Assembly: GCA_017625695.1 (NCBI GenBank) | Contig: JAGAKI010000058.1 | Coordinates: forward strand, 1-64,000 | Origin: Clostridia bacterium | GTDB taxonomy: Bacteria > Bacillota > Clostridia > UMGS1840 | Direction: 5' to 3' | DNA length: 64,000 nt | Shown here: piece after piece, positions 1-64,000 of the stretch | Layout: every line of letters begins with the position of its first letter | How positions within the stretch are numbered: the first letter of the stretch is position 1 | Translations under genes and position numbers: made by a program | Notes under the pieces: model-generated | What the model saw: only the letters and a program-made list of their open reading frames with translations | What the model was told of the DNA's origin: nothing | The model's database searches: none

Positions 1-233
1 CCCAATACACCGCTATAAGCCGAATTTACAGTAAGGGTAGCAGATTGACCGGCATTTAACAGACCCGGACCATCAACGGCACCTAAATATGAAGAAAATC
101 CATCTTGCAGCGAAGAATTACCAACCCAAGTCAAGCCACCAGGAAGAGTGGGTGTGGGTGTGGGAGCAGAAGTTGCAACAGGAGTTGCAGTAGGCACTGC
201 TGTGGGTTTTACTGTAGGAGTGGGAGTGGGGCT
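1..233. repeat. Intragenic direct repeat, copy A (537-bp offset)
   Basis: This stretch matches 538-770 at an offset of 537 bp (179 codons) with only a few mismatches. It encodes the end of one module and a Pro/Thr linker of the secreted protein. Because it begins at the window edge, more copies may lie outside. Confidence 0.9.
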
Positions 234-1901
234 TGGCACGGGGGTGGTATCGGGTTCAGTAACATCAAACTGACCTACCAGAGGCAGATATACTAATGAA
301 TCAAATCCATCCGCATTCAGATATGCAAAGTCAATTTTTCCAAGGTTAATGTTGTTGGGACCCAAGTTGGTAACGGTCAGGGTGTTTGCACCTTGTTGCA
401 GATACAAGGGACGATCCAACAGTTCGTCGTCACACCAAGCGGTTTCTGTGCCGGTAAACGGAATATCGCAATAATAATTGCCTGCTGCCATTCTCAGAGT
501 GGAAGCACCGCCTAAGCCGTCAACACGAACCTGTGCACCCAATACACCGCTATAAGCCGAATTTACAGTAAGGGTAGCAGATTGACCGGCATTTAACAGA
601 CCCGGACCATCAACGGCACCTAAATATGAAGAAAATCCATCTTGCTGCGAAGAATTACCAACCCAAGTCAAGCCACCAGGAAGAGTGGGAGTGGGTGTGG
701 GAGCAGAAGTTGCAACAGGAGTTGCAGTAGGCACTGCTGTGGGTTCTACTGTAGGAGTGGGAGTGGGCGTTGCAGTAGGCTTTGCCGTAGGAGTGGGGGT
801 AGGTTCTACCGTAGGAGTAGGTGTGTTTGCCGGTGCCTTAGTAGGTGTAGGTGTGGGACAGAAAGTAGGAGTTGCTCCCTCTGCCGGCATATCTGCCACC
901 TTCTTCACAATAGGAAGATGGGTCAGCGTGTCAAATCCATCCTTATCCAAACGGCCAAAATCGTAGCTACCTACAGTAATTTTCGCATCCCCAACATTTT
1001 TGACGATGAAGGTGTTGTTTCCTTCTTTAAAATACATGGGCTGGTCCTGCAAGTTGTTTACGCTGTTGGACCAGTCAGGATACTGCATAAAGAACTCACA
1101 GTAATAATCGCCGCAAATCGCACGAATTACCGCTGTGCCTTCAGGAAGCTCTTTTGCTTCCAACTGCATACAGTATACTCCCGTGTAAGGAGCATTGAAA
1201 GTATAGGTTCCCCAATCACCGGGTTCCATGGTAAAAGAAGAGGAACCGATGTTGGAAGGATTTTTCGCATAGTAATCACCGGTAAAATCTGTCGAGGTAA
1301 AACTTTCTGCATAGGAGTTTGCACCTGCTTCCCACCAGAAGTTACCCCACCAGAGCACTTCGCCCTTGTCCGGATAATCTGCCGGGGTTCCGCTTCCAAC
1401 GGATGAAGATAAAATCAGCTCACGGTAGTTAAAATAATTACCATTGTTCTGGATAACAATTTCGTTAACGCCTTCATTTAAATAGAAAGAACATAAATTG
1501 GTTAATTCCGTGAAGTTTAACACACCGGATGTGGAGGGAAGAGAGGTATCGTACGAGGTACCATTCACCTTCACAGTGATGGAAGTCTTAGCGGAAGTTC
1601 CCGCATCCATCGCTAAAGAATAGGTTCCTGCAGTTTCCACATTGAAACGGTAGGTCAACCATTCAGATTTAAGCATTTCCACAAAAGTGCCATAGTTTCC
1701 GCTATACACTTCCACGGGAAAATATTTCTGCATATACCATGTGTTATCAAAACCATTGGGAGAGGTATCGCCATATTCCCCGCTTGTCAAACTAAAATCT
1801 GTTGCCAAAATACTAATTTCTGTGTACGCAAATGCGGTCAATCCTGCAAACACACTACACAACATTGCAATTACAAGAATTGAAGATAGTAATTTTTTCA
1901 T
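1..1901 (-). CDS. Secreted modular protein with Pro/Thr linkers (3' end outside window)
   Basis: The reading frame starts at ATG 1901 (AAAGGA ribosome site just upstream) and is still open at base 1, so the C-terminus is missing; about 633 residues are visible. It begins MKKLLSSILVIAMLCSVFAG, a signal peptide. Then come beta-sandwich-like modules with the phrases AGTYSLAMDAG, TGVYCMQLEAK and SGVLGAQVRVDG, which recur in carbohydrate-binding proteins. Pro/Thr-rich linkers lie near residues 335-405 and 545-585. The second linker and the following module repeat the first almost exactly at the DNA level (see the repeat entries). No catalytic motif is seen in the visible part. It is probably an extracellular glycan-binding or structural protein of the same locus as the two large genes upstream. 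The carbohydrate-binding role is inferred from module style and context. Confidence 0.75.
   Translation of the reverse strand, partial: MKKLLSSILVIAMLCSVFAGLTAFAYTEISILATDFSLTSGEYGDTSPNGFDNTWYMQKYFPVEVYSGNYGTFVEMLKSEWLTYRFNVETAGTYSLAMDAGTSAKTSITVKVNGTSYDTSLPSTSGVLNFTELTNLCSFYLNEGVNEIVIQNNGNYFNYRELILSSSVGSGTPADYPDKGEVLWWGNFWWEAGANSYAESFTSTDFTGDYYAKNPSNIGSSSFTMEPGDWGTYTFNAPYTGVYCMQLEAKELPEGTAVIRAICGDYYCEFFMQYPDWSNSVNNLQDQPMYFKEGNNTFIVKNVGDAKITVGSYDFGRLDKDGFDTLTHLPIVKKVADMPAEGATPTFCPTPTPTKAPANTPTPTVEPTPTPTAKPTATPTPTPTVEPTAVPTATPVATSAPTPTPTLPGGLTWVGNSSQQDGFSSYLGAVDGPGLLNAGQSATLTVNSAYSGVLGAQVRVDGLGGASTLRMAAGNYYCDIPFTGTETAWCDDELLDRPLYLQQGANTLTVTNLGPNNINLGKIDFAYLNADGFDSLVYLPLVGQFDVTEPDTTPVPSPTPTPTVKPTAVPTATPVATSAPTPTPTLPGGLTWVGNSSLQDGFSSYLGAVDGPGLLNAGQSATLTVNSAYSGVL
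538..770. repeat. Intragenic direct repeat, copy B
   Basis: This is the second copy of the repeat at 1-233. The offset is a whole number of codons, so gain or loss of units keeps the frame. Confidence 0.9.
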
Positions 1902-2067
1902 AAATTTTTAGATGTCCTTTCATTAATTTTTTAAGACCTATAATTTCTTTGATGTCGCAATTCTACAGAGGAAAATTTCTCTAAAAAAATGAATGATGAT
2001 CAAGTAGAGGAATTTTCCTCAATAGAGTTGCTTTTTTAGGATTTTCTATCACTATTTAACATTTGGG

Positions 2068-2094
2068 TCGGCAGGAGCAAAGCACTCCTGCCGA
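2068..2094 (-). other. GC-rich hairpin downstream of the 2253-5678 gene
   Basis: A 10-bp perfect stem (TCGGCAGGAG / CTCCTGCCGA) lies in the 351-bp gap between two surface-protein genes. There is no U-tract on the minus-strand side, so it does not look like an ordinary terminator for the minus-strand operon. The rest of the gap holds a 10-bp inverted repeat (1968-1977 and 2011-2020) in the leader of the next gene and a REP-like structured repeat at 2180-2237. Confidence 0.5.
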
Positions 2095-2179
2095 GTCCCT
2101 CTTGTTTGTTTTGTTTTTTTGCCTTCACGCTATTTTTGATAATGGCGTGAGAAAAATCGAACTAAAATTCGGGAATCGA

Positions 2180-2237
2180 ACCTACAGGGGTTACCCGAAG
2201 CTGTACCAAGTGTACAGCGAGCGGTGAGATTCCCGGA
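2180..2237. repeat. Structured intergenic repeat (CCCGAA-hairpin-GAGCGG type)
   Basis: An outer stem CGGGAATC / GATTCCCG encloses CCCGAA, a perfect hairpin GCTGTAC-CAAGT-GTACAGC, and GAGCGGTGA. The same skeleton with different stem bases recurs at 55330-55530 and about 59965-60030. Confidence 0.6.
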
Positions 2238-2252
2238 TGATAGGAAGATTTT

Positions 2253-5200
2253 TTAGAATACGGGTTTCAAGCCGTTAAAGCCATCCCATACAAATACTTT
2301 GATTACGTCGCCATCTTCGGGAACGTAGTCGTATAAAGTTGCTTCTACAGGTACATAAGAACCGGTAGATTCTGCATAATCCAGATAGCCTTCACCCATC
2401 ATGTATAATACATTCTGACCGGTTGTTGCATCGGGAGTATAAACTGCAACTAATACAGTAGTACCAACTTCGTTCCAGTCACCAACCTGAACGGTATATA
2501 CTAAGGAACCGGTGCCGTCATCTGCAACAGTGATCATATCTTTTGCAAAGTTATATGCAGTTTTGACATCGTCATAGGTTTCATATGCACCGGATTCTAA
2601 CATAGCACAGTTGAGCAGAGCATTGTACGCATATTCAGGATAAATGAAATCTGTTTCGGGAGATACGGTGATGTCGGAAGTTAACACATCTTCAAATTCG
2701 TCTAAAGCTGCTGCAATATCTTCAGTGGTTTCTGCAGACTGCATTGCTGCTAAGAATAAGTCCTGACGGGTCAGGGTGGTAAATTCAAAGCTGTGAACGT
2801 GAGTCATCATCATAGTGGTGGTTCCTGCATCTTTGTTTTCGGTGTAGGTGAAGGTCATAGTGTAGTCGCCAGCCGGTAAGAATACTTTATCAGGAGTGAT
2901 GGTTACACTTGCAACTTGGTTTTCGTTACCGAAGTAAGGCAATTCACCATCTACCATTACGATTTCTTCATTCACGCCGTCATTCATAGTAATTTTTACA
3001 TCGGGAGTCAGCGGAACAGTAGCAGTCATAACAAGACCATAGTAGTCATCTGCCGGAATGGTGATATTATACTGATAGGTCAGAGTGTTTGCTGCACTGT
3101 CAGCAATATCAGCAACATGGATACCATAGTGGTTATTTCTTACAGTATATTTTTCGATTGCACTCAAATCTGCAGGAGCACCAACATAGTTATGTGCCTG
3201 AACAAATGCAGAGGGAAGAATTCCAGTAGTATCTTCTACGTAAGAGAAACCAATTCTCTGTAAGTACATCCAACCGGCGCCTAAGTTCTGAACCCAAACG
3301 GAGTTTACACCTTCTTCTAAATAAACGGTGCCGCCTGAGATGGTTCTGTAGTTATCGGGGCTTGTAGGATGTGCAACTTTTGCAACAGAATCTTTGGTTT
3401 CTACTGCGATGGTAGCTTCAGCACCATAAACAGCTGCGGTGGTGTATACCTGATAGTAACCTGCAATTTTTGCAGTTACTTCAAATCTCTGCCAGCAACC
3501 GGACAGTAACTGACAACCGATAGAGCTACCTAAAACAGGAGCATTAGCATTGGTCAACCAGTAATCATATTCTCTGCCACCAGCGGTTAAGGTATCGGTG
3601 TAGGGATTGATTACCAGGTCAGACGGAGGAGTTTTGGTTAAGTCATCCATGGTGATGGTAGCTTTTTCTTCCTCGCTTAACAGTTTGAATTCTAAGGCCC
3701 ACAGAACGTGGTGAGTACCACCTGCGCTAACAGAAACTTTGTTGATACCTTCTTTTAAGTATACATACTGGTATTCGCCGTTAGCATCGGTTGCTCTCCA
3801 AGCACCGAAGTCGTCTGCAGTTGAGGTAGCCAACTGTGCACGGTAACCTTCGTCACCGTCGGTATCGATGGTGATGGTGGGGAACACAGGACCAAGGGTA
3901 CCACCGATTTTTGCCTGTACTCTGTAGATACCGGGGTATGCACATCTTACATCATAGGTCATGGAAGAACCTGCATACTGAACAACTGCTTCATACGCAC
4001 CATACTGATAGAAACCGTCTTCATTGGTTCTGTCGGTATAGGGTCTGATGATCAGGTCAGTAGCTTCATCGGGAGCATCGTTTACATTGTTGTTCTGATC
4101 TAAATAGTCGTCGGAGTTATTTAACTGATAGAAGGTTGCGTTTACAAATTCAACGTCACCGGTAGCTTTGATTACGTTATCGCCTTCTGCTAAATAGATG
4201 TAAGCAGGAGTGAAATCAGAATAATCAAAGGTTACATAGTCTAATGCTTCGGTGGTTAAAGTTAAAGTATTGCCGTCTGCTACATCAGCATATACTAAGT
4301 ACATGCCTGCTGCAGGAGCGGTTACAGTGTAATTTACCCAAATGCCATCTAAGTCAATACCATTTTCGGTGTAGGGGACTGCCATAAAGTATTCATTGTA
4401 TCTTAAAGCGGTGATGCTACCTTCGTAGCCGGTAAATCCTGTAAATGTGTCAACCATACCTTCCCAACCTTCAGGATCAACACCTGCAGGATTTTCGGGA
4501 GTTCCAACGTATTCTAATAATTTCATAGAATCAGCAATGATACCGAAGTCATTATTTTCGTAGGTTGCACCGTAGCTACCAACGTTAGAAATGGTGATTT
4601 CGTTTGCACCTGCCTGCAGGTAAATTAAATCGTCACCACGGAAGTCCTGTGCGTTGGACCAAGTGGGCACCCAGGTACCGCGGTTAGGAATGTTGTGCTG
4701 AGAATAGTAAGCCACACCGTTAACGATGTTTTCCATCTGCAAGGTGGTTGCACCTTCTGCAGCAGATGCTTTCACCTGTGCACCATAAACGCCTTCATTT
4801 GTAACAGTTACAGTGTAGGTTACAGCAGCACCGGGTGCTAAATAAACAGCACTTGCCTGGCCTTTGTTGGGGATAGAGGAAGAACCTTCGGTTCCCCAGT
4901 CAGTACCGAATAATTCAGTACCTTCATCGGAAGACATATTGGGCATGAATGCATCAATAGTGAGTGCTTCTGCATCAAAGTTTACATCGGGATGATTTTC
5001 AACCACGCCGTCCCATCCTTCGGGGAAGTAGGGCTTAGCAGTCGGTTCGGGAGTCGGTTCGGGAGTCGGTTCGGGAGTGGGTTCCACCAGATCTTCTGCT
5101 AATTTTACTAAGGGCAGAAAATCTAAGGATTTTTGTGCACTGGTAGCATTCAATTCACCAAAGTCGATAGAACCAATAGTACCGTTATAGTTACCAACCA

Positions 5201-5678
5201 GCTTGAATTTCAGCACGTTGGTACCTGCTTTTAAGTACATGGGCTGGTCCTGTTTACAACCGGAAGACCAGCTGGCAGCGGTGATGTTGTATTCTGCTGC
5301 ATAGCCTTCGTCACTGGTTACATGCATTACAAAGGGGAAACCAGCCGCCCAGTCGGTTCTCAGCTGCATTGCATATACGCCGGTATAGGGCATATCAACA
5401 ACGATGTACGCCCAGTCACCGACAACCATGGTGAAGCTGCCGTCTGCACCCCAGGGGTTTGAGGAGGTTGCCTGATAGTCAACGCCTGCTTCTGCAGCGT
5501 CACCATTGCGGATAGCACCTTTGATGCTGTTCACGGTAGAAACGTAAGTGCCGTTTTGGTACTCGGCACCCAAGTCACCGAATGCGCCGGGCCAGGTGGG
5601 AGCTGCAAAAACGTTTGTGATGCTTACCATACTGAGTAACATACAGATGGTTAAGCAAATACTAATGAGTTTTTTCAT
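2253..5678 (-). CDS. Large secreted modular protein, paralogue of the next gene upstream
   Basis: This is a 1141-residue protein with a clear signal peptide (MKKLISICLTICMLLSMVS, cleavage near the AAP at about residue 26). The N-terminal third holds beta-sandwich-like modules (TGVYAMQLRTDW, EGVYGAQVKAS), separated near residue 200 by a linker PTPEPTPEPTPEPTAKP. Further modules follow (AGMYLVYADV, PGIYRVQAKIGG, AGYYQVYTTAAV). A conserved C-terminal region (ETDFIYPEYAYNALLNCAML) ends in VFVWDGFNGLKPVF, a closing motif of the WD-x-x-x-x-LKP type seen in many Clostridia surface proteins. Most modules align one-to-one with the 1450-residue neighbour, so the two arose by duplication. No SLH, dockerin or sortase signal is seen. 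Start: ATG after AAAGGACATC. Likely role, by inference, is extracellular glycan binding or scaffolding. Confidence 0.8.
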   Translation of the reverse strand: MKKLISICLTICMLLSMVSITNVFAAPTWPGAFGDLGAEYQNGTYVSTVNSIKGAIRNGDAAEAGVDYQATSSNPWGADGSFTMVVGDWAYIVVDMPYTGVYAMQLRTDWAAGFPFVMHVTSDEGYAAEYNITAASWSSGCKQDQPMYLKAGTNVLKFKLVGNYNGTIGSIDFGELNATSAQKSLDFLPLVKLAEDLVEPTPEPTPEPTPEPTAKPYFPEGWDGVVENHPDVNFDAEALTIDAFMPNMSSDEGTELFGTDWGTEGSSSIPNKGQASAVYLAPGAAVTYTVTVTNEGVYGAQVKASAAEGATTLQMENIVNGVAYYSQHNIPNRGTWVPTWSNAQDFRGDDLIYLQAGANEITISNVGSYGATYENNDFGIIADSMKLLEYVGTPENPAGVDPEGWEGMVDTFTGFTGYEGSITALRYNEYFMAVPYTENGIDLDGIWVNYTVTAPAAGMYLVYADVADGNTLTLTTEALDYVTFDYSDFTPAYIYLAEGDNVIKATGDVEFVNATFYQLNNSDDYLDQNNNVNDAPDEATDLIIRPYTDRTNEDGFYQYGAYEAVVQYAGSSMTYDVRCAYPGIYRVQAKIGGTLGPVFPTITIDTDGDEGYRAQLATSTADDFGAWRATDANGEYQYVYLKEGINKVSVSAGGTHHVLWALEFKLLSEEEKATITMDDLTKTPPSDLVINPYTDTLTAGGREYDYWLTNANAPVLGSSIGCQLLSGCWQRFEVTAKIAGYYQVYTTAAVYGAEATIAVETKDSVAKVAHPTSPDNYRTISGGTVYLEEGVNSVWVQNLGAGWMYLQRIGFSYVEDTTGILPSAFVQAHNYVGAPADLSAIEKYTVRNNHYGIHVADIADSAANTLTYQYNITIPADDYYGLVMTATVPLTPDVKITMNDGVNEEIVMVDGELPYFGNENQVASVTITPDKVFLPAGDYTMTFTYTENKDAGTTTMMMTHVHSFEFTTLTRQDLFLAAMQSAETTEDIAAALDEFEDVLTSDITVSPETDFIYPEYAYNALLNCAMLESGAYETYDDVKTAYNFAKDMITVADDGTGSLVYTVQVGDWNEVGTTVLVAVYTPDATTGQNVLYMMGEGYLDYAESTGSYVPVEATLYDYVPEDGDVIKVFVWDGFNGLKPVF

Positions 5679-5856
5679 AGTTTTGATGTCCTTTCTTTTT
5701 TATAAATATATTTATTTTTTTTTTTTTTGAAAAGAAAAAATTAGGAACATCGTAAAAGCTGTAAAACTTTAGTTGTAAAAGGCGATATTTTCTAAAAATA
5801 TTGCTTTTGTCATTTTTACGATTATTGTATGTTTGAGCTTAAACTTTTATCAGGGT

Positions 5857-5880
5857 CCGGCAGAGGTCACCCTCTACCGG
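5857..5880 (-). other. GC-rich hairpin downstream of the 5904-10256 gene
   Basis: The stem CCGGCAGAGG / CCTCTACCGG has one mismatch and a 4-base loop. It sits just after the stop codon of the upstream gene, without a U-tract on the transcribed strand. A similar hairpin follows each of the three large surface genes. Confidence 0.45.
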
Positions 5881-5903
5881 CTCCTTTTTGTTACGTTTTT
5901 GTA

Positions 5904-8900
5904 TTAGAATACAGGTTTCAAGCCGTCAAAACTATCCCAAATGAATACTTTGATGATATCGCCGGGTTCGGGGATGTAATCATATACAGGAACTTCTACG
6001 GAAATATAAGATCCAATAGCTTCACTGTAATCCAGATATCCTTCACCCATCAGATATAATACATTCTGACCGGTTGTTTCATCGGGAGTGTAAACCGCAA
6101 CTAATACAGTAGTTCCAACTTCATTCCAGTCACCAACCTGAACATTATAAACCAAAGTACCGGAACCATCATCAGATGCAGAAATCATATTTTTCGCAAA
6201 ATCATATGCAGTTTTCACATCTTCGTAGGTTTCATATGCACCGGTTTCCAACATTGCACAGTTTAACAGTGCATTGTATGCATATTCAGGATAGATAAAG
6301 TCGGTGTCGGGAGTTGCAGTAATATCAGAAGTTAATACATCTCTGAATTCTTCTAATGCTGCTTTAATATCGTCGGTAGTGATTGCAGACTGCATCGCTG
6401 CCAGGAACATATCCTGACGGGTTAAAGTAGTGAACTCGAAGCTATGAACGTGAGTCATCATTGCTGCAACGTCAGCCGCATCATTATTTTCGGTTAATGC
6501 AAAAGTCATAATGTATTCGCCTGCCGGTAAGAACACTTTATCTTCTGTCAGGGTTACACTTGCAGACTGATTTTCATTACCGAAGAAAGGCAGCTCGCCA
6601 TCTACCAGAATGATATCGTCATTCACGCCGTCAGACAGAGTCACAACTACTGTGGGAGTCAGCGGAACCGTACCAGTCATAACCAAACCGTAGTAATCTT
6701 CTGCGGGGATGGTTACATTGTACTGGTAAGTGATGGTGTTTGCAGTAGTATCAGCGGTGTTTGCAACATGAATACCGTGGTAGTTGTTTCTTACGGTATA
6801 TTCGGGAATCTGATTCACTGCTTCAGGTCTGCCGATGTAGTCAAAGCCCTGAATAAATGCACCGGGAGCAACTTCGGTGGTATCTTCCATATAAATGAAA
6901 GTAACTCCTTTTAAGAAAATCCAGTTGGGACCGTCATTACGAACCCAAACAGAGTTTACACCTTCTTTTAAGGTAATATAACCACCTGTGGATTCAATGT
7001 AGTTATCAGGACTTGATTGATGTGCAGTAACCGCTTTAGAATCAATGGTTTCAACGGAAATAGCAGTTCCGGTTTCCCCATAGGTTGCTGCTAACGTGGT
7101 AACCTGATAAGTACCTGCAATTTTTGCAGTTACTTCAAATCTCTGCCATTCGCCTGCTCGTAACTGAGTACCGTGACCGGAGCCAATGGGAGGAGTCGTA
7201 TTGCTGTAGAAATGGAAATCATATCCCATACCACCTTCGGTCAAGGTGTCGGTGTAAGGATTAATCGTAATCGGTCTGGGAGGAGTCAGCTTACAGTCAT
7301 CGATGGTAACGGTAGCTTCTTCTTCCGGAGTTAACAGACAGAATTCCAATGCCCACAATTCGTGGTGAGTGGAACCTGCAGTAACATCAACATGGTTAAT
7401 CCCTTCTTTCAAGTATACGTACTGCGTAGCACCGTCAGCATCGGTACCCATCCAGATAGCAGCTGCAGAATGGGATGCTAAAATCTGAGCACGGTAACCG
7501 TCGTCGCCGTCGGTATCAATGGTAATGGTGGGATATTCGCTACCACCTTCGGTACCGCCAACTGTACCGCCGATTTTTGCCTGTACTCTATAGATACCGG
7601 GGAACAGAACGTTTACTTCATAAGATACTTTAGAACCGCCACCCTGAACAATTGCAGCATCGTTGGGGTCATAGGGATACTGATACCAGTAACCTTCGCC
7701 TGCAACCATATCATCCATCGGATTGATTGCAATGTTATAGGGTTCGGTAGGATCAAAATTGCTGTTTAATCTCTGAGATTCATATGCATCAGAGTTGGTT
7801 AACTGATAGAAGTTAGCCGCAGTGAAGATAGAAGCGTCTTTACCGGTTACGGTAATTACGTTATCACCATCTTCTAAGTAGATGTACTGAACAGGTGCAC
7901 TGGTTGCATTGTATTCAACATAGTCACCGGTTGCAGTTTCCAAATGTACAAAACCAGAGGTTTCTGCTTCTACCAGATACATCCCTGCTTCAGGAGCAGT
8001 TACGGTATAGTTTACCCAGATATCATCTGCTAAAACAACACCGTCATCTCCATAGGGCAGATAGTATTCTAACCAGGTATAAGTAGTTGCGGAAGTTACG
8101 CCGTAAGTCCAGGGATTTAAGGTTTTATCCCAATCGGGCCATCCAACCACACTTCCCTGCCAGCCTTCGGGTGCAGAACCTTCCACGTTGTCGGCAGTAC
8201 CAAGATGCTGGAGATATGTGTCATTATTTTCTAACGGTAAAATATCGAATTCGTAGAATACAACACCGCCGGGTCCTGCATTGTATACAGTAACTTCATT
8301 GGTGCCTTCCTGCAAGTAAATGAAATCATCACAACCGGTGTTGTAAGTCCATTCCATACCCCAGGTACCACGAGGAGCGATATTATGCTGCGTGTAATAC
8401 TCTTCGCCGTCTACATTGGTGATAATCTGCAATGCAGCGTTAGCGTAGCTGTCCTGACCGTAACGAACCAGAGATGCATATACAGCAGTTTCGGGAATGT
8501 TGGTCAGAGTGTAGGTTGCATAAGCACCTGCAGGTAAGAAAATACCTTCGGTACCTTTGGTCAGTACATCGCCGGTTTCATCTTCATAACCCCAGTCAGT
8601 ACCTAATAATTCCATACCTTCATCGGAAGACATATTGGGAGTGAATGCATCCATATGAATAACTTCTGCATCTGCATTATAATCGGGGTGGTTATCTACC
8701 ACGCCATCCCAGCCTTCAGGGAAGTAACCGTAGTCCATAGTGGGAGCATCACCAACGAACGGTTTCAGATTTGCCAGGTTGGTCTGAGCTTCCCATTTGG
8801 GATTTTTGTTGGTTGCTTCTGTACTGTTGAACGATACGTTATTTAAGATGGTGGGATTTTCCCCAACGTTTTCAATCGAAATAACGTTTTTACCTGCTCT

Positions 8901-10256
8901 TAAGTACAGAATTTCAAAGTCGTCTCCATCGGCAACAGTTGTGTAAAGGGAGTTTGAATAACCGGGTTTTGAAAGTTCTGCATAGAATCCGGTATCGGTA
9001 GAAACTTTAATGGAAACGCTATTGGCATCGCTTAAGTGGATGTAAGGATATACCAAACCGTTCCATCCGCCATACAATGCGGTATCAAAGTTCAGGGTAT
9101 AAACATCACCGGGCTGTAATTCGATTCCCATGCCGCTCTGATAGCTGTTGCCATCACCGGGAGTGATGGGCTGCTGGGGAATATCCAGCTCTTCCACGTA
9201 ATCTAAACCGCTGTTTTCCAAAGCAGTAAAGGTTACATCAACATCTGCATCGGTAGTTTCGATGATGTTTTTGCCTTTGATTAAGTATATATATTTGGTT
9301 TCGCCTGCTAAGATCACAGCTCTGGAACCGGTTTCGTTTTCGATGGTAACGTCTGCATCAGCAGTTACTTCGTAAACGCCTGCTTCTTCTGCTCTGTAGG
9401 TAAAGGTATCTTCATAAACAGAGGGAATTTCAGGTGTGGGTTCCGGAGTGGGTTCCGGAGTCGGCTCAGGAGTCGGTTCCGGAGTAGGTGTGGGATTTAG
9501 CTGTGCCAAAGTCATGGGCTTTAAGTTCGCCACATTCAGCTGAGGTCCCCAGGTTACATGATTTACCAATTCACCAACACTATGGAATCTGATAGAATAC
9601 AAGCTAATAACATTAGAGCTAATGTTTTCTAAGGTAATATTGTTCACACCTTCTCTTACATATAACATCTCAATATCATTGCCTGCAGCGTCTGTGGTTA
9701 ATCTGCTGCTGTAAGAAACGCCTGCCGGATTGTAAATATCGGCATAGAAACCTGTATCACTGGTTACTCTGAGGGTTGCTTCAGTAGTAGTAGCGAATGC
9801 AATGTACGGATACACCATACCGTTCATTGCTTTGGAAGGAGTATACTCTAAATGATAAGTTTCACCGGGTGCCAAAGTAATACCTAAACCCAACCAGCCC
9901 CATAAGTCTTCCTGTCCGGTAATAATGGGTTCGTTAGGGATGTTCACCCGATCGATATAAGATAAACCATTGTTGTCTAAATCTGTAATGGTTAAAGTAG
10001 CACCATTGGTGATGTCTACTTCGTTTGCACCTTTTACCAGATACAGATAACCGGTTCCGCCTGCCGAGAGTTCGGTAACAGATCCGATTTCGGTGGTAAT
10101 GGTAGTAGCTTTGTCAGCAGTTACTGCATACACGCCTGCATAAGGTGCATCGTTGTAATCAACTACTGCGCCGGCTGCACTTACGAAAGCAGCCTGACTC
10201 AGCCCACAGCTTAACATCATAACGAGTGCTAAGCAGATGCTAATGATTCTTTTCAT
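5904..10256 (-). CDS. Very large secreted modular protein with EPTP linker
   Basis: This is a 1450-residue protein with signal peptide MKRIISICLALVMMLSCGLS. It has two N-terminal copies of a small domain (TITTEIGSV... and TIENETGS..., each followed by YLYLVKGANEVDI or YIYLIKGKNIIET), a linker of repeated PTPE near residues 255-280, then four to five beta-sandwich-like modules. The C-terminal half is closely similar to the 1141-residue downstream gene, including VPLTPTVVVTLSDGVND, the EFTTLTRQDMFLAAMQSA helix region and the end WDSFDGLKPVF. The extra N-terminal modules account for the length difference. It has no recognisable catalytic motif and no cell-wall anchor, so it is probably secreted or held by another protein. 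It lies 227 bp downstream of the SLH enzyme gene on the same strand. Function is inferred from context only. Confidence 0.8.
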   Translation of the reverse strand: MKRIISICLALVMMLSCGLSQAAFVSAAGAVVDYNDAPYAGVYAVTADKATTITTEIGSVTELSAGGTGYLYLVKGANEVDITNGATLTITDLDNNGLSYIDRVNIPNEPIITGQEDLWGWLGLGITLAPGETYHLEYTPSKAMNGMVYPYIAFATTTEATLRVTSDTGFYADIYNPAGVSYSSRLTTDAAGNDIEMLYVREGVNNITLENISSNVISLYSIRFHSVGELVNHVTWGPQLNVANLKPMTLAQLNPTPTPEPTPEPTPEPTPEPTPEIPSVYEDTFTYRAEEAGVYEVTADADVTIENETGSRAVILAGETKYIYLIKGKNIIETTDADVDVTFTALENSGLDYVEELDIPQQPITPGDGNSYQSGMGIELQPGDVYTLNFDTALYGGWNGLVYPYIHLSDANSVSIKVSTDTGFYAELSKPGYSNSLYTTVADGDDFEILYLRAGKNVISIENVGENPTILNNVSFNSTEATNKNPKWEAQTNLANLKPFVGDAPTMDYGYFPEGWDGVVDNHPDYNADAEVIHMDAFTPNMSSDEGMELLGTDWGYEDETGDVLTKGTEGIFLPAGAYATYTLTNIPETAVYASLVRYGQDSYANAALQIITNVDGEEYYTQHNIAPRGTWGMEWTYNTGCDDFIYLQEGTNEVTVYNAGPGGVVFYEFDILPLENNDTYLQHLGTADNVEGSAPEGWQGSVVGWPDWDKTLNPWTYGVTSATTYTWLEYYLPYGDDGVVLADDIWVNYTVTAPEAGMYLVEAETSGFVHLETATGDYVEYNATSAPVQYIYLEDGDNVITVTGKDASIFTAANFYQLTNSDAYESQRLNSNFDPTEPYNIAINPMDDMVAGEGYWYQYPYDPNDAAIVQGGGSKVSYEVNVLFPGIYRVQAKIGGTVGGTEGGSEYPTITIDTDGDDGYRAQILASHSAAAIWMGTDADGATQYVYLKEGINHVDVTAGSTHHELWALEFCLLTPEEEATVTIDDCKLTPPRPITINPYTDTLTEGGMGYDFHFYSNTTPPIGSGHGTQLRAGEWQRFEVTAKIAGTYQVTTLAATYGETGTAISVETIDSKAVTAHQSSPDNYIESTGGYITLKEGVNSVWVRNDGPNWIFLKGVTFIYMEDTTEVAPGAFIQGFDYIGRPEAVNQIPEYTVRNNYHGIHVANTADTTANTITYQYNVTIPAEDYYGLVMTGTVPLTPTVVVTLSDGVNDDIILVDGELPFFGNENQSASVTLTEDKVFLPAGEYIMTFALTENNDAADVAAMMTHVHSFEFTTLTRQDMFLAAMQSAITTDDIKAALEEFRDVLTSDITATPDTDFIYPEYAYNALLNCAMLETGAYETYEDVKTAYDFAKNMISASDDGSGTLVYNVQVGDWNEVGTTVLVAVYTPDETTGQNVLYLMGEGYLDYSEAIGSYISVEVPVYDYIPEPGDIIKVFIWDSFDGLKPVF

Positions 10257-10401
10257 AATCTTTGCTGTCCTTTCCTTTATGGTATTGTTCTGTGTTTATT
10301 ACCAGTAAGTATATCAATAATATCGCTAAAGGAATCCTACGCTGTAAAGTATTCCGGTTTCTGAACCACTCAGAAATCAGGAACATAAATTTTCTTTTAT
10401 T

Positions 10402-10436
10402 TCCCTTACCCTCGGGAGATTCCCAAGGGTAAGGGA
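10402..10436 (-). other. GC-rich hairpin downstream of the SLH enzyme gene
   Basis: The perfect 10-bp stem TCCCTTACCC / GGGTAAGGGA has a 15-base loop. Bases following it in the minus direction are A-rich rather than U-rich, so simple termination is doubtful. It may protect or process the long polycistronic RNA. Confidence 0.45.
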
Positions 10437-10483
10437 GTCAATCTGATGTTACGATAGTCCTTAATGATCGAAAAAATGATAAA

Positions 10484-13400
10484 TTAGAATTTACCAGTGA
10501 AGCGATACAAAACGGTAGTCGCTTCTGCTCTGGTTAAGGTGTTGTCAGGACGGAAGGAACCGTCTTCGTAGCCTTCAATCAGTTCCTGATCAATTGCACC
10601 GAACACAGCAAACCGATACTGTTCGTTGATGGTATCAGGATCGGTGCAGTATTCTTTGTCAACTACGATGGTGTAGCTTCCAACCACCTGTTTGTATGCT
10701 TTCATTACGATATCAATGAAACGTTCTCTGGAAACAGGAGCATCGGGTTCGTCTACGGAAGTAAGCATACCCAGTTCAGCAGCCTGTTCTTTCCAGTTGG
10801 TATCATCAGATGTATCATTCATAACTCTTAAGGTTAACATACAAGCCTGATGTAAGGTAACGTTATCATCAGGACCAAAGGTTTTTGCATCATAGCCTTT
10901 GATGTATCCTGAATCAACCATATCAAGGATGTTGTAATAGCACCAGTGATCGGTAATATCCTGGAAGCCTTCGGAGAAGCGTTCCACGAAGGTTGCCTGG
11001 TCAACCATGGTACATTCATCGTAGTTGGGATCATCAGGTAACAGCTTACCGCTATCAAAGATGAAACCGCCGACCATCCAGTCGTTACCCTGAACTTCCA
11101 TTTTGAAGACGTGGTCGCCTTTGGTTAAGTAAACGGTACCAACATCAAAGTTTTTAAGGTCCCAACCACCACGTTTAATGATAAAGCCGTCTGCGATTAC
11201 TTCATCATCCAAGGTCAGTTTCGCAGTACAGTCTGCACCGCCGGTCCAACCGTCAGAACCACGGATAGATAACTTATAGTTGCCTTCATCTTCTACGTGA
11301 ACATTGAAGGATACCCATTCGCCGGGCTTGGTGTCACCTAAGTGACCGCCTGAATACACGGTGGGTTTTTCATGGCTGATTTCAAAGAAATCATCATATT
11401 CCTGACCTAATACCCAACGGTTTACATCCGGAACCTCGCCTACCTGGTATAAACCATCCGGATTATACTCCCAAGCGAAGATTCTCCAATCGGGATATTC
11501 TGCTTCTTTTAACAGATGGCTGTACTGATCCTGTAAGCCGGCATCAGCCATAATTTCCTGTGCTCTTTCCGGCCATTTGCCATCTAAAATGTGATAGGTA
11601 ACATCAATTTTATTTCTATGGGTGTCAACAGTTTCAGCGGTGAAACCAGTGTAATCGGTATCAACATAGTTATTGTTTGCATAAATATCTCTGATGATTG
11701 CACCGGCACGTGCAAAGATGGGGTTTGCCGCACGCTGAACAACGTTTTCTTCAACCGTAATCGCTGCACTTGCTTCGTCCAGGTAAATACCGCCACGGGT
11801 ATCACCGGAATCCACTAAATGATTGTATTTAATAGTGGAGTCTTCCATTCTTCCCAGAGTATAAATGTGGGCACCGTCAAAGTTCTGAGAAGTAACGTTT
11901 TCCACGTAGTTGGATAACACGTGAATATCTTTTACTTCCGGCGGGTTCCAAGCACCCCATCCCCAACCAACGGAGATACCGGTGTAGGGAACGTCACGAA
12001 CGTCATTGTGTTCCACAGTGGTGTGTGCAGGATAATAAACTGCTAAAGCTGCAGAACCGCAAAGTTCGTATGCTACACGGTGGAATAAGTTGTTGGAAAC
12101 GGTGATGTATTCACATCTTTCCTGATCGTCGGAAAGGTCAACCTTATGATTCCAGTTACCAACAACCAGACCGGTTGCAGCACTGTCTCTGAACAAGTTA
12201 CCAACCACGTTTGCATTTAAAACACCGTTGGTCATATTCAAACAGTTAGAACCTAAGTTGACAAATTCACAATTTTTAATGTCAATATACTGTGCAGCTT
12301 CGATGGTAACCTGTGCAGGTTTCATAATTTCTTTATGCCAAACTGCATCATTGGTACTTGCGATGATCATCTGGTCGGTCTGGTTTTCTTTCATACCGGT
12401 CTGAGACAGCTCATTCCATGCACCGTACTGGAATCTTAAGTTATTGAATTCCACATTCTGCACTTTGCTCTGCAAGGAGCTACCGGACATATTGAGCAAT
12501 TTTTCGGTAGTAGAAACCCAAACGTCTGCAGTGGTCATATCTTCTTCCTGGTAGGGATAATAGTAAATTTTCTTATCATATTTATCAAAGAAGAATTCAC
12601 CGGGTTCATCCAGCAACTCAATTGCGTTTTCCAGGTAGAATGCATCGGACGGGTCAACATCCAAGTGACCGGCACCAGCTAAGCTGGTTGCACAGGTCCA
12701 CACGGGTTGTGTCATTTTAAAGGTAACCGCAGTTTCAGAATAGAATGCGGATTCAACCGGAGTTCTGGAGGTGGTCCATAAAATGGGCCAAACAATCATC
12801 ATATCTTCCGGATGAGTCAGTTTTTTCGGGAAATTAGTTAAGGGAACAACGAGACCGTCGGAACTATATTTGCTTCCATCAATTTTGTAAAGTTCGGAAG
12901 CGGTGTAACGATAACGGCTTTTTGCCAGAACTGCAGGATATTCATTTACATACATATTTCTGGTATCTTCCACATGGCTTGCATCTGCAACCCAGATGGG
13001 AGAATCTTCCTGAGGCTGCCAACCGGTAATCTGAGTACCACCGTTGAACACAGGAGGATTCAATAAATCGTCACCTTTGTAAATTACTCTATAGCCGTTC
13101 AAACCACTGATTTTTTCATCCATGGTCATCATTTCTTTAACGGGATAGTTACCGCCGGCAAAATGAACCACGATATCACCGGTCATTTCGGTATTGAATT
13201 TTGCAACTTCTTCGTTGGCTCTCTGCCAGGTTGCAAAGGGTGCTTCTTTGGAACCGTCATTTTCGTCGCTTCCGTCGGGAGCAACATAAATGTCTTTGTA
13301 AACATTTGCCAGAAGTTTTACTTCTTCAGTAGTTTCTTCTTCCTCTTTGATGAAATCTTCCAGCTTATAGCTTTCAGTATCGGTTTCCACAAAGTTGATG

Positions 13401-14410
13401 TAATCGATGGTTGCACTCTTTTCAGGGCAAAGAAGTTTCAGTTTGTATTCGCCTTCATTCAACCAAACAGTTGCAGCTTCATAAGTTTCACGGAATTTGG
13501 TTGACGCAAAATCAAACATACCTAATTCCACGTCATTTAAGTAAGCCTTTACAGTACTGTTTTTGGTTGCATTGAACTGTAAGGAATACGCACCTGCGTG
13601 TTCCACCTGAATGGTGTAGGTAACAAATTCTTTCGCTTTTAAGTTTAAAGTAGTTCTTTCAAATACTTCCCAATATCCATCGGGATGTTCTTCGTCGTAC
13701 TCATCAGTTTCGGTGTCCATGGGATCATCTTTTCTGTATTCGCCGCCAACATTTTCACCGTCTAAGCTGTAGAAGTTATCTACGTCATAATCTTCTGCTT
13801 CAATTTTAGCAGGCAGATAGTGGAAACGATATGCACCTTCGGTAGGAGCCAGGTCGATCTTGGAAGGTTCGCCCATATAATCGAATCTTAATTCGTAAAT
13901 ATTAGCACCTGCGCCTTTGTGTTCTAAGGTGATGACGTGTTTACCAACAGTCATATCTGCAGAAGCAACTTTTGCGCTCCAGAAGTTAGCCCAGTTTCCG
14001 CTACCGGGAACAGAGCCTTCTCCAACTACCACACCATCAACACTCACAACGAAGGTAGGAGAGTAATTCGCAGCGGCACTTGCATAGATATCATATGTTC
14101 CTGCTTTGGTAACGTTTACGGTATACTGATACCACATGGGAGGCATAGACCCCATATGGAGAAACGGGCTGGTGTAGAAATTCAATGTCGCATCATCACG
14201 ATATTTATCTGCATAAGATTCCGGCTGGCCGTTCATTCTTGAGTGACCAATGCCGGGACCACCCAAGTCGAAATCTGCCATATTAATTGTACCCGGAAGA
14301 TTATGCTGTTTAAAAGGTGTTGCTTCTTCTGCTTCTGCAACGAATGATGATCCGGTAAGGAGCATCATGATTGCAAGAAGAAGAGAACAGTATCTTTTTA
14401 ATATTTTCAT
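10484..14410 (-). CDS. SLH-anchored right-handed beta-helix glycoside hydrolase-like protein
   Basis: This is a 1308-residue cell-surface enzyme candidate. A signal peptide (MKILKRYCSLLLAIMMLLTG) leads into two carbohydrate-binding-like domains (about 30-190, YTVNVTKAGTYDIYASA, and 195-345, KIEAEDYDVD...) and an Asp/Glu-rich linker. A long beta-helix domain (about 370-970) starts with IYVAPDGSDENDGSKEAPF, the opening of DUF1565/pectate-lyase-like folds, and contains TGISVGWGWGAW and GGIYLDEAS, resembling the GH141 group. A further binding domain (about 975-1160) follows. The C-terminus has SLH domains (ITDHWCYYNILDMVDSGYIKGY and LIEGYEDGSFRPDNTLTRAEA) that bind the cell wall. The start follows AGAGGAAG. 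It sits 53 bp after the binding-protein gene, consistent with a shared transcript. GH141 membership and substrate are inferences; beta-helix and SLH calls are firm. Confidence 0.82.
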   Translation of the reverse strand: MKILKRYCSLLLAIMMLLTGSSFVAEAEEATPFKQHNLPGTINMADFDLGGPGIGHSRMNGQPESYADKYRDDATLNFYTSPFLHMGSMPPMWYQYTVNVTKAGTYDIYASAAANYSPTFVVSVDGVVVGEGSVPGSGNWANFWSAKVASADMTVGKHVITLEHKGAGANIYELRFDYMGEPSKIDLAPTEGAYRFHYLPAKIEAEDYDVDNFYSLDGENVGGEYRKDDPMDTETDEYDEEHPDGYWEVFERTTLNLKAKEFVTYTIQVEHAGAYSLQFNATKNSTVKAYLNDVELGMFDFASTKFRETYEAATVWLNEGEYKLKLLCPEKSATIDYINFVETDTESYKLEDFIKEEEETTEEVKLLANVYKDIYVAPDGSDENDGSKEAPFATWQRANEEVAKFNTEMTGDIVVHFAGGNYPVKEMMTMDEKISGLNGYRVIYKGDDLLNPPVFNGGTQITGWQPQEDSPIWVADASHVEDTRNMYVNEYPAVLAKSRYRYTASELYKIDGSKYSSDGLVVPLTNFPKKLTHPEDMMIVWPILWTTSRTPVESAFYSETAVTFKMTQPVWTCATSLAGAGHLDVDPSDAFYLENAIELLDEPGEFFFDKYDKKIYYYPYQEEDMTTADVWVSTTEKLLNMSGSSLQSKVQNVEFNNLRFQYGAWNELSQTGMKENQTDQMIIASTNDAVWHKEIMKPAQVTIEAAQYIDIKNCEFVNLGSNCLNMTNGVLNANVVGNLFRDSAATGLVVGNWNHKVDLSDDQERCEYITVSNNLFHRVAYELCGSAALAVYYPAHTTVEHNDVRDVPYTGISVGWGWGAWNPPEVKDIHVLSNYVENVTSQNFDGAHIYTLGRMEDSTIKYNHLVDSGDTRGGIYLDEASAAITVEENVVQRAANPIFARAGAIIRDIYANNNYVDTDYTGFTAETVDTHRNKIDVTYHILDGKWPERAQEIMADAGLQDQYSHLLKEAEYPDWRIFAWEYNPDGLYQVGEVPDVNRWVLGQEYDDFFEISHEKPTVYSGGHLGDTKPGEWVSFNVHVEDEGNYKLSIRGSDGWTGGADCTAKLTLDDEVIADGFIIKRGGWDLKNFDVGTVYLTKGDHVFKMEVQGNDWMVGGFIFDSGKLLPDDPNYDECTMVDQATFVERFSEGFQDITDHWCYYNILDMVDSGYIKGYDAKTFGPDDNVTLHQACMLTLRVMNDTSDDTNWKEQAAELGMLTSVDEPDAPVSRERFIDIVMKAYKQVVGSYTIVVDKEYCTDPDTINEQYRFAVFGAIDQELIEGYEDGSFRPDNTLTRAEATTVLYRFTGKF

Positions 14411-14463
14411 AAATTTCTTCCTCTTTAATTCGTGGTATGTCGTTACGAGTAATGTTGTTTAGA

Positions 14464-16347
14464 TTATTCACCTAATAATGCTTCTAAGTAAGGCTGGAAT
14501 GCTTCGGTACAAGCATCTTCAAATGCTTTTACATCGATAATGCTGTTCATGGATGCTTCCAGTTCAGACCATCTGTCCTCAAATTCGCCGGGTTTTGCAC
14601 CTAAAGCAATACGAATTTTGGATTCCCACTGTTCTCTTGCTGCCCAGTATTCAACAACTTCCGGAATATCAGCGTAGATAGAGGACCAAATCTGTGTGGG
14701 AGGATATGCAACAACGTTCTGAACATGTTCAGAAGTGGGAGCAAATCTGAATGCACCGTCACCGGTCAAGCCGTATATATATGCACGGTTGATGATAGAG
14801 GGGTTAAATTTGGTTACTGACATGGGGTAAACCGGGAAGTAAGAACCGGAAGTATCACCGAAGCCCAGAGTTTCAGTATCTTCCAGAGCGGTGCTATCAC
14901 CTTCTAAGAAATACTTATTAAATCTTTCGTCATTGTATTTTCTTAAGATTCTGCCATCTTCAGCAGTTTCTTCATGCCAGATTTCAGCAGCCATTTCCTG
15001 GGGACCCCAAGAAGCGATTTCAGCCCATTCATCAGTGTACTGAGTATCGATCCAGTTTAAGTACTGATATACCTGAGCTTCAGTCATGGTAGTAGTCAGT
15101 GCCAAAGAGTTCATCCACATAGTTCTTTCAGTGAACGCAGGATAATCTTTATGGTTGGGGATCTGCGTAATTAAGGGACGGAATCTGAAGGTTTTACCTG
15201 CTTCTTCCAGTTCCTGGTTGATAGAACCAGCCTGACCGAAAGTATTTAATGCAACGATTGCATACTGACCGTTCATTGCTTTTTCTTTATACAGGTTGGT
15301 GGGCTGTGCTAAAGATTCAGATTCGATAACTTCGTCGTTTAACATCTGGTTCTGTAATTTAGCACATTCTTTTACGATGTCAGACAGTAAGAACAATTCG
15401 TAACGTTTGGTAGTCCAGTTAATAGTACCGGAATAGTTGTGGTTTTTGTAACCCATTAATTCGGAACCAAACTGAGATAATGCTAACCAGTTGTCACCAC
15501 CGTTGTAACCGAAGGGATAAACGGTTTTGTTGCCTTCTTTATATCCTTTTTCCTGGATACCGTACATAAAGTCAACTAAGTCCTGAGTGGTGTAAATCGG
15601 TACATCCAGCAGTTCGTCGCCGATGGGAGCATTCTTTTCTGTTGCTAATGCTTTAATTTCTTCCCAGGTTTTTGCTTCGGGGAAGAAGTCTTTTAAAATG
15701 TCATCACGAACATATAAGCACTGAGTAGATAAGAAGGTAACGTCAGTTTCATATTTTAACTGAGTTTCTCTGATGTAGTTAATTTCTTCTTCGGTGTAAC
15801 CTTTGAAGGGTTCGTCATAGCTTACATGAATGTCGTAAGGAATACCGGTGATGTAACCATCCTCATCGGTAAATGCATCCCAACAATCTTTCGGAGTTCT
15901 TTCCCACAGATTGGGAGCAACTTTCTGAATCATTTCAGGAGTCAGTTTATACAGAACTCCCAGATCATCCAGTTTGTTGAAGTGAGCAGGACCCTGGAAC
16001 GCACCACAGAATACAACGTGGGGCATATTTTCACCAACAACCAGTCTGGTCAGCTTCGCATCCCAGGAACCACCGTCGTTTCCGTAGATGTTTTTGTAAG
16101 TAACTTTGGTTTTTGCTTCTAACCAGTCTCTGGTTAAGTCAGTTGCACCGGTATCAACGCCCATAGAATAGTCAGTACCCTGAGTGTACCAACCTACTAC
16201 TTCAAACATTTCTTCAGGTACGATGTAATTGCCGTTTTCGTCGAATAAGGTCTCGGGAGCAACATATTCGGGTTCGCCGCATGCTGCCAGTGAGAGTGCC
16301 ATTGTCGCTACCATCAGTAACGCAATGATTCTTTTCATGGTTTTCAT
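14464..16347 (-). CDS. Extracellular sugar-binding lipoprotein of a CUT1 ABC transporter
   Basis: This 627-residue family 1 solute-binding protein resembles the LplA/YtcQ group, which captures oligosaccharides for a two-permease importer. The N-terminus MKTMKRIIALLMVATMALSLAACG contains a lipobox (LAAC, Cys23), so it should be lipid-anchored on the outer face of the membrane. The length (over 500 residues) is typical of the Lpl-type binding proteins rather than the shorter MalE type. It follows the two permease genes on the same strand with about 93 bp between. The ligand cannot be read from the sequence. The neighbouring beta-helix enzyme suggests a complex glycan fragment. Confidence 0.88.
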   Translation of the reverse strand: MKTMKRIIALLMVATMALSLAACGEPEYVAPETLFDENGNYIVPEEMFEVVGWYTQGTDYSMGVDTGATDLTRDWLEAKTKVTYKNIYGNDGGSWDAKLTRLVVGENMPHVVFCGAFQGPAHFNKLDDLGVLYKLTPEMIQKVAPNLWERTPKDCWDAFTDEDGYITGIPYDIHVSYDEPFKGYTEEEINYIRETQLKYETDVTFLSTQCLYVRDDILKDFFPEAKTWEEIKALATEKNAPIGDELLDVPIYTTQDLVDFMYGIQEKGYKEGNKTVYPFGYNGGDNWLALSQFGSELMGYKNHNYSGTINWTTKRYELFLLSDIVKECAKLQNQMLNDEVIESESLAQPTNLYKEKAMNGQYAIVALNTFGQAGSINQELEEAGKTFRFRPLITQIPNHKDYPAFTERTMWMNSLALTTTMTEAQVYQYLNWIDTQYTDEWAEIASWGPQEMAAEIWHEETAEDGRILRKYNDERFNKYFLEGDSTALEDTETLGFGDTSGSYFPVYPMSVTKFNPSIINRAYIYGLTGDGAFRFAPTSEHVQNVVAYPPTQIWSSIYADIPEVVEYWAAREQWESKIRIALGAKPGEFEDRWSELEASMNSIIDVKAFEDACTEAFQPYLEALLGE

Positions 16348-16440
16348 AATGTTTTTCTCCTTTTTATATGTATTTTTATTTTACAAAATGGGAAAAATGA
16401 ATTTGCTATATATTATATATATATAATAGTATAGCGATTT

Positions 16441-17331
16441 TTAGCCTTTTACCGCACCAATGTTGATACCTTTGATGAAGTATTTCTGCAGGAAGGGATA
16501 TACCATCAGAATCGGCAGAGTGGTAACAATCAGAGTTGCCGCTTTTACAGTATCCCCTGTAACCTTAGCTTTAACCTCCTGTCCTTTGGACATTGCCTGC
16601 TGCATTGTCATAGAGTTTGCAAGTTCTGCTTCTTTGATCAGACGCATCATCAGATACTGCAGTGTATGCAAGTCACGGTCGGTAATATAAGTAAGGGTAG
16701 TGGTCCAGTCATTCCATGCACCAACGGAGAGCCACAATGCTACGCAGGCTACAACCGGCAGAGTCATGGGGAAAATGATACGGAACATAATGATTAAGTC
16801 GTTTGCACCGTCAATCTTCGCACTTTCTTCCATTTCAGGCGGCAATTCCTGCAGATAAGAACGAATGATTACCATATTATAGAATGCAAATAAACCGGGA
16901 AGGATGTATACCCAGAAGGTATTAATCAAGTGCAAGTTCTTCATATTAATGTAAATAGGAATTGTACCTGCAGGAATATAACCCGGAAGCATTAAAAACA
17001 GGGTCAGCTGTTTTCTGTAGGGCAAACCTTTTCTGGTCAGACCGTAAGCTGCTGCATAGGTAACCAACAAGCTTAAGACAGTAGAACAGATTACTCTTAA
17101 CACAGAGATTTTTGCCGCTGACAGGAAGCTGGGATCTGAAAATACAGTTCTGTAATTTTCAAAAGTAAACTCTCTGGGGAAAATGGTAATACCACCGCTG
17201 ATAGCATCCATACCGTCATTGAAGGACAGTGCTAACTGATTCAAGTAAGGGTAAACAGATACAATACAAATCAACACCATGATGATTGTGTTTACCACAG
17301 TAAATATTTTTTCGCCTAAACTTCTTTTCAT
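16441..17331 (-). CDS. Carbohydrate ABC transporter permease, LplC/YtcP type
   Basis: This 296-residue inner-membrane permease has about six hydrophobic segments. The cytoplasmic EAA loop (EESAKIDGANDLIIMFRIIFP) near residues 170-190 contacts the ATPase, and the C-terminus FIKGINIGAVKG is typical of this subfamily. It pairs with the permease encoded immediately upstream (21 bp away). No ATP-binding subunit gene is present in the window, so a shared MsmK-type ATPase encoded elsewhere is expected, as is usual for CUT1 systems of Bacillota. Confidence 0.93.
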   Translation of the reverse strand: MKRSLGEKIFTVVNTIIMVLICIVSVYPYLNQLALSFNDGMDAISGGITIFPREFTFENYRTVFSDPSFLSAAKISVLRVICSTVLSLLVTYAAAYGLTRKGLPYRKQLTLFLMLPGYIPAGTIPIYINMKNLHLINTFWVYILPGLFAFYNMVIIRSYLQELPPEMEESAKIDGANDLIIMFRIIFPMTLPVVACVALWLSVGAWNDWTTTLTYITDRDLHTLQYLMMRLIKEAELANSMTMQQAMSKGQEVKAKVTGDTVKAATLIVTTLPILMVYPFLQKYFIKGINIGAVKG

Positions 17332-17351
17332 TTCTGATTACAACCTCCTTC

Positions 17352-18320
17352 TTACCAGATACTCTGTTCGGTAAGTTTTTTGGAAATCCAGTTAGCAGTG
17401 GTAACTAAGATTAAGCTAACCACACCCTGGAATAAACCGAATGCGGTGGTCGGTGAATATTTACCGCCCATAATACCCTGTCTGTAAACGATGGTACCAA
17501 TAACCTCGTTGTCCAGCTGAGTAAATGCATTCTGTAAACCGTATACCTGTTCAAAGTTAACGTTGATCAGACCGCCCAGAGACATAATCAGAATGATTAC
17601 CATGGTAGGTTTGATAGAGGGAAGTGTAATATGCCATACCTGTTTCCATTTACCGCAACCGTCGATACTTGCTGCTTCGTAAAGGCCGGGGTCAATACCG
17701 GTAATAGCTGCAAGGAATACAACCGAGGAATAACCCACGCTCTTCCATAAGTGAGATACGAACATGATTTCTAAGAACCATTCGGATTTCATTAAGGGGT
17801 TGATTGGTTCCCAACCGGAAATGAGCGAACCCATCAACTGGTTGAAGGGACCTTCTTTTGCTAAGAAGGTGTAAACCAGACCGATTACCGCAATCCAGGA
17901 AAGGAAGTGGGGGAAGTACGCAATTGTCTGCGCAACCTTTTTAAACCATTTGCTTCTGATTTCGTTGAACATCAAAGCCAGAATAATCGGGAACGGATAT
18001 CCGCCGAAGAGAATAACCAAACCGAACCAGATGGTGTTCTTTACAGCTTTGAACATTTCGGGATTTTTGAAAATCGCAAGGAAATGCTGGAATCCGTAGT
18101 TGTCTGCCCAGGGGCTTCCCCAAATACCCAGTTTAACATCATAGTTCTTAAACGCCATAACGATACCGTACATGGGCAAGTACGAAAAGATGATTGCTGA
18201 AATCAAAGCCGGAAGAATCATCAGATATGCACCTTTGTACTTCTTCAAGTTGTATGCAAGTCCTCTTTTTTTCTTCGTGCTGGTTTTGTTGTCCATCACT
18301 TGCACATTTGTTTGTTCCAT
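17352..18320 (-). CDS. Carbohydrate ABC transporter permease, LplB type
   Basis: This 322-residue permease is the first gene of the minus-strand operon. After a charged N-terminus (DNKTSTKKKRGLAYNLKKYK) it has hydrophobic segments beginning YLMILPALISAIIFSYLPMYG, and an EAA loop YEAASIDGCGKWKQVWHITL. Both are typical of the LplB partner of Lpl-type oligosaccharide importers. The operon promoter lies about 250 bp upstream at 18579-18607. Expression is probably controlled by the divergent response regulator and sensor kinase. Confidence 0.93.
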   Translation of the reverse strand: MEQTNVQVMDNKTSTKKKRGLAYNLKKYKGAYLMILPALISAIIFSYLPMYGIVMAFKNYDVKLGIWGSPWADNYGFQHFLAIFKNPEMFKAVKNTIWFGLVILFGGYPFPIILALMFNEIRSKWFKKVAQTIAYFPHFLSWIAVIGLVYTFLAKEGPFNQLMGSLISGWEPINPLMKSEWFLEIMFVSHLWKSVGYSSVVFLAAITGIDPGLYEAASIDGCGKWKQVWHITLPSIKPTMVIILIMSLGGLINVNFEQVYGLQNAFTQLDNEVIGTIVYRQGIMGGKYSPTTAFGLFQGVVSLILVTTANWISKKLTEQSIW

Positions 18321-18578
18321 TTTTTCTCATTCCACCTTATAATTTTTTTCCGGAAGCAAATGCATCGACCTTATCAGCTTCCTTTTTTTGATGTTTCAAC
18401 CGATTTATAAACACGAAAAAACGGACAATATCCGCCTTTTTTTATGTAAAAAGAGCGACTTTGCCCTTCCCACGCTCCGGTCTTATTTCCGAGTCGTGAG
18501 TATTCTCTTGTTTTTTTGAAACATCATTTTTGAGGTTCGTATACTTTTGGATAAAACGAACCAATTACTTTTGTCTAT

Positions 18579-18607
18579 ATTATACAAAAAAAATTACAAT
18601 TTGTAAA
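18579..18607 (-). promoter_or_regulatory. Promoter of the ABC transporter/surface-protein operon
   Basis: Read on the minus strand, -35 TTTACA (18602-18607) and -10 TATAAT (18579-18584) are separated by 17 bp. The long A-tract between them is notable. Direct repeats at 18609-18651 abut the -35 box. Confidence 0.7.
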
Positions 18608-18608
18608 C

Positions 18609-18651
18609 CTAAAATCTGCTGTTTTTGCAATCTAAAATCTGCTTTTTTTGC
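18609..18651. repeat. Pair of 20-bp direct repeats next to the -35 box; likely regulator site
   Basis: CTAAAATCTGCTGTTTTTGC (18609-18628) and CTAAAATCTGCTTTTTTTGC (18632-18651) differ by one base and are 23 bp apart. They lie immediately upstream of the minus-strand promoter, the position expected for an AraC-type activator that binds direct repeats. Confidence 0.6.
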
Positions 18652-18810
18652 GTCAAATGTCATTTTTTGTCATAATCCCCCTTGATTTTGTCTGTTTTTT
18701 GCTAAAATTCCACTTTTTTTTATCACATTTCACCAAAGAGCAATCCGACGTTCCGATTTGACAATATTGCACAATCCCGTCAGACGTTTTTTTGATTTCC
18801 CTCCGGTTTT

Positions 18811-18856
18811 TATTTGTAAAAGCAAATATTCTGTATTTGAAAAATCACATTTTAGT
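18811..18856. repeat. Weaker 23-bp-period direct repeat upstream of the DUF4091 promoter
   Basis: TATTTGTAAAAGCAAATATT (from 18811) and TATTTGAAAAATCACATTTT (from 18834) have the same 23-bp period as the repeat at 18609-18651 and share the A-rich core with ATTTT. They could bind the same regulator for the divergent promoter. Confidence 0.4.
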
Positions 18857-18857
18857 A

Positions 18858-18886
18858 TTTACAAATGGTGAAAGATAATTTATACT
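18858..18886 (+). promoter_or_regulatory. Promoter of the DUF4091-response regulator-kinase operon
   Basis: TTTACA (18858-18863) and TATACT (18881-18886) are separated by 17 bp. The rest of the gap 18321-18857 holds only the opposite promoter, the direct repeats and small A/T-rich hairpins such as the one near 18424; no gene is seen. Confidence 0.65.
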
Positions 18887-18938
18887 ATTGATAAGTATAT
18901 AAAAGCACCGATTTGTGCTGAAAGGATGTATTTTGGCT

Positions 18939-20621
18939 ATGGCAAATTATCAATTGAAATTAAAACAGGTATCTTCTTTAGAAAAGGTGTTTTTCGACAA
19001 AGAACCCCAGCTGGATGCAATCCGGGAAGGTTCTGCCTTAAAAGGCGAGGAATATTCCTACCAGATTGCTTTTACGAAAGTATTCAAGGCTGACTGGTGG
19101 TCCGGAAGAAGCGACTTGAAAGTAAGTGTCAATTCTGAACTGGCTCCTTATATAACGGTAAGAAAGGTCAGAAATGTTCCGGTAGAGTTGGCTGCATTCC
19201 CGCCTAAAAATGATGCGGGTTACTATTCCTTAAGCTCCGGAATGTATCCTGACCCGCTGATGCCGATTGATGAAGAAAATCCTGTCTATGCAGTATGTCA
19301 TAAGTGGCATGCAGTATGGATTAGCGTAAAAGTGCCGGAAGACTACAAAGCAGGAACATATCCCATCGAAGTTATCTTTGAAGGAACCGACCCCGATGAT
19401 GACTACAAAACTTCCGCTACCTTCTGCCTGGAAGTTATCGATATGAAGCTTCCCAAGCAGGAAATGATCTTCACCCAGTGGTTCCATTGTGACTGTATCG
19501 CCGATTTACACGGCTGTGAAATCTTCTCCGACAAACATTGGGAAATGATTGAAAAATACATCCGTGTGGCAGTAGACAACGGCATCAATATGCTGTTGAC
19601 TCCCATTTTCACTCCCCCGCTTGATACCGCCTATCTGGCCGAACGAAAAACCGTTCAGCTGGTGGATTGCTATTGCGACAACGGCAAATATTCTTTCAAA
19701 TTTGATAAACTGGACAAGTGGATTGACATTTGTCTGAGAAACGGCGTACAGTATTTTGAAATGAGTCATCTGTTTACCCAGTGGGGTGCGGTACATACCC
19801 CAAAAATCGTGGTGATTGCAGACGGAAAAGAAGAAAAACGCTTCGGTTGGCATGTGGAAGCAAAAACTCCCGAATATAAAGAATTTATCGATGCCATGAT
19901 GCCCCAATTGGTTGCGTTTTTAAAAGCAAAAGGTGTGCAGGACAAAGTGTATTTCCATGTTTCCGACGAACCTTTCTTAAGTCTGGGTCACCTGGAAACC
20001 TACAAATATGCAAAAGAACTGATTGCTCCCTACACCGAAGGCTTCAAAATGCTGGATGCACTGTCTGATATTGACTTTTACAAAGAAGGTCTGGTGAACA
20101 CCCCTGTTCCTGCCAGCGACCATATTGAAAAATTCTTAAAAGAAGACATCAAAAACCGTTGGGTATACTATTGTTCTGCCCAGGCGAAAGATGTTTCCAA
20201 CCGTTTCCTGTCACAACCCTCTGCCCGAAACAGAATTATGGGAACTCAGATGTTCAAATTTGACTGTGTGGGATTCTTGCATTGGGGTTATAACTACTTC
20301 TATTCCATTCTGTCCAAAGGGGTAATTAATCCCTTTGAAACTGTGGATTCCGGCGGAGCATTTCCGGCAGGAGACGCTTTCAGCGTATATCCCTACAAGG
20401 ATGACGTGGTAGAAAGCATCCGTCTGAAAGTATTCAAAGACGGCATTCAGGACTACACTGCAATGCATCTTTTGGCAAGCTACAAGGGCAAAGACTATGT
20501 AGTAAACTTGATTGAAGAAATTGCAGGACAGGAAATACAGTTTGACAGTTTCCCCTACTTCGGAGACTACATTCTCCGCTACCGGGAAAGAATCAATCAG
20601 GAATTAAAACAGTTTGCTTAA
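18939..20621 (+). CDS. DUF4091 domain protein, glycoside hydrolase-like
   Basis: This is a cytoplasmic protein of about 560 residues (no signal peptide) of the DUF4091 type. An N-terminal beta-rich part is followed by a TIM-barrel-like part with motifs FTQWFHCDCIADLHG, FHVSDEP and FLHWGYNYFYS. The last two look like the acidic active-site and aromatic pocket residues of retaining glycosidases, but activity is not established for the family. The start is uncertain: AAAGGA at 18921-18926 fits either TTG 18933 (6-base spacing) or ATG 18939. A more distal GTG at 18915 would overlap that ribosome site and is less likely. It is the first gene of the operon with the two-component system, so it probably processes imported oligosaccharides. 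Confidence 0.75.
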   Translation: MANYQLKLKQVSSLEKVFFDKEPQLDAIREGSALKGEEYSYQIAFTKVFKADWWSGRSDLKVSVNSELAPYITVRKVRNVPVELAAFPPKNDAGYYSLSSGMYPDPLMPIDEENPVYAVCHKWHAVWISVKVPEDYKAGTYPIEVIFEGTDPDDDYKTSATFCLEVIDMKLPKQEMIFTQWFHCDCIADLHGCEIFSDKHWEMIEKYIRVAVDNGINMLLTPIFTPPLDTAYLAERKTVQLVDCYCDNGKYSFKFDKLDKWIDICLRNGVQYFEMSHLFTQWGAVHTPKIVVIADGKEEKRFGWHVEAKTPEYKEFIDAMMPQLVAFLKAKGVQDKVYFHVSDEPFLSLGHLETYKYAKELIAPYTEGFKMLDALSDIDFYKEGLVNTPVPASDHIEKFLKEDIKNRWVYYCSAQAKDVSNRFLSQPSARNRIMGTQMFKFDCVGFLHWGYNYFYSILSKGVINPFETVDSGGAFPAGDAFSVYPYKDDVVESIRLKVFKDGIQDYTAMHLLASYKGKDYVVNLIEEIAGQEIQFDSFPYFGDYILRYRERINQELKQFA

Positions 20622-20690
20622 CAAACGTAAGCAGGCAAAAAAACTTTTGACTGCGTATGATACTTTTTTGCCGGAAAATGAGGTACAAAG

Positions 20691-22232
20691 ATGTATAGAA
20701 TTTTATTGGTGGATGACAATTATATCCATTTGCAGAGCCTGCTCAGCTACATTGAGCCGGAAGAATTTAATATCAGCGGTATCAAAATCTGCCAAAGCGG
20801 GCATGAAGCATTGGAAATCTGCCGTGAGTTCAAGCCTCATGTGGTAATTACCGATATTTCCATGCCGGAAATGGACGGAATGGAGCTGACCCAAAAAATC
20901 CGAAAAATCGAACCGGATACCCAGTTCATCTACATCAGCTGTTATGACGATGTGTCTTACTTCAAAAATGCCATCGAAAACGAAGTGCTGGCGTATCTGA
21001 TGAAACCGATTATTCCTGAAGAATTGCATAAAGCCTTGCACAAAGCCATCGCCAAAGCAAAAAAAGTGGTGGAAACCGCAAACGGACTTCAAGTCAGCCG
21101 GGAAAATTTTGTCTATCGGCTGCTGTTTTCCAAAGATATGGGAAGTCCCTATCTTGCTGATACGGCAGCTTCTCTTTCCTTAAAAAATTACAACAATTTT
21201 ATTTTGGTAAAATCCCGATTTTTGGATCATGACAACGGTGCAATCACTGCATTTCAGGAAATCAATCACTTCCAGTGTATTGCTAAAAAACGGATTGTTC
21301 CCATTATTTTACCGGAAGATGCCCAGTCGGTAATGATTCTCTTTATGAGTGAAATTTCTGACAATTTCTCCGAAACGGTACGCAGTATCATTCAGAGAAA
21401 AACCAAAGAAATTTTTGACAGCTATGCCGTCTCCGTAATTTCCGGTGCCTCCGATACCGGAACCAACTTATTTGAATTAAAAGCACTTCTGATGCAGGCA
21501 GAAGCCGCCCTGAGTACCAATCAGGGTCTGCTCAATTCAGAATATATTTCCTATTCTGAAATCGCTCTAAAAACTTCTGAATTTCAGTTTGCAGCATACC
21601 ATGATGCTGTTTGTGCCTTGCTACGTCCCGATATTACCGCAGAGGAAGTGAATCGGTTCATCACGCAGCAGTTTGAGGGAAACAGCGTGGAATATGACGA
21701 AAATCTGCTGAGGGAACTATATCTTTCCACCATGTCAGCAACCCAGTCCATTCTGTTAAAATACGGAATTGATATGTCCTATATCTTAGGAAAAAAAGAC
21801 TTTTCTCAGCATAAAGTCAATCGATTTGCAGATATGGAACAGTTTTTGATGTGGCTGAAAAACCTATTGCTTCTCACCGGGGAATATCTGAAAAATTACA
21901 AAGGCAAACCCCAGTTTGCCCTGGTGGAAAAAACCATCAGCTACATTCATCAGAACTATCCTACCATCTCTTCCATCGAGGAAATTGCCTCCAAGCTGTT
22001 TGTCAGCTACAGCCATTTGCGAAATGTGTTCAAAAAAGAGCTGGGCATTACCATCTATGACTATCTGCTTTCTGTCCGTATGGAAGCAGCGAAAAAACTG
22101 CTCACCACCACCCAAATGAATCTGACACAGATTGCATACAAGGTGGGCTACAGCGACTACGACTATTTTAAAACCGTATTTACCAAATACAACGGGATTT
22201 CTCCCAGGGAATATCAGCAAACGGGCAACTGA
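20691..22232 (+). CDS. Response regulator with AraC-type DNA-binding domain (YesN-like)
   Basis: This 513-residue protein has an N-terminal receiver domain (LLVDDN, phosphoacceptor Asp55 in VVITDISMPEMDG, SCYDDVSYF, and K in LMKPI). A long middle region is typical of YesN-type regulators. The C-terminal AraC/XylS domain has two helix-turn-helix units (IASKLFVSYSHLRNVFKKEL and LTQIAYKVGYSDYDYFKTVF, ending SPREYQQ). Such regulators are phosphorylated by a YesM-type kinase and activate neighbouring sugar ABC transporter operons. The kinase gene follows 29 bp downstream. Candidate binding sites are the direct repeats at 18609-18651 and 18811-18856. Confidence 0.93.
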   Translation: MYRILLVDDNYIHLQSLLSYIEPEEFNISGIKICQSGHEALEICREFKPHVVITDISMPEMDGMELTQKIRKIEPDTQFIYISCYDDVSYFKNAIENEVLAYLMKPIIPEELHKALHKAIAKAKKVVETANGLQVSRENFVYRLLFSKDMGSPYLADTAASLSLKNYNNFILVKSRFLDHDNGAITAFQEINHFQCIAKKRIVPIILPEDAQSVMILFMSEISDNFSETVRSIIQRKTKEIFDSYAVSVISGASDTGTNLFELKALLMQAEAALSTNQGLLNSEYISYSEIALKTSEFQFAAYHDAVCALLRPDITAEEVNRFITQQFEGNSVEYDENLLRELYLSTMSATQSILLKYGIDMSYILGKKDFSQHKVNRFADMEQFLMWLKNLLLLTGEYLKNYKGKPQFALVEKTISYIHQNYPTISSIEEIASKLFVSYSHLRNVFKKELGITIYDYLLSVRMEAAKKLLTTTQMNLTQIAYKVGYSDYDYFKTVFTKYNGISPREYQQTGN

Positions 22233-22261
22233 TTCGTTGTCCGTTTTTGTGAGGTGGAACT

Positions 22262-23860
22262 GTGAAACCAAGAAAGGAAAAACGTTTACTGAATCAAATC
22301 GTGTCCCGGAATGTGCAAATTACGCTGTTTTTTGTCATTCTGGTATGGGTTTATATTACCCTTTCGATGTGTCAGTCTGCCTATCAGAACGAAAAAGAAA
22401 AATATCTGGAGATTTTGCATCAGTATGCAGCCGATGCCCAGGAGGACATCAACCGTGCCGTTATTCATACCGAGCATATCGCCAAATCAACCTTTATCAG
22501 TAACGGCTTAAAGCAGGAATCCCCCACCATTTCAGAAATGATTGAATTCTATGACCGTGCACTGGAAATTTTGTCCTTACCCTCGGAAGATTCCAACGAA
22601 ATTCTCATTTATCACACCAACGAAAGCCTGGCGGAATCCCGCTTTTTCCGAAGCGTCCGAAAACTTCCGGAATATCAAATCATTTTAGAAGAATTCCAAC
22701 AGAATAACACCGGGATTGTGTTCGGGAAAGAAGTCCCCAGGTACCAAAAGGGAAATCTGATACACACCATCACCATGTACCGTCGTATCCCATGGAATTC
22801 GGACAACATTCTCACCTACCCCATTTCCCTGACCTCCGACAACCAGAGTGCCCCGATCCGTGTCATTCACTCGCATACAACAGCATATGACATTGAGAGT
22901 TACTACCGGGAAAAAATCAACGAAGATTTTATCGCTCTGTATCCCATTCCCAAAACCGAAATATTATTAAAAACGCTGTGGGTATTTTTCCTGTGCTTAG
23001 TACTTCTCGGAATGTTGATTTTGGTATTGATAGGAGTTTCCAAACGAACAGCAAAACAAACCTTAAAAGAAATCAACGATTTTATCGAAACCCTAAAAGA
23101 CGAATCGTCACTATGGGAAGACAAGCTTTTTGAAACCACCTACGATTTATACGAACTGAATGTCATCCAGAAAACCCTGCAAACTCTGGTAAACAACGCC
23201 AAAGACTACACCTTGCGACTGCAAAGTGCCGAGCTGGAGAACAAACAGTTGGAATTAGACCGTCTGGCAATGCAGTTGGACCCTCATATGCTGTACAACT
23301 CTTTAGCCTCCATCCGACTGGATGCCTACCTGGATAAAAACAACAAAATTCTGAATCTGGTAGACAGCATGGCAATGTACTACCGCAGTGTGTTAAAAAA
23401 AGACCAGAAGCTGATTTTCCTCGCAAACGAGCTGGAAACCATTAAAAAGTATCTGTATATCAACGAGTTGTCCCAGAACAAGCAGTATCAGTTTGAGACC
23501 ATTGTGGACGAGTCACTACAAAATCTTCTGATTCCGCCCCAGTTTTTACATACTTTTGTGGAAAACTCGGTGGTTCACGGCTTATCCGGTGCCAAACAGA
23601 ACTGCATCCTCCGGATTCAAGCAACGCAGGAGGACGGCATCGTTACCATAGAGATTTTCGATAACGGCTACGGAATCACTCCCGAAAAACTGCAAAGTCT
23701 AAACGAAAACAGCCAGCTTGAAGAACACGTGGGAATCCGTAATTCGCTCCGACGGATGAAGCTCATCTACGGTGACGAAAGTTCCATCCGCTTTGAAAGC
23801 GAAAAGAATGAATACACCCGTGTGACCATACGCTTTCCCCGTCTCCCGGAAACGGACTGA
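22262..23860 (+). CDS. Sensor histidine kinase, YesM/LytS type
   Basis: This 532-residue membrane kinase has one transmembrane segment near residues 20-40 (ITLFFVILVWVYITLSMC) and a second near 240-260 (TLWVFFLCLVLLGMLILVLIG). Between them lies an extracellular sensor region of about 200 residues. The cytoplasmic part holds a HAMP-like linker, the His_kinase (PF06580) box LDPHMLYNSLASIRLDAYL with phospho-accepting His near 341, and an ATP-binding G box (DNGYGITPEKL). The GTG start is preceded by GAGGTGG. It is the presumed partner of the response regulator upstream and would sense an extracellular glycan signal. Confidence 0.93.
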   Translation: MKPRKEKRLLNQIVSRNVQITLFFVILVWVYITLSMCQSAYQNEKEKYLEILHQYAADAQEDINRAVIHTEHIAKSTFISNGLKQESPTISEMIEFYDRALEILSLPSEDSNEILIYHTNESLAESRFFRSVRKLPEYQIILEEFQQNNTGIVFGKEVPRYQKGNLIHTITMYRRIPWNSDNILTYPISLTSDNQSAPIRVIHSHTTAYDIESYYREKINEDFIALYPIPKTEILLKTLWVFFLCLVLLGMLILVLIGVSKRTAKQTLKEINDFIETLKDESSLWEDKLFETTYDLYELNVIQKTLQTLVNNAKDYTLRLQSAELENKQLELDRLAMQLDPHMLYNSLASIRLDAYLDKNNKILNLVDSMAMYYRSVLKKDQKLIFLANELETIKKYLYINELSQNKQYQFETIVDESLQNLLIPPQFLHTFVENSVVHGLSGAKQNCILRIQATQEDGIVTIEIFDNGYGITPEKLQSLNENSQLEEHVGIRNSLRRMKLIYGDESSIRFESEKNEYTRVTIRFPRLPETD

Positions 23861-23875
23861 TTTCCCGAAAACCCG

Positions 23876-23904
23876 GCATAATCAAAATACACCTCTCATA
23901 TACT
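23876..23904 (+). promoter_or_regulatory. Candidate sigma-E-type promoter of spoIIID
   Basis: GCATAAT (23876-23882) and CATATACT (23897-23904) are separated by 14 bp. They resemble the mother-cell sigma-E consensus, which drives spoIIID in Bacillus subtilis. The match is partial, so this is an inference. Confidence 0.4.
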
Positions 23905-23939
23905 GTAGCAAGAACGAAACGCTATCGGTATGAGAGGTG
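23890..23939. other. 11-bp perfect inverted repeat overlapping the spoIIID ribosome site
   Basis: CACCTCTCATA (23890-23900) and TATGAGAGGTG (23929-23939) are perfectly complementary with a 28-bp loop. The right arm contains the Shine-Dalgarno sequence of spoIIID. The left arm overlaps the candidate -10 box, so only transcripts from farther upstream would carry both arms and hide the ribosome site. Confidence 0.6.
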
Positions 23940-23945
23940 ATTTTT

Positions 23946-24074
23946 TTGGATTCCTTCTATGACATTGACAAACGTGCCGTACAGTTCGCCCGCTACATCA
24001 TCGAACACCGTGCCACCGTCAGAGATGTGGCAAAGCACTACGGCATTTCCAAGTCTACGGTACACACTGTTTAG
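23946..24074 (+). pseudogene. spoIIID: spoIIID, 5' part, interrupted by an integrated element
   Basis: TTG 23946, 5 bases after AGAGGTGA, starts MDSFYDIDKRAVQFARYII, followed by RATVRDVAKHYGISKSTVH. This matches the N-terminal half of the sporulation regulator SpoIIID, including the first two helices and the recognition-helix start (SKSTVHK). After codon 39 (GTA) the frame runs into the inserted element and stops at 24074. The remainder of the gene is at 35166-35309 in the same frame. SpoIIID is a small mother-cell DNA-binding protein that switches genes between sigma-E and sigma-K stages. The protein reconstructed across the element is 86 residues, near the usual size (93 in B. subtilis). 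As it stands the gene is not functional unless the element leaves. Confidence 0.92.
24060..24064. other. attL core of the spoIIID element
   Basis: GTACA is shared between the left junction (24060-24064) and the right junction (35163-35167). Joining the flanks at this core restores the spoIIID frame exactly (STVHKD). Confidence 0.85.
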
Positions 24075-24117
24075 AGTATCAGTGTAGGTTTATATGGATG
24101 ATAGAATATACTCATTA

Positions 24118-24163
24118 AAAACAAAGGAAACTGCTGATAAATAGGCAGTTTCCTTTGTTTTTA
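24118..24163 (-). terminator. Terminator of the methyltransferase fusion gene
   Basis: A 16-bp perfect stem with arms at 24119-24134 and 24145-24160 has T-tracts on both sides, so it may act in both directions. It also insulates the truncated spoIIID from the element. Confidence 0.85.
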
Positions 24164-26203
24164 TTCATAGTTGGTAATGGCTATTTCAACTGTTTCACCA
24201 GCATCTTTTCTGTTATAACTACTTCTGCTATAATCTCTATTAAGATAATAAATGTGAAAAACGCCTTTATACTTTACCTTGATTTTTTCAATCCATTCTA
24301 TAAGAATAGGATTTTCTTTACCGTTATTATGAGTAACATTAGACAACATCCACTTTATACCTTGTCTATGACAACTTTCCAAAAACTCATATAATTCATA
24401 TTCATCTTCTTCTCCCCAAAACTTATTATAGGAAGCAGTGCTGGCATAATATGGCGGGTCAGCATAGAAGAATATTTCATTTCTCTCCATACCCTCACGT
24501 GTCATATATTTATAATGGTTTGTATGAAAACTATAATCATCTTCATACAATTTCTTTGCAAAAGACAGGAATTTCTCTTTAGCTCGTTTCACATTAACCT
24601 TTTGCCTACCAAAAGAAGAATTGAATCCATAGCTTTCATTGTGATTAACTGTTGATGTATTAAAACTGTGATAAACAAGTGCCACGCCCCAATACCAATA
24701 TTTTTCAACACGTTCTTCATAAGGAATTTCATTATATTCATCTCTACATTTCTTGAAAGCACTTTCATCAGTAGCATTAAGACCATACTTATCAATTATT
24801 CCCTGAACCAAAGACCAAGCATCTTTTGGTGGTGTTACTGATAATGCTTTATATATACCAACAAGGAACTTATTACTCTCATTAATCAAAATACGCTTTG
24901 CTTTAACATTTATAGAAACAGTAGCCGCACCACCAAAAAGGTCAATGAAGTTAAGCTCCTCAATGTTTTTGGGAAATAACTTAAATATTTCAGGTAAGAG
25001 TTTATATTTGTTTCCAGAGTAGGCTATAAAAGGTTCAATATACCCTTGCTTTTTAGAAGATAACTTTATTTCTGGTTTTACAGATACTTCACGCCACCAT
25101 TTAGAAGGCAGAGCATACATAGGATGAGATTGTATATATTTCATATTATAAGCATAGTCAAATAAATTGCAGAGCATTGCTCTTAACCCTGACACATATC
25201 CTTTAGATAAAGCAACCCTACTGTCCTTACTACGATTATCCTTTACCTGATAATTTGTCAGCAGTTTATATAATCTGCTCAATTCTTCCTGTGTTTCTCC
25301 TATTTTAAGATTACCCATTGTATCTTTGATACGGGAGGAATAATAAGACAAATACTTCTTTTCTAAACTTGGCTTATCCTTACAAGCTATGGATATAAAC
25401 TCATTAAATACTTCATCTACCGTTTTATTCACATTTTCACAATCTTGTGTTGTAAGTGAAATAAGATGTTCTCTACGTGCTTTATTTGCTTCTTCTGCTG
25501 TAAAGAAAGAACCTTTTTCTATATTTATAGGAGTACCATCTGGCAACTTAATATTTATACGATAATAGTATTTAGAAGAGTTCTTCTGTTTTCTTACACC
25601 CGCATGTTCAGAATTATCATATAAACTGTTGGATGCTGCATAAAGGTCAACAATACCTTTCTTGGTTTCTGTAACATCAAAGCTGTCAAGTATTCTGTAA
25701 AGTAGTTTATCCCGCTTACCCTTTTTATCCAAATAGGTTATAAGGCTATCTTTGGAATAAATATGCCTACAACAGCAATTTGTAAATGAATTCTTATAAT
25801 CTGTTATATTTGCATCCCTTGAACCCCAACCACGAGTATCATCTGTAACATGTGCTATACCACCATACTTATTTAACCCTTGAGCCTTCAAGAATTCTAT
25901 TTTATCTACATAATACTGTTTTATTTCATCAGGCAGTTCTGTAAATTCTTCCCGATAAACACAGAAGAAAACTATACGATAATTACTGATACCCGTTAAT
26001 TTAACATATTCCAGACAAGCCTCTGTAGCTATAAGCCCAAACCCATCATCAACCTTTATATCCATACGAAACTCGCTGTCATCTATCTCACACGACAAAA
26101 GGTATTTAACTATATTATTTTTCAACTTCTTTTTAAGCTTATCTGATAAGTCGAAATATTCTCCTGAAGCACCGCTTAATACAACTTTCATTTTTATACC
26201 CAC
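24161..26203 (-). CDS. SLOG-like / integrase DNA-binding / D12 adenine methyltransferase fusion
   Basis: This 680-residue single reading frame has four visible parts. Residues 5-165 resemble the YpsA/DUF1273 SLOG fold (GFGLIATEACLEYVK; PDEIKQYYVDKIEFLKAQ; KDSLITYLD). Residues 205-250 (YYYRINIKLPDGTPI..., SFFTAEEANKARREHL) look like the arm-binding domain of Tn916-type tyrosine integrases. Residues 258-365 (TVDEVFNEFIS..., YVSGLRAMLCNLFDYAY) look like their SAM-like core-binding domain. Residues 388-680 are a Dam-type D12 N6-adenine methyltransferase with YSGNKYKLLPEIF, SAM-binding FIDLFGGAATVS and catalytic DPPYY (582-586). The integrase catalytic domain (Arg...His-x-x-Arg...Tyr) is absent, replaced by the methyltransferase. 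The first codon is GTG 26203; ATG 26191 (MKVVLSG) is an equally good start. Methyltransferase call is firm, integrase-like call good, SLOG call tentative. Confidence 0.85.
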   Translation of the reverse strand: MGIKMKVVLSGASGEYFDLSDKLKKKLKNNIVKYLLSCEIDDSEFRMDIKVDDGFGLIATEACLEYVKLTGISNYRIVFFCVYREEFTELPDEIKQYYVDKIEFLKAQGLNKYGGIAHVTDDTRGWGSRDANITDYKNSFTNCCCRHIYSKDSLITYLDKKGKRDKLLYRILDSFDVTETKKGIVDLYAASNSLYDNSEHAGVRKQKNSSKYYYRINIKLPDGTPINIEKGSFFTAEEANKARREHLISLTTQDCENVNKTVDEVFNEFISIACKDKPSLEKKYLSYYSSRIKDTMGNLKIGETQEELSRLYKLLTNYQVKDNRSKDSRVALSKGYVSGLRAMLCNLFDYAYNMKYIQSHPMYALPSKWWREVSVKPEIKLSSKKQGYIEPFIAYSGNKYKLLPEIFKLFPKNIEELNFIDLFGGAATVSINVKAKRILINESNKFLVGIYKALSVTPPKDAWSLVQGIIDKYGLNATDESAFKKCRDEYNEIPYEERVEKYWYWGVALVYHSFNTSTVNHNESYGFNSSFGRQKVNVKRAKEKFLSFAKKLYEDDYSFHTNHYKYMTREGMERNEIFFYADPPYYASTASYNKFWGEEDEYELYEFLESCHRQGIKWMLSNVTHNNGKENPILIEWIEKIKVKYKGVFHIYYLNRDYSRSSYNRKDAGETVEIAITNYE

Positions 26204-26216
26204 TTTTTATTCTTTA
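26195..26216 (-). repeat. Element-specific 22-bp motif, copy 1
   Basis: On the minus strand it reads TAAAGAATAAAAAGTGGG followed by TATA. It overlaps the start region of the methyltransferase fusion gene and lies just downstream of that gene's promoter. Near-identical copies occur at 27980-28001 and 32990-33011, only inside this element. Confidence 0.7.
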
Positions 26217-26225
26217 TCTATACTT

Positions 26226-26254
26226 TCAGTATAAACGATTTCAGAAAATAAATC
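26226..26254 (-). promoter_or_regulatory. Promoter of the methyltransferase fusion gene
   Basis: On the minus strand TTGATT, 17 bp and TATACT lie just upstream of the repeated motif and the start codon. Confidence 0.6.
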
Positions 26255-26361
26255 AAGTAGAAATGAATTTTTTTGATTTTATGCCATCATAATTTTTTGA
26301 CATCATATTTTCTATGACACCAAACTAATAAGATTTAATTCATCTTAAAAAATATAAAAAG

Positions 26362-26398
26362 AGAGGGGGTTTGTTGTTGGAATAACAACAAACCCCAA
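26362..26398 (-). terminator. Terminator after the 484-residue protein gene
   Basis: The hairpin GGGGTTTGTTGTT / AACAACAAACCCC is perfect over 13 bp and is followed in the minus direction by CTCTCTTTTT. It may also terminate in the other direction. Confidence 0.8.
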
Positions 26399-26469
26399 AA
26401 ATAAAATATTAAATATAACTTTTTACTCTAATTTCAACGATAAAATGTATTTTTATAAAATTTGATTAT

Positions 26470-27924
26470 TTAACTATGAAAATTATATTTTGCTCTTAAT
26501 GCCTCTCTAACTTCTTCAGAAGGTTCTTCAACAGGTGGTAAAACCACATTTACAACAGTTGATTGATGAGAACGCTCATCCATAGGATAGCCACGTTCAG
26601 CCCATAAGAAATATCTTCTGAATGTCATATGTTTGGGAGCACCTTGCATTTTACCCTCTGACTGTGCCTGTAAATACTTCATATATTGTCTATACAAAGG
26701 CTTTAACTCCCTTATAGGCACCCAAAATTTCTCGTGAACTTCACGAATTTCTTTACGTCTTTTCTTTTCTGCTTTCTCACGCTCACGCTGTTGGGCTTGT
26801 TCTATCTTATAATTTTCTTTAACTTCCGCTAATGTAAACTCATAAGGTTCAGTACAAACATATTCCTCATCCTTATAAGTTATAGTCTCATTAAACTTTT
26901 CATCTGTTTCTAATACATTAAAATAAATATCACTATTATATTTATCACAACCACCATAGACTTGTTCACAAATCAATTCTAATTCTTCTATATTACCATT
27001 CTTATCTATATACCCAAAAGCATAGGTTGATAAGATTGTTTCTTCTATTTCACTAAAATTCTTATATATATGCTGCATATTTTCAGGACAGATAAAACAA
27101 TAACCCGAATAATCACTCATATAAGAATACACCACAAAATCACCTCTAACACCATGATATACCCTAAAATAAATATTATCTGTTATTTCATCCTTACAAA
27201 CATAATAGTATTTTCTATGTGTGGGAATATTTAACTGATATTCATACATATCAGCTTCCTCAAAACCCCAACGATTTCTAAACATTTGTGCCTTTAACAT
27301 TGAAAGGTAAATTTTATGAATTGGAGAAAGGCTCAAATCTATAAAAGGAAGATAAAAATTATCTTCAAGCCATCTCTCATCTGCAAAGCTTAATGACTTA
27401 CCCTTTTGCTGCGTTACATAACGCTTAAACCCTTTGGAAGTAAACTGTGTTTTAGATAAATCCATATAATGTGGTTTGCACCAATATCTGAACTCATCTG
27501 CATTACACGCATTTTTCTTCTTTTCATCTATATAGGGAGATAAAACACTCATTCTACCATCCCTACGATTATAGGACCTGATATAAGACTTTTTCTTGAT
27601 TATATCTTTATACCCTAACACACAAATATAAAACTTGACAGCAATATCCTCGTGCTCTGCACGACTTCTTTGCTCATATTTTTTACAGGCAGTATCTTGA
27701 TTTGCCATATCACTACAACGAAGATACTCTTGAACTGATATCCTATAATTCTTTAACTTATCACTAAAAGTATCTAAAACAAACTGAACACAAACCTTCG
27801 TATTCTCATCTTTTTCATTTGATAAAGCCTTTTCAAGCATACCCAAACATTCCACACCAAGCTCTTCAACTGTTCTTATCAACGCACACGCTTGACCCTT
27901 ATAATAGATATTTATGTCCACCAA
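26470..27924 (-). CDS. Protein of unknown function in the element
   Basis: This 484-residue, probably cytoplasmic protein is not recognised. It starts at TTG 27924 or the adjacent GTG 27921. Visible features are many Lys, Tyr and Cys residues, a helical N-terminal half, a middle part rich in Tyr/Phe strands (RKYYYVCKDEITDNIYFRVYHG), and a strongly charged helix near 380-400 (REREKAEKKRRKEIREVHEKF) followed by a Pro-rich C-terminus. It is a single-gene unit between its own upstream copy of the 22-bp motif and a strong terminator. A DNA-related or regulatory role is possible, but no family motif supports it. Confidence 0.75.
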   Translation of the reverse strand: MVDINIYYKGQACALIRTVEELGVECLGMLEKALSNEKDENTKVCVQFVLDTFSDKLKNYRISVQEYLRCSDMANQDTACKKYEQRSRAEHEDIAVKFYICVLGYKDIIKKKSYIRSYNRRDGRMSVLSPYIDEKKKNACNADEFRYWCKPHYMDLSKTQFTSKGFKRYVTQQKGKSLSFADERWLEDNFYLPFIDLSLSPIHKIYLSMLKAQMFRNRWGFEEADMYEYQLNIPTHRKYYYVCKDEITDNIYFRVYHGVRGDFVVYSYMSDYSGYCFICPENMQHIYKNFSEIEETILSTYAFGYIDKNGNIEELELICEQVYGGCDKYNSDIYFNVLETDEKFNETITYKDEEYVCTEPYEFTLAEVKENYKIEQAQQREREKAEKKRRKEIREVHEKFWVPIRELKPLYRQYMKYLQAQSEGKMQGAPKHMTFRRYFLWAERGYPMDERSHQSTVVNVVLPPVEEPSEEVREALRAKYNFHS

Positions 27925-27979
27925 AAACCTATTACTGTAGATAAATGAATATATTTTTATAAATTTAGGAATATAAAAA

Positions 27980-28001
27980 TATACCCACTTTTTATTCTTT
28001 A
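27980..28001 (-). repeat. Element-specific 22-bp motif, copy 2
   Basis: It is identical to copy 1 over all 22 bases (TAAAGAATAAAAAGTGGG plus TATA on the minus strand). It lies 55 bp upstream of the start of the 484-residue protein gene. Confidence 0.75.
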
Positions 28002-28004
28002 CTT

Positions 28005-28045
28005 AGTAAAAAGAGAGCCTTGAACCCGTAGGCTCAAAGCTCCTT
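28005..28045 (-). terminator. Terminator after the 341-residue membrane protein gene
   Basis: On the minus strand GAGCTTTGA / TTCAAGGCTC forms a stem with one wobble, followed by CTTTTT. Confidence 0.65.
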
Positions 28046-28059
28046 AAAGTATTATTCAA

Positions 28060-29085
28060 TTATCTCTGCTTTTTCTTGCGAATAACAATCCCGATAGTAA
28101 AAGCAATCAAAAAGACTACTACAACTCCACCTATAACCCAACCTATATATTTCTTCTTGGGAACAGCAGGAAGTTCTAATGGTAAAGTTTCAGTTGATAC
28201 AGGAAGGCTCTCTGGTGCAACTATGCCTTTTTGAACATCAGCTGGAAGAAGAGAATATAGTTTTGACAAATCTTCTGTTTTCATTTCATAATCCTTTGCC
28301 ATAAGCCTACTCATAAATAAGGCATTATAATCTACTTCACCAAATCTTGATACTGCACCATAATAAACAAGTTGGTCACTTGCATCTAATAACTCAATGT
28401 AGAGAACTGTTTTATAAGCATCTGTTGAATTAGGATTTTGTTTTGTTTCATAAAGAATATCATTCTTTACATTAGTAACCATAATATCTTCTGCAAGTTC
28501 AAAGAATTTATCTTTATCAATTACACAAACGTTATCCTGTATACGTAAGGATACCTTTTCAACACATGAACTTGACAAAGAAGGCTTTTTATATAAAAAT
28601 TCTGCAAAACTTATCTGATTACCTATTGTTGAACGTTCTTGTTCTGCCCTAGCAAAGACACCTTCATTTAGATAATCTTCTAATCTCTTTGTCATATCAT
28701 ACTTATCTGAATCAACTAATTTGATAGACTTTTCATCTCTTGACTTTATTTCATAAGCATAGAAATTATTTTCATCAATATACCCAAATAAATATTCCTT
28801 GCCTTTTTCCAACATTAAAACACTATCATATCTTGTATAGGTTTCTTTCTTGCCAATTTCAACTTCACCTTTAATTTTTACAGTAGGTATTACATCCACA
28901 GTATCTATTTCTGCTTGTGAAGAAAAACTAATGTTCCCTTTAAGTTTGACATTATCAACTCTACCAATAAAAACTTTTGCACCATCTTCACTTAACAGGC
29001 TTTCAGGTACATCTCCAGCAAATACTGATATTGACAAAGAAAGCATGAAGACCAATATACTCAATAAACATATTAACTTTTTCAT
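28060..29085 (-). CDS. Secreted, membrane-anchored protein of unknown function
   Basis: This 341-residue protein has a signal peptide (MKKLICLLSILVFMLSLSISVFAG), an extracellular region of about 280 residues, and a C-terminal transmembrane helix (YIGWVIGGVVVVFLIAFTIGIVI) followed by RKKKQR, giving an outside-facing type I topology. No LPxTG motif is present. It starts after a strong AAGGGGGGC ribosome site that overlaps the end of the 151-residue gene upstream, so the two are translationally close and probably one operon. Function is unknown. Confidence 0.8.
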   Translation of the reverse strand: MKKLICLLSILVFMLSLSISVFAGDVPESLLSEDGAKVFIGRVDNVKLKGNISFSSQAEIDTVDVIPTVKIKGEVEIGKKETYTRYDSVLMLEKGKEYLFGYIDENNFYAYEIKSRDEKSIKLVDSDKYDMTKRLEDYLNEGVFARAEQERSTIGNQISFAEFLYKKPSLSSSCVEKVSLRIQDNVCVIDKDKFFELAEDIMVTNVKNDILYETKQNPNSTDAYKTVLYIELLDASDQLVYYGAVSRFGEVDYNALFMSRLMAKDYEMKTEDLSKLYSLLPADVQKGIVAPESLPVSTETLPLELPAVPKKKYIGWVIGGVVVVFLIAFTIGIVIRKKKQR

Positions 29086-29096
29086 ACAAGCCCCCC

Positions 29097-29552
29097 TTAA
29101 TCTACTAACGCTTTTTCAAGAGCTTCTTTTGCCTCTCTTAATATTTCTGCATTATTAAACCCATCATTAGGAACATTCTTTATACTGTGATACAGCTCTT
29201 CATCCATATTTAATGTAGTTATAGCACCATAGCCAGAAGATTGAGATAATACACCAATTATGTAATTTAAGTCTGCATTATTATGTTTGCTATACGAACT
29301 ATATTGAAACAGATGAAGAAGATTATAACTATGCTTTGTGTTTTCTGTTTTGTACTTATGGATAGCAGCCTCACTAATATTATCAACTGTTTCATTTATT
29401 AGGTTTAATGTTAATTCATGATAACTACTTGCAAATGTTTGGTCTATATTTTTCTGTAACCAATCTCTTTCCGATTTCACTTTTATAAAACCTATGAAAA
29501 GAACAATCAGCAAGACAATAAGAATAGAAATTATTATTTTTGATTTTTTCAT
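29097..29552 (-). CDS. Small single-pass membrane protein of unknown function
   Basis: This 151-residue protein has one N-terminal transmembrane helix (IIISILIVLLIVLFIGFIKV) and a mostly helical outer or cytoplasmic domain. It is preceded by an AAAGCGGTGAT ribosome site and followed 11 bp later by the 341-residue membrane protein. It could be a partner of that protein and the SLH protein upstream. No family is recognised. Confidence 0.75.
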   Translation of the reverse strand: MKKSKIIISILIVLLIVLFIGFIKVKSERDWLQKNIDQTFASSYHELTLNLINETVDNISEAAIHKYKTENTKHSYNLLHLFQYSSYSKHNNADLNYIIGVLSQSSGYGAITTLNMDEELYHSIKNVPNDGFNNAEILREAKEALEKALVD

Positions 29553-29616
29553 ACAATATCACCGCTTTTTATATTTTCCGTGCGTTAAAGATACATCAAC
29601 CTTTATGTGACCAAAA

Positions 29617-32172
29617 TTATTTAATCTGTTCAATTTCTTTTACAGTTAAAATACCTTTTTCTAATAAGTAATCAGCGAATACAGTTTTGTCATCCATCTG
29701 CGTTTTCAAACTGTTGTAAACTATCTGTACCATATCACTTCTTGTAAATGTTTTTTTCTTTGTCAACTCATCAATCTTTTCTTCGGGGAGCAACTTATAC
29801 TCAACACTTTTTTCAAGTGCAGTATCAGGATTTACTTCTGTATATCCAAGCAGACGCATCATTAAGGTAATAAACTGATTTGCATCAATCTGAACATCAG
29901 GAGAGAATGTATCAGTTCCTGTGCCTTTGGTGATGTTGTGTTCGTAGCAATACATTACATAAGCATAAGACCATCTATCCTTATCAACATCAACAAATAC
30001 TTCGTCAAAATCGTCTGCATCCACTTTGTTTTCTTCGCCAAGTAATCTTACAAGGATAGTTGCACTTTCTTCTCTTGTAAGACTCTTTTCAAGTTCGTAA
30101 CCCTTATCTGTCCCTTTGAACAATCCAAAGTCATAAAGTGTATCAGCGCATTCCTGAGCTTCACGCAGAACAACCTCTTTGTCCTTTTCAACAAATTCCT
30201 CTGCAAGTTTTTTATCATCCGTTAATTGTGCATATTTAAGATTAGAGCATTTTGCATTATCAAAATATACTTCATAAATATCATTATCTCTAAATATCAG
30301 TTTCAAATCATATTTATCATACGGAGTCAATGTACCATAATTGAATAATTTTTCGCCTTCGCTTCTGCAATATGTGCTAAATGAAATCGGTATATTGTTT
30401 GAGTAGATTTCTTCATCTCCACTTAATGACGATTGATTTGTTTTCCACAAAGACACCTCGCCTAAATCACCCGAAAGTTTCAATATGTATGTAGATTTAT
30501 AATTGTTTTCTTTATATCTTTCAAAAACCGCTTTTATTGTTTTACCAGGTGTTGCGATATGTTTTGCTACATAATCATTACTTCCTATTGCCTGCTTAAA
30601 TTCAAATTCTATAACATCTGTTTTGGTTAAACCCTTTATAGTTCCGTGCTGTTCAGGTTCAATATTATCTTCACTATTTTTATTTTCAAAAGTTAAAAAT
30701 TTATTCTTTGAATAATCATAGATGTAGTCAATCAATTTAGAAGCATCTTTAACAGAAACGGCTACCGCACTGTTACCGCTATTACTTTGATTAGTAATAT
30801 ATACGCTATCACTTGATATTTGTATTTCAAAGTCGCTGGTTAACCACTTGCCATTTTCTTTGTATCGAAGTTTGAAGTCACAATACGAATACTTATCTGA
30901 ACTCATAGAGCCTACGCCTGTTTTTTGCTTTTCAATCTCTGTAAACAGACCATTTATAAAATTAGTCAATTCGGTTTTATTGCTTTTTTCAACATAAGTA
31001 TGTTTTGCACCATAGTCATCTGCAGTTTTTAAAATTTTTATTGAAATATATGAATCTTCTTCCATAAGTGATACGAAGTTCATAAGGCTGTCTTTTTCTT
31101 TTTTCAGTAAAGTTTCAACAAGTTCATTGTCAGTATTATCATCAACAATAGAATTGTATTTTTTATCAAAAGATATTTTCCCAGTTATAGGCAAATAACC
31201 ACTTTGTTTATATTTTGACATATCTATAATTTCAGTTTCGGGCGATGCTCCCGAATAAACATTTTTATATGTCATAACTGCATATTCAACTTGTTTGTTA
31301 TCATTTACATTCACTTTCAGTTCAAAATCATTAGTCAAACTGAAATTCATATCGTATTCAATTCCGTCCGTACTTTTTTCAAAGTATACAACTCTTTTAT
31401 TGTCAAAGACAATTTTATTATTTTTAATTTCAGTTTCTGTCAAAACCCTTAAAAATTCCATATCTTCAAATGTAAGATATGCTACTGTTACTGGAGTGGT
31501 TTCGTTTTCTCTTGTGTATGAACATATACCCCATGAAAAATCACTTCCAAAGTTTCCAAGAGGGAACGAAGCTAAGTAGATTTGTTTCAGGTCATATACA
31601 TTTATTTGATTTTCGTGTTTTTCTTTTTCTGATTCGCTCGGCTTATCTTCAGAAGGATTATTCGGAGTATTTTCTATATCATTTGTATCTCCTTTTGCAA
31701 TATTATCAAAAAAAGCACGAAAAGAATTATACATTGTATCAAGTTTATAACTAAAAAAGCCGTGTCTAAATGTTTTATTTATAGGGTCAACGCACCTTGC
31801 ATACACTTCTTTTTCATCAAAAGCGATAATCCAATTACCGTCATTTTCGTCTAAAAACTCAACATAACCCTTTTTAGGAAATAAATCATCTGTTGTTTCA
31901 AGAGCTTCTGTTGTTTTCATATCCACAAAAGAAAGTTTTTCATCTGAAAGAACTTGAAGCATAACCTCGCATTCTTCATATGTCATATGTTCTTTGTTCA
32001 AGTAAACCCTTTCACCGTTGTAATCATAGCTTACTTCCATATTATCGTAAATATACTCCAAGTCGCCATAATTACCAAGACTATCAAGTGCCTCATAATT
32101 ACCTGAAGCAAAAGCACCTATGCTTGAAAGCACTATAATCCCTATTAAAACTAATGCTAAAATTCTTTTCAT
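29617..32172 (-). CDS. SLH-domain surface protein carried by the element
   Basis: This 851-residue protein has a signal peptide (MKRILALVLIGIIVLSSIGAFASG), a long region without recognised motifs, and C-terminal SLH repeats (about 665-850: LYDFGLFKGTDKGYELEKSL, VDKDRWSYAYVMYCYEHNIT, GTDTFSPDVQIDANQFITLM). It should sit on the cell wall. The ribosome site is AAAGGATGAT. A structured RNA with a terminator lies between its start codon and the upstream promoter, so it may be regulated by attenuation. A surface protein is unusual cargo for a sporulation-gene interrupting element and could alter the mother-cell or vegetative surface. Confidence 0.85.
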   Translation of the reverse strand: MKRILALVLIGIIVLSSIGAFASGNYEALDSLGNYGDLEYIYDNMEVSYDYNGERVYLNKEHMTYEECEVMLQVLSDEKLSFVDMKTTEALETTDDLFPKKGYVEFLDENDGNWIIAFDEKEVYARCVDPINKTFRHGFFSYKLDTMYNSFRAFFDNIAKGDTNDIENTPNNPSEDKPSESEKEKHENQINVYDLKQIYLASFPLGNFGSDFSWGICSYTRENETTPVTVAYLTFEDMEFLRVLTETEIKNNKIVFDNKRVVYFEKSTDGIEYDMNFSLTNDFELKVNVNDNKQVEYAVMTYKNVYSGASPETEIIDMSKYKQSGYLPITGKISFDKKYNSIVDDNTDNELVETLLKKEKDSLMNFVSLMEEDSYISIKILKTADDYGAKHTYVEKSNKTELTNFINGLFTEIEKQKTGVGSMSSDKYSYCDFKLRYKENGKWLTSDFEIQISSDSVYITNQSNSGNSAVAVSVKDASKLIDYIYDYSKNKFLTFENKNSEDNIEPEQHGTIKGLTKTDVIEFEFKQAIGSNDYVAKHIATPGKTIKAVFERYKENNYKSTYILKLSGDLGEVSLWKTNQSSLSGDEEIYSNNIPISFSTYCRSEGEKLFNYGTLTPYDKYDLKLIFRDNDIYEVYFDNAKCSNLKYAQLTDDKKLAEEFVEKDKEVVLREAQECADTLYDFGLFKGTDKGYELEKSLTREESATILVRLLGEENKVDADDFDEVFVDVDKDRWSYAYVMYCYEHNITKGTGTDTFSPDVQIDANQFITLMMRLLGYTEVNPDTALEKSVEYKLLPEEKIDELTKKKTFTRSDMVQIVYNSLKTQMDDKTVFADYLLEKGILTVKEIEQIK

Positions 32173-32211
32173 AAAATCATCCTTTCTGGTTTATCAACCA
32201 ACAAAATAAAT

Positions 32212-32245
32212 AAAAAATGCACCACCCATATTGCAGAGTGATGCA
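32212..32245 (-). terminator. Intrinsic terminator of the structured RNA
   Basis: On the minus strand TGCATCAC / GTGGTGCA (one wobble) is followed by TTTTTT. It ends 40 bp before the SLH gene start codon. Confidence 0.7.
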
Positions 32246-32398
32246 CTAAAAACGCACATAACCCTGAATGATAGGTTGCTAGACACTAATCAATATACTT
32301 CTCTACAAAGCATTTCAGAGTAGTACGCTTTTAACATAGCGTACACTTCGTAGAGAAAAATATACTAATCCCAGTATATTGATTTTATAGTATCTAGC
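32212..32398 (-). ncRNA. Structured RNA of about 187 nt (stand-alone RNA or attenuator leader)
   Basis: A promoter at 32405-32433 would start transcription at about 32398, exactly at a 119-nt interrupted hairpin (32279-32397). Its arms pair in layers. The outer stem pairs CTAGATACTA with TAGTGTCTAG, next ATCAATATACT with AGTATATTGAT, then TTCTCTACGAAG with CTTTGTAGAGAA, and an inner hairpin is GTACGC/GCGTAC. A terminator follows. The pairing extends over roughly 40 bp and is too long and layered to be chance. It does not match a T-box, CRISPR or other class I recognise. It could be a regulatory leader of the SLH gene or a small RNA of the element. Confidence 0.65.
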
Positions 32399-32404
32399 AT
32401 AACT

Positions 32405-32433
32405 ATTATAGCACATAGATGTCAAAACATCAA
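32405..32433 (-). promoter_or_regulatory. Promoter of the structured RNA
   Basis: On the minus strand TTGATG (32428-32433), 17 bp and a perfect TATAAT (32405-32410). Confidence 0.65.
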
Positions 32434-32477
32434 TAGGCAGCAATAAAAAACAATATTTTATATACAAATTTGTAAAA

Positions 32478-32507
32478 AAGAGGTGGGATTTTCCCCACCT
32501 CAACTTG
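32478..32507 (-). terminator. Terminator after the 134-residue protein gene
   Basis: On the minus strand GAGGTGGG-GAAAAT-CCCACCTC is followed by TTTTTT. Confidence 0.85.
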
Positions 32508-32518
32508 TGTAAATTATT

Positions 32519-32923
32519 TTATTTTTTATTTAACTCATTCAACCTACTTTTAAGTTCTTCTGCTGAACCCACCAAAGAGAATACAGCCTCATGAACTATT
32601 TTCCGCCAATCATCACTATCAAACCCCTCTATACGCTGTTTGACAACCTGACAAATACTATCCCACAAAGTTACATCAGCACCATTACCAACAAAGCTAT
32701 CTAATATACCTTTATTGAAATGAGCCTCATTATAAAGTTCCTGAACATTAGCAGGTAAAGCTTCATAATCTGGGAATATAAATGAATTTATTGTATATCC
32801 CGATTCACTAAACCTTTTGACTTCTTTTTCATAAAGTTCTGATTGACAGACAGTATCCATATCATCTGTTATGAAATAGATATTAACTTCTTTTTTGTTT
32901 GAATTTTCTCGTGTTATTACCAT
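32519..32923 (-). CDS. Small soluble protein of unknown function
   Basis: This protein of about 134 residues starts MVITRENSNKKEVNIYFITD at ATG 32923, chosen because AAGAAAGGAG lies just upstream; longer in-frame starts have no ribosome site. It has no membrane segment. The C-terminal 60 residues are helical (LWDSICQVVKQRIEGFDSDD; SLVGSAEELKSRLNEL). Its promoter (TTGACT, 17 bp, TATCAT) lies just downstream of a copy of the 22-bp motif. It might be a regulator or an excision accessory factor of the element, but no helix-turn-helix is evident. Confidence 0.7.
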   Translation of the reverse strand: MVITRENSNKKEVNIYFITDDMDTVCQSELYEKEVKRFSESGYTINSFIFPDYEALPANVQELYNEAHFNKGILDSFVGNGADVTLWDSICQVVKQRIEGFDSDDWRKIVHEAVFSLVGSAEELKSRLNELNKK

Positions 32924-32989
32924 AGTAAAATTTCTCCTTTCTTGGTTTGTACAGATGATACCGTATACCAAATCTAAAGTCAAGAAAAA

Positions 32990-33011
32990 TATACCCAGTA
33001 TTTATTCTTTA
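32990..33011 (-). repeat. Element-specific 22-bp motif, copy 3
   Basis: It matches copies 1 and 2 except for three central bases (TAAAGAATAAATACTGGG plus TATA on the minus strand). Here it lies just upstream of the -35 box of the 134-residue protein gene. Confidence 0.65.
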
Positions 33012-33110
33012 TTTTTGTTGAAACTTATGAAAAATCCTGTAACAGCATATATAGTCATACAGTTTACATATACGATACTTATTTAGGCATATATCATAAC
33101 ATTTACCTGT

Positions 33111-33198
33111 ATGAGAGTACAGAATTGCAAAATTCGAGTACTTAATGTCAGGTGGAAAATATATGATAAATAAGAATAATAAGGGTTGTACTCTCATA
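33111..33198. other. 11-bp inverted repeat upstream of the small candidate accessory gene
   Basis: TATGAGAGTAC (33111-33121) and GTACTCTCATA (33188-33198) are perfect complements 66 bp apart. They lie between the divergent small genes and may be an operator or RNA stem. The rest of 33012-33234 is AT-rich without a gene. Confidence 0.45.
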
Positions 33199-33234
33199 GA
33201 TTGTCAGTATAAGAATAGTCAAGGTGGTGAAGAG

Positions 33235-33369
33235 ATGCAGGACAAGGAATGTGCTGTATCAAAATCAATAACACCCGAAATGCTTTTACTGATAAGGGAA
33301 GCTTTAGCAGATGGAATAGCAAGAACATTGGTTTATACGGCCATTACTGAATTACATAAAAATGATTAA
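33235..33369 (+). CDS. 44-residue protein upstream of the recombinase
   Basis: ATG 33235 follows AAGGTGGTG, an excellent ribosome site, and encodes MQDKECAVSKSITPEMLLLI and a helical remainder ending TAITELHKND. A longer in-frame start at 33145 lacks a ribosome site. It is the only gene between the divergent region and the recombinase promoter. Small genes next to large serine recombinases often encode recombination directionality factors, so this is a candidate for the excision switch. That is inference from position only. Confidence 0.55.
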   Translation: MQDKECAVSKSITPEMLLLIREALADGIARTLVYTAITELHKND

Positions 33370-33394
33370 ATATAAACATAAATTTCAAAAATAA

Positions 33395-33423
33395 TTGACG
33401 CTGCTAATCAAATCTGCTATAAT
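33395..33423 (+). promoter_or_regulatory. Sigma-A-type promoter of the recombinase
   Basis: TTGACG (33395-33400), 17 bp, TATAAT (33418-33423). This is a vegetative-type promoter, unlike the mother-cell promoter of the skin recombinase gene spoIVCA. Confidence 0.75.
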
Positions 33424-33466
33424 ACATTTGTAAGATTGAACAGATGTTACAAGGAGTTTATTGAAT

Positions 33467-35170
33467 ATGAGAGCAGTAGCATACGTCAGAGTTTCTACAA
33501 GTAAGGAAGAACAGTTACCCTCGCTGGAGAACCAAACAGAGTATTTTGAAAAATACGTTGTCAGCAGAGGGGATGAACTGATTAAGATATATAGTGACAG
33601 AGGTAAATCTGCCACTAAAATGAAAAACAGAAAAGAACTGAACAATATGCTTAAAGCAGCAAGGGCACATAAATTTGAAAAACTTTATGTTAAAGACATC
33701 AGCAGATTGTTTAGAAATACTTTGGATTTTATTATAGTTTCCAGAGAACTTCAAGATTTAGGAATACAATTACATCTGGTTAATATGGGTGAGGGAAAAG
33801 ATATAGATACCTTCACCCTTAATTTGATGGCAATGGTTGCTGAGCAAGAAAGTCAAAAAATAAGTGAGAGAGTTAAGTTCAGCAAAAAGATGAGTAAAGA
33901 GAGAGGTATTGTGCCTAATTTTGTATTTGGATATGACAGAATTGATAAATACACATTAGTACCAAACGAAACTGAAAGCTATTGGGTAAAAAGAGTATTT
34001 GACCTATATACAGAAGAAGGTTGGGGTATGGCTCGTATATCTAAACTTTTATACGAGAACAAAGTGCAAACTAAAAAGAAAAAAGATGGACAACCCAACT
34101 ATAATTGGTCACAGCACACTGTTGGTATGTTATTACGAAACAGATTATACACAGGTCTTGTAATCAATGGTAAAGAAGCAACTAAAAATATTTATACAAC
34201 AGAAAGATTACAAATACCTGAAGAAAAATGGTATATAACTGAAAGACCTGAATTTAGAATTATATCAGATGAGCAATTTGAGAAAGCACAAAAGCTAATG
34301 GTTGAAAATGCAAAACTGTTTCCTACTGCAACTAAAAAAGGTGATGAAACAGGTATGAGAAGAAGTGATAAGCACCTATTCTCTAACTTAATTAAATGTG
34401 ATAGTTGTGGATTTTCTTACCGACGCACGCAAAAGCGCTATTCTGAAAATAGACCAATGAAGGTATGGTGGACATGCTCAAAAAGAAGTGCTTATGGTAC
34501 AGAGCGTTGTAATGCAGAGTATATAAGAATTGAAGAAGATTGGTTAAAAGAGGGATTAAACAACCTATTCAACTATCTAATTCAAGATAAAGAAAACTTT
34601 TTCCAAACAATAGAAAGCAAATGCCAAAAACTCATACAGCAGTATATTCAAGAAACTTCTGGATTTGACATAGACGAGTTAAAGGACAGCATAGATGACT
34701 TGAATGAACAAAGAGATAGATTGAAAACTCTTGCTGTTAAAGGTCTTATCACTATGGAAGAAGCAGAACACGATATGATACCCATTAACAAGGAATTAGA
34801 AAAACTTAACTTCTCATTACACCAAACAGATAGAACACGTGAAGTAACTAATATGGTTAAGAATAATCTTGAAGAGTTTTTACAACGATTTAATGACTTT
34901 AACTTTTCTGAAAATATTGAAAATGCTGACTTGAAGAAGATAATAAAGGAGATACGAGTTAAGAGTAAAGAAGAAATATATGTTTACTTTAACGTGGATG
35001 ATGACCTCTATAATTTACAATTCCCAATTAACCTTTCAGGCATATTTTTACCACCTGAACCCCCAAAAGGAAAAGGGAAAAATAGAACCAAAACAATTGA
35101 AGAAGCACCTAATAACAACGAAAATGTAGGTTCTGAACAAACCTACACCAACACTAACAACAGTACATAA
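33467..35170 (+). CDS. Large serine recombinase of the spoIIID element
   Basis: This 567-residue site-specific recombinase should integrate and excise the element at the GTACA core. The resolvase domain spans about 1-145, with catalytic Ser10 in YVRVSTS and the IYSDRGKSAT and LYVKDISRLFRN motifs. The recombinase domain spans about 150-270 (FGYDR..., MLLRNRLYTGLVINGK). The zinc ribbon has Cys311, Cys314, Cys337 and Cys348. A coiled coil (about 403-455) is typical of large serine recombinases and controls directionality. ATG 33467 is 10 bases after AAGGAG; an in-frame TTG at 33461 is possible. The last codons (AGT ACA) lie in the right att core and the stop codon is provided by the host spoIIID sequence, so the C-terminus changes on excision. 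It is oriented outward toward the right junction. Confidence 0.95.
   Translation: MRAVAYVRVSTSKEEQLPSLENQTEYFEKYVVSRGDELIKIYSDRGKSATKMKNRKELNNMLKAARAHKFEKLYVKDISRLFRNTLDFIIVSRELQDLGIQLHLVNMGEGKDIDTFTLNLMAMVAEQESQKISERVKFSKKMSKERGIVPNFVFGYDRIDKYTLVPNETESYWVKRVFDLYTEEGWGMARISKLLYENKVQTKKKKDGQPNYNWSQHTVGMLLRNRLYTGLVINGKEATKNIYTTERLQIPEEKWYITERPEFRIISDEQFEKAQKLMVENAKLFPTATKKGDETGMRRSDKHLFSNLIKCDSCGFSYRRTQKRYSENRPMKVWWTCSKRSAYGTERCNAEYIRIEEDWLKEGLNNLFNYLIQDKENFFQTIESKCQKLIQQYIQETSGFDIDELKDSIDDLNEQRDRLKTLAVKGLITMEEAEHDMIPINKELEKLNFSLHQTDRTREVTNMVKNNLEEFLQRFNDFNFSENIENADLKKIIKEIRVKSKEEIYVYFNVDDDLYNLQFPINLSGIFLPPEPPKGKGKNRTKTIEEAPNNNENVGSEQTYTNTNNST
35163..35167. other. attR core of the spoIIID element
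   Basis: GTACA at the right junction overlaps codons S566-T567 of the recombinase and codons 39-40 of spoIIID. Confidence 0.85.
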
Positions 35171-35309
35171 AGACGTAACTTCCCGACTTCGGCACATCGA
35201 CTGCGACCTGTACGATAAGGTGAGAGCAATTCTCAATCAGAATAAAGCGGAACGCCATATCAGAGGCGGGATGGCAACCAAACGAAAATATGAAGCACGG
35301 GAAAGCTAA
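35166..35309 (+). pseudogene. spoIIID: spoIIID, 3' part
   Basis: In frame with the 5' part, CAT AAA GAC... encodes HKDVTSRLRHIDCDLYDKVR, then ILNQNKAERHIRGGMATKRK and YEARES, ending at TAA 35309. The RHIRGG-AT-KYK pattern is the conserved C-terminal basic tail of SpoIIID. It has no start codon or promoter of its own, so it can be expressed as SpoIIID only after excision of the element. Confidence 0.92.
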
Positions 35310-35410
35310 AAAAGCTTTGTGCAACTCGAGACAACCCAAAACCAATGCTTTTTTTCAGTGCGTTTCTTCCTGTGTTTTTTACACTTCCCTTACAAAACAC
35401 AGAAAATCAA

Positions 35411-35440
35411 TTGACAAAATCACTCCCTTTGTGCTATACT
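35411..35440 (+). promoter_or_regulatory. Promoter of queT
   Basis: TTGACA (35411-35416), 18 bp, TATACT (35435-35440). Confidence 0.8.
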
Positions 35441-35450
35441 TATCCTCGAA

Positions 35451-35510
35451 AAGATGTTGCTCTTGCTAACCATCTTAAGGGGAATTTTCCCCGAATAAAA
35501 AACAAGGGAG
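35451..35510 (+). promoter_or_regulatory. Candidate preQ1 riboswitch in the queT leader
   Basis: The stem AAGATG / CATCTT carries a loop containing CTCTTG. A second hairpin GGGGAA / TTCCCC follows. Then comes an A-rich strand with CAAGGG, which can pair with the CTCTTG loop (one G-U) and covers the ribosome site AAGGGAG. This pseudoknot layout with an inserted hairpin is that of preQ1-II and preQ1-III riboswitches, which control queT genes. Ligand binding is inferred. Confidence 0.55.
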
Positions 35511-35518
35511 TATTTGTG

Positions 35519-35989
35519 ATGAAAAAACCAAATCTGTCTGCACTGTTGCGTATCGCAATCACCGCCGCACTGTATGTAGCATTAACTCTGGCAATTGCCC
35601 CGCTGTCTTACGGACCGGTGCAGTTTCGCATCTCTGAGGTGCTGACTCTGCTGTGTTTTTTCCGAAAGGACTATTGCTACGCATTGATTTTAGGCTGTTT
35701 TATCAGCAATTTGTTCAGTCCTTTTCCGTTGGATATTCTGTTTGGCGTGGCATCCACAGTGTTTACTGTGGTGGGTATCCGTTACTCGAAAAATCTCTGG
35801 GTTGCCTCAGGATTCCCTGCCCTTTCCATGGTGTTTATCGGCTGGGAGCTGGTCTATGTGGGAATGCCCTTCTGGTACAGTTTTTTGACTGCGGCACTGG
35901 GAGAAATCGGAGTGGTAACCGTCCTCGGTGTTCCCCTCTTTCAAGCCTTGCAAAAAAACCGTTTCTTCCGGGAAACGGTGCTTCAATAA
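35519..35989 (+). CDS. queT: QueT family queuosine-precursor transporter
   Basis: This 156-residue integral membrane protein has about five hydrophobic helices (IAITAALYVALTLAIAPLSY, YGPVQFRISEVLTLLCFFRK). The motif QFRISEVLTLL and FSPFPLDILFGVAST are characteristic of the QueT (COG4708) S component of an ECF-type importer of preQ1 or queuine. ATG 35519 follows AAGGGAG; translation further upstream would run through the leader structure. The gene begins the housekeeping block after the element. Confidence 0.9.
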   Translation: MKKPNLSALLRIAITAALYVALTLAIAPLSYGPVQFRISEVLTLLCFFRKDYCYALILGCFISNLFSPFPLDILFGVASTVFTVVGIRYSKNLWVASGFPALSMVFIGWELVYVGMPFWYSFLTAALGEIGVVTVLGVPLFQALQKNRFFRETVLQ

Positions 35990-36013
35990 ACTCTGAAATA
36001 ACGGAGAATTACT

Positions 36014-36556
36014 ATGTATCAAACCATTACCTCACAGGCAAACGCACTCATCGAAGAATTCCTTGCAAAAACCAATCTTTCTTCGGGAATGCTTTTAGTC
36101 ATCGGCTGTTCCACCTCAGAAATCCTGGGAGAAACCATTGGTTCTCATTCAGCATACGAGGCGGCAGAAGCCTTATATCAGGGACTTTATCCCGCCCTTC
36201 GGGAACGGGGTATTTTTCTTGCGGCACAGTGCTGTGAACATTTAAACCGTTGCCTGGTGTTGGAACAGGAAGCGGCAAACCGCTACGGATACGAGCCGGT
36301 CTGCGTGATTCCCAAGCCTAAGGCAGGCGGTTCTTTTGCCACCGCTTGTTACCGGAATTTCAGCCACCCTGTAGTGGTGGAAAACATTTCGGCGCATGCA
36401 GGTATTGATATTGGCGGAACCCTGATTGGAATGCATTTAAAAGCAGTTGCCGTACCGCTGCGTCTGACACAACATACAGTTGGCAAAGCTTCGGTGCTTT
36501 GTGCCTACAGCCGCCCCAAACTGATTGGCGGCGAACGCGCCGTATATCACGATTAA
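36014..36556 (+). CDS. TIGR01440/UPF0340 family protein (YwlG-like)
   Basis: This 180-residue soluble protein of the YwlG family (DUF436) shows the family motifs GCSTSEILGETIGSHSA, QCCEHLNRCLVLE and HAGIDIGGTLIGMHLKAVAV. The biochemical role of the family is unknown. It starts 25 bp after queT, with CGGAGAAT as ribosome site, and is probably co-transcribed. Confidence 0.9.
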   Translation: MYQTITSQANALIEEFLAKTNLSSGMLLVIGCSTSEILGETIGSHSAYEAAEALYQGLYPALRERGIFLAAQCCEHLNRCLVLEQEAANRYGYEPVCVIPKPKAGGSFATACYRNFSHPVVVENISAHAGIDIGGTLIGMHLKAVAVPLRLTQHTVGKASVLCAYSRPKLIGGERAVYHD

Positions 36557-36568
36557 AGGATCGATGTT

Positions 36569-37027
36569 ATGAAAAAACCGAACAAATGGTGGATTTATGC
36601 CCTGTTGACACTGAGCTGGACGGGCGTTATTTTCGCCTTTTCTCTGCAACCGGCAAACGCTTCAGCAAATCTTTCGGGCGGGTTATTGCAACGTCTGCTA
36701 AATTTGTGGTATCAATGGACCAACCTACAGATTCCCGTGGATGCCGTCCACCGACTCTTTCGGAAAGTGGCACACTTTGGCGAATTTTTTGTATTGGGAA
36801 CCTTTGCATTTTTCTGGTTTCACAAGCTGAAAAAATCCCGTTTTTTCCCTTTGGTTTATGGTGCATTGGTTGCCGTTTCGGATGAAACTCTGCAGTTTTT
36901 TACCGGCGGAGGACGTTCGATGCGTCTCACCGACATGGGGATTGATCTCTTAGGTTGTGCTTCCGGAATTCTGGCGATCTCTGCTCTTTGTTATCTGATT
37001 TCCAAAAGAACGCAAAAACATTCTTGA
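36569..37027 (+). CDS. VanZ-like membrane protein
   Basis: This 152-residue protein has about four transmembrane helices and the VanZ-like motifs FSLQPA, FRKVAHFGEFFVLGTFAFFW, SDETLQFFTGGGRSMRLTDM and GIDLLGCASG. VanZ-like proteins are linked to envelope functions and low-level teicoplanin resistance in one system; the role here is unknown. It follows the YwlG-like gene by 12 bp in the same operon. Confidence 0.88.
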   Translation: MKKPNKWWIYALLTLSWTGVIFAFSLQPANASANLSGGLLQRLLNLWYQWTNLQIPVDAVHRLFRKVAHFGEFFVLGTFAFFWFHKLKKSRFFPLVYGALVAVSDETLQFFTGGGRSMRLTDMGIDLLGCASGILAISALCYLISKRTQKHS

Positions 37028-37146
37028 AAAAATATGGATTTTTATGCCGGATTGTTTGACAATTCGGCATTTATGTGATATGATAATACCAAATGAAACA
37101 AAAGCCAAATAGGGAATTTGATTTTTGTTTGAAAGGAGGCACCAAT

Positions 37147-37890
37147 TTGGGAAAAATTATTGTGATTGCATCCGGAAAAGGCGGAGTCGGAAAAACCACC
37201 GTTGCCGCTAATTTATCTGCCGCACTCGCCCTGGAAGGAAAACGTGTGCTGGTAGTAGATACCGATATCGGACTTCGTAACTTAGATATTATTTTAGGTG
37301 TGCAGAGCGTAATCGTGTATGATATGACGGATGTTTATGACGGAAAAATTGACCTGATGGATGCCTGCTATCATTTTTCCGAGTTCGGTGAATTTTATTT
37401 TCTTCCGGCCTCGCAAACCATTGATAAAGAGGATTTAGATGAGGATAAGTTCATCGCTATGATCAAACAAGCAGCAAGCCGCTTTGATTTTGTGGTGTTG
37501 GACTGCCCTGCCGGCATTGAAACCGGTACCAAAAATGTGATGAAAACGGCAGATACCATCGTCACAGTTGTTACACCAGACTTTGCATCTTTACGGGATG
37601 CTGACCGTTTGCTCAGTCTGGCGGGAGAATACAAAATCCGTGAAAATTTTGTGATTATCAATAAATTCAATCAAAAACTGGTCCGCAAAAAAATAATGCC
37701 GAATGTGGACGAAATCTTATCCCGTTTGGGAACACCGCTCCTTGGCATCTGGTGCTATGAGGACAGTATGCTGTCCTATCAGAACCGGGGTAAGCTGATT
37801 GTAGCAGACAAAAAGCCAAAGTGTGTGAAAGAAATCAAAAATTCCGCAAAACGGCTGATTGGAGAACAGATTCCCATTCAATTACGATAA
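37147..37890 (+). CDS. minD: MinD-like ParA-family ATPase lacking the usual C-terminal helix
   Basis: This 247-residue cell-division ATPase has a deviant Walker A KGGVGKTT, the switch motif DTDIGLRNLDIILG, DCPAGIE and VTPDFASLRDADR, all diagnostic of MinD. TTG 37147 is the best start because AAAGGAGG ends 8 bases before it. The protein ends SAKRLIGEQIPIQLR, so the C-terminal amphipathic membrane-targeting helix present in typical MinD (about 265-270 residues) is not visible. No minC or minE gene lies nearby. Either membrane binding is achieved differently or it is a MinD-family protein with another role. Confidence 0.88.
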   Translation: MGKIIVIASGKGGVGKTTVAANLSAALALEGKRVLVVDTDIGLRNLDIILGVQSVIVYDMTDVYDGKIDLMDACYHFSEFGEFYFLPASQTIDKEDLDEDKFIAMIKQAASRFDFVVLDCPAGIETGTKNVMKTADTIVTVVTPDFASLRDADRLLSLAGEYKIRENFVIINKFNQKLVRKKIMPNVDEILSRLGTPLLGIWCYEDSMLSYQNRGKLIVADKKPKCVKEIKNSAKRLIGEQIPIQLR

Positions 37891-37934
37891 CTATTTAACC
37901 AACTACGAAAACAGAAATGGAGGTTTCACAGACA

Positions 37935-38336
37935 ATGAACATTGCACTGATTGCACACGATAAGAAAAAAGAACTGATGGTTCAGTTTTCCATCGCTTAT
38001 AAGTTCATTTTGCAAAAGCATAACCTGTTTGCCACCGGTACCACCGGCGGTCTGGTAGCAGATGCCACCGGCCTTTCGGTTCATCGGTTTTTATCCGGTC
38101 CCCAGGGCGGTGACCAGCAGATTGGCGCCCGCATCGCCTACAATGAAATCGACCTGGTTCTGTTTTTTCGTGACCCCCTGACCGCACAGCCTCACGAACC
38201 GGATGTCAATGCACTGTTCCGTTTGTGTGACGTGCATAATATCCCTCTGGCAACCAACGTAGCAACCGCAGAAGTCTTGATTCAAGGTCTGGAACGAGGT
38301 GACTTCGGCTGGCGTGATATTGTTAACCCCAAATAA
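37935..38336 (+). CDS. mgsA: Methylglyoxal synthase
   Basis: This 133-residue enzyme converts dihydroxyacetone phosphate to methylglyoxal and phosphate, a bypass of lower glycolysis. Family motifs are [36 protein letters not shown] (catalytic Asp), and [14 protein letters not shown] with NVATAE. ATG 37935 is chosen because GGAGG lies before it; the earlier in-frame ATG at 37917 overlaps that site. It lies between minD and comEC-like genes, a common arrangement in Clostridia. Confidence 0.95.
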
Positions 38337-38341
38337 CAGGT

Positions 38342-40486
38342 ATGTTTACTACAGCTTGTCTGTTGTCTTGGATTTTCGGAATATTTTTATCAGGATATTT
38401 GGGCCCAAATATCCTGGTTTTTATATTACCCCTCTTTTTGGGAATTTTGCTGTTATCCCACCGTATTCTGACGGGTCACAACTTCGCTAGAACACCTGCA
38501 TATACCAAAATTCTCAAAAGTATTTTTTGCGTGATGCTCTGTCTGATTGGTTTCCTCTGGTATTCGGTAACAGAAACCATGGGTTATCGGGATGCTGTGG
38601 CGTTCCGGGACAGTTCGCCTTCGTCTCTGTCCGGCGTGATTGTCAGCGAGGTTTCCCGCTATGATTCCACGAATTATTTCTATCTGAAAGAAGACGGAGG
38701 CAGGAAAATCCGGGTTACTGTCCGTACCGACAAGCCTTTGTTTGTGGGGCAGCACCTCACCATAGAAGAACCAACCCTGACACCCGTCAATATTGCAAAT
38801 AAAGAAATTCAATCTACCAGAAAGTTTTTAGGAAACGGTGCAACCTTAACCGCCACCTTTCCCTATTCCCCAACCTTCACCGTAAACGGTATCCAAAATC
38901 CGGTGCTGTATTATGCCAAATGGGCAAGAAACGAAACCGCCAAGTTATTCGGCACTCTCTTTTCCTCCGAAGTTTCCGGCTTTCTGACCTCTCTTTTAAG
39001 TTCCGACCAGTCCGGTCTGTCCGACGAATTATATCAGGATTTTATTGCCACCGGCTCCATTCATATTCTGGTGGTGTCGGGGATGCATTTTAACTACCTT
39101 GCAGGAGCCTTGTTATTTCTTCTTGGCTTCTTTGTGCAAAGCAGACGGAAGAAACTGCTGATTACCCTTCCCCTTCTTTTGCTGTTCTCTGTTTATACAG
39201 GCGGGACGTTGCCCGTACTTCGTGCATTTTTCATGACTACTCTTCTCTTTTTGGGAGATTTATTTTACAAAAAACGCTCCCATTCGTATGTTACCATTCC
39301 CGCATTGGCAAGTCTGTTTTTATTGGTTTCGCCCACGTTGGTATGGAATCCGTCCTTTCTGCTTACCTTTGGTGCAACACTTGGAATCACCTGGTTTTAC
39401 CGACCTCTGCTCCAAAAATTTCAATGGATTCGGCCGGAATTTCTTCGTTCCTATCTGGCATTACAGCTGTCGGTACAGGTGTTCACCTTGCCCATCGTCT
39501 GTTTCTTTTTCTCACGGATTTCCAAAGTCAGCATCCTGACCAACTTTTTGGTTGCACCCTTGGTTCCTGTCATCCTGATATTGGCGATGCTGATTCCCGT
39601 GACGGCAAAAATTCCCGTAATTTCTACTGCAATGATTGCAGTAACAGAGTGGATTTGCAACTCATTTTTATGGTGTGTCAAAACTACGGCAAAGCTGATG
39701 GCACCATTGCGGTTTTTGATCAGCGAAATTCCGTTTTTAGCACTGTTGTGCATAGGCGGAGGTCTGTTTTTTTGGACAAATGCCCAAACCAACAAACGAA
39801 AAATTGCCTGTTTTCTGCTGATTGCAAGCTGTTTCACCATAGGCACAAGACACTGGATACTTCCGCCGGAAAAAGACCATCTTACACTTACCTTTTTCGG
39901 TGCCTCCAATACCCAGTCAGTTTGTATTGCTACCCCAAATGACCATCTGATTCTCTACGGAACCATAAAAGATATTGTAAATGCCCGTTATTCAGCGGCG
40001 TTTCCTGCGGGAACCCCCATTTCTCTTCTGATCTTGACCGACCTTTCTGACCCGGGTCTGATAAACGAATTGCTCACTACCAATCCAATCGGACAGGTAG
40101 CACTGCCCGAAGCTTACCGGGACAACTGGGATAGTCCTTGCCCGGTTCGTTTTTGCTCCTCCGACCTAACCACTGTAATAGATGGAACAAAGCTTACATT
40201 AGTAACCGATGCAAAGACTTTTTTGGAGGTAGAATTTAGCTACAAAGGAACCGTCTTTTCTATGACGCAGAACGCAAAGTATCTGCTTCAAAACCGTAAT
40301 CCCAAAAAATACTGGATTTATAACTTCCGCCGAACAGGAAAGGATGCCCGTGAAGTTGCCCTGCTCCCCAATGGGGAACGGCTCTTTTCCAAAAAACCGT
40401 GGCATCCGGACGGAAAACTCTACGATAACACTTCCATCATCTATGTGGACCAGGCAGGTCTGACCCTGCAAGGTCTCACAGAATAG
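38342..40486 (+). CDS. ComEC/Rec2-type membrane protein with degenerate C-terminal domain
   Basis: This 714-residue membrane protein belongs to the DNA-uptake channel family. The N-terminal DUF4131-like region (two helices and an OB-like part) is followed by the competence domain (HILVVSGMHFNYLAGALLFL, the hallmark of ComEC, then many helices). The C-terminal 190 residues align in position with the ComEC metallo-beta-lactamase-like domain, but the HxHxDH zinc site is missing; the position reads LILTDLSDPGLINEL. The nuclease-like domain is therefore probably inactive. The gene lies between mgsA and holA. Function in competence is inferred. Confidence 0.87.
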   Translation: MFTTACLLSWIFGIFLSGYLGPNILVFILPLFLGILLLSHRILTGHNFARTPAYTKILKSIFCVMLCLIGFLWYSVTETMGYRDAVAFRDSSPSSLSGVIVSEVSRYDSTNYFYLKEDGGRKIRVTVRTDKPLFVGQHLTIEEPTLTPVNIANKEIQSTRKFLGNGATLTATFPYSPTFTVNGIQNPVLYYAKWARNETAKLFGTLFSSEVSGFLTSLLSSDQSGLSDELYQDFIATGSIHILVVSGMHFNYLAGALLFLLGFFVQSRRKKLLITLPLLLLFSVYTGGTLPVLRAFFMTTLLFLGDLFYKKRSHSYVTIPALASLFLLVSPTLVWNPSFLLTFGATLGITWFYRPLLQKFQWIRPEFLRSYLALQLSVQVFTLPIVCFFFSRISKVSILTNFLVAPLVPVILILAMLIPVTAKIPVISTAMIAVTEWICNSFLWCVKTTAKLMAPLRFLISEIPFLALLCIGGGLFFWTNAQTNKRKIACFLLIASCFTIGTRHWILPPEKDHLTLTFFGASNTQSVCIATPNDHLILYGTIKDIVNARYSAAFPAGTPISLLILTDLSDPGLINELLTTNPIGQVALPEAYRDNWDSPCPVRFCSSDLTTVIDGTKLTLVTDAKTFLEVEFSYKGTVFSMTQNAKYLLQNRNPKKYWIYNFRRTGKDAREVALLPNGERLFSKKPWHPDGKLYDNTSIIYVDQAGLTLQGLTE

Positions 40487-40495
40487 GAGCCGGTT

Positions 40496-41506
40496 ATGGA
40501 CTTAAAAACTCTCAATCAATCAATTACCAATCAAAACTTTTCTTCTGTGTATTTTTTCTACGGAGAAGAAGACTATCTGAAAGAATTTTACTGCAACCGC
40601 ATCATTCAAAGTGCGGTCGATGACAGCCTCGCCTGTTTTAATCTGTTTCATTATCAGAATCCTCCCACTCCGGAAGAACTGGTCAATGCCATGGAGCAAC
40701 CGCCCGTAATGGCAGATTACAAGGTGATTTATCTGAATGAGCTGGATATTTTAAAATGCGACAGCGCCTTTCGGGAAACTCTGCTTTCTCAGCTGGAAGC
40801 GGTAGCCGATTTCACCATTCTACTCATTCGGGAAACGTCTGTAGACAAGCGTTCCCGTCTTTGGAATCTGATACAAAAGAAGGGGGAAACCATCGAATGT
40901 AACTATCCCTCTGATGCAGATATGCGTGCCTTTATTAACCGGGAATTCCAAAAACGGCAGAAAAAAATCTCCGCTCCCCTCATCGAGAAAATCTTACGGG
41001 AGCAGGAGCCTAAAATGCACTCAGTTTTAAATCTGATTGAAACTGTTTGTGCCTATTTACAGGACGTGGAAACCGTCAGTGAGCAAAGCTTAGACCGTTT
41101 TATCCAGAAGTCTCTGGAAACGGTGGTTTTTGACCTGTCAGAAGCATTGGTAAACCGAAAAAAACAGGAAGCCTATACCATTTTAAACAAACTGAAACTC
41201 AACCAGACGAAAAATCCGCCTCAGGTGTTGTTTTCTCTTCTGACCCGTCATATTTTAGGTCTTTATTTGGCAACAGCGGGACAAAATGAGGGAATCCCCA
41301 CCCCGGAAATCAAAAAACTGATTGGGAAAAACACCCCTGATTTTGTCATTGGTAAATACCTTCGTCAGGCAAAAAACATCCCTCCAAAAAAACTGGAAGA
41401 GCTGATTTTGTACTGCTCCGATATGGATTACAAATTAAAAAGCGGAAAACTGTCTGACCCCTATCTTCTGATTGATACCTTATTTTTAAAATTCTGGGAG
41501 CTGTAG
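40496..41506 (+). CDS. holA: DNA polymerase III delta subunit
   Basis: This 336-residue clamp-loader subunit begins with SVYFFYGEEDYLKEF, the typical start of HolA. It contains LLIRETSVDKRSRLWNLIQK, the helical lid, and a C-terminal collar domain with YLRQAKNIPPKKLEELILYC and SGKLSDPYLLIDTLFLKFW. It opens the beta clamp during DNA replication. It directly follows comEC by 9 bp, the arrangement seen in most bacteria. Confidence 0.95.
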   Translation: MDLKTLNQSITNQNFSSVYFFYGEEDYLKEFYCNRIIQSAVDDSLACFNLFHYQNPPTPEELVNAMEQPPVMADYKVIYLNELDILKCDSAFRETLLSQLEAVADFTILLIRETSVDKRSRLWNLIQKKGETIECNYPSDADMRAFINREFQKRQKKISAPLIEKILREQEPKMHSVLNLIETVCAYLQDVETVSEQSLDRFIQKSLETVVFDLSEALVNRKKQEAYTILNKLKLNQTKNPPQVLFSLLTRHILGLYLATAGQNEGIPTPEIKKLIGKNTPDFVIGKYLRQAKNIPPKKLEELILYCSDMDYKLKSGKLSDPYLLIDTLFLKFWEL

Positions 41507-41541
41507 AATCCGAAACAATCCCAAAGAAAGGAGCCTGAGAA

Positions 41542-42477
41542 ATGGCACTGTTATTAGAAACTGTCAACGGAATCTTACCCGTTTTTCTGGTGATATTTTC
41601 CGGTGCTTTTTTCAACCGTCTTGGATTTTTCTCCGAAATCACCAAAGATGAAATCGTAAAACTGGTTTATTATATCGGTACCCCCGCCCTGCTGTTTCAC
41701 ACAGTAGCCAATGCGGAGTTATATCAGTCGTTTCATCCGAAGTTTGTCCTGTTTCTCTTGTGTGCCATCATCGCGTATCTCTTTCTTTTGGTTTTCCTTT
41801 GTCGCGGCATCAAAAATCCCTCCAAAAAGGCAGCTGTAATTCAATTGGGATTCCGATCCAACTTCGCCATCGTGGGAATCCCTCTGGCAATGAATCTGAT
41901 GGCGGAAGAAGGCGTCTTGATGACTGCCATTTCCCTTGCATTTGTCACCATTTTATATAACGTTTCGGCTGTGTTTCTCCTGTCTTATTACGGAAAACAG
42001 GAAAAGAATCTTTTCCGGCTGATACTGGGGGCATTAAAAAATCCTCTCATTATCGGCACGCTTTTAGGACTTTTGTTTTCCCTTTGCGGATGGAAGCTTC
42101 CGTTCATTGCCGATAAGAGCCTGGAAACACTCGGTTCCATTGCCTCCTCTATGGGGCTTCTGATGATTGGTGCAACCATCACTGTCACGGGGTTCCAAAA
42201 AAACCGTATTTACATTCTGTGGGCAGTTTTTTTCCGAAATTTGTTAGCCCCTGTCCTGTTTTTAATGAGTGCCGTTTGCCTGGGATACCGGGGTGATTTT
42301 CTTGTGATTACCGCCATTTTAAGTGCCACCCCCTCGGCAGTCAACTGCTTTGTTATGGCAAAAAAAATGGGAGCTGACCCGGACATTTCCGCCTATGGCG
42401 TATCGTTAACCTGCCTTTGCAGTATTGTGAGTATTTTCTGCTCCGTCTATTTTCTAAAACTCTTCGGATTGGCGTGA
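41542..42477 (+). CDS. AEC family transporter
   Basis: This 311-residue membrane protein has about ten helices of the auxin efflux carrier superfamily, with motifs ILPVFLVIFSGAFFNRLGFF, LGFRSNFAIVGIPLAMNLMA and a second repeat ending PSAVNCFVMAKKMG. Members export organic acids or related anions; the substrate here is unknown. The ribosome site is AAAGGAG. Confidence 0.9.
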   Translation: MALLLETVNGILPVFLVIFSGAFFNRLGFFSEITKDEIVKLVYYIGTPALLFHTVANAELYQSFHPKFVLFLLCAIIAYLFLLVFLCRGIKNPSKKAAVIQLGFRSNFAIVGIPLAMNLMAEEGVLMTAISLAFVTILYNVSAVFLLSYYGKQEKNLFRLILGALKNPLIIGTLLGLLFSLCGWKLPFIADKSLETLGSIASSMGLLMIGATITVTGFQKNRIYILWAVFFRNLLAPVLFLMSAVCLGYRGDFLVITAILSATPSAVNCFVMAKKMGADPDISAYGVSLTCLCSIVSIFCSVYFLKLFGLA

Positions 42478-42485
42478 ATTCTTGT

Positions 42486-43175
42486 ATGAAATTCCTATTT
42501 TCAACTCTGTGCCCTTTTTGTGAAAAACCGGTTACGCCCGGAGATTTTTTATGCGAAAGCTGTCGAAAAAAGCTTACCTCCTACCAAAAGCTTCCCAAAT
42601 GTCCTCTCTGCGGCAGAACTGTTGTAACTACAGGCATTTGCAACGTTTGCGAAGAAAATTCCCCCAAATTTGACCTGGCGATTTCCTGTCAGGGATATCA
42701 CGATGTGTTTAAAGATGGACTTTTGGCATATAAGTTCCGCAGAGAATTCTATCGGGCGAAAGGGTTTTCCCGTCTGATGACAGAAACATTCCGGAAACTG
42801 GGCGTTTGTGCGGACTGTATCACTGCAGTTCCCTCCGACCCGTTCACTGTCTCCAAACGTGGCTACAATTCCTCTCTGGAACTGGCATTTCCCATGAAAA
42901 AGCTGTTAAAGCTTCCCTTTTATCCTACCCTGCTTCGTAAGAAATGGTTCGTCAAACGTCAGGCAACCTTAAATCGGAAGGAACGTCTGGAAAACGTCAA
43001 AGGCAACTTTTGTTTTTCCAAACGGTTCTCCAAACGGATTGCAGGCAAACGAATTCTGTTAGTCGATGATGTTATGACCACCGGTGCCACCGTCAACGAA
43101 TGCTGCAAACTGTTAAAGAAAAACGGTGCGAAAGAAGTCTACGTGGTTACGCTTCTGGGCAACAATCCCAACTGA
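42486..43175 (+). CDS. comF: ComF family phosphoribosyltransferase-like protein
   Basis: This is a 229-residue protein. An N-terminal zinc finger of CxxC pairs (CPFCEK, CESC, CPLCG, CNVCEEN) is followed by a PRTase domain with the binding loop ILLVDDVMTTGATVNECCKLL and the upstream RGYNSSLELA motif. ComF acts in DNA uptake in competent Bacillota. ATG 42486 is taken as the start; an in-frame GTG at 42474 overlapping the preceding stop is possible. Confidence 0.9.
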   Translation: MKFLFSTLCPFCEKPVTPGDFLCESCRKKLTSYQKLPKCPLCGRTVVTTGICNVCEENSPKFDLAISCQGYHDVFKDGLLAYKFRREFYRAKGFSRLMTETFRKLGVCADCITAVPSDPFTVSKRGYNSSLELAFPMKKLLKLPFYPTLLRKKWFVKRQATLNRKERLENVKGNFCFSKRFSKRIAGKRILLVDDVMTTGATVNECCKLLKKNGAKEVYVVTLLGNNPN

Positions 43176-43230
43176 TTTTTTTGAAAACTTCTGCCAACTG
43201 ACACTTTTTTAAAAATTTTTCAATTATATC

Positions 43231-43259
43231 TTGATTTTTCAAAAATTGTATGCTATAAT
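43231..43259 (+). promoter_or_regulatory. Promoter of tRNA-Pro
   Basis: TTGATT (43231-43236), 17 bp, TATAAT (43254-43259). Confidence 0.75.
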
Positions 43260-43284
43260 ATCATCTGTCCGCAAACGGACATCC

Positions 43285-43360
<76 letters not shown>

Positions 43361-43361
<1 letters not shown>

Positions 43362-43403
43362 AAATCGACAAGATTCGATAGAGTCTTGTCGATTTTACTT
43401 TTT
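43361..43403 (+). terminator. Terminator of tRNA-Pro
   Basis: AAAATCGACAAGA / TCTTGTCGATTTT forms a perfect 13-bp stem, followed by a T-rich tract. Confidence 0.85.
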
Positions 43404-43809
43404 ACCTATTCACTCTTCACTATTCCCTAAAATCAACCTTGTCGATTTGAAGTAATAAGTAATATGTAATAGTGAAAAAGTAAGGTGCAAAATCGCAAAG
43501 CGATTTTGTTTTCAGAGGATAAAATCTTATTATGACCATCGAAAATCTTTGATTTTACGGCATTTGTGAGTAAATCCTATAAAAACACCCGCACCAAGAA
43601 AAAAAGAGCAATACTGCAAAGTATTGTTCTTTTTTTAATTTAATCAATGAACAGGATTTGAACCTTAAGAAGGCAACGAGCGTTTATAAAAGTTGCCGGT
43701 GGCAACTTTTTAGCAAAGTTGGTGCGCAAGGCGGGTACCGAAAGGCATCGCCTTTGGGTCGCCGAGCAATCAAGACGCCTATGGCGGCTGTATCCTGTTA
43801 TCCCGACCA
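43362..43809. other. Possible scar of an element integrated at the tRNA-Pro 3' end
   Basis: The last 18 bases of tRNA-Pro (ATCCTGTTATCCCGACCA, 43344-43361) recur as a direct repeat at 43792-43809, and each copy is followed by its own terminator. The 448 bp between contain an inverted copy of the tRNA T arm (AACAGGATTTGAACCT, 43650-43665), a terminator-like hairpin at 43600-43637, other small hairpins and no gene. This is the pattern left by integration into a tRNA gene followed by internal loss, or by decay of a second tRNA copy. Confidence 0.5.
43792..43809 (+). repeat. Duplicate of the tRNA-Pro 3' end
   Basis: It is an 18-bp exact copy of the tRNA 3' end including CCA. Confidence 0.9.
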
Positions 43810-43814
43810 CCTGA

Positions 43815-43848
43815 AACCTCGGAAACCTTGTCGGTTTCTGAGGTTTTT
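43815..43848 (+). terminator. Terminator after the duplicated tRNA end
   Basis: AACCTCGGAAACC / GGTTTCTGAGGTT (one mismatch) is followed by TTT. It may be the original terminator of the tRNA. Confidence 0.75.
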
Positions 43849-43922
43849 GCTTTGTCTAAAAAAGTGTAAAAAACCAAGTTTGACCACAGATTAGCCATAT
43901 TTTATGCCTCAAACGCAGTCGT

Positions 43923-43979
43923 AGCAAGACTTTTTTGGATTTATGAGGGATAATTTTTCGTTATCGTCTTGCTTTTTTT
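43923..43979 (+). terminator. Terminator-like hairpin before pnuC
   Basis: AGCAAGAC and GTCTTGCT are perfect complements flanking a long loop and are followed by a T-run. The right arm overlaps the pnuC -35 box. Confidence 0.5.
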
Positions 43980-43997
43980 CGTTTTATCTGCTACAAT
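43969..43997 (+). promoter_or_regulatory. Promoter of pnuC
   Basis: TTGCTT (43969-43974), 17 bp, TACAAT (43992-43997). Confidence 0.65.
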
Positions 43998-44002
43998 ATA
44001 CT

Positions 44003-44107
44003 TAATGAAATAATTACACTGCCACCGGGTAGTAGATGCTGGAAGCATCCGTTCGTATATCGTTAGGTCTTTGAAGATATACTTGCGGATGTTTGTTTTT
44101 TTGGAGG
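44003..44107 (+). promoter_or_regulatory. Attenuator-like leader of pnuC (candidate riboswitch)
   Basis: Two hairpins exclude each other. GATGC-TGGAA-GCATC (44035-44049) shares GCATC with a two-part terminator stem, CATCCG/CGGATG and GTATATC/GATATAC (44046-44091), which is followed by TTTGTTTTTTT. The ribosome site GGAGG follows at once. The upstream GCCACCGGGTAGTAG could be part of a ligand pocket. I do not recognise the class. Confidence 0.55.
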
Positions 44108-44113
44108 TTCGTT

Positions 44114-44800
44114 ATGAATAAATTAAAAAACTATTTTTCAAAAGTTGATATTACTTTATGGGTATCATCTGTTTTTTTCATTATAATTTCATTTTGTATT
44201 TTTGATAGGGAAAGTTATCTCACTTTATGTGCATCGCTGATTGGTGTTACATCGTTAATCTTTAACGCAAAGGGAAATCCGTTCGGACAACTATTAATGG
44301 TAATATTCAGCCTGCTCTATGGAGTGATTTCATACTCATTCTCTTACTATGGGGAGATGATAACCTATCTTGGTATGACAATGCCTATGGCTGTTTTTGC
44401 ACTGATCTCTTGGCTTAGAAATCCGTACAAAGGTAACAAAGCAGAAGTCAAGGTTAATTCCCTATCTTCAAGAGAAATTATTGTTATGTGGATAGTCACT
44501 GTTGTCATTACAATTATCTTTTACTTGATATTAAAGCATTTCAATACCGCAAATATTGTTCCGAGCACAATCTCCGTTACAACAAGTTTTCTCGCAGTGT
44601 ATCTTACCTTTCAACGAAGTCCATACTTTGCACTTGCCTATGCGGCTAATGATATTGTACTAATCATATTGTGGATATTGGCAAGTATGCTTGATGTCAG
44701 ATATGTTTCTGTTCTCGTATGTTTTGTTGCATTTCTTGTGAATGATATTTATTGTTTTATGAGTTGGAAAAAGATGAAACTACGACAAGAGCAACATTAG
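44114..44800 (+). CDS. pnuC: PnuC-type nicotinamide riboside transporter
   Basis: This 228-residue membrane protein has seven to eight hydrophobic helices. The family hallmarks are NAKGNPFGQLLMVIFSLLYG, SYSFSYYGEMITYLGMTMPM, SWLRNPYKGN and VNDIYCFMSWKKM. It imports nicotinamide riboside for NAD synthesis by facilitated diffusion. ATG 44114 follows GGAGG at 44103-44107. The gene is more AT-rich than its neighbours and stands alone with its own leader and terminator, which suggests acquisition, but this is a weak sign. Confidence 0.92.
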   Translation: MNKLKNYFSKVDITLWVSSVFFIIISFCIFDRESYLTLCASLIGVTSLIFNAKGNPFGQLLMVIFSLLYGVISYSFSYYGEMITYLGMTMPMAVFALISWLRNPYKGNKAEVKVNSLSSREIIVMWIVTVVITIIFYLILKHFNTANIVPSTISVTTSFLAVYLTFQRSPYFALAYAANDIVLIILWILASMLDVRYVSVLVCFVAFLVNDIYCFMSWKKMKLRQEQH

Positions 44801-44869
44801 GTAGTTCTCAGTTTTTTAAGTCCTTTTCTTTGTTTCTACTGTATCAGAATTTAATACACCCAAAAGCTG

Positions 44870-44912
44870 TGGCACGGATTTTTTATGTCCGTGCCATCTG
44901 TGTTAGTTTTTT
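44870..44912 (+). terminator. Terminator of pnuC
   Basis: TGGCACGGA / TCCGTGCCA with a T-rich loop is followed within 15 bases by TTTTTT. Confidence 0.65.
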
Positions 44913-44939
44913 GTTTCATGTATATCAAAAATCAAATAG

Positions 44940-44976
44940 CAACCCCCTTTGAACGTGATTCTTCAAAGGGGGTGCA
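44940..44976 (-). terminator. Terminator of the manganese catalase gene
   Basis: ACCCCCTTTGAA / TTCAAAGGGGGT nearly perfect stem, followed in the minus direction by T-containing sequence. Confidence 0.65.
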
Positions 44977-44986
44977 CAATATAATA

Positions 44987-45652
44987 CTATTTACTAAAAG
45001 AAGGAGCTACCGTTTCATTATTTGCAAAAGCATTCGGACCGGGATCAGACATTGAAAAATACATGCGAGCAGCTTTTGTTGTTCCGAAATCCCTGTTGGA
45101 GCCGCTATTTTGTACTTTATTAAAGGCATCACGGAACATTTGATTGTGTGCTTCTTCACGGTTTAAGAGAAAATCTATGGTTTCTCTTACTTTTTTATCA
45201 TCAATCTGGCGATACAAATATTCATATACTACCTTTGCACGCTGTTCGGATGCAATGTTGCTCAAAAGGTCAGCACACAAATCTCCTGTTACGGTAACAT
45301 AATCTCCTGTCCAAGAGTAACCGGATGAATTGATCAGACCGGGATTCAGTCCCATAAGAACATGAGATTGTATTTCTCCTGCTTGTACCTTTGTTGCGTC
45401 CACATCATGTCCGTTGAGTAAATTGATGGTTTGTGCAACCATTTCCATGTGTCCAAGCTCTTCCGCAGCAATATCTAAAAATAAATCCTTAATTTCGGGA
45501 TCTTTGATACGAAAACTCTGCGACATATATTGCATAGCTGCTTTCAGTTCACCATTTCCTCCGCCGAGCTGTTCCTGAAGCAGTACGGCATACTGTGGAT
45601 TTGGTCTTTCAACTTCTACCGGGTGAAAAAGAATTTTTTCATGTTTGAACAT
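44987..45652 (-). CDS. Manganese catalase family protein (CotJC-like)
   Basis: This 221-residue protein has a ferritin-like four-helix fold with the metal ligands Glu in EQLGGGNGELKAAMQYMSQ, ExxH in EELGHMEM, Glu in SEQRAKVVYEYL and ExxH in EEAHNQM. The opening FKHEKILFHPVEVERPNPQYA is typical of manganese catalases and of CotJC of the spore coat. It removes hydrogen peroxide. The start follows GGAGGTAATC. In a sporulating Clostridia it may be a spore-coat enzyme; no sporulation promoter could be identified with confidence. Confidence 0.93.
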   Translation of the reverse strand: MFKHEKILFHPVEVERPNPQYAVLLQEQLGGGNGELKAAMQYMSQSFRIKDPEIKDLFLDIAAEELGHMEMVAQTINLLNGHDVDATKVQAGEIQSHVLMGLNPGLINSSGYSWTGDYVTVTGDLCADLLSNIASEQRAKVVYEYLYRQIDDKKVRETIDFLLNREEAHNQMFRDAFNKVQNSGSNRDFGTTKAARMYFSMSDPGPNAFANNETVAPSFSK

Positions 45653-45750
45653 ATGATTACCTCCAATTGCAATATTCTATCTTTAGTTTTAGCAATTTAA
45701 GGTATCTTATTCACAATAACAGTCTTTTCTTTGGTTACTGCATATTAACT

Positions 45751-45786
45751 AACAGCCTGTCACTTCCGGAAGTGACAGGCTGTTTT
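45751..45786 (-). terminator. Terminator after the DUF554 gene
   Basis: ACAGCCTGTCACTTCC and its exact complement form a 16-bp palindrome, with a T-rich stretch on the plus side; it may work in both directions. Confidence 0.75.
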
Positions 45787-45787
45787 C

Positions 45788-46489
45788 TTAACTGAGATTG
45801 GTTATTACATTTACAATATAATAAAGAATCGGTGCATATACAATTGCAGGTAAGTAATCTGCAACTTTGATTTTGGTAATCCCCATTAGATTTGTTCCGA
45901 GCATAATAATCAGTAGGGAACCCACACAAGTCATTTCATTGATTGCTCCTGTGCTCATAAACGGAGCGATAAGACTTGCGAAAAGAACCAATCCACCCTG
46001 AATCACAAATACTGAAACCGATGCAAGCATCACTCCAAACCCAAGGCTGGAAGCTAGCATCATGGAAGATACAAAATCAAGGGTTGCTTTGGTGAGAAGC
46101 ACCGAGTTATCACCGGTGAGTCCTGCCTGAATGGAACCGGTAACAGTCATAGAACCCACACAAAATAATAGGGTTGCGGTAACCAATCCTTCCGCCACAG
46201 ACACCTTTCTGCCATCTTTTTTAAACTTTGTTTCTGCTATTTTCGCCAAATGGTTGATGGCACCGTCAAGATGCAACAGTGTTCCGGAAATAGCTCCCAA
46301 TACAACCGATACAATAACAATCAGCGCATTTTCGCCGCAAAGACTTCCGGATATCCCGATATACACTGTACAGACACCTAAGCCAATCATGGTTGCTGTA
46401 CTGACCTTTTCTCCAATGCCCTTTTGGAACAGTAAACCGATGGCAGAACCCAATAAAACGGTAACGACGTTTACCATTACCCCTAACAT
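45788..46489 (-). CDS. DUF554 family membrane protein
   Basis: This 233-residue protein has about seven hydrophobic helices and the family motifs VNVVTVLLGSAIGLLFQKG, GLGVCTVYIGI, CVGSMTVTGSIQAGL and GTNLMGITKIKVADYLPA. It is a conserved membrane protein of unknown transport function. ATG 46489 follows AGAGGTGAT; an earlier in-frame start at 46621 would begin before the promoter. Confidence 0.92.
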   Translation of the reverse strand: MLGVMVNVVTVLLGSAIGLLFQKGIGEKVSTATMIGLGVCTVYIGISGSLCGENALIVIVSVVLGAISGTLLHLDGAINHLAKIAETKFKKDGRKVSVAEGLVTATLLFCVGSMTVTGSIQAGLTGDNSVLLTKATLDFVSSMMLASSLGFGVMLASVSVFVIQGGLVLFASLIAPFMSTGAINEMTCVGSLLIIMLGTNLMGITKIKVADYLPAIVYAPILYYIVNVITNLS

Positions 46490-46574
46490 AGAAATCACCT
46501 CTGTAAACACCGGACAGCAACTGTGAATCGTATTCATTCCGATCGATTGCTGTCCTGTCTTTTTGTTGAAAGGG

Positions 46575-46603
46575 ATTATATCATCCAAACCGGAGAAAGT
46601 CAA
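46575..46603 (-). promoter_or_regulatory. Promoter of the DUF554 gene
   Basis: On the minus strand TTGACT (46598-46603), 17 bp, TATAAT (46575-46580). Confidence 0.8.
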
Positions 46604-46621
46604 TACATTTCCGAAAAACAA

Positions 46622-48172
46622 TTAGTCTTCGTTATAACAAGCAAAAATTTCTTCTACTCTTTTTGTATCCTTATTTTTAGTAAATGCACTTACCAAAGGA
46701 ACGATAACCAGTGAAACTGCCATAGCTGCTACCCCCATTTCAGGAGATTTTGCAGCCGCTTGTGAGAATCCGGAATTCAGACTGATCACAAGGGTTGCCC
46801 CCCCTACCACCAAAAGTCCGGAAAGGATACCGGAGTATGCACCAATCTTTGTAATTTTCTTTGAGAAAAGTCCCCAGATGTAAGGCCCGATAAAACAACC
46901 GGAAACAATTCCCCAGGAGAAAGACATTAAACTTACGATAATGGGAATGTTCTGTGTAGCAAAGATAAAAGAACAAACCACAAATGCCAGACAAAGAATT
47001 CTTGTCAGAAGCATCTGTCCTTCGGGGCTTGTCTCTTTCTTTCTTACAGCGGGAATCAGGTCAACTGCAACTGCGGATGCAGAGGTTAACACAACCGCTT
47101 CCAGGGTTGACATGGATGCTGAAAGAAGGAGTATCATAATGACCGCTAAGAGGATAATACCAAGAGTACCGCTGCCTAAAACCTCCATAAGAACTGTCGG
47201 AATAATTGCATCAATTCCGCCTTCGGGAAGAACCCCACCCAAAATCAGTCTGGAAGTGCTTCCAATGAGATATGCCCCACATCCGATTACCGTACAGAAA
47301 ATGGTGGAGATAATGGTACCTCTTTTGATTGCTGCGGTATCTTTAATTGCATAAAATTTACCAATCATCTGCGGAAGTCCCCAGGTACCAAAGCTTGTGA
47401 GCATAATGTTAAAGCAAAGGAATTTAAAAGAAGAACCGCCAAAAATATTGGTAAGCTGTGCACCTGTTGTAGGGGTGGGGTCACCGGGAACAGAATGAAA
47501 GTTTTTCAGGTTTTCAATCAGTCCTGTAACACCGCCAACGGCATCATGTCCCAAAACTGCACAGACAAGACATACAACGCCAACAATCATAATAGTCCCC
47601 TGAATCAGATCTGTGTATGCTGTTGCAATATATCCTCCGGCAACCAGATAAACTGCAGTAAGACCTGCAAGAATGAGCATCCATACCCATGTTGCAACTC
47701 CCGGGAATACTGCACCGAATAAAGAACCCAAGCCTTTGTATACTGCCGCAGAATAAGGCACAAGGAATACAAAGATAATAATCGCTGCCAAAACTTTCAT
47801 ACCTTTGGAAGCGTAACGCTTTTCAAAGTAATCCGGCATGGTTCTTGCATTGAGCTTTTTGGTCATCTTTCTCGTTTTGTTTGCAAATAAAAGCCAGGAT
47901 AACAAGCAACCCAAAACGGCATTACCAATCCCAATCCATATACTTCCGAGACCAATATTCCAACCGTGCTGGCCTGCATAACCGACAAAGACCACTGCCG
48001 AAAAATAGGTAGTCCCGTAAGCAAAGGCAGTTGCCCATGGTCCGATGTTTCTGCCGCCGATTAAGAAACCGTCTAATGTTTTCGACTTTCCTGCACATAG
48101 AAAGCCGATCAGTGCCATTACTGTTGCATACACAACAAGAGCAATGACGGTATAAAGTTGTGCATTTGTCAT
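46622..48172 (-). CDS. Sodium:solute symporter family protein
   Basis: This 516-residue membrane protein has about thirteen helices of the SSS family. Characteristic parts are GFLIGGRNIGPWATAFAYGT, GWNIGLGSIWIGIGNAVLGC, YTDLIQGTIMIVGVVCLV and SASMSTLEAVVLTSASAV. It imports an organic solute with sodium; substrate unknown, the closest style being the PutP/pantothenate branch. ATG 48172 follows GGAGGGAAC. It is divergent from a LysR regulator and its -35 box lies inside an inverted repeat, so it is probably the regulated target. Confidence 0.93.
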   Translation of the reverse strand: MTNAQLYTVIALVVYATVMALIGFLCAGKSKTLDGFLIGGRNIGPWATAFAYGTTYFSAVVFVGYAGQHGWNIGLGSIWIGIGNAVLGCLLSWLLFANKTRKMTKKLNARTMPDYFEKRYASKGMKVLAAIIIFVFLVPYSAAVYKGLGSLFGAVFPGVATWVWMLILAGLTAVYLVAGGYIATAYTDLIQGTIMIVGVVCLVCAVLGHDAVGGVTGLIENLKNFHSVPGDPTPTTGAQLTNIFGGSSFKFLCFNIMLTSFGTWGLPQMIGKFYAIKDTAAIKRGTIISTIFCTVIGCGAYLIGSTSRLILGGVLPEGGIDAIIPTVLMEVLGSGTLGIILLAVIMILLLSASMSTLEAVVLTSASAVAVDLIPAVRKKETSPEGQMLLTRILCLAFVVCSFIFATQNIPIIVSLMSFSWGIVSGCFIGPYIWGLFSKKITKIGAYSGILSGLLVVGGATLVISLNSGFSQAAAKSPEMGVAAMAVSLVIVPLVSAFTKNKDTKRVEEIFACYNED

Positions 48173-48209
48173 TTTTGTTCCCTCCAACTCTTGCTTTTTT
48201 CTGTCACAT

Positions 48210-48238
48210 AGTATATAATAAATTTTACCATTAGTCAA
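48210..48238 (-). promoter_or_regulatory. Promoter of the symporter
   Basis: On the minus strand TTGACT (48233-48238), 17 bp, TATACT (48210-48215). Confidence 0.75.
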
Positions 48239-48247
48239 ACGAATGGT
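48227..48247. promoter_or_regulatory. Inverted repeat, likely LysR-type operator
   Basis: ACCATT-N9-AATGGT is perfect and lies over the symporter -35 region, between the divergent symporter and LysR genes. The T-N11-A arrangement fits LysR-family sites. Confidence 0.6.
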
Positions 48248-48290
48248 TTTGATGTTTACCATCGATTTTTTCGATTATGGAGGAATTTCT

Positions 48291-49184
48291 ATGGAATTAC
48301 GGAATTTAATCACATTTATTCATGTAGCAGAACTTGGCAGTTTTACCAAAGCTGCCGAACAGCTTGGGTACTCACAGTCCACCATTTCCTTTCAGATTAA
48401 ACAACTGGAGGAAGAACTTGAGTGTCTGTTATTTGAACGTATTAACCATACCATCACTCTGACCGAAAGGGGACACGAACTGATTTCCTATGCCCATCAG
48501 ATTCGGGCGTTGACAGAGGAATTCAAAGAAAATCTCGAAGAAGAAAAAGAATGCAGCGGTCATATCCACATTGTAACACCGGATTCGGTCTGTGATGATA
48601 TGATTCGCCGCAACTATATCGATTTTCATAACAGATACCCCGCCATTTCCGTCAAGTTTACCACCGCAGATACTGCGGTAATGTTTGATATGCTGGACCA
48701 TAACGAAGCCGATGTAATTATCACTTTGGACAGTCATTCCTATAACAAAGACTATGTAATTGCAAAGGAAAAACCCCTTTCCATGCATTTTGTTGCCAAT
48801 GCCTCCTCCAAATTTGCAAACAAACAGAAGTTATCCATCCGTGACATCATAAAAGAACCGTTTATTTTAACCGAATACGGGCAGGGATACCGACGGGTAT
48901 TCGATCGGGAGCTTGCAAAAAAATCTCTGGAAATCACACCCATACTGGAAATCGGAAGAACCGATATGATTACCGCACTGATTGCACAGAGCGATATGAT
49001 TTCTTTTTTACCCGATTTTGTAACAAAAGATCTGGTCGCCGCCGGTTGCTTGTGTTATCTGGATGTGTGTGATATGGAAGTTGAAATTTGGCAGCAGCTA
49101 ATTTACCACAAGAACAAATGGATGTCAAAAGCACTAAAAACCTTGCTAAGCTACATCATCGAAAAAGATTTTACCGAGCAATAA
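48291..49184 (+). CDS. LysR family transcriptional regulator
   Basis: This 297-residue protein has an N-terminal winged helix-turn-helix (MELRNLITFIHVAELGSFTK, AAEQLGYSQSTISFQIKQLE) and a LysR substrate-binding domain. ATG 48291 follows GGAGG; upstream in-frame codons lack a ribosome site. Divergent placement indicates control of the sodium:solute symporter, probably with that solute as effector. Confidence 0.95.
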   Translation: MELRNLITFIHVAELGSFTKAAEQLGYSQSTISFQIKQLEEELECLLFERINHTITLTERGHELISYAHQIRALTEEFKENLEEEKECSGHIHIVTPDSVCDDMIRRNYIDFHNRYPAISVKFTTADTAVMFDMLDHNEADVIITLDSHSYNKDYVIAKEKPLSMHFVANASSKFANKQKLSIRDIIKEPFILTEYGQGYRRVFDRELAKKSLEITPILEIGRTDMITALIAQSDMISFLPDFVTKDLVAAGCLCYLDVCDMEVEIWQQLIYHKNKWMSKALKTLLSYIIEKDFTEQ

Positions 49185-49185
49185 C

Positions 49186-49224
49186 CAAAAACCGGCTCAG
49201 AATTAACTCTGAACCGGTTTTTTA
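49186..49224 (+). terminator. Terminator of the lysR gene
   Basis: AAAAACCGGCTCAGA / TCTGAACCGGTTTTTT, with one mismatch and a T-run. Confidence 0.8.
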
Positions 49225-49278
49225 CTTTTTAAGATAACTGTTTCAAGCACAAAAGACGAAAATTCAGCCTGTAATCGA

Positions 49279-51738
49279 TTATTTTTTCAATCCTAATCTT
49301 TCAGTGGATTCGTCACGCATTTTGTATTTTAAAATTTTACCTGCCGCATTCATGGGGAATTCATTCACGAACATAAAATATCGGGGTACTTTATGTCTTG
49401 CAATGGAGGCATAGCCATATTCCTTCATTTCAGCTTCATCGGCGGTTTCGCCTTTATGAAGAATCACCCAGGCACAACATTCTTCTCCGTAGCGTTCATC
49501 CGGAACCCCTACAACCTGAACATCACGAACCTTGGGATTGGTCAGATAGAATTCTTCAATTTCACGGGGATACAGGTTTTCCCCGCCGCGGATAATCATA
49601 TCTTTTAATCTGCCGGTTACTTTGTAGTAGCCGTCAGGAGTTCTCATACAGATATCGCCGGAATGAAGCCATCCGTCGGCATCAATCGCCTGTGCAGTTG
49701 CTTCGGGCATTTTGTAATAGCCTTTCATAATGTTAAAGCCACGTGCCACAAATTCACCGCTTTCGCCGTCGGGCAGTTCTTCACCGGTTTCCGGGTCAAT
49801 GATTTTACATTCCACACCGGGAAATGCACTGCCCACCGTTTCCACACGGTGGTCTAAATCCTCGTTCACTTCACCCATAGTACAACCGGGGGATGCCTCT
49901 GTCTGACCGTATACGGAAATAATTTCGCGCATATTCATTTCCTCTGCTGCACGACGCATTAAATCCGCGGGACAGTTTGCCCCCGCCATAATCCCGGTTC
50001 TCATATAGGAGAAGTCTGTTTTTGCAAAATCAGGATGATTGAACATCGCAATAAACATCGTGGGAACGCCGTTAAAACAGGTGATTTTTTCATCGTTGAT
50101 GCAAGCCAACGATGATTTCGGTGAGAAATACGGAATGGGACACAGGGTACCTCCGTGGGTCATGGTAGAGGTCATGGAAAGCACCATTCCGAAGCAATGA
50201 AACATCGGCACCTGAATCATCATACGGTCTGCCGTTGACAAATCCATTCTGTCGCTGATGGTTTTCCCGTTGTTGACAATATTTCTGTGAGTCAGCATAA
50301 CCCCTTTGGGGAAGCCTGTAGTACCGGAGGTGTACTGCATATTACATACATCATCCGATTTCACCAGGGAGGCACGGCGTCTGACTTCTTCACGGGGCAC
50401 CAAAGAAGAACGGGAGAGCATCTGCTCGTAGGTCAGGCAACCATCCATGGAAAAACCAACGGTTACCACATTTCGTAAGAACGGCAGATTTTTGGAATAC
50501 AGGGGTTTGCCCGGCTCTAAGGTTTCAAGCTCCGGACAAAGCTCTTCTATAATCTCCTTGTAGTTAATATCCTTACAGTATTCAATCATAACCAGGGTAT
50601 GTGTATCCGACTGTTTTAGGAGATATTCAATTTCGTGGATTCGGTAAGCGGTATTCACCGTAACTAAAACGGCACCGATTTTTGTGGTTGCCCAGAAGGT
50701 AAGATACCACTCCGGAACGTTGGTTGCCCATACGGCAACATGGTCTCCGGCCTTTACTCCCAATGAGATCAGCGCTGCCGCACATTCATCCACATCCCGA
50801 CGGAACTGTTCATAGGTCCTGGTATAATCCAACGTGGGAAACTTAAAAGCATATTGATCGGGATACTTTTCTGCCATGGTGTCTAAAACATCGGAAAAAG
50901 TAGCGTCAATCACATCGTACTTTTTCCACGCAAAGGTTCCGGTCTTATCCCGGTTATAGTAGGCTTTATCAAAGGTTTTTTTCTCACGGTTCAACTGAGA
51001 AATATAGTTTGCAAAATGGGTTAACACAATATCTGCATCACCGATTTCATCGTTCCAGGCAGCACAGATATAGCCTTCATAATTCAAGGAGGACAGCGAA
51101 CCGATCAGCTTTGCTACCTCCAGTTCGCCTTCTCCGATTAACACGGTTTTTCCGTCTTTCATATCCCCAAGACGAACATATTTGATATAGGCACCCAAGG
51201 TTTTGATGGTTGCCTCGGAGGTTTCTCCGGCAGCAAAGTAAGTGCCTCTGACATTCCAGGAAGCACCAATCGCAGCAGAAGAAAAGTGGTTGATAATGGT
51301 AATCACATGTTCCGTATTGGATAAAGCTCCCACCGTTTCAAACAAAATGTTGACATCGGTATTTTCTGCTTTTTTAATTGCAGATAACAGCTTTTCATCC
51401 AACACATCAAACGAAATGGTTTTCTCAATATGCAAAATCACATTGGAAATTCCGGAGGCTGCTGCCATATCCACATATTTTACCACTAAATCTGCTGTAA
51501 CCTCCCCGCTGTCAAGACTCTGTGGCATACGAAGTGCAGAAACCGAAAGATTTCTGTTAACCAGTTTTCGTTTGGCATCTGCAATACGGTCATGCCTTAA
51601 AATACTGTCGTGATGGGAGATTCTTTCTTTGATGGCGTCATAGATTTCAAACCCCTCAAATCCGTAATCGAATGCATACCGGCAGGTATCGAGAAACGAC
51701 GCACGGCTGACATTCTTGGTGGAAAATACTATTTTCAT
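49279..51738 (-). CDS. TIM-barrel epimerase-like / acyl-CoA synthetase fusion
   Basis: This is an 819-residue two-part protein. Residues 1-270 resemble the AP endonuclease 2/sugar isomerase TIM barrel (FEGFEIYDAIKERISHHDS, ILFETVGALSNTEHVI, NYEGYICAAWNDE). Residues 290-819 are an AMP-forming acyl-CoA synthetase with the P-loop MQYTSGTTGFPKGVMLTHRN, VYGQTEASPGC, HSGDICMRTPDGYYKVTGR and the C-terminal GRLKDMIIRGGENLYPREIE and NAAGKILKYKM (catalytic Lys). ATG 51738 follows GAGGAGG one base after the stop of the LeuA-like gene, so the two are one transcript under the Leu T-box. The acid substrate is not evident; a branched short-chain fatty acid is proposed from the regulation. Confidence 0.88.
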   Translation of the reverse strand: MKIVFSTKNVSRASFLDTCRYAFDYGFEGFEIYDAIKERISHHDSILRHDRIADAKRKLVNRNLSVSALRMPQSLDSGEVTADLVVKYVDMAAASGISNVILHIEKTISFDVLDEKLLSAIKKAENTDVNILFETVGALSNTEHVITIINHFSSAAIGASWNVRGTYFAAGETSEATIKTLGAYIKYVRLGDMKDGKTVLIGEGELEVAKLIGSLSSLNYEGYICAAWNDEIGDADIVLTHFANYISQLNREKKTFDKAYYNRDKTGTFAWKKYDVIDATFSDVLDTMAEKYPDQYAFKFPTLDYTRTYEQFRRDVDECAAALISLGVKAGDHVAVWATNVPEWYLTFWATTKIGAVLVTVNTAYRIHEIEYLLKQSDTHTLVMIEYCKDINYKEIIEELCPELETLEPGKPLYSKNLPFLRNVVTVGFSMDGCLTYEQMLSRSSLVPREEVRRRASLVKSDDVCNMQYTSGTTGFPKGVMLTHRNIVNNGKTISDRMDLSTADRMMIQVPMFHCFGMVLSMTSTMTHGGTLCPIPYFSPKSSLACINDEKITCFNGVPTMFIAMFNHPDFAKTDFSYMRTGIMAGANCPADLMRRAAEEMNMREIISVYGQTEASPGCTMGEVNEDLDHRVETVGSAFPGVECKIIDPETGEELPDGESGEFVARGFNIMKGYYKMPEATAQAIDADGWLHSGDICMRTPDGYYKVTGRLKDMIIRGGENLYPREIEEFYLTNPKVRDVQVVGVPDERYGEECCAWVILHKGETADEAEMKEYGYASIARHKVPRYFMFVNEFPMNAAGKILKYKMRDESTERLGLKK

Positions 51739-51739
51739 A

Positions 51740-53128
51740 TTACGCCTCCTCGAACACAATCTTGTTCAGTGCATTGATATATGCCCTGATACTTGCAGCA
51801 ACAATATCGGTAGAGGTTCCGTTGCCGGAATACAGCTTCCCGTTGTTGCGGAGTCTGACCAAAGCAGAACCTAACGCTTCCTTCCCTTCGGTAACAGACT
51901 GAACCTGAAAATCATCCAGTTCATAGTGATGACCGATACACTGCTCAATGGCACGGAAAGCAGAATCGATAGGACCGTCTCCGTTTGCAACACCGCACAT
52001 CAGTTCCCCGTTTGCTTTTAAGGTCACCTGTGACATAGAGCTTGCCGCATTGGAGCTGGTGGTGGTATAGGTTTCAAAATGATAGGTGGAAGGTGCCTGC
52101 ATCGCAGAGCTTGCAATCAGGGCTTCAAATTCTTTTGCACCTACAGCCCCTTTCTTTTCGCATACCTGCATCAGGGCTTTATATACATTTCCAATATCCG
52201 AATCGGAAAGCTCATATCCCAAAACAACTGCCGCCTGGGAAACCTGGGCAACCGTAGAATCGGAATCCAGTAAAATCTTTTTCTTATCTGTTACAATTGC
52301 TTCATTCTCATAGTTTTCGTGATGAATGTTTGCAAGCATATCATCAATACTTGCATGAATTTTGGTGGCATCCAGTTCAATTTTTGCATCCAGACGGGAA
52401 CTGCAGGCACGCATTGCATCCGAGAACTCTCCGGTTAAAAGAATCTCTTTGCCTGCCATCGCACATTTGATGCCGTCAGCACCGCTGGTAATTGCCGCAA
52501 AAGCACAGGCAACTCCCAAATTGATACGGTCAGAAACCTGAACATAAACCGGAATGTTGACTGCCTCTTTTACGGTTGCAACCAACGCTGCAATTTCTTC
52601 CGGTGTGGATTGACCGGCATTATCGCAGACAGTCACCAGAGTTGCACCGTTTGCTTCGGCTTCTTTTGCTGCCAGAATCAAGAACTCAGCATCGGCTCTG
52701 GTAGCATCCAGGGCAGAAAATTCCACATCGTTACAATAGGTTTTTGCTTCTTTGGTGAGTTCTGCAATTTTTTCCAGCATGACTGCCTGTTTTACATGAT
52801 AAGTATATTCCATCTGAAGGGTGGAAACCGGAAGCTCAACCTGCAGACGGGGTTGTTCTGCTTCTTTCATACATTCCCAGGCATCTGCTACGCCCTCTTT
52901 TTCAAAGCCAACGGGAATCGAAAGGATTGCATTCTGCACATTCTGCGCAATGGTTTTATAGATGATGGTATCCTCACGAAGATTTTTCACTGCCGGTAAT
53001 TCAATGGCAGAGGCACCAAGGATATCAGCACAACTTGCAATTTTGGATTTTTCACGGAAGAGTAACGAAATCGCACGGTCCTCTGAAAGCTTTTTCAGCG
53101 TAATGTCTGTAACATTAATGGTTCTCAT
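51740..53128 (-). CDS. LeuA-like protein without the catalytic residues
   Basis: This 462-residue protein has the 2-isopropylmalate synthase layout: a TIM-barrel (1-280), a linker and an intact LeuA dimer/regulatory domain (about 340-460, ANGDGPIDSAFRAIEQCIGH, STDIVAASIRAYINALN). Where LeuA has DTTLRDGEQ this protein has DITLKKLSE, and where LeuA has the metal-binding HCHND it has QVSDR, so divalent metal binding and catalysis as in LeuA are not expected. ATG 53128 lies 8 bases after AAAGGAG. A leucine-specifier T-box precedes it. It may sense leucine or modulate a true LeuA, or catalyse a metal-independent reaction. Confidence 0.85.
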   Translation of the reverse strand: MRTINVTDITLKKLSEDRAISLLFREKSKIASCADILGASAIELPAVKNLREDTIIYKTIAQNVQNAILSIPVGFEKEGVADAWECMKEAEQPRLQVELPVSTLQMEYTYHVKQAVMLEKIAELTKEAKTYCNDVEFSALDATRADAEFLILAAKEAEANGATLVTVCDNAGQSTPEEIAALVATVKEAVNIPVYVQVSDRINLGVACAFAAITSGADGIKCAMAGKEILLTGEFSDAMRACSSRLDAKIELDATKIHASIDDMLANIHHENYENEAIVTDKKKILLDSDSTVAQVSQAAVVLGYELSDSDIGNVYKALMQVCEKKGAVGAKEFEALIASSAMQAPSTYHFETYTTTSSNAASSMSQVTLKANGELMCGVANGDGPIDSAFRAIEQCIGHHYELDDFQVQSVTEGKEALGSALVRLRNNGKLYSGNGTSTDIVAASIRAYINALNKIVFEEA

Positions 53129-53173
53129 GATGAAAACTCCTTTCAAGATAAAAATAAAATAGGCTTTACCAAC

Positions 53174-53448
53174 AAAAAAACGCTTTCGTCTCTTTGTCGG
53201 TTCAAAGAGACGAAAACGTTAAACACAATGTTTCCGCGGTACCACTCTTCTTCATCCGTAAGGATGCCCTTGAGATGCCAGCACATCTGCACTCTGTTAC
53301 GGGAGTTCCCGTCTGCCATTACTGTCAGTTCACAGCAGCCGCTCCGCGGTGAGTTCAGCAGATTTTTCCCAATGTCTCGCACCAACCGACATCTCTCTCC
53401 AGGCGAAAAACTTCCGCTTACTATTCCGCATCTCAGCGTTTGAAATTA
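53174..53448 (-). promoter_or_regulatory. T-box leader, leucine specifier (CTC)
   Basis: On the minus strand the antiterminator sequence GAGTGGTACCGCGGAAAC (around 53229-53246) is followed by a terminator with stem TTTCGTCTCTTTG / CAAAGAGACGAAA and a T-run (53174-53217). Stem I contains AGTA and the specifier region GAACTCACC, giving codon CTC (Leu) at 53351-53353. Uncharged tRNA-Leu should favour read-through. Confidence 0.88.
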
Positions 53449-53454
53449 GAAGTT

Positions 53455-53483
53455 ATTTTATCACATAAAATTTGATTTGTCAA
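53455..53483 (-). promoter_or_regulatory. Promoter of the Leu T-box operon
   Basis: On the minus strand TTGACA (53478-53483), 17 bp, TAAAAT (53455-53460). Confidence 0.8.
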
Positions 53484-53555
53484 GATATTTTTGAAAACTA
53501 TCTTCATTTTTCTAAGCGAAAGCTGTCAAAAAAATCCTCGGGACCATTCTCTGTA

Positions 53556-54293
53556 CTACTTCCGCAGTTTTCTGCAATATTGGGTACAAAGCTTATCGGT
53601 ACATTCAGAGCAACGAAGTGCCATATTGCTGTTTTCCCAGAACCGTTCCGGATAAGTGAATACACAGATTTCCCAAATCAGCCATATCAGAAACGAAAAT
53701 AGCACCAATGTCCAGGAATACAAGCTGTTTACTGCTACAATAGGCAAAAACATCATCAGATGGTCCCAGTTAAAAATCCGACAGGTGGTACAGCATTTAT
53801 TTTTCATAATCAGCCGGAACGGACACCAGATTAAAACGCAGATTAAGTCACACACATAAAAGAATGTAGCAATCAGAATCATCATTCCCGTATCAATCAC
53901 CCCGCTAAGATGCAAGATGCTCACAAGAACGGTAACCATAATCCAAATGACCATCACCTGATACGCCGATGCGGTGGTATCCTTAATATACTGCTTCAGA
54001 TTCTGATAGTTTATTTTTTCTTTGATGGGTCTGAACAAAGACTCAAATATCTTCTGAGACCCGATGGAAATATGTGCTTTTACGGGAATCAACTGTAAAA
54101 GCATATCCCACATCCAGAGAAACCACAACAGATGGAGAGGGGAAAATTTCTCAAAAAAATTCCACCCGTCAGCTACTGTAAAGGCTTCTTTGCGAAACAG
54201 ATACAGCAGAATGACTGCAAAAAAAATGATGATTCTGCCAATCAGCCGTAAAAAATAGATTCCTCTTGTTTTTGAAATAGAATTTGGTTGCAT
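53556..54293 (-). CDS. Membrane protein with Cys-rich segments, unknown function
   Basis: This 245-residue protein has about five hydrophobic helices (LIGRIIIFFAVILLYLF, YQVMVIWIMVTVLVSILHLS, MMILIATFFYVCDLICVLIW). Cys-rich loops lie on one face (NKCCTTCRIFNWDHLMMFLP and a C-terminal CSECTDKLCTQYC), suggesting metal or iron-sulfur binding. No family name is recognised. The start follows AAAAAAGGATA. It is a single-gene unit. Confidence 0.8.
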   Translation of the reverse strand: MQPNSISKTRGIYFLRLIGRIIIFFAVILLYLFRKEAFTVADGWNFFEKFSPLHLLWFLWMWDMLLQLIPVKAHISIGSQKIFESLFRPIKEKINYQNLKQYIKDTTASAYQVMVIWIMVTVLVSILHLSGVIDTGMMILIATFFYVCDLICVLIWCPFRLIMKNKCCTTCRIFNWDHLMMFLPIVAVNSLYSWTLVLFSFLIWLIWEICVFTYPERFWENSNMALRCSECTDKLCTQYCRKLRK

Positions 54294-54336
54294 AGGAAAA
54301 TATCCTTTTTTGTTTTCAAATTTTTTCTTTTCTTAT

Positions 54337-54365
54337 AGTATACTATAAAATTCGCCGTAATTCAA
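54337..54365 (-). promoter_or_regulatory. Promoter of the Cys-rich membrane protein gene
   Basis: On the minus strand TTGAAT (54360-54365), 17 bp, TATACT (54337-54342). Confidence 0.65.
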
Positions 54366-54424
54366 CCAATTTTTCCATCTCTGCTGTTATTTTTTTCGGT
54401 CAGGCTCCATTCTGCTTTGCACTA

Positions 54425-54453
54425 TTGCATTTTTCCATAAAGTATGTTATAAT
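54425..54453 (+). promoter_or_regulatory. Promoter of the DUF3592-like gene
   Basis: TTGCAT (54425-54430), 17 bp, TATAAT (54448-54453). Confidence 0.75.
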
Positions 54454-54548
54454 AAATACGCTTTGCAAACGCAATGAATTGCCTGCGACATAGACGGAGT
54501 CTTACAACTCCCGAATCGCACTTTGTGCATCAAAAAAGGAGTTTTCCA

Positions 54549-55148
54549 ATGAAACAGAAAAAAACAATTGATATCGGTCTTATTTTTGCCCTCTTTTTCC
54601 TGATTTGTTTTATTTATACTTATGTAACAGGATGCATGAATATTTATAAACGAAACCAACTGGAACAATACGGCGACTCTGTTCAGGTTACGGCGGTAGC
54701 CAAAGAACCGGGCGGTCTGGACGAACCTGATACTTACACCTTTTCCTATCATTACAAAGGCAAACAATATACCTGTCAGGCTTCTCCCGACCATACCATC
54801 CATGTGGGAGAAACCGTAGAAATGTATATCGATCCGGCAAAACCGGAAGAACTGGTGTTTATCTCAGACAATCTTCCGATTTCTTTCCTCCTGTTTCTGT
54901 TTGCGATTATGATGGCTTCTCTGGCGACTCCGAAATTCCAATTTTTAAAACGCCATCTGTTGGCGGTTATCTTTGTGATGGAGGCAATTCTTATCCTTAC
55001 AGCCGCTCTTCTGAGCTATACAGGATTACTGATTGCCGGTATTCTTTCGGTAATTGTGACATTGTTTGCAAGACGATTCATTCAAAAAAACAAAACTATG
55101 CATGCTGCTGACAGCCAATCGTTAGCAGAAGAAATGCAAAAGCCGTAA
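54549..55148 (+). CDS. DUF3592-like membrane protein
   Basis: This 199-residue protein has an N-terminal helix (GLIFALFFLICFIYTYVTGC), an outer beta-rich domain with TYTFSYHYKGKQYTCQASPD and GETVEMYIDPAKPEELVF (DUF3592 style), and three C-terminal helices. Function is unknown. ATG 54549 follows AAAAAAGGAG. It is a stand-alone gene. Confidence 0.75.
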   Translation: MKQKKTIDIGLIFALFFLICFIYTYVTGCMNIYKRNQLEQYGDSVQVTAVAKEPGGLDEPDTYTFSYHYKGKQYTCQASPDHTIHVGETVEMYIDPAKPEELVFISDNLPISFLLFLFAIMMASLATPKFQFLKRHLLAVIFVMEAILILTAALLSYTGLLIAGILSVIVTLFARRFIQKNKTMHAADSQSLAEEMQKP

Positions 55149-55182
55149 GCAGTCCCATTTGTGCTATCAAGGTCTGAACATA

Positions 55183-55222
55183 AAAAAGTGAGGAACATCA
55201 CACGATGTTTCCTCACTTTTTG
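55183..55222 (+). terminator. Terminator of the DUF3592-like gene
   Basis: GTGAGGAACATC / GATGTTTCCTCAC with a one-base bulge, flanked by A- and T-runs. Confidence 0.85.
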
Positions 55223-55329
55223 TTTGAATTTTTTCCACCTCATCCGTCAAAACCTGCGGTTTTGCCACCTTCTCCTCAAGGAGAAGGCTTAACCGGTATG
55301 CTTGTCGCAGGCGGTGTTCGTTTGTTGAG

Positions 55330-55424
55330 CAACTCTGCGAAGAGAAAATGACGCAGAATGGGGAATGTGAACCCGAAGCTGTATCTTCTATACTGCGAGC
55401 GGTGAACATCACCCATTATGTGTT
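55330..55424. repeat. 95-bp tandem repeat, copy 1
   Basis: It is identical to 55436-55530 (106-bp offset). It contains the CCCGAA-hairpin-GAGCGG skeleton of the dispersed structured repeat seen at 2180-2237. Confidence 0.9.
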
Positions 55425-55435
55425 CCTTTATCAAA

Positions 55436-55530
55436 CAACTCTGCGAAGAGAAAATGACGCAGAATGGGGAATGTGAACCCGAAGCTGTATCTTCTATACT
55501 GCGAGCGGTGAACATCACCCATTATGTGTT
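55436..55530. repeat. 95-bp tandem repeat, copy 2
   Basis: An exact copy of 55330-55424 that ends 4 bp before the stop of the Ile T-box acyl-CoA synthetase gene. With copy 1 and a C-rich hairpin near 55269-55289 it fills the gap 55223-55533; no gene is seen there. Confidence 0.9.
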
Positions 55531-55533
55531 ATT

Positions 55534-57828
55534 TTATCGAGCAGCGTCTTTGTTACGGATTTCTACGCGGCGTACCTTTCCACTGATAGTCTTTGGTAAA
55601 TCGTCCACAAATTCCACGATTCTGGGATATTTGTAGGGGGCGGTATGGGTTTTTACGTATTCCTGGATTTCTTTTTTCAGCTCATCGGTGCCGTTGGTGC
55701 CTTTGACCAGAACGATGGTCGCTTTTACAATCTGACCACGCACTTCATCGGGTACTGCGGTGATGGCACATTCCAGTACGTAAGGAAGTTCCATGATAAC
55801 ACTTTCGATTTCAAAAGGTCCGATACGGTAACCGGAGGATTTGATTACGTCATCAATACGTCCCACATACCAGAGGTAACCGTCTTCGTCCATGGTTGCC
55901 TGGTCGCCGGTGTGATAGAATCCGTCATACCAAACATCTTTGGTTTTTTCTTCATCCAGGTAGTAACCGGTGAACAGACCGCAGGGAATATTGTCTTTGG
56001 TGCGGATGCAGATTTCGCCGGTATCACCGATGGGACATTCTTTCCCTTCTGCATCTAACAGAACTACATCATACAACGGGCTGGGACGTCCCATAGAACC
56101 GATTTTGGGAGTAGAACCCACAAAGTTTGCAATGGAAAGGGTGGTTTCGGTCTGTCCGAATCCTTCCATAATGGTTAAGCCGGTAGCTTTTTTAAACTGA
56201 TTGAATACTTCAGGATTCAACGCTTCTCCCGCTGTGGTAGCATATTCAATGGAAGATAAGTCATATTTGGATAAATCTTCTTTGATAAAGAACCGATACA
56301 TCGTCGGCGGAGCACAGAAGGTCGTGATGTGATATTTTGCAAACATGGGCAGAATATCTTCCGAATGGAACCGGTCAAAATCGTAGGTGAACTGTGCAGC
56401 TTCACAAAGCCACTGACCGTATAATTTACCCCAAAGTGCTTTTCCCCAGCCGGTATCGGAAATGGTGAAATGCAATCCGTCGGGATTTACATTGTGCCAA
56501 TGCTTTGCCGTGGGATAATGTCCCAATGCATATTGGTAGGAATGGGTTGCAATTCTGGGATAACCGGTGGTACCGGAAGTAAAGAGCATCAGCATAGGAT
56601 CAGTACCGCAGGGAGTATCCTCTTTTCTGAAATAATGGGTACTGAAACGTTCCATTTCTACGTTGAAATCGTGCCAGCCATCACGGGAACCGCCCACCAT
56701 CACTTTTAACATACCCGGGAATTCTGCCGCTGCTTTTTCCGCTTCATACGACACATCACCGTCTGCAGTACAAACGATGGCTTTTACCTTTGCCGCTTTG
56801 TAACGGTAAGTAAAATCGTGTTCTACCAGCTGATTGGTAGCAGGAATTGCAATCGCACCGATTTTATGAAGTGCCAGCATCGCGAACCAGAACTGATAGT
56901 GACGTTTTAACACCAGCATAACGGTATCGCCTTTTTTGATGCCTAAGGATTCAAAATAGTTGGCTGTTTTTGCGGAATATTTCTTCATATCGGAGAAGGT
57001 GAATTTTTTGTCGGTTTTGTCATTTGCCACCCACATCATAGCCAGTTTGTCGGGCGTTTTTTTGGCGATAGCATCCACACAGTCAAACGCAAAATTAAAT
57101 TTATCTTCATTTTTAAAGCGGATGCCGGAGAATACACCGTTTTCATCATAGAACGATTCAATAAAATTATCGGCAACCGTTTTCTTTTCCGCTTCTTTGG
57201 CTTTTGCCGCCTTTGCCGCAATAAAAGGTGCTTCGGGGTATTCTTCGGAAAAATGACCGTCCTGAGGATTTAATACTACAGCATGGAATTCACAGCCTCC
57301 CTCAGATACGGCAATCATTCCATGAGGAATGATACTGTTATAGAAAATGGAGTCTCCCTCATTTAAAATATCAACGTGATTGCCTACCTGCACTTTCAGA
57401 GACCCTTTTACAATAACGTCAAACTCCTGCCCGTTGTGGGAATTTAATTTGATGGGTGCATTCTGTTCTTCTGCAAGGTAGGGAAATTTTACTAAAAAAG
57501 GCTCTGCCAGTTTTTCTTTGAATTTGGGTGCTAAGTTATTGTAAACCACACCCTGCTTTTTGATAATTTTTAATCCTTCGCCCTTACGGGTAATCGCAAA
57601 GGAAGTCAAAGTGGTAGAAGTACCTTCCAATAAGTCAACTACCTCAACACCGCAGGCTTTCGCACATTTGTAGATAAAGGTAAAGGAAAAATCGGTTTCT
57701 CCCTGTTCTAAGAGAATATAATCCTCCACCGAAACTCCTGTCAATTTTGCCAGCTCTTCAGGAGTAAAGCCTTTGGCTTCACGTAAATCCTTGATTCTGC
57801 CGGCAACCTCTTTCAGATTGTAATCCAT
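55534..57828 (-). CDS. XRE/cupin regulator fused to acyl-CoA synthetase
   Basis: This 764-residue protein has an N-terminal XRE helix-turn-helix (VAGRIKDLREAKGFTPEELA, residues 7-65), a cupin domain (about 85-190, GQEFDVIVKGSLKVQVGNHV, NSIIPHGMIAV) and an AMP-forming synthetase of the ACSM/acetyl-CoA synthetase branch (about 215-764). Its motifs are LFTSGTTGYPRIATHSYQYA, EGFGQTETT, GFYHTGDQATMDEDGYLWYV and TISGKVRRVEIR with the catalytic Lys. ATG 57828 follows AAAGGAG. The first 28 codons of the longer frame run through the T-box 3' end and are unlikely to be translated. An enzyme carrying its own DNA-binding and sensor domains may couple acid activation to regulation. The Ile T-box suggests 2-methylbutyrate as substrate (inference). 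Confidence 0.9.
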   Translation of the reverse strand: MDYNLKEVAGRIKDLREAKGFTPEELAKLTGVSVEDYILLEQGETDFSFTFIYKCAKACGVEVVDLLEGTSTTLTSFAITRKGEGLKIIKKQGVVYNNLAPKFKEKLAEPFLVKFPYLAEEQNAPIKLNSHNGQEFDVIVKGSLKVQVGNHVDILNEGDSIFYNSIIPHGMIAVSEGGCEFHAVVLNPQDGHFSEEYPEAPFIAAKAAKAKEAEKKTVADNFIESFYDENGVFSGIRFKNEDKFNFAFDCVDAIAKKTPDKLAMMWVANDKTDKKFTFSDMKKYSAKTANYFESLGIKKGDTVMLVLKRHYQFWFAMLALHKIGAIAIPATNQLVEHDFTYRYKAAKVKAIVCTADGDVSYEAEKAAAEFPGMLKVMVGGSRDGWHDFNVEMERFSTHYFRKEDTPCGTDPMLMLFTSGTTGYPRIATHSYQYALGHYPTAKHWHNVNPDGLHFTISDTGWGKALWGKLYGQWLCEAAQFTYDFDRFHSEDILPMFAKYHITTFCAPPTMYRFFIKEDLSKYDLSSIEYATTAGEALNPEVFNQFKKATGLTIMEGFGQTETTLSIANFVGSTPKIGSMGRPSPLYDVVLLDAEGKECPIGDTGEICIRTKDNIPCGLFTGYYLDEEKTKDVWYDGFYHTGDQATMDEDGYLWYVGRIDDVIKSSGYRIGPFEIESVIMELPYVLECAITAVPDEVRGQIVKATIVLVKGTNGTDELKKEIQEYVKTHTAPYKYPRIVEFVDDLPKTISGKVRRVEIRNKDAAR

Positions 57829-57895
57829 TTTTTTCTGTCTCCTTTCGTTTCCGTTTCTTCTTTTTGGAAGTTTTTGATTACGGATTTGAATAAAA

Positions 57896-58204
57896 CAAAA
57901 AACCCGTCTCAAAAGAAACCCTTTGAGACGGGTATAACACCCGCGGTACCACTCAAATTACGGAAAAAATCCGTCACTCACCGGGCTCAGACAAGCCCTT
58001 TGCCTTAACGCAGCAATACGGAAGGAGCCTACTGATAATTTAAAATCATCTGAAAGAAGAAATGAAAAAAACTTTCGGTCCTCCGACTCAGAGGTGATGG
58101 GTCATTGGAAAGTGTCCCTATTGCCTCGCACCATCCGGCAACTCTCTCAAAGTTTCACAATCCGACCGTCCTCGTCGCAGTCATTTTTTGTGATATTCAA
58201 ATTT
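57896..58204 (-). promoter_or_regulatory. T-box leader, isoleucine specifier (ATC)
   Basis: On the minus strand GAGTGGTACCGCGGGTG (about 57938-57954) is the T-box antiterminator sequence, followed by the terminator ACCCGTCTCAAA / TTTGAGACGGGT with a T-run (57896-57932). Stem I contains the specifier region CCCATCACC, giving ATC (Ile) at 58096-58098. The specifier position was set by analogy with the Leu T-box in this window (NNN followed by ACC). Confidence 0.85.
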
Positions 58205-58210
58205 GAGTGA

Positions 58211-58239
58211 ATTATACTACGTGAATTTTCATTTGTCAA
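58211..58239 (-). promoter_or_regulatory. Promoter of the Ile T-box gene
   Basis: On the minus strand TTGACA (58234-58239), 17 bp, TATAAT (58211-58216): a consensus sigma-A promoter. Confidence 0.88.
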
Positions 58240-58301
58240 GTGTTTTTTCAAATTTTTTTAAAATTTTTTATGGTAGACCGCAGTTTCTCTTCATGAACCC
58301 C

Positions 58302-58330
58302 TTGCAATCGGAACATAACTGTGCTATAAT
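58302..58330 (+). promoter_or_regulatory. Promoter of the FGGY kinase gene
   Basis: TTGCAA (58302-58307), 17 bp, TATAAT (58325-58330). Confidence 0.8.
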
Positions 58331-58396
58331 AAAACCGAGCTAACTTGAGAGTAAATGACGAAACACAAATCTATAAGATGAAGGAAGGACTATATC

Positions 58397-59875
58397 ATGA
58401 TTTTAGGCGGTTTAGACGTAGGTACAACCGGTTGTAAAATTGCGTTGTACAACGAAAATGCAGAGTATCTGACCACTTACTATAAAGAATATGACATCAT
58501 TCGCAAAAACGGTCAGCACGAAATTGATTTTAACGACGTAAAAAACGGGGTATTATCTCTGTTAAAACAGGCAACAAGTGAATATCAGATCGATGCGTTG
58601 GGTATCACCAGCTTTGGCGAAACCTTTACCATGCTGGATGAAAACGACAACATTCTGGTGCCTTCTATGCTGTATACCGACCCCCGTGGGGAAGAAGAAT
58701 GTAAGTACATTATAGAACTGTTCGGAGAAGAAAAACTGTCTCTTCTGACCGGTACCAAACCCCACTCTATGTACAGCATCTCCAAAATTCTCTGGTGGAA
58801 AAACAACAAACCCGAAATTTACGCAAAATGTAAACGAATTCTCTTAGGAGAAGACTTTATTGTATATACCTTAACGGGAAATCCCCAGATTGACTATTCT
58901 CTGGCTGCCCGTACCGGTATGTTTGACATTGAAAAGAAATGCTACTACGAAGAAGGTTTCCAGAAATTAGGCGTAGATATTAACTTGCTTTCCAAAGCGG
59001 TTCCTACCGGAGCAATTGCAGGAACTGTGACCGAAGAAGTGAAACAATTCTTAGGTATTACTTACGACATCACCATTGTGAACGGCGGTCACGACCAGAT
59101 TGGCGGTATGATCGGTGCAAGAATTTTCTCTACCGATTCTGCAATGGACGGCACCGGTACCGTGGAATGTATCCCTGTAGTGTTGGATAAAAAACCCGAT
59201 GACGCTAAAATTTACAGCTACGGATATTCCGTAGTTCCCTACATTGGTGACTACTATGCTTGCTACGCCCTGTCCTATACCGGCGGTGCAACCTTAAAAT
59301 GGTTCCGTGATAATTTTGCGGAATTAGAAAACAAACAGGCAGAAGAGGCAGGCAAAAACGTATATGCCCAACTGGATAACGCATCTCCCGAAGGTCCCAC
59401 CGGAATCTTGGTGCTTCCCCATTTCTCCGGGGCAGCAACTCCCTATATGGACAACGATTCCAAAGCAGCATTTGTGGGTATCACCTTAGAAACTTCCAAA
59501 TATGACTTATACAAAGCGTTGATGGAAGGCACTTCCTACGAAATGCTTTTAAACTTCAATATGATGAAGTCTATGACCGGGCAGATTCAGGAAATCCGTG
59601 CCACCGGCGGCGGTGCTACCTCTGACTTATGGCTTCAGATTAAAGCCGACATCTTAAACACCGATATCACCGCATTAGACTGTAAAGAAGTTGGTTCTGC
59701 CGGTACCGTGGCGTTAACCGGCGTGGCAATGGGTATCTGGAACACCTTAGAAGAGGCCGTTGACAAACTGGTAAAAGTCCGCAAAATCTTCCATCCTGAT
59801 CCCGAAACTTCCAAAGCATACGAAACCTACTACAAAAAATACGAAAATCTTTACAAAGCGATAAAATCCTTATAA
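58397..59875 (+). CDS. FGGY family carbohydrate kinase (xylulokinase-like)
   Basis: This 492-residue kinase has the ATPase fold of FGGY sugar kinases: phosphate-1 motif LGGLDVGTTGCKIALY, AMDGTGTVECIPV, GGATLKWFRDN, and the second signature EIRATGGGATSDLWLQIKAD. It phosphorylates a pentulose, hexulose or polyol using ATP; xylulokinase-like features are clear but the exact sugar is not. The start follows GGAAGGAC. The gene is a single unit with a strong terminator. A divergent AraC/PocR regulator is encoded 310 bp downstream on the opposite strand. Confidence 0.88.
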   Translation: MILGGLDVGTTGCKIALYNENAEYLTTYYKEYDIIRKNGQHEIDFNDVKNGVLSLLKQATSEYQIDALGITSFGETFTMLDENDNILVPSMLYTDPRGEEECKYIIELFGEEKLSLLTGTKPHSMYSISKILWWKNNKPEIYAKCKRILLGEDFIVYTLTGNPQIDYSLAARTGMFDIEKKCYYEEGFQKLGVDINLLSKAVPTGAIAGTVTEEVKQFLGITYDITIVNGGHDQIGGMIGARIFSTDSAMDGTGTVECIPVVLDKKPDDAKIYSYGYSVVPYIGDYYACYALSYTGGATLKWFRDNFAELENKQAEEAGKNVYAQLDNASPEGPTGILVLPHFSGAATPYMDNDSKAAFVGITLETSKYDLYKALMEGTSYEMLLNFNMMKSMTGQIQEIRATGGGATSDLWLQIKADILNTDITALDCKEVGSAGTVALTGVAMGIWNTLEEAVDKLVKVRKIFHPDPETSKAYETYYKKYENLYKAIKSL

Positions 59876-59880
59876 GAAAG

Positions 59881-59928
59881 AAAAAAGGGACTGTAAAAAA
59901 ACTCAGTTTTTTACAGTCCCTTTTTTAG
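59881..59928 (+). terminator. Terminator of the FGGY kinase gene
   Basis: GGGACTGTAAAAAA / TTTTTTACAGTCCC perfect stem followed by TTTTTT. The gap 59929-60184 holds the structured repeat below and no supported gene. Confidence 0.88.
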
Positions 59929-59964
59929 GGGATGAAAAAAATGTTTCAGAACAAACAAACTGAG

Positions 59965-60030
59965 CGTACAATGCCTATATCCGGGCATTGTACGGTTACC
60001 CGAAGGCGTACAATGGTACGTCGAGAGGCG
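59965..60030. repeat. Structured intergenic repeat with CGTACAATG units
   Basis: CGTACAATGCC / GGGCATTGTACG forms a hairpin, then TTACCCGAAG and a small hairpin (GGCGTAC-AATG-GTACGTC) lead to GAGAGGCG. The skeleton matches the CCCGAA-hairpin-GAGCGG repeats at 2180 and 55330. Confidence 0.5.
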
Positions 60031-60184
60031 AAGTTTGCTTGTAGCAAAAAAGTCAAAAAAATCAGAAAATGGAATTTCTCACCAAAACACGTTGTTTCTG
60101 CGTGTTCATACTATCTTTGTTTTATATTATTATTCCTTTTTTGCGGTCTGAACTTTTTTTACAGCCCCTTTTTTATGGGAATCA

Positions 60185-61012
60185 TTATCGTTTTTTTCTG
60201 CGATATTCGGTGGCGGTCATTCCTTTGATATTCCGAAAAATGCGGGAAAAATGACCGTAATCATAGAACCCCACCCGATAGGCAATCTGATTCACTGAAT
60301 CATCCGTCTCTTTCAACAGACGACAGGCGTGCTGGATTTTTTGCTTGCGGATATATTCCGCAATGGGGCATCCCAAATAATCCTTTGCCACGCTGTAAAG
60401 ACGGGTTCTTCGGATATGAAACTCTGCACAGATATCATCCACCCCGATATTTTTTTCCAGGTTTTTCTCAATAAACTTATCCATATGACGAATAAATTCT
60501 GATTTTTGAGGGGTTACCCACTGGTTGGACAGCATATAGGCTGCCAACGCCTGCAATACCGTGATACAGGCATCCAGCTCCGCTTTGGATTTGGCGGGAA
60601 TTTTTTTAATTGCGTCTGAAATGCCGGGAAACTCTGCCTCCGAAAATTGATCTGCCAGATTGTTCTTAGTCTGCTCTGCATCCCCATCGGGAACCACCTG
60701 ACCAAACATCACATACCCGATGATGCCGTTGTCATCATAAATGGGAACAATACATTCCCAAAGCCCCAAATGGCACAGATATTTGGTGGTTTTCTGCTCA
60801 CGGGAACAGATTTCTACATTTTTGCGGTCGCAAGCCTCACACCGGGTTGCCCAATGGGAATTCTTGCAAATCAAATCGCAAAAATTATGACGGGTAGAGG
60901 GATACTCCATCAGCTGTTCCTGTTCTTTGTTAAAAAGAACCACACGCATATTGGTGAGCGTATAGAAATCTCTGAATATTTTATATAAGTTTACCTGATT
61001 GATATTTAGCAT
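60185..61012 (-). CDS. AraC family regulator with PocR sensory domain
   Basis: This 275-residue protein has an N-terminal PocR domain (NINQVNLYKIFRDFYTLTNM, Cys-rich CDLICKNSHWATRCEACDRK, YLCHLGLWECIVPI). PocR domains bind small molecules such as 1,2-propanediol in one known case. The C-terminal AraC domain is about 170-275 (VDDICAEFHIRRTRLYSVAK, IAYRVGFYDYGHFSRIFRNI). It follows ktrA by 8 bp on the same strand, so it may be the last gene of the potassium operon or have its own promoter. Its target may be the convergent FGGY kinase gene. Confidence 0.9.
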   Translation of the reverse strand: MLNINQVNLYKIFRDFYTLTNMRVVLFNKEQEQLMEYPSTRHNFCDLICKNSHWATRCEACDRKNVEICSREQKTTKYLCHLGLWECIVPIYDDNGIIGYVMFGQVVPDGDAEQTKNNLADQFSEAEFPGISDAIKKIPAKSKAELDACITVLQALAAYMLSNQWVTPQKSEFIRHMDKFIEKNLEKNIGVDDICAEFHIRRTRLYSVAKDYLGCPIAEYIRKQKIQHACRLLKETDDSVNQIAYRVGFYDYGHFSRIFRNIKGMTATEYRRKKR

Positions 61013-61020
61013 TGTATCCT

Positions 61021-61671
61021 CTATTTCATTCGTGCCAACGTGTTTTTATCGGCAATTACAATCATTTGGGTATCTGCACCAAGCACCGTGTCTGGCCCAA
61101 AGGAAATATCGGTAATACCGTTTGTTTTTATGGCAATCACATTCATATTGTACGTTTTGCGAAGTTCCAGCTCTGCCAGCGTTTTACCTACCCATTCTTT
61201 TTTTACGGGAAGCTCCAGAACCGAAATATTTTCTGAAATATCTGCAATATCCAAGAAGCCGGAGCTTAAAAGATTTTTTGCCAGTCGAATTCCCGATTCT
61301 GATTCGGGAACCACCACTTCATCTGCACCCAGCTTCTGTAAAATGGTGCGATGTGCCTCGTTGGCACATTTAACAATAACCATTTCTACTCCCTGTTCTT
61401 TACAAAGGAGCGTGGTCATAACGCTTGCTTCAAAATTTTCCGCCATAGCTATAACCACCACATCAATCTCCGAAATTCCAAGCTGTTTCAACACATTGAA
61501 ATCGGTTACATCGGCACATTTTACCAGGGGAATTTCCTCTGCCAGAGCATCTACCGTTTTTTGATTGCAATCTACCGCCAAAACGGAAGCTCCGTTGTCT
61601 AACAGTTCTTTTACTACCGCTTTGCCATATCTGCCTAATCCGAAAACTGCATAACTTTTTTTAGATTTCAT
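61021..61671 (-). CDS. ktrA: Potassium uptake regulatory subunit KtrA (TrkA family)
   Basis: This 216-residue cytoplasmic protein has an RCK_N nucleotide-binding domain (AVFGLGRYGKAVVKELLDNG with GxGxxG) and an RCK_C domain (about 135-216, VLELPVKKEWVGKTLAELEL). It gates the KtrB channel in response to ATP or ADP. ATG 61671 follows AAGGAGAA and lies 12 bp after ktrB. Confidence 0.94.
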   Translation of the reverse strand: MKSKKSYAVFGLGRYGKAVVKELLDNGASVLAVDCNQKTVDALAEEIPLVKCADVTDFNVLKQLGISEIDVVVIAMAENFEASVMTTLLCKEQGVEMVIVKCANEAHRTILQKLGADEVVVPESESGIRLAKNLLSSGFLDIADISENISVLELPVKKEWVGKTLAELELRKTYNMNVIAIKTNGITDISFGPDTVLGADTQMIVIADKNTLARMK

Positions 61672-61682
61672 CGCCGTTCTCC

Positions 61683-63041
61683 TTATCCTACAATAATATC
61701 TTCTGTGGGATTTACCACCAGGTTTTCTCTGCACTTATTGGTGCTGAAAGCAAATGCCAGGGAAATTGGCCCCACTCTGCCGAGATACATCGTCAAAATG
61801 AGAATGCTTTTTCCGAATACATTCAAACTGCCCGTCAGATTGCGGGTTAACCCTACGGTTGCGGTTGCACTGACAGTTTCAAACAAAACATCCGTCAAAT
61901 TACCACCCTGCACAACCAGAAGCAGGAAAGTTGAAGCAAGCACTACCAAAAACGAAAACAAAAAGACTGCAAGTGCTTTTTTTGTGAATTCCATAACAAT
62001 CTGCCGCTGGAACACATCCACTGTCCGCTTGGAACGAATCACTGCCAGAGCCGTGACCAAAAGCACGAACACGGTAACCGTCTTTACGCCCCCTGCTGTT
62101 CCTGCAGGAGACCCACCGATAAACATCAGAAGGATGCTGAAAAACGCAGAAGCATCCGTCAGATTTTCCTGGGGAACGGTAGCAAAACCTGCGGTTCTTG
62201 TGGTGACTGACTGAAAAAGAGAAGCCATCACCTTTTCCCAAAAGGTATACGCCCCAATGGTCAACGGATTATTTCGCTCCAGCAAAAAGTAAATCACTCC
62301 GCCGCCGATTACCAGCACTGCCGTCATCCACAGTACAATTTTGGTATGAAGGGTGAGAAAACGGATGCCTCGTCTGTTTTTATGGCGGATATTTTCAAAA
62401 ATGTCAAACCATACCACAAACCCCAGACCGCCTGAAATAATCAAAAATATGGTGGTAAAATTTATCACGGGATTTAACACATACGGACACAAGCTTTGGG
62501 TTCCGATGAAATCAATCCCCGCATTACAGAAAGCAGACACGGAATGAAAGATACCATACCAAATGCCCACTAACCCGAACTCCGGCAGAAACACCGTCAT
62601 ATAAAGCAACGCACCAATGCCCTCAATCGTAAAGGTCAGGGCAAGCACCTTTTTCACAAAACTCACAATTTTGTCCATAGAGCTTAAGTTAAAGGAATCG
62701 CTGATCAAGATGCGGTCGTCAATCCCCATTTTTTTCTTGAGTCCAATCATAAATGCCGCCATTACGGTGACGACTCCAAGCCCACCAATCTGAATCAGCA
62801 ACAAAATCACAACTTGCCCGAACACACTCCAAGTAAAGGCTGTGGGCACCGTAACAAGCCCCGTCACACAAACGGAGGTGGTAGCGGTAAACAAGGCATC
62901 AATATAGGGAACAGACATCCCGTTTGCAGAACTGATGGGTAAGCTTAATAAAAAACTTCCCAACAGAACCAATCCTAAAAAACCAAGTAAGACAATCTGC
63001 ACCGAAGACAGTGCTTTTCGTTTTTTCATCGCTTTTTTCAT
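61683..63041 (-). CDS. ktrB: Potassium transporter KtrB (TrkH family)
   Basis: This 452-residue membrane protein of the Trk/Ktr superfamily has four pore repeats (TTSVCVTGLVTV, SAFCNAGIDFIG, VTTRTAGFATVPQ, SATATVGLTRNLTGS) that carry the selectivity glycines, separated by transmembrane helices. With KtrA it forms a sodium-dependent potassium uptake system. The promoter TTGACT-17-TATAAT lies at 63080-63108. Confidence 0.95.
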   Translation of the reverse strand: MKKAMKKRKALSSVQIVLLGFLGLVLLGSFLLSLPISSANGMSVPYIDALFTATTSVCVTGLVTVPTAFTWSVFGQVVILLLIQIGGLGVVTVMAAFMIGLKKKMGIDDRILISDSFNLSSMDKIVSFVKKVLALTFTIEGIGALLYMTVFLPEFGLVGIWYGIFHSVSAFCNAGIDFIGTQSLCPYVLNPVINFTTIFLIISGGLGFVVWFDIFENIRHKNRRGIRFLTLHTKIVLWMTAVLVIGGGVIYFLLERNNPLTIGAYTFWEKVMASLFQSVTTRTAGFATVPQENLTDASAFFSILLMFIGGSPAGTAGGVKTVTVFVLLVTALAVIRSKRTVDVFQRQIVMEFTKKALAVFLFSFLVVLASTFLLLVVQGGNLTDVLFETVSATATVGLTRNLTGSLNVFGKSILILTMYLGRVGPISLAFAFSTNKCRENLVVNPTEDIIVG

Positions 63042-63079
63042 AGTTCTTCTCCCTATGAAACAAAATTTCAGATACCCTG

Positions 63080-63108
63080 ATTATAACATACCCAATCGAA
63101 AAAGTCAA
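63080..63108 (-). promoter_or_regulatory. Promoter of ktrB-ktrA
   Basis: On the minus strand TTGACT (63103-63108), 17 bp, TATAAT (63080-63085). Confidence 0.8.
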
Positions 63109-63254
63109 TTTGAATTCAAAAAATATATACAAAATGTAATTTTATGAACAAATGACACATAGTTTGCACAAATTTATCTTTTTTTTAAAAAAGAGATCCG
63201 CTATAATAAAAATGGTGAGAGAATCCCCAAAAAAACATATGGGAGAAAACCGCT

Positions 63255-64000
63255 ATGAGTAAAACAAGAAAAGAACTAAAAAAATATACGGGAAATACCT
63301 GTCAGATAGGGGGAACCCGTCATTACCGCTTAACCGACGGCATCACCGACGGTTGCCGTTGTATTGATGTAAACACGGGAAGCGGATTTACCTATACCGT
63401 AGTCTGTGACCGTGGTCTGGATATTTCCTTAGCCTCCTACAAAGGCACCAATCTTGCTTTTTTAACTGAAAATATGGAAGCAAATCCCGCTCATTTTGAT
63501 GCTTCCGATATCCAGTGGCTCCGGACCTTTTCGGGAGGACTCCTAACCACCTGCGGTCCCACCCACTTGGGACCTCCCTGTGAAGATAACGGGGAACTGT
63601 TGGGACAGCACGGCAGATGGACTTCCCTTCCTGCCAAAAAAGTGTGTGATTTATCTGACTATGAAACAGGCATCTTAAAAATCACAGGGGAACTGCACGA
63701 CAGCACCCCTTTTGGGCATAAGATTGCCATCAAACGTAGCATTTCATCCGAATTCGGAAAAGCAGCTGTGGTGATTGAAGACGAAATCACCAATGAAGGC
63801 GGAAAAGACTGTCCCTTTAATTTACTCTATCACATTAACTTCGGCTACCCCTTGCTCTCGGAAGATACCACCGTTCATGTTCCCTCCAAACAATGTGTCG
63901 GTTACGATGAATACACCAACCAACGGATGGACGAACAAGCCTCAATCAAAGCACCAAACGGTGCCAATGCCGAAAAGAATTATATGCATACCTTTTCGGG
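63255..64000 (+). CDS. DUF4432 family (galactose mutarotase-like) protein, 3' end outside window
   Basis: ATG 63255 follows GGGAG and begins MSKTRKELKKYTGNTCQIGG; 248 residues are visible and the frame is open at the window end. The fragment DRGLDISLASYKGTNLAFLT and LRTFSGGLLTTCGPTHLGPP are typical of DUF4432 proteins, relatives of aldose 1-epimerase that probably act on sugars. The FNLLYHINFGYPLL segment carries a conserved histidine. A TATAAT at 63203-63208 may be its -10 box. Confidence 0.85.
   Translation, partial: MSKTRKELKKYTGNTCQIGGTRHYRLTDGITDGCRCIDVNTGSGFTYTVVCDRGLDISLASYKGTNLAFLTENMEANPAHFDASDIQWLRTFSGGLLTTCGPTHLGPPCEDNGELLGQHGRWTSLPAKKVCDLSDYETGILKITGELHDSTPFGHKIAIKRSISSEFGKAAVVIEDEITNEGGKDCPFNLLYHINFGYPLLSEDTTVHVPSKQCVGYDEYTNQRMDEQASIKAPNGANAEKNYMHTFS

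Follow-up and report, generated by a model that had tools for sequence, protein, structure and literature searches.

What does a protein do that appears to join the DNA-binding domains of a tyrosine integrase to a Dam-type adenine methyltransferase, and is the join genuine? A gene of this kind lies near one end of a mobile element in the stretch of DNA analysed here (64,000 nucleotides, hereafter the window). Comparison of its sequence confirmed the fusion of integrase arm- and core-binding domains with a Dam-type methyltransferase; for its function we can offer a tentative reading and several rivals. The coordinates of all features are collected in Table 1.

Table 1 Features of the fusion gene and of the element that carries it.
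Feature	Position	Strand	Remarks
Fusion gene, 680 aa	24161..26203	minus	single open frame, one copy in genome
Residues 1-200, orphan region, possibly alpha/beta	25604..26203	minus	SLOG unsupported
Residues 201-252, AP2-like arm-binding domain (Arm-DNA-bind_4, PF14657)	25448..25603	minus	6.6e-4
Residues 258-372, SAM-like core-binding domain of tyrosine integrase, four helices	25088..25432	minus	BLASTP, AlphaFold2, 2kd1, profile
Residues 388-680, D12/Dam-family N6-adenine methyltransferase	24164..25042	minus	PF02086, TIGR00571, T4 Dam
Residues 512-535, target-recognition loop	24599..24670	minus	R to N (520), F to H (521), P to S (530); originals conserved in 13/13 relatives
Residues 582-585, DPPY catalytic motif, intact	24449..24460	minus	alignment with 13 relatives
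Terminator-like perfect 19-nt inverted repeat	24116..24163		directly 3' of fusion-gene stop codon, T-rich on both strands
Terminator of upstream 484-aa gene	26366..26396	minus	
484-aa orphan gene	26470..27924	minus	no match in any library searched
Repeat copy 1, TAAAGAATAAAAAGTGGGTATA	26195..26216	minus	overlaps 5' end of fusion gene
Repeat copy 2, TAAAGAATAAAAAGTGGGTATA	27980..28001	minus	upstream of 484-aa gene
Repeat copy 3, TAAAGAATAAAAAGTGGGTATA	32990..33011	minus	just upstream of TTGACT-17-TATCAT promoter of small gene ending at 32519
Mobile element, about 11.1 kb	24060..35167		GC shift, shared core, att-like arms
Large serine recombinase (Resolvase, Recombinase, Zn_ribbon_recom)	33461..35170	plus	domain matches; right end of element
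spoIIID 5' part, split by element	23946..24065	plus	
spoIIID 3' part	35163..35309	plus	

The original prediction described one 680-residue frame at this locus, leaving its strand unstated. The frame is indeed uninterrupted, and it is so only on the minus strand; the plus strand of the same segment has many stops. It starts with GTG at 26203, with an alternative in-frame ATG at 26191 (MKVVLSG...), and the first copy of a 22-bp repeat overlaps the start and leaves the true start codon in doubt. Terminators lie on both sides of the gene and, given that the upstream 484-aa gene has its own, the fusion gene forms its own transcription unit.

Residues 201-372 are, by profile comparison and structure prediction, homologous to the arm- and core-binding domains of Tn916-type integrases, as had been proposed. 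A profile built from eight tyrosine-integrase N-termini, with the row of the fusion protein left out, scored this region at 61.6 bits, as against at most 6.1 for 200 shuffles, and BLASTP aligned it to the tyrosine integrase of a fetched locus (L058; 27% identity over 186 residues, E=4e-11). The frame is also among the matches of the PF14657 profile (22.3 bits with neighbours in frame), and AlphaFold2 models residues 201-252 as three strands and a helix (pLDDT about 80). The model is mostly confident over residues 201-371, with block means of about 72-95 and a dip around residues 321-330, and its best meaningful PDB match is the integrase-like domain 2kd1 (prob 0.99, TM 0.68 on target). Identity to any integrase in the alignment is only 15-25%. 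Neither the protein nor any other part of the element has a tyrosine-integrase catalytic domain (R...HxxR...Y, PF00589), in agreement with the suggestion that the methyltransferase stands in its place.

The first 200 residues are a different matter. They had been called SLOG-like, and a nucleotide-sensing role had been drawn from this, and neither found support. Pfam, PADLOC, NCBIfam, hhalign against YpsA-type SLOG, single-sequence AlphaFold2 and Foldseek were all blank for SLOG: Pfam, followed to an E-value of 10, gave only a sub-threshold match to DUF1828, hhalign against nine YpsA/SLOG proteins returned a probability of 0.03, under the best shuffled controls, and an AlphaFold2 model of about residues 5-200 failed (pLDDT 32). 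Structure prediction thus upheld the integrase fold and left the SLOG fold without backing. The first model of the full protein hints, at low confidence, at alternating helices and strands in residues 1-200, and a beta-alpha alternation, judged by eye, is possible, so that a SLOG fold is still conceivable. Neither residues 1-200 nor residues 1-392 have relatives in 398 genomes of the phylum, phages, plasmids or viral contigs, and matches in 391 genomes of the class were at chance level.

Residues 388-680 constitute a D12 adenine methyltransferase of the T4-Dam/FokI-M2 type, with matches to PF02086 (3e-25, 89.9 bits against a cut-off of 22), to T4 Dam (1.6e-34) and, barely above the curated cut-off of 114.85, to TIGR00571 (115.1 bits). 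The methyltransferase profile covers these residues only, and no second D12 domain accompanies them, so the protein is not a double methyltransferase of the FokI type. The predicted FGG and DPPY motifs were found: in the METHYLTRANSFERASE, the cofactor and catalytic motif positions conserved across 13 relatives are all retained, among them the SAM-binding and catalytic residues K399, D421, G425 and D582-P583-P584-Y585.

Conservation breaks down in the target-recognition loop, which has, besides the three substitutions of Table 1, a one-residue insertion in the alignment with the 13 relatives. A few more of the conserved positions are altered, chiefly 391-394, close to where the domain begins, together with 428, 587 and 618. 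In HMMER alignments, on which the T4 and E. coli residues were numbered by hand count, N520 and S530 align to R116 and P126 of T4 Dam and to R124 and P134 of E. coli Dam, and the residue matching T4 R130 is replaced as well. E. coli Dam reads the fourth base pair of GATC with R124 and the third with P134 (PMC10073500). With N520 and S530 at these GATC-reading positions, GATC specificity is not expected, and we file the protein as having a Dam-family fold rather than as a GATC methyltransferase. The replacements fit equally well with targeting by the fused module, with a changed intrinsic specificity and with decay.

The element itself contains no GATC (24070-35160; 27-32 expected), so that a GATC methyltransferase would find no target in the DNA that carries it. 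GATC is also scarce in the flanks within the window (60 against about 200 expected), and a restriction enzyme that cuts at GATC, present in the host range, may lie behind the depletion. CTAG, CATG and TCGA are low in the same stretch of the element too.

We looked for further carriers of the fusion among methyltransferase relatives from the 391 genomes of the class (65 matching) and the 398 of the phylum (83 matching), among viral contigs (115 relatives, 80 kept) and in 711 phage and 86 plasmid records. No record covers 80% of the fusion-protein query. Among the matches listed, the best cover only about residues 371-680, and the integrase part and N-terminus have no match in the phage or plasmid records. 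Among 145 loci carrying a methyltransferase frame, the integrase profile matches none but the fusion gene itself, fetched several times; where no locus had been fetched for a match, it was assessed from frame length alone. The survey of carriers proposed in the original prediction thus yielded no second one and, as no relative shares the fusion, selection for the arrangement is not measurable. The expectation that no protein of this domain order had been described also held in the literature searched, of which coverage was partial.

Other long D12 frames from the class and phylum searches (L006-L008, L010, L013-L016, L172, L204 and L205) are tandem, double methyltransferases. These loci and L206 were considered as further integrase fusions, and none matches the integrase profile; in L206, positions 1168-2889 form one open frame that we read as a RadC-like N-terminus followed by a D12-like methyltransferase domain. 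In two viral contigs, L130 (3877-5760) and L135 (3193-5110), a tyrosine integrase gene and a D12 gene of another subfamily lie on the same strand and share a few bases.

The element, with the gene at its left end, has a GC content of about 32%, compared to about 43% outside. It splits spoIIID, which encodes a mother-cell sporulation regulator. Combined, the two halves score above the TIGR02844 cut-off; the genome has no spoIIID besides the split one, and in four genomes of the same genus the gene is uninterrupted. The element ends share the core GTACA (24060-24064 and 35163-35167), just inside which lie inverted copies of the arm ACTGTT...GTGTAGGTTT (score 28; maximum 27 in 500 random comparisons). 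Arms and core together look like those expected of a serine-integrase attP. The enzyme that moves the element is a large serine recombinase, not a tyrosine integrase, which weakens the earlier idea that methylation at integrase sites controls excision. No phage structural genes and no recognisable restriction enzyme were found in the element, and the 484-aa protein has no relative in any collection searched. Further cargo includes a protein of 851 aa (29617-32172) that looks secreted and has an S-layer homology motif.

A 22-bp repeat occurs three times in the element, each time on the minus strand and on the 5' side of a minus-strand gene. With up to two mismatches allowed, neither the rest of the genome nor 59 other genomes have a further copy, and no viral contig contains it exactly. 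The repeat is probably a promoter or operator element common to these genes, and would be a first candidate site of the fused DNA-binding module.

We wondered what combination of these features would make sense as one enzyme. Our best explanation, which we hold tentatively, is that the protein is an active N6-adenine methyltransferase of altered specificity, positioned by its integrase-derived module and carried as cargo by a spoIIID-splitting serine-integrase element. The module, derived from the N-terminal part of a tyrosine integrase, would grip DNA and bring the Dam-type catalytic domain, with its own reading of GATC altered, to particular sites, which would fix where methylation falls. 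The methylated sites may lie on the element, for example at the 22-bp repeats of its own promoters, and could there serve regulation. What the gene and its surroundings offer directly to this explanation are the fusion, both homologies, the intact SAM and catalytic motifs, the substituted base-reading residues, the separate transcription unit and the context. Such an arrangement is known to work when engineered: in DamID, a weakened Dam joined to a DNA-binding protein leaves methylation largely confined to the binding sites of that protein (PMC6567924). Against positioning by the module stand the recognition residues, which suit a new intrinsic specificity or decay just as well, the unexplained N-terminal 200 residues, and the repeats, to which another protein might bind instead or which may be no more than promoter elements. 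That the captured module, not the methyltransferase loop, picks the sites, and that it marks sequences of the element (possibly the 22-bp repeats, its own included) as an epigenetic switch, is a doubtful proposition.

The main rival, which we regard as somewhat unlikely, sees in the protein a methyltransferase of the ordinary sort, protective or orphan, that targets a new short motif. Its integrase part would lend only general DNA affinity, and it would shield the element from a restriction enzyme or work with a neighbour, for instance the 484-aa gene, as a restriction-modification pair. In favour of this rival are the nearest relatives of the domain (second halves of FokI-type double methyltransferases, which belong to restriction systems), the best PADLOC models (type II methyltransferases), the restriction-modification genes carried by the gin element in gerE (PMC5595907) and the avoidance of GATC in element and flanks, which suggests restriction pressure in the lineage. 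A protective enzyme is harder to reconcile with the lack of a recognisable restriction enzyme in the element and of the partner first methyltransferase of FokI-type systems, and it leaves the capture of specific integrase domains unexplained. The role in defence that had been suggested earlier gained no specific support, the PADLOC matches being generic type II or orphan methyltransferase models only.

Next comes the proposal, which we judge improbable, that the gene is a chimaeric relic, left when recombination cut short an integrase gene beside a methyltransferase gene, and that, expressed or not, it has no selected function. The gene is a singleton without relatives and its conserved recognition residues are substituted, as a relic's might be, and the co-oriented, overlapping integrase and D12 genes of L130 and L135, although of different subfamilies, mean that a simple route to such a fusion exists. 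Against a relic speak the 680 stop-free codons in AT-rich DNA, intact catalytic motifs, complete arm- and core-binding domains, terminators of its own and a promoter-region repeat in common with other genes of the element.

It is very unlikely that the protein is directed at a tyrosine-integrase system, where it would occupy and methylate the attachment or arm sites of a rival integrative element, or of a previous version of its own, and so block excision or entry. In a Tn916-type integrase the captured domains are those that recognise the site, and the genome has several tyrosine integrases, one of them with a PF14657 arm domain (at C71). At 15-25% identity to any aligned integrase, however, a shared site is not expected, and the element itself uses a serine recombinase. 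Finally, an assembly or frameshift artefact that joined separate genes, an outcome that the original prediction had named as one refutation, is scarcely credible even for a genome assembled in 84 contigs: both junctions of element and spoIIID are exact, both halves of the protein are complete domains with clean boundaries, GC is uniform along the gene, which has its own terminator, and neither a second integrase half nor a stray integrase catalytic domain lies in the element or nearby.

If the captured module does set the place of methylation, the protein would be a natural counterpart of engineered targeted methylation of the DamID kind, the DNA-binding parts of integrases could be recruited as address labels for DNA-modifying enzymes, and an element that splits a master regulator of sporulation would own a site-specific epigenetic mark. 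New here are the replaced GATC-reading residues of the loop, the spoIIID-splitting carrier, the GATC-free element and the element-specific 22-bp repeat.

The catalytic domain shares its SAM and DPPY motifs and their order with T4 Dam and the Dam family (TIGR00571, PF02086; 1yfj), which lack the N-terminal extension of about 390 residues. It is about 30-37% identical to the M2 halves of FokI-type enzymes (those of loci in L006-L016; M2.MhoVII is another such half). As in FokI-type double enzymes, the protein is large and in two parts with the D12 domain C-terminal; unlike in these, an integrase-derived part and an orphan region take the place of a second methyltransferase in the N-terminal half. 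Tn916/Tn1549-type tyrosine integrases have the arm- and core-binding domains in the same order, followed by a catalytic tyrosine-recombinase domain where the fusion protein has its methyltransferase. Engineered DamID fusions likewise combine an adenine methyltransferase of weakened DNA reading with a sequence-specific DNA-binding module, whereas the present protein is natural and bacterial, has other substitutions, and its targeting is only predicted.

Gene-splitting elements are known in sigK, gerE, spsM and yabG, and no report of one in spoIIID was found in the literature searched, itself covered in part. By arrangement, with a split gene here and an empty site in relatives, the carrier classes as a gene-intervening element like skin and gin. 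As is the case with skin, gin and yin, a recombinase element splits a sporulation gene, the likeness being one of gene arrangement, and as in gin, which is without phage genes (PMC5595907), no phage structural genes are recognised; the difference is that the gene split here is spoIIID.
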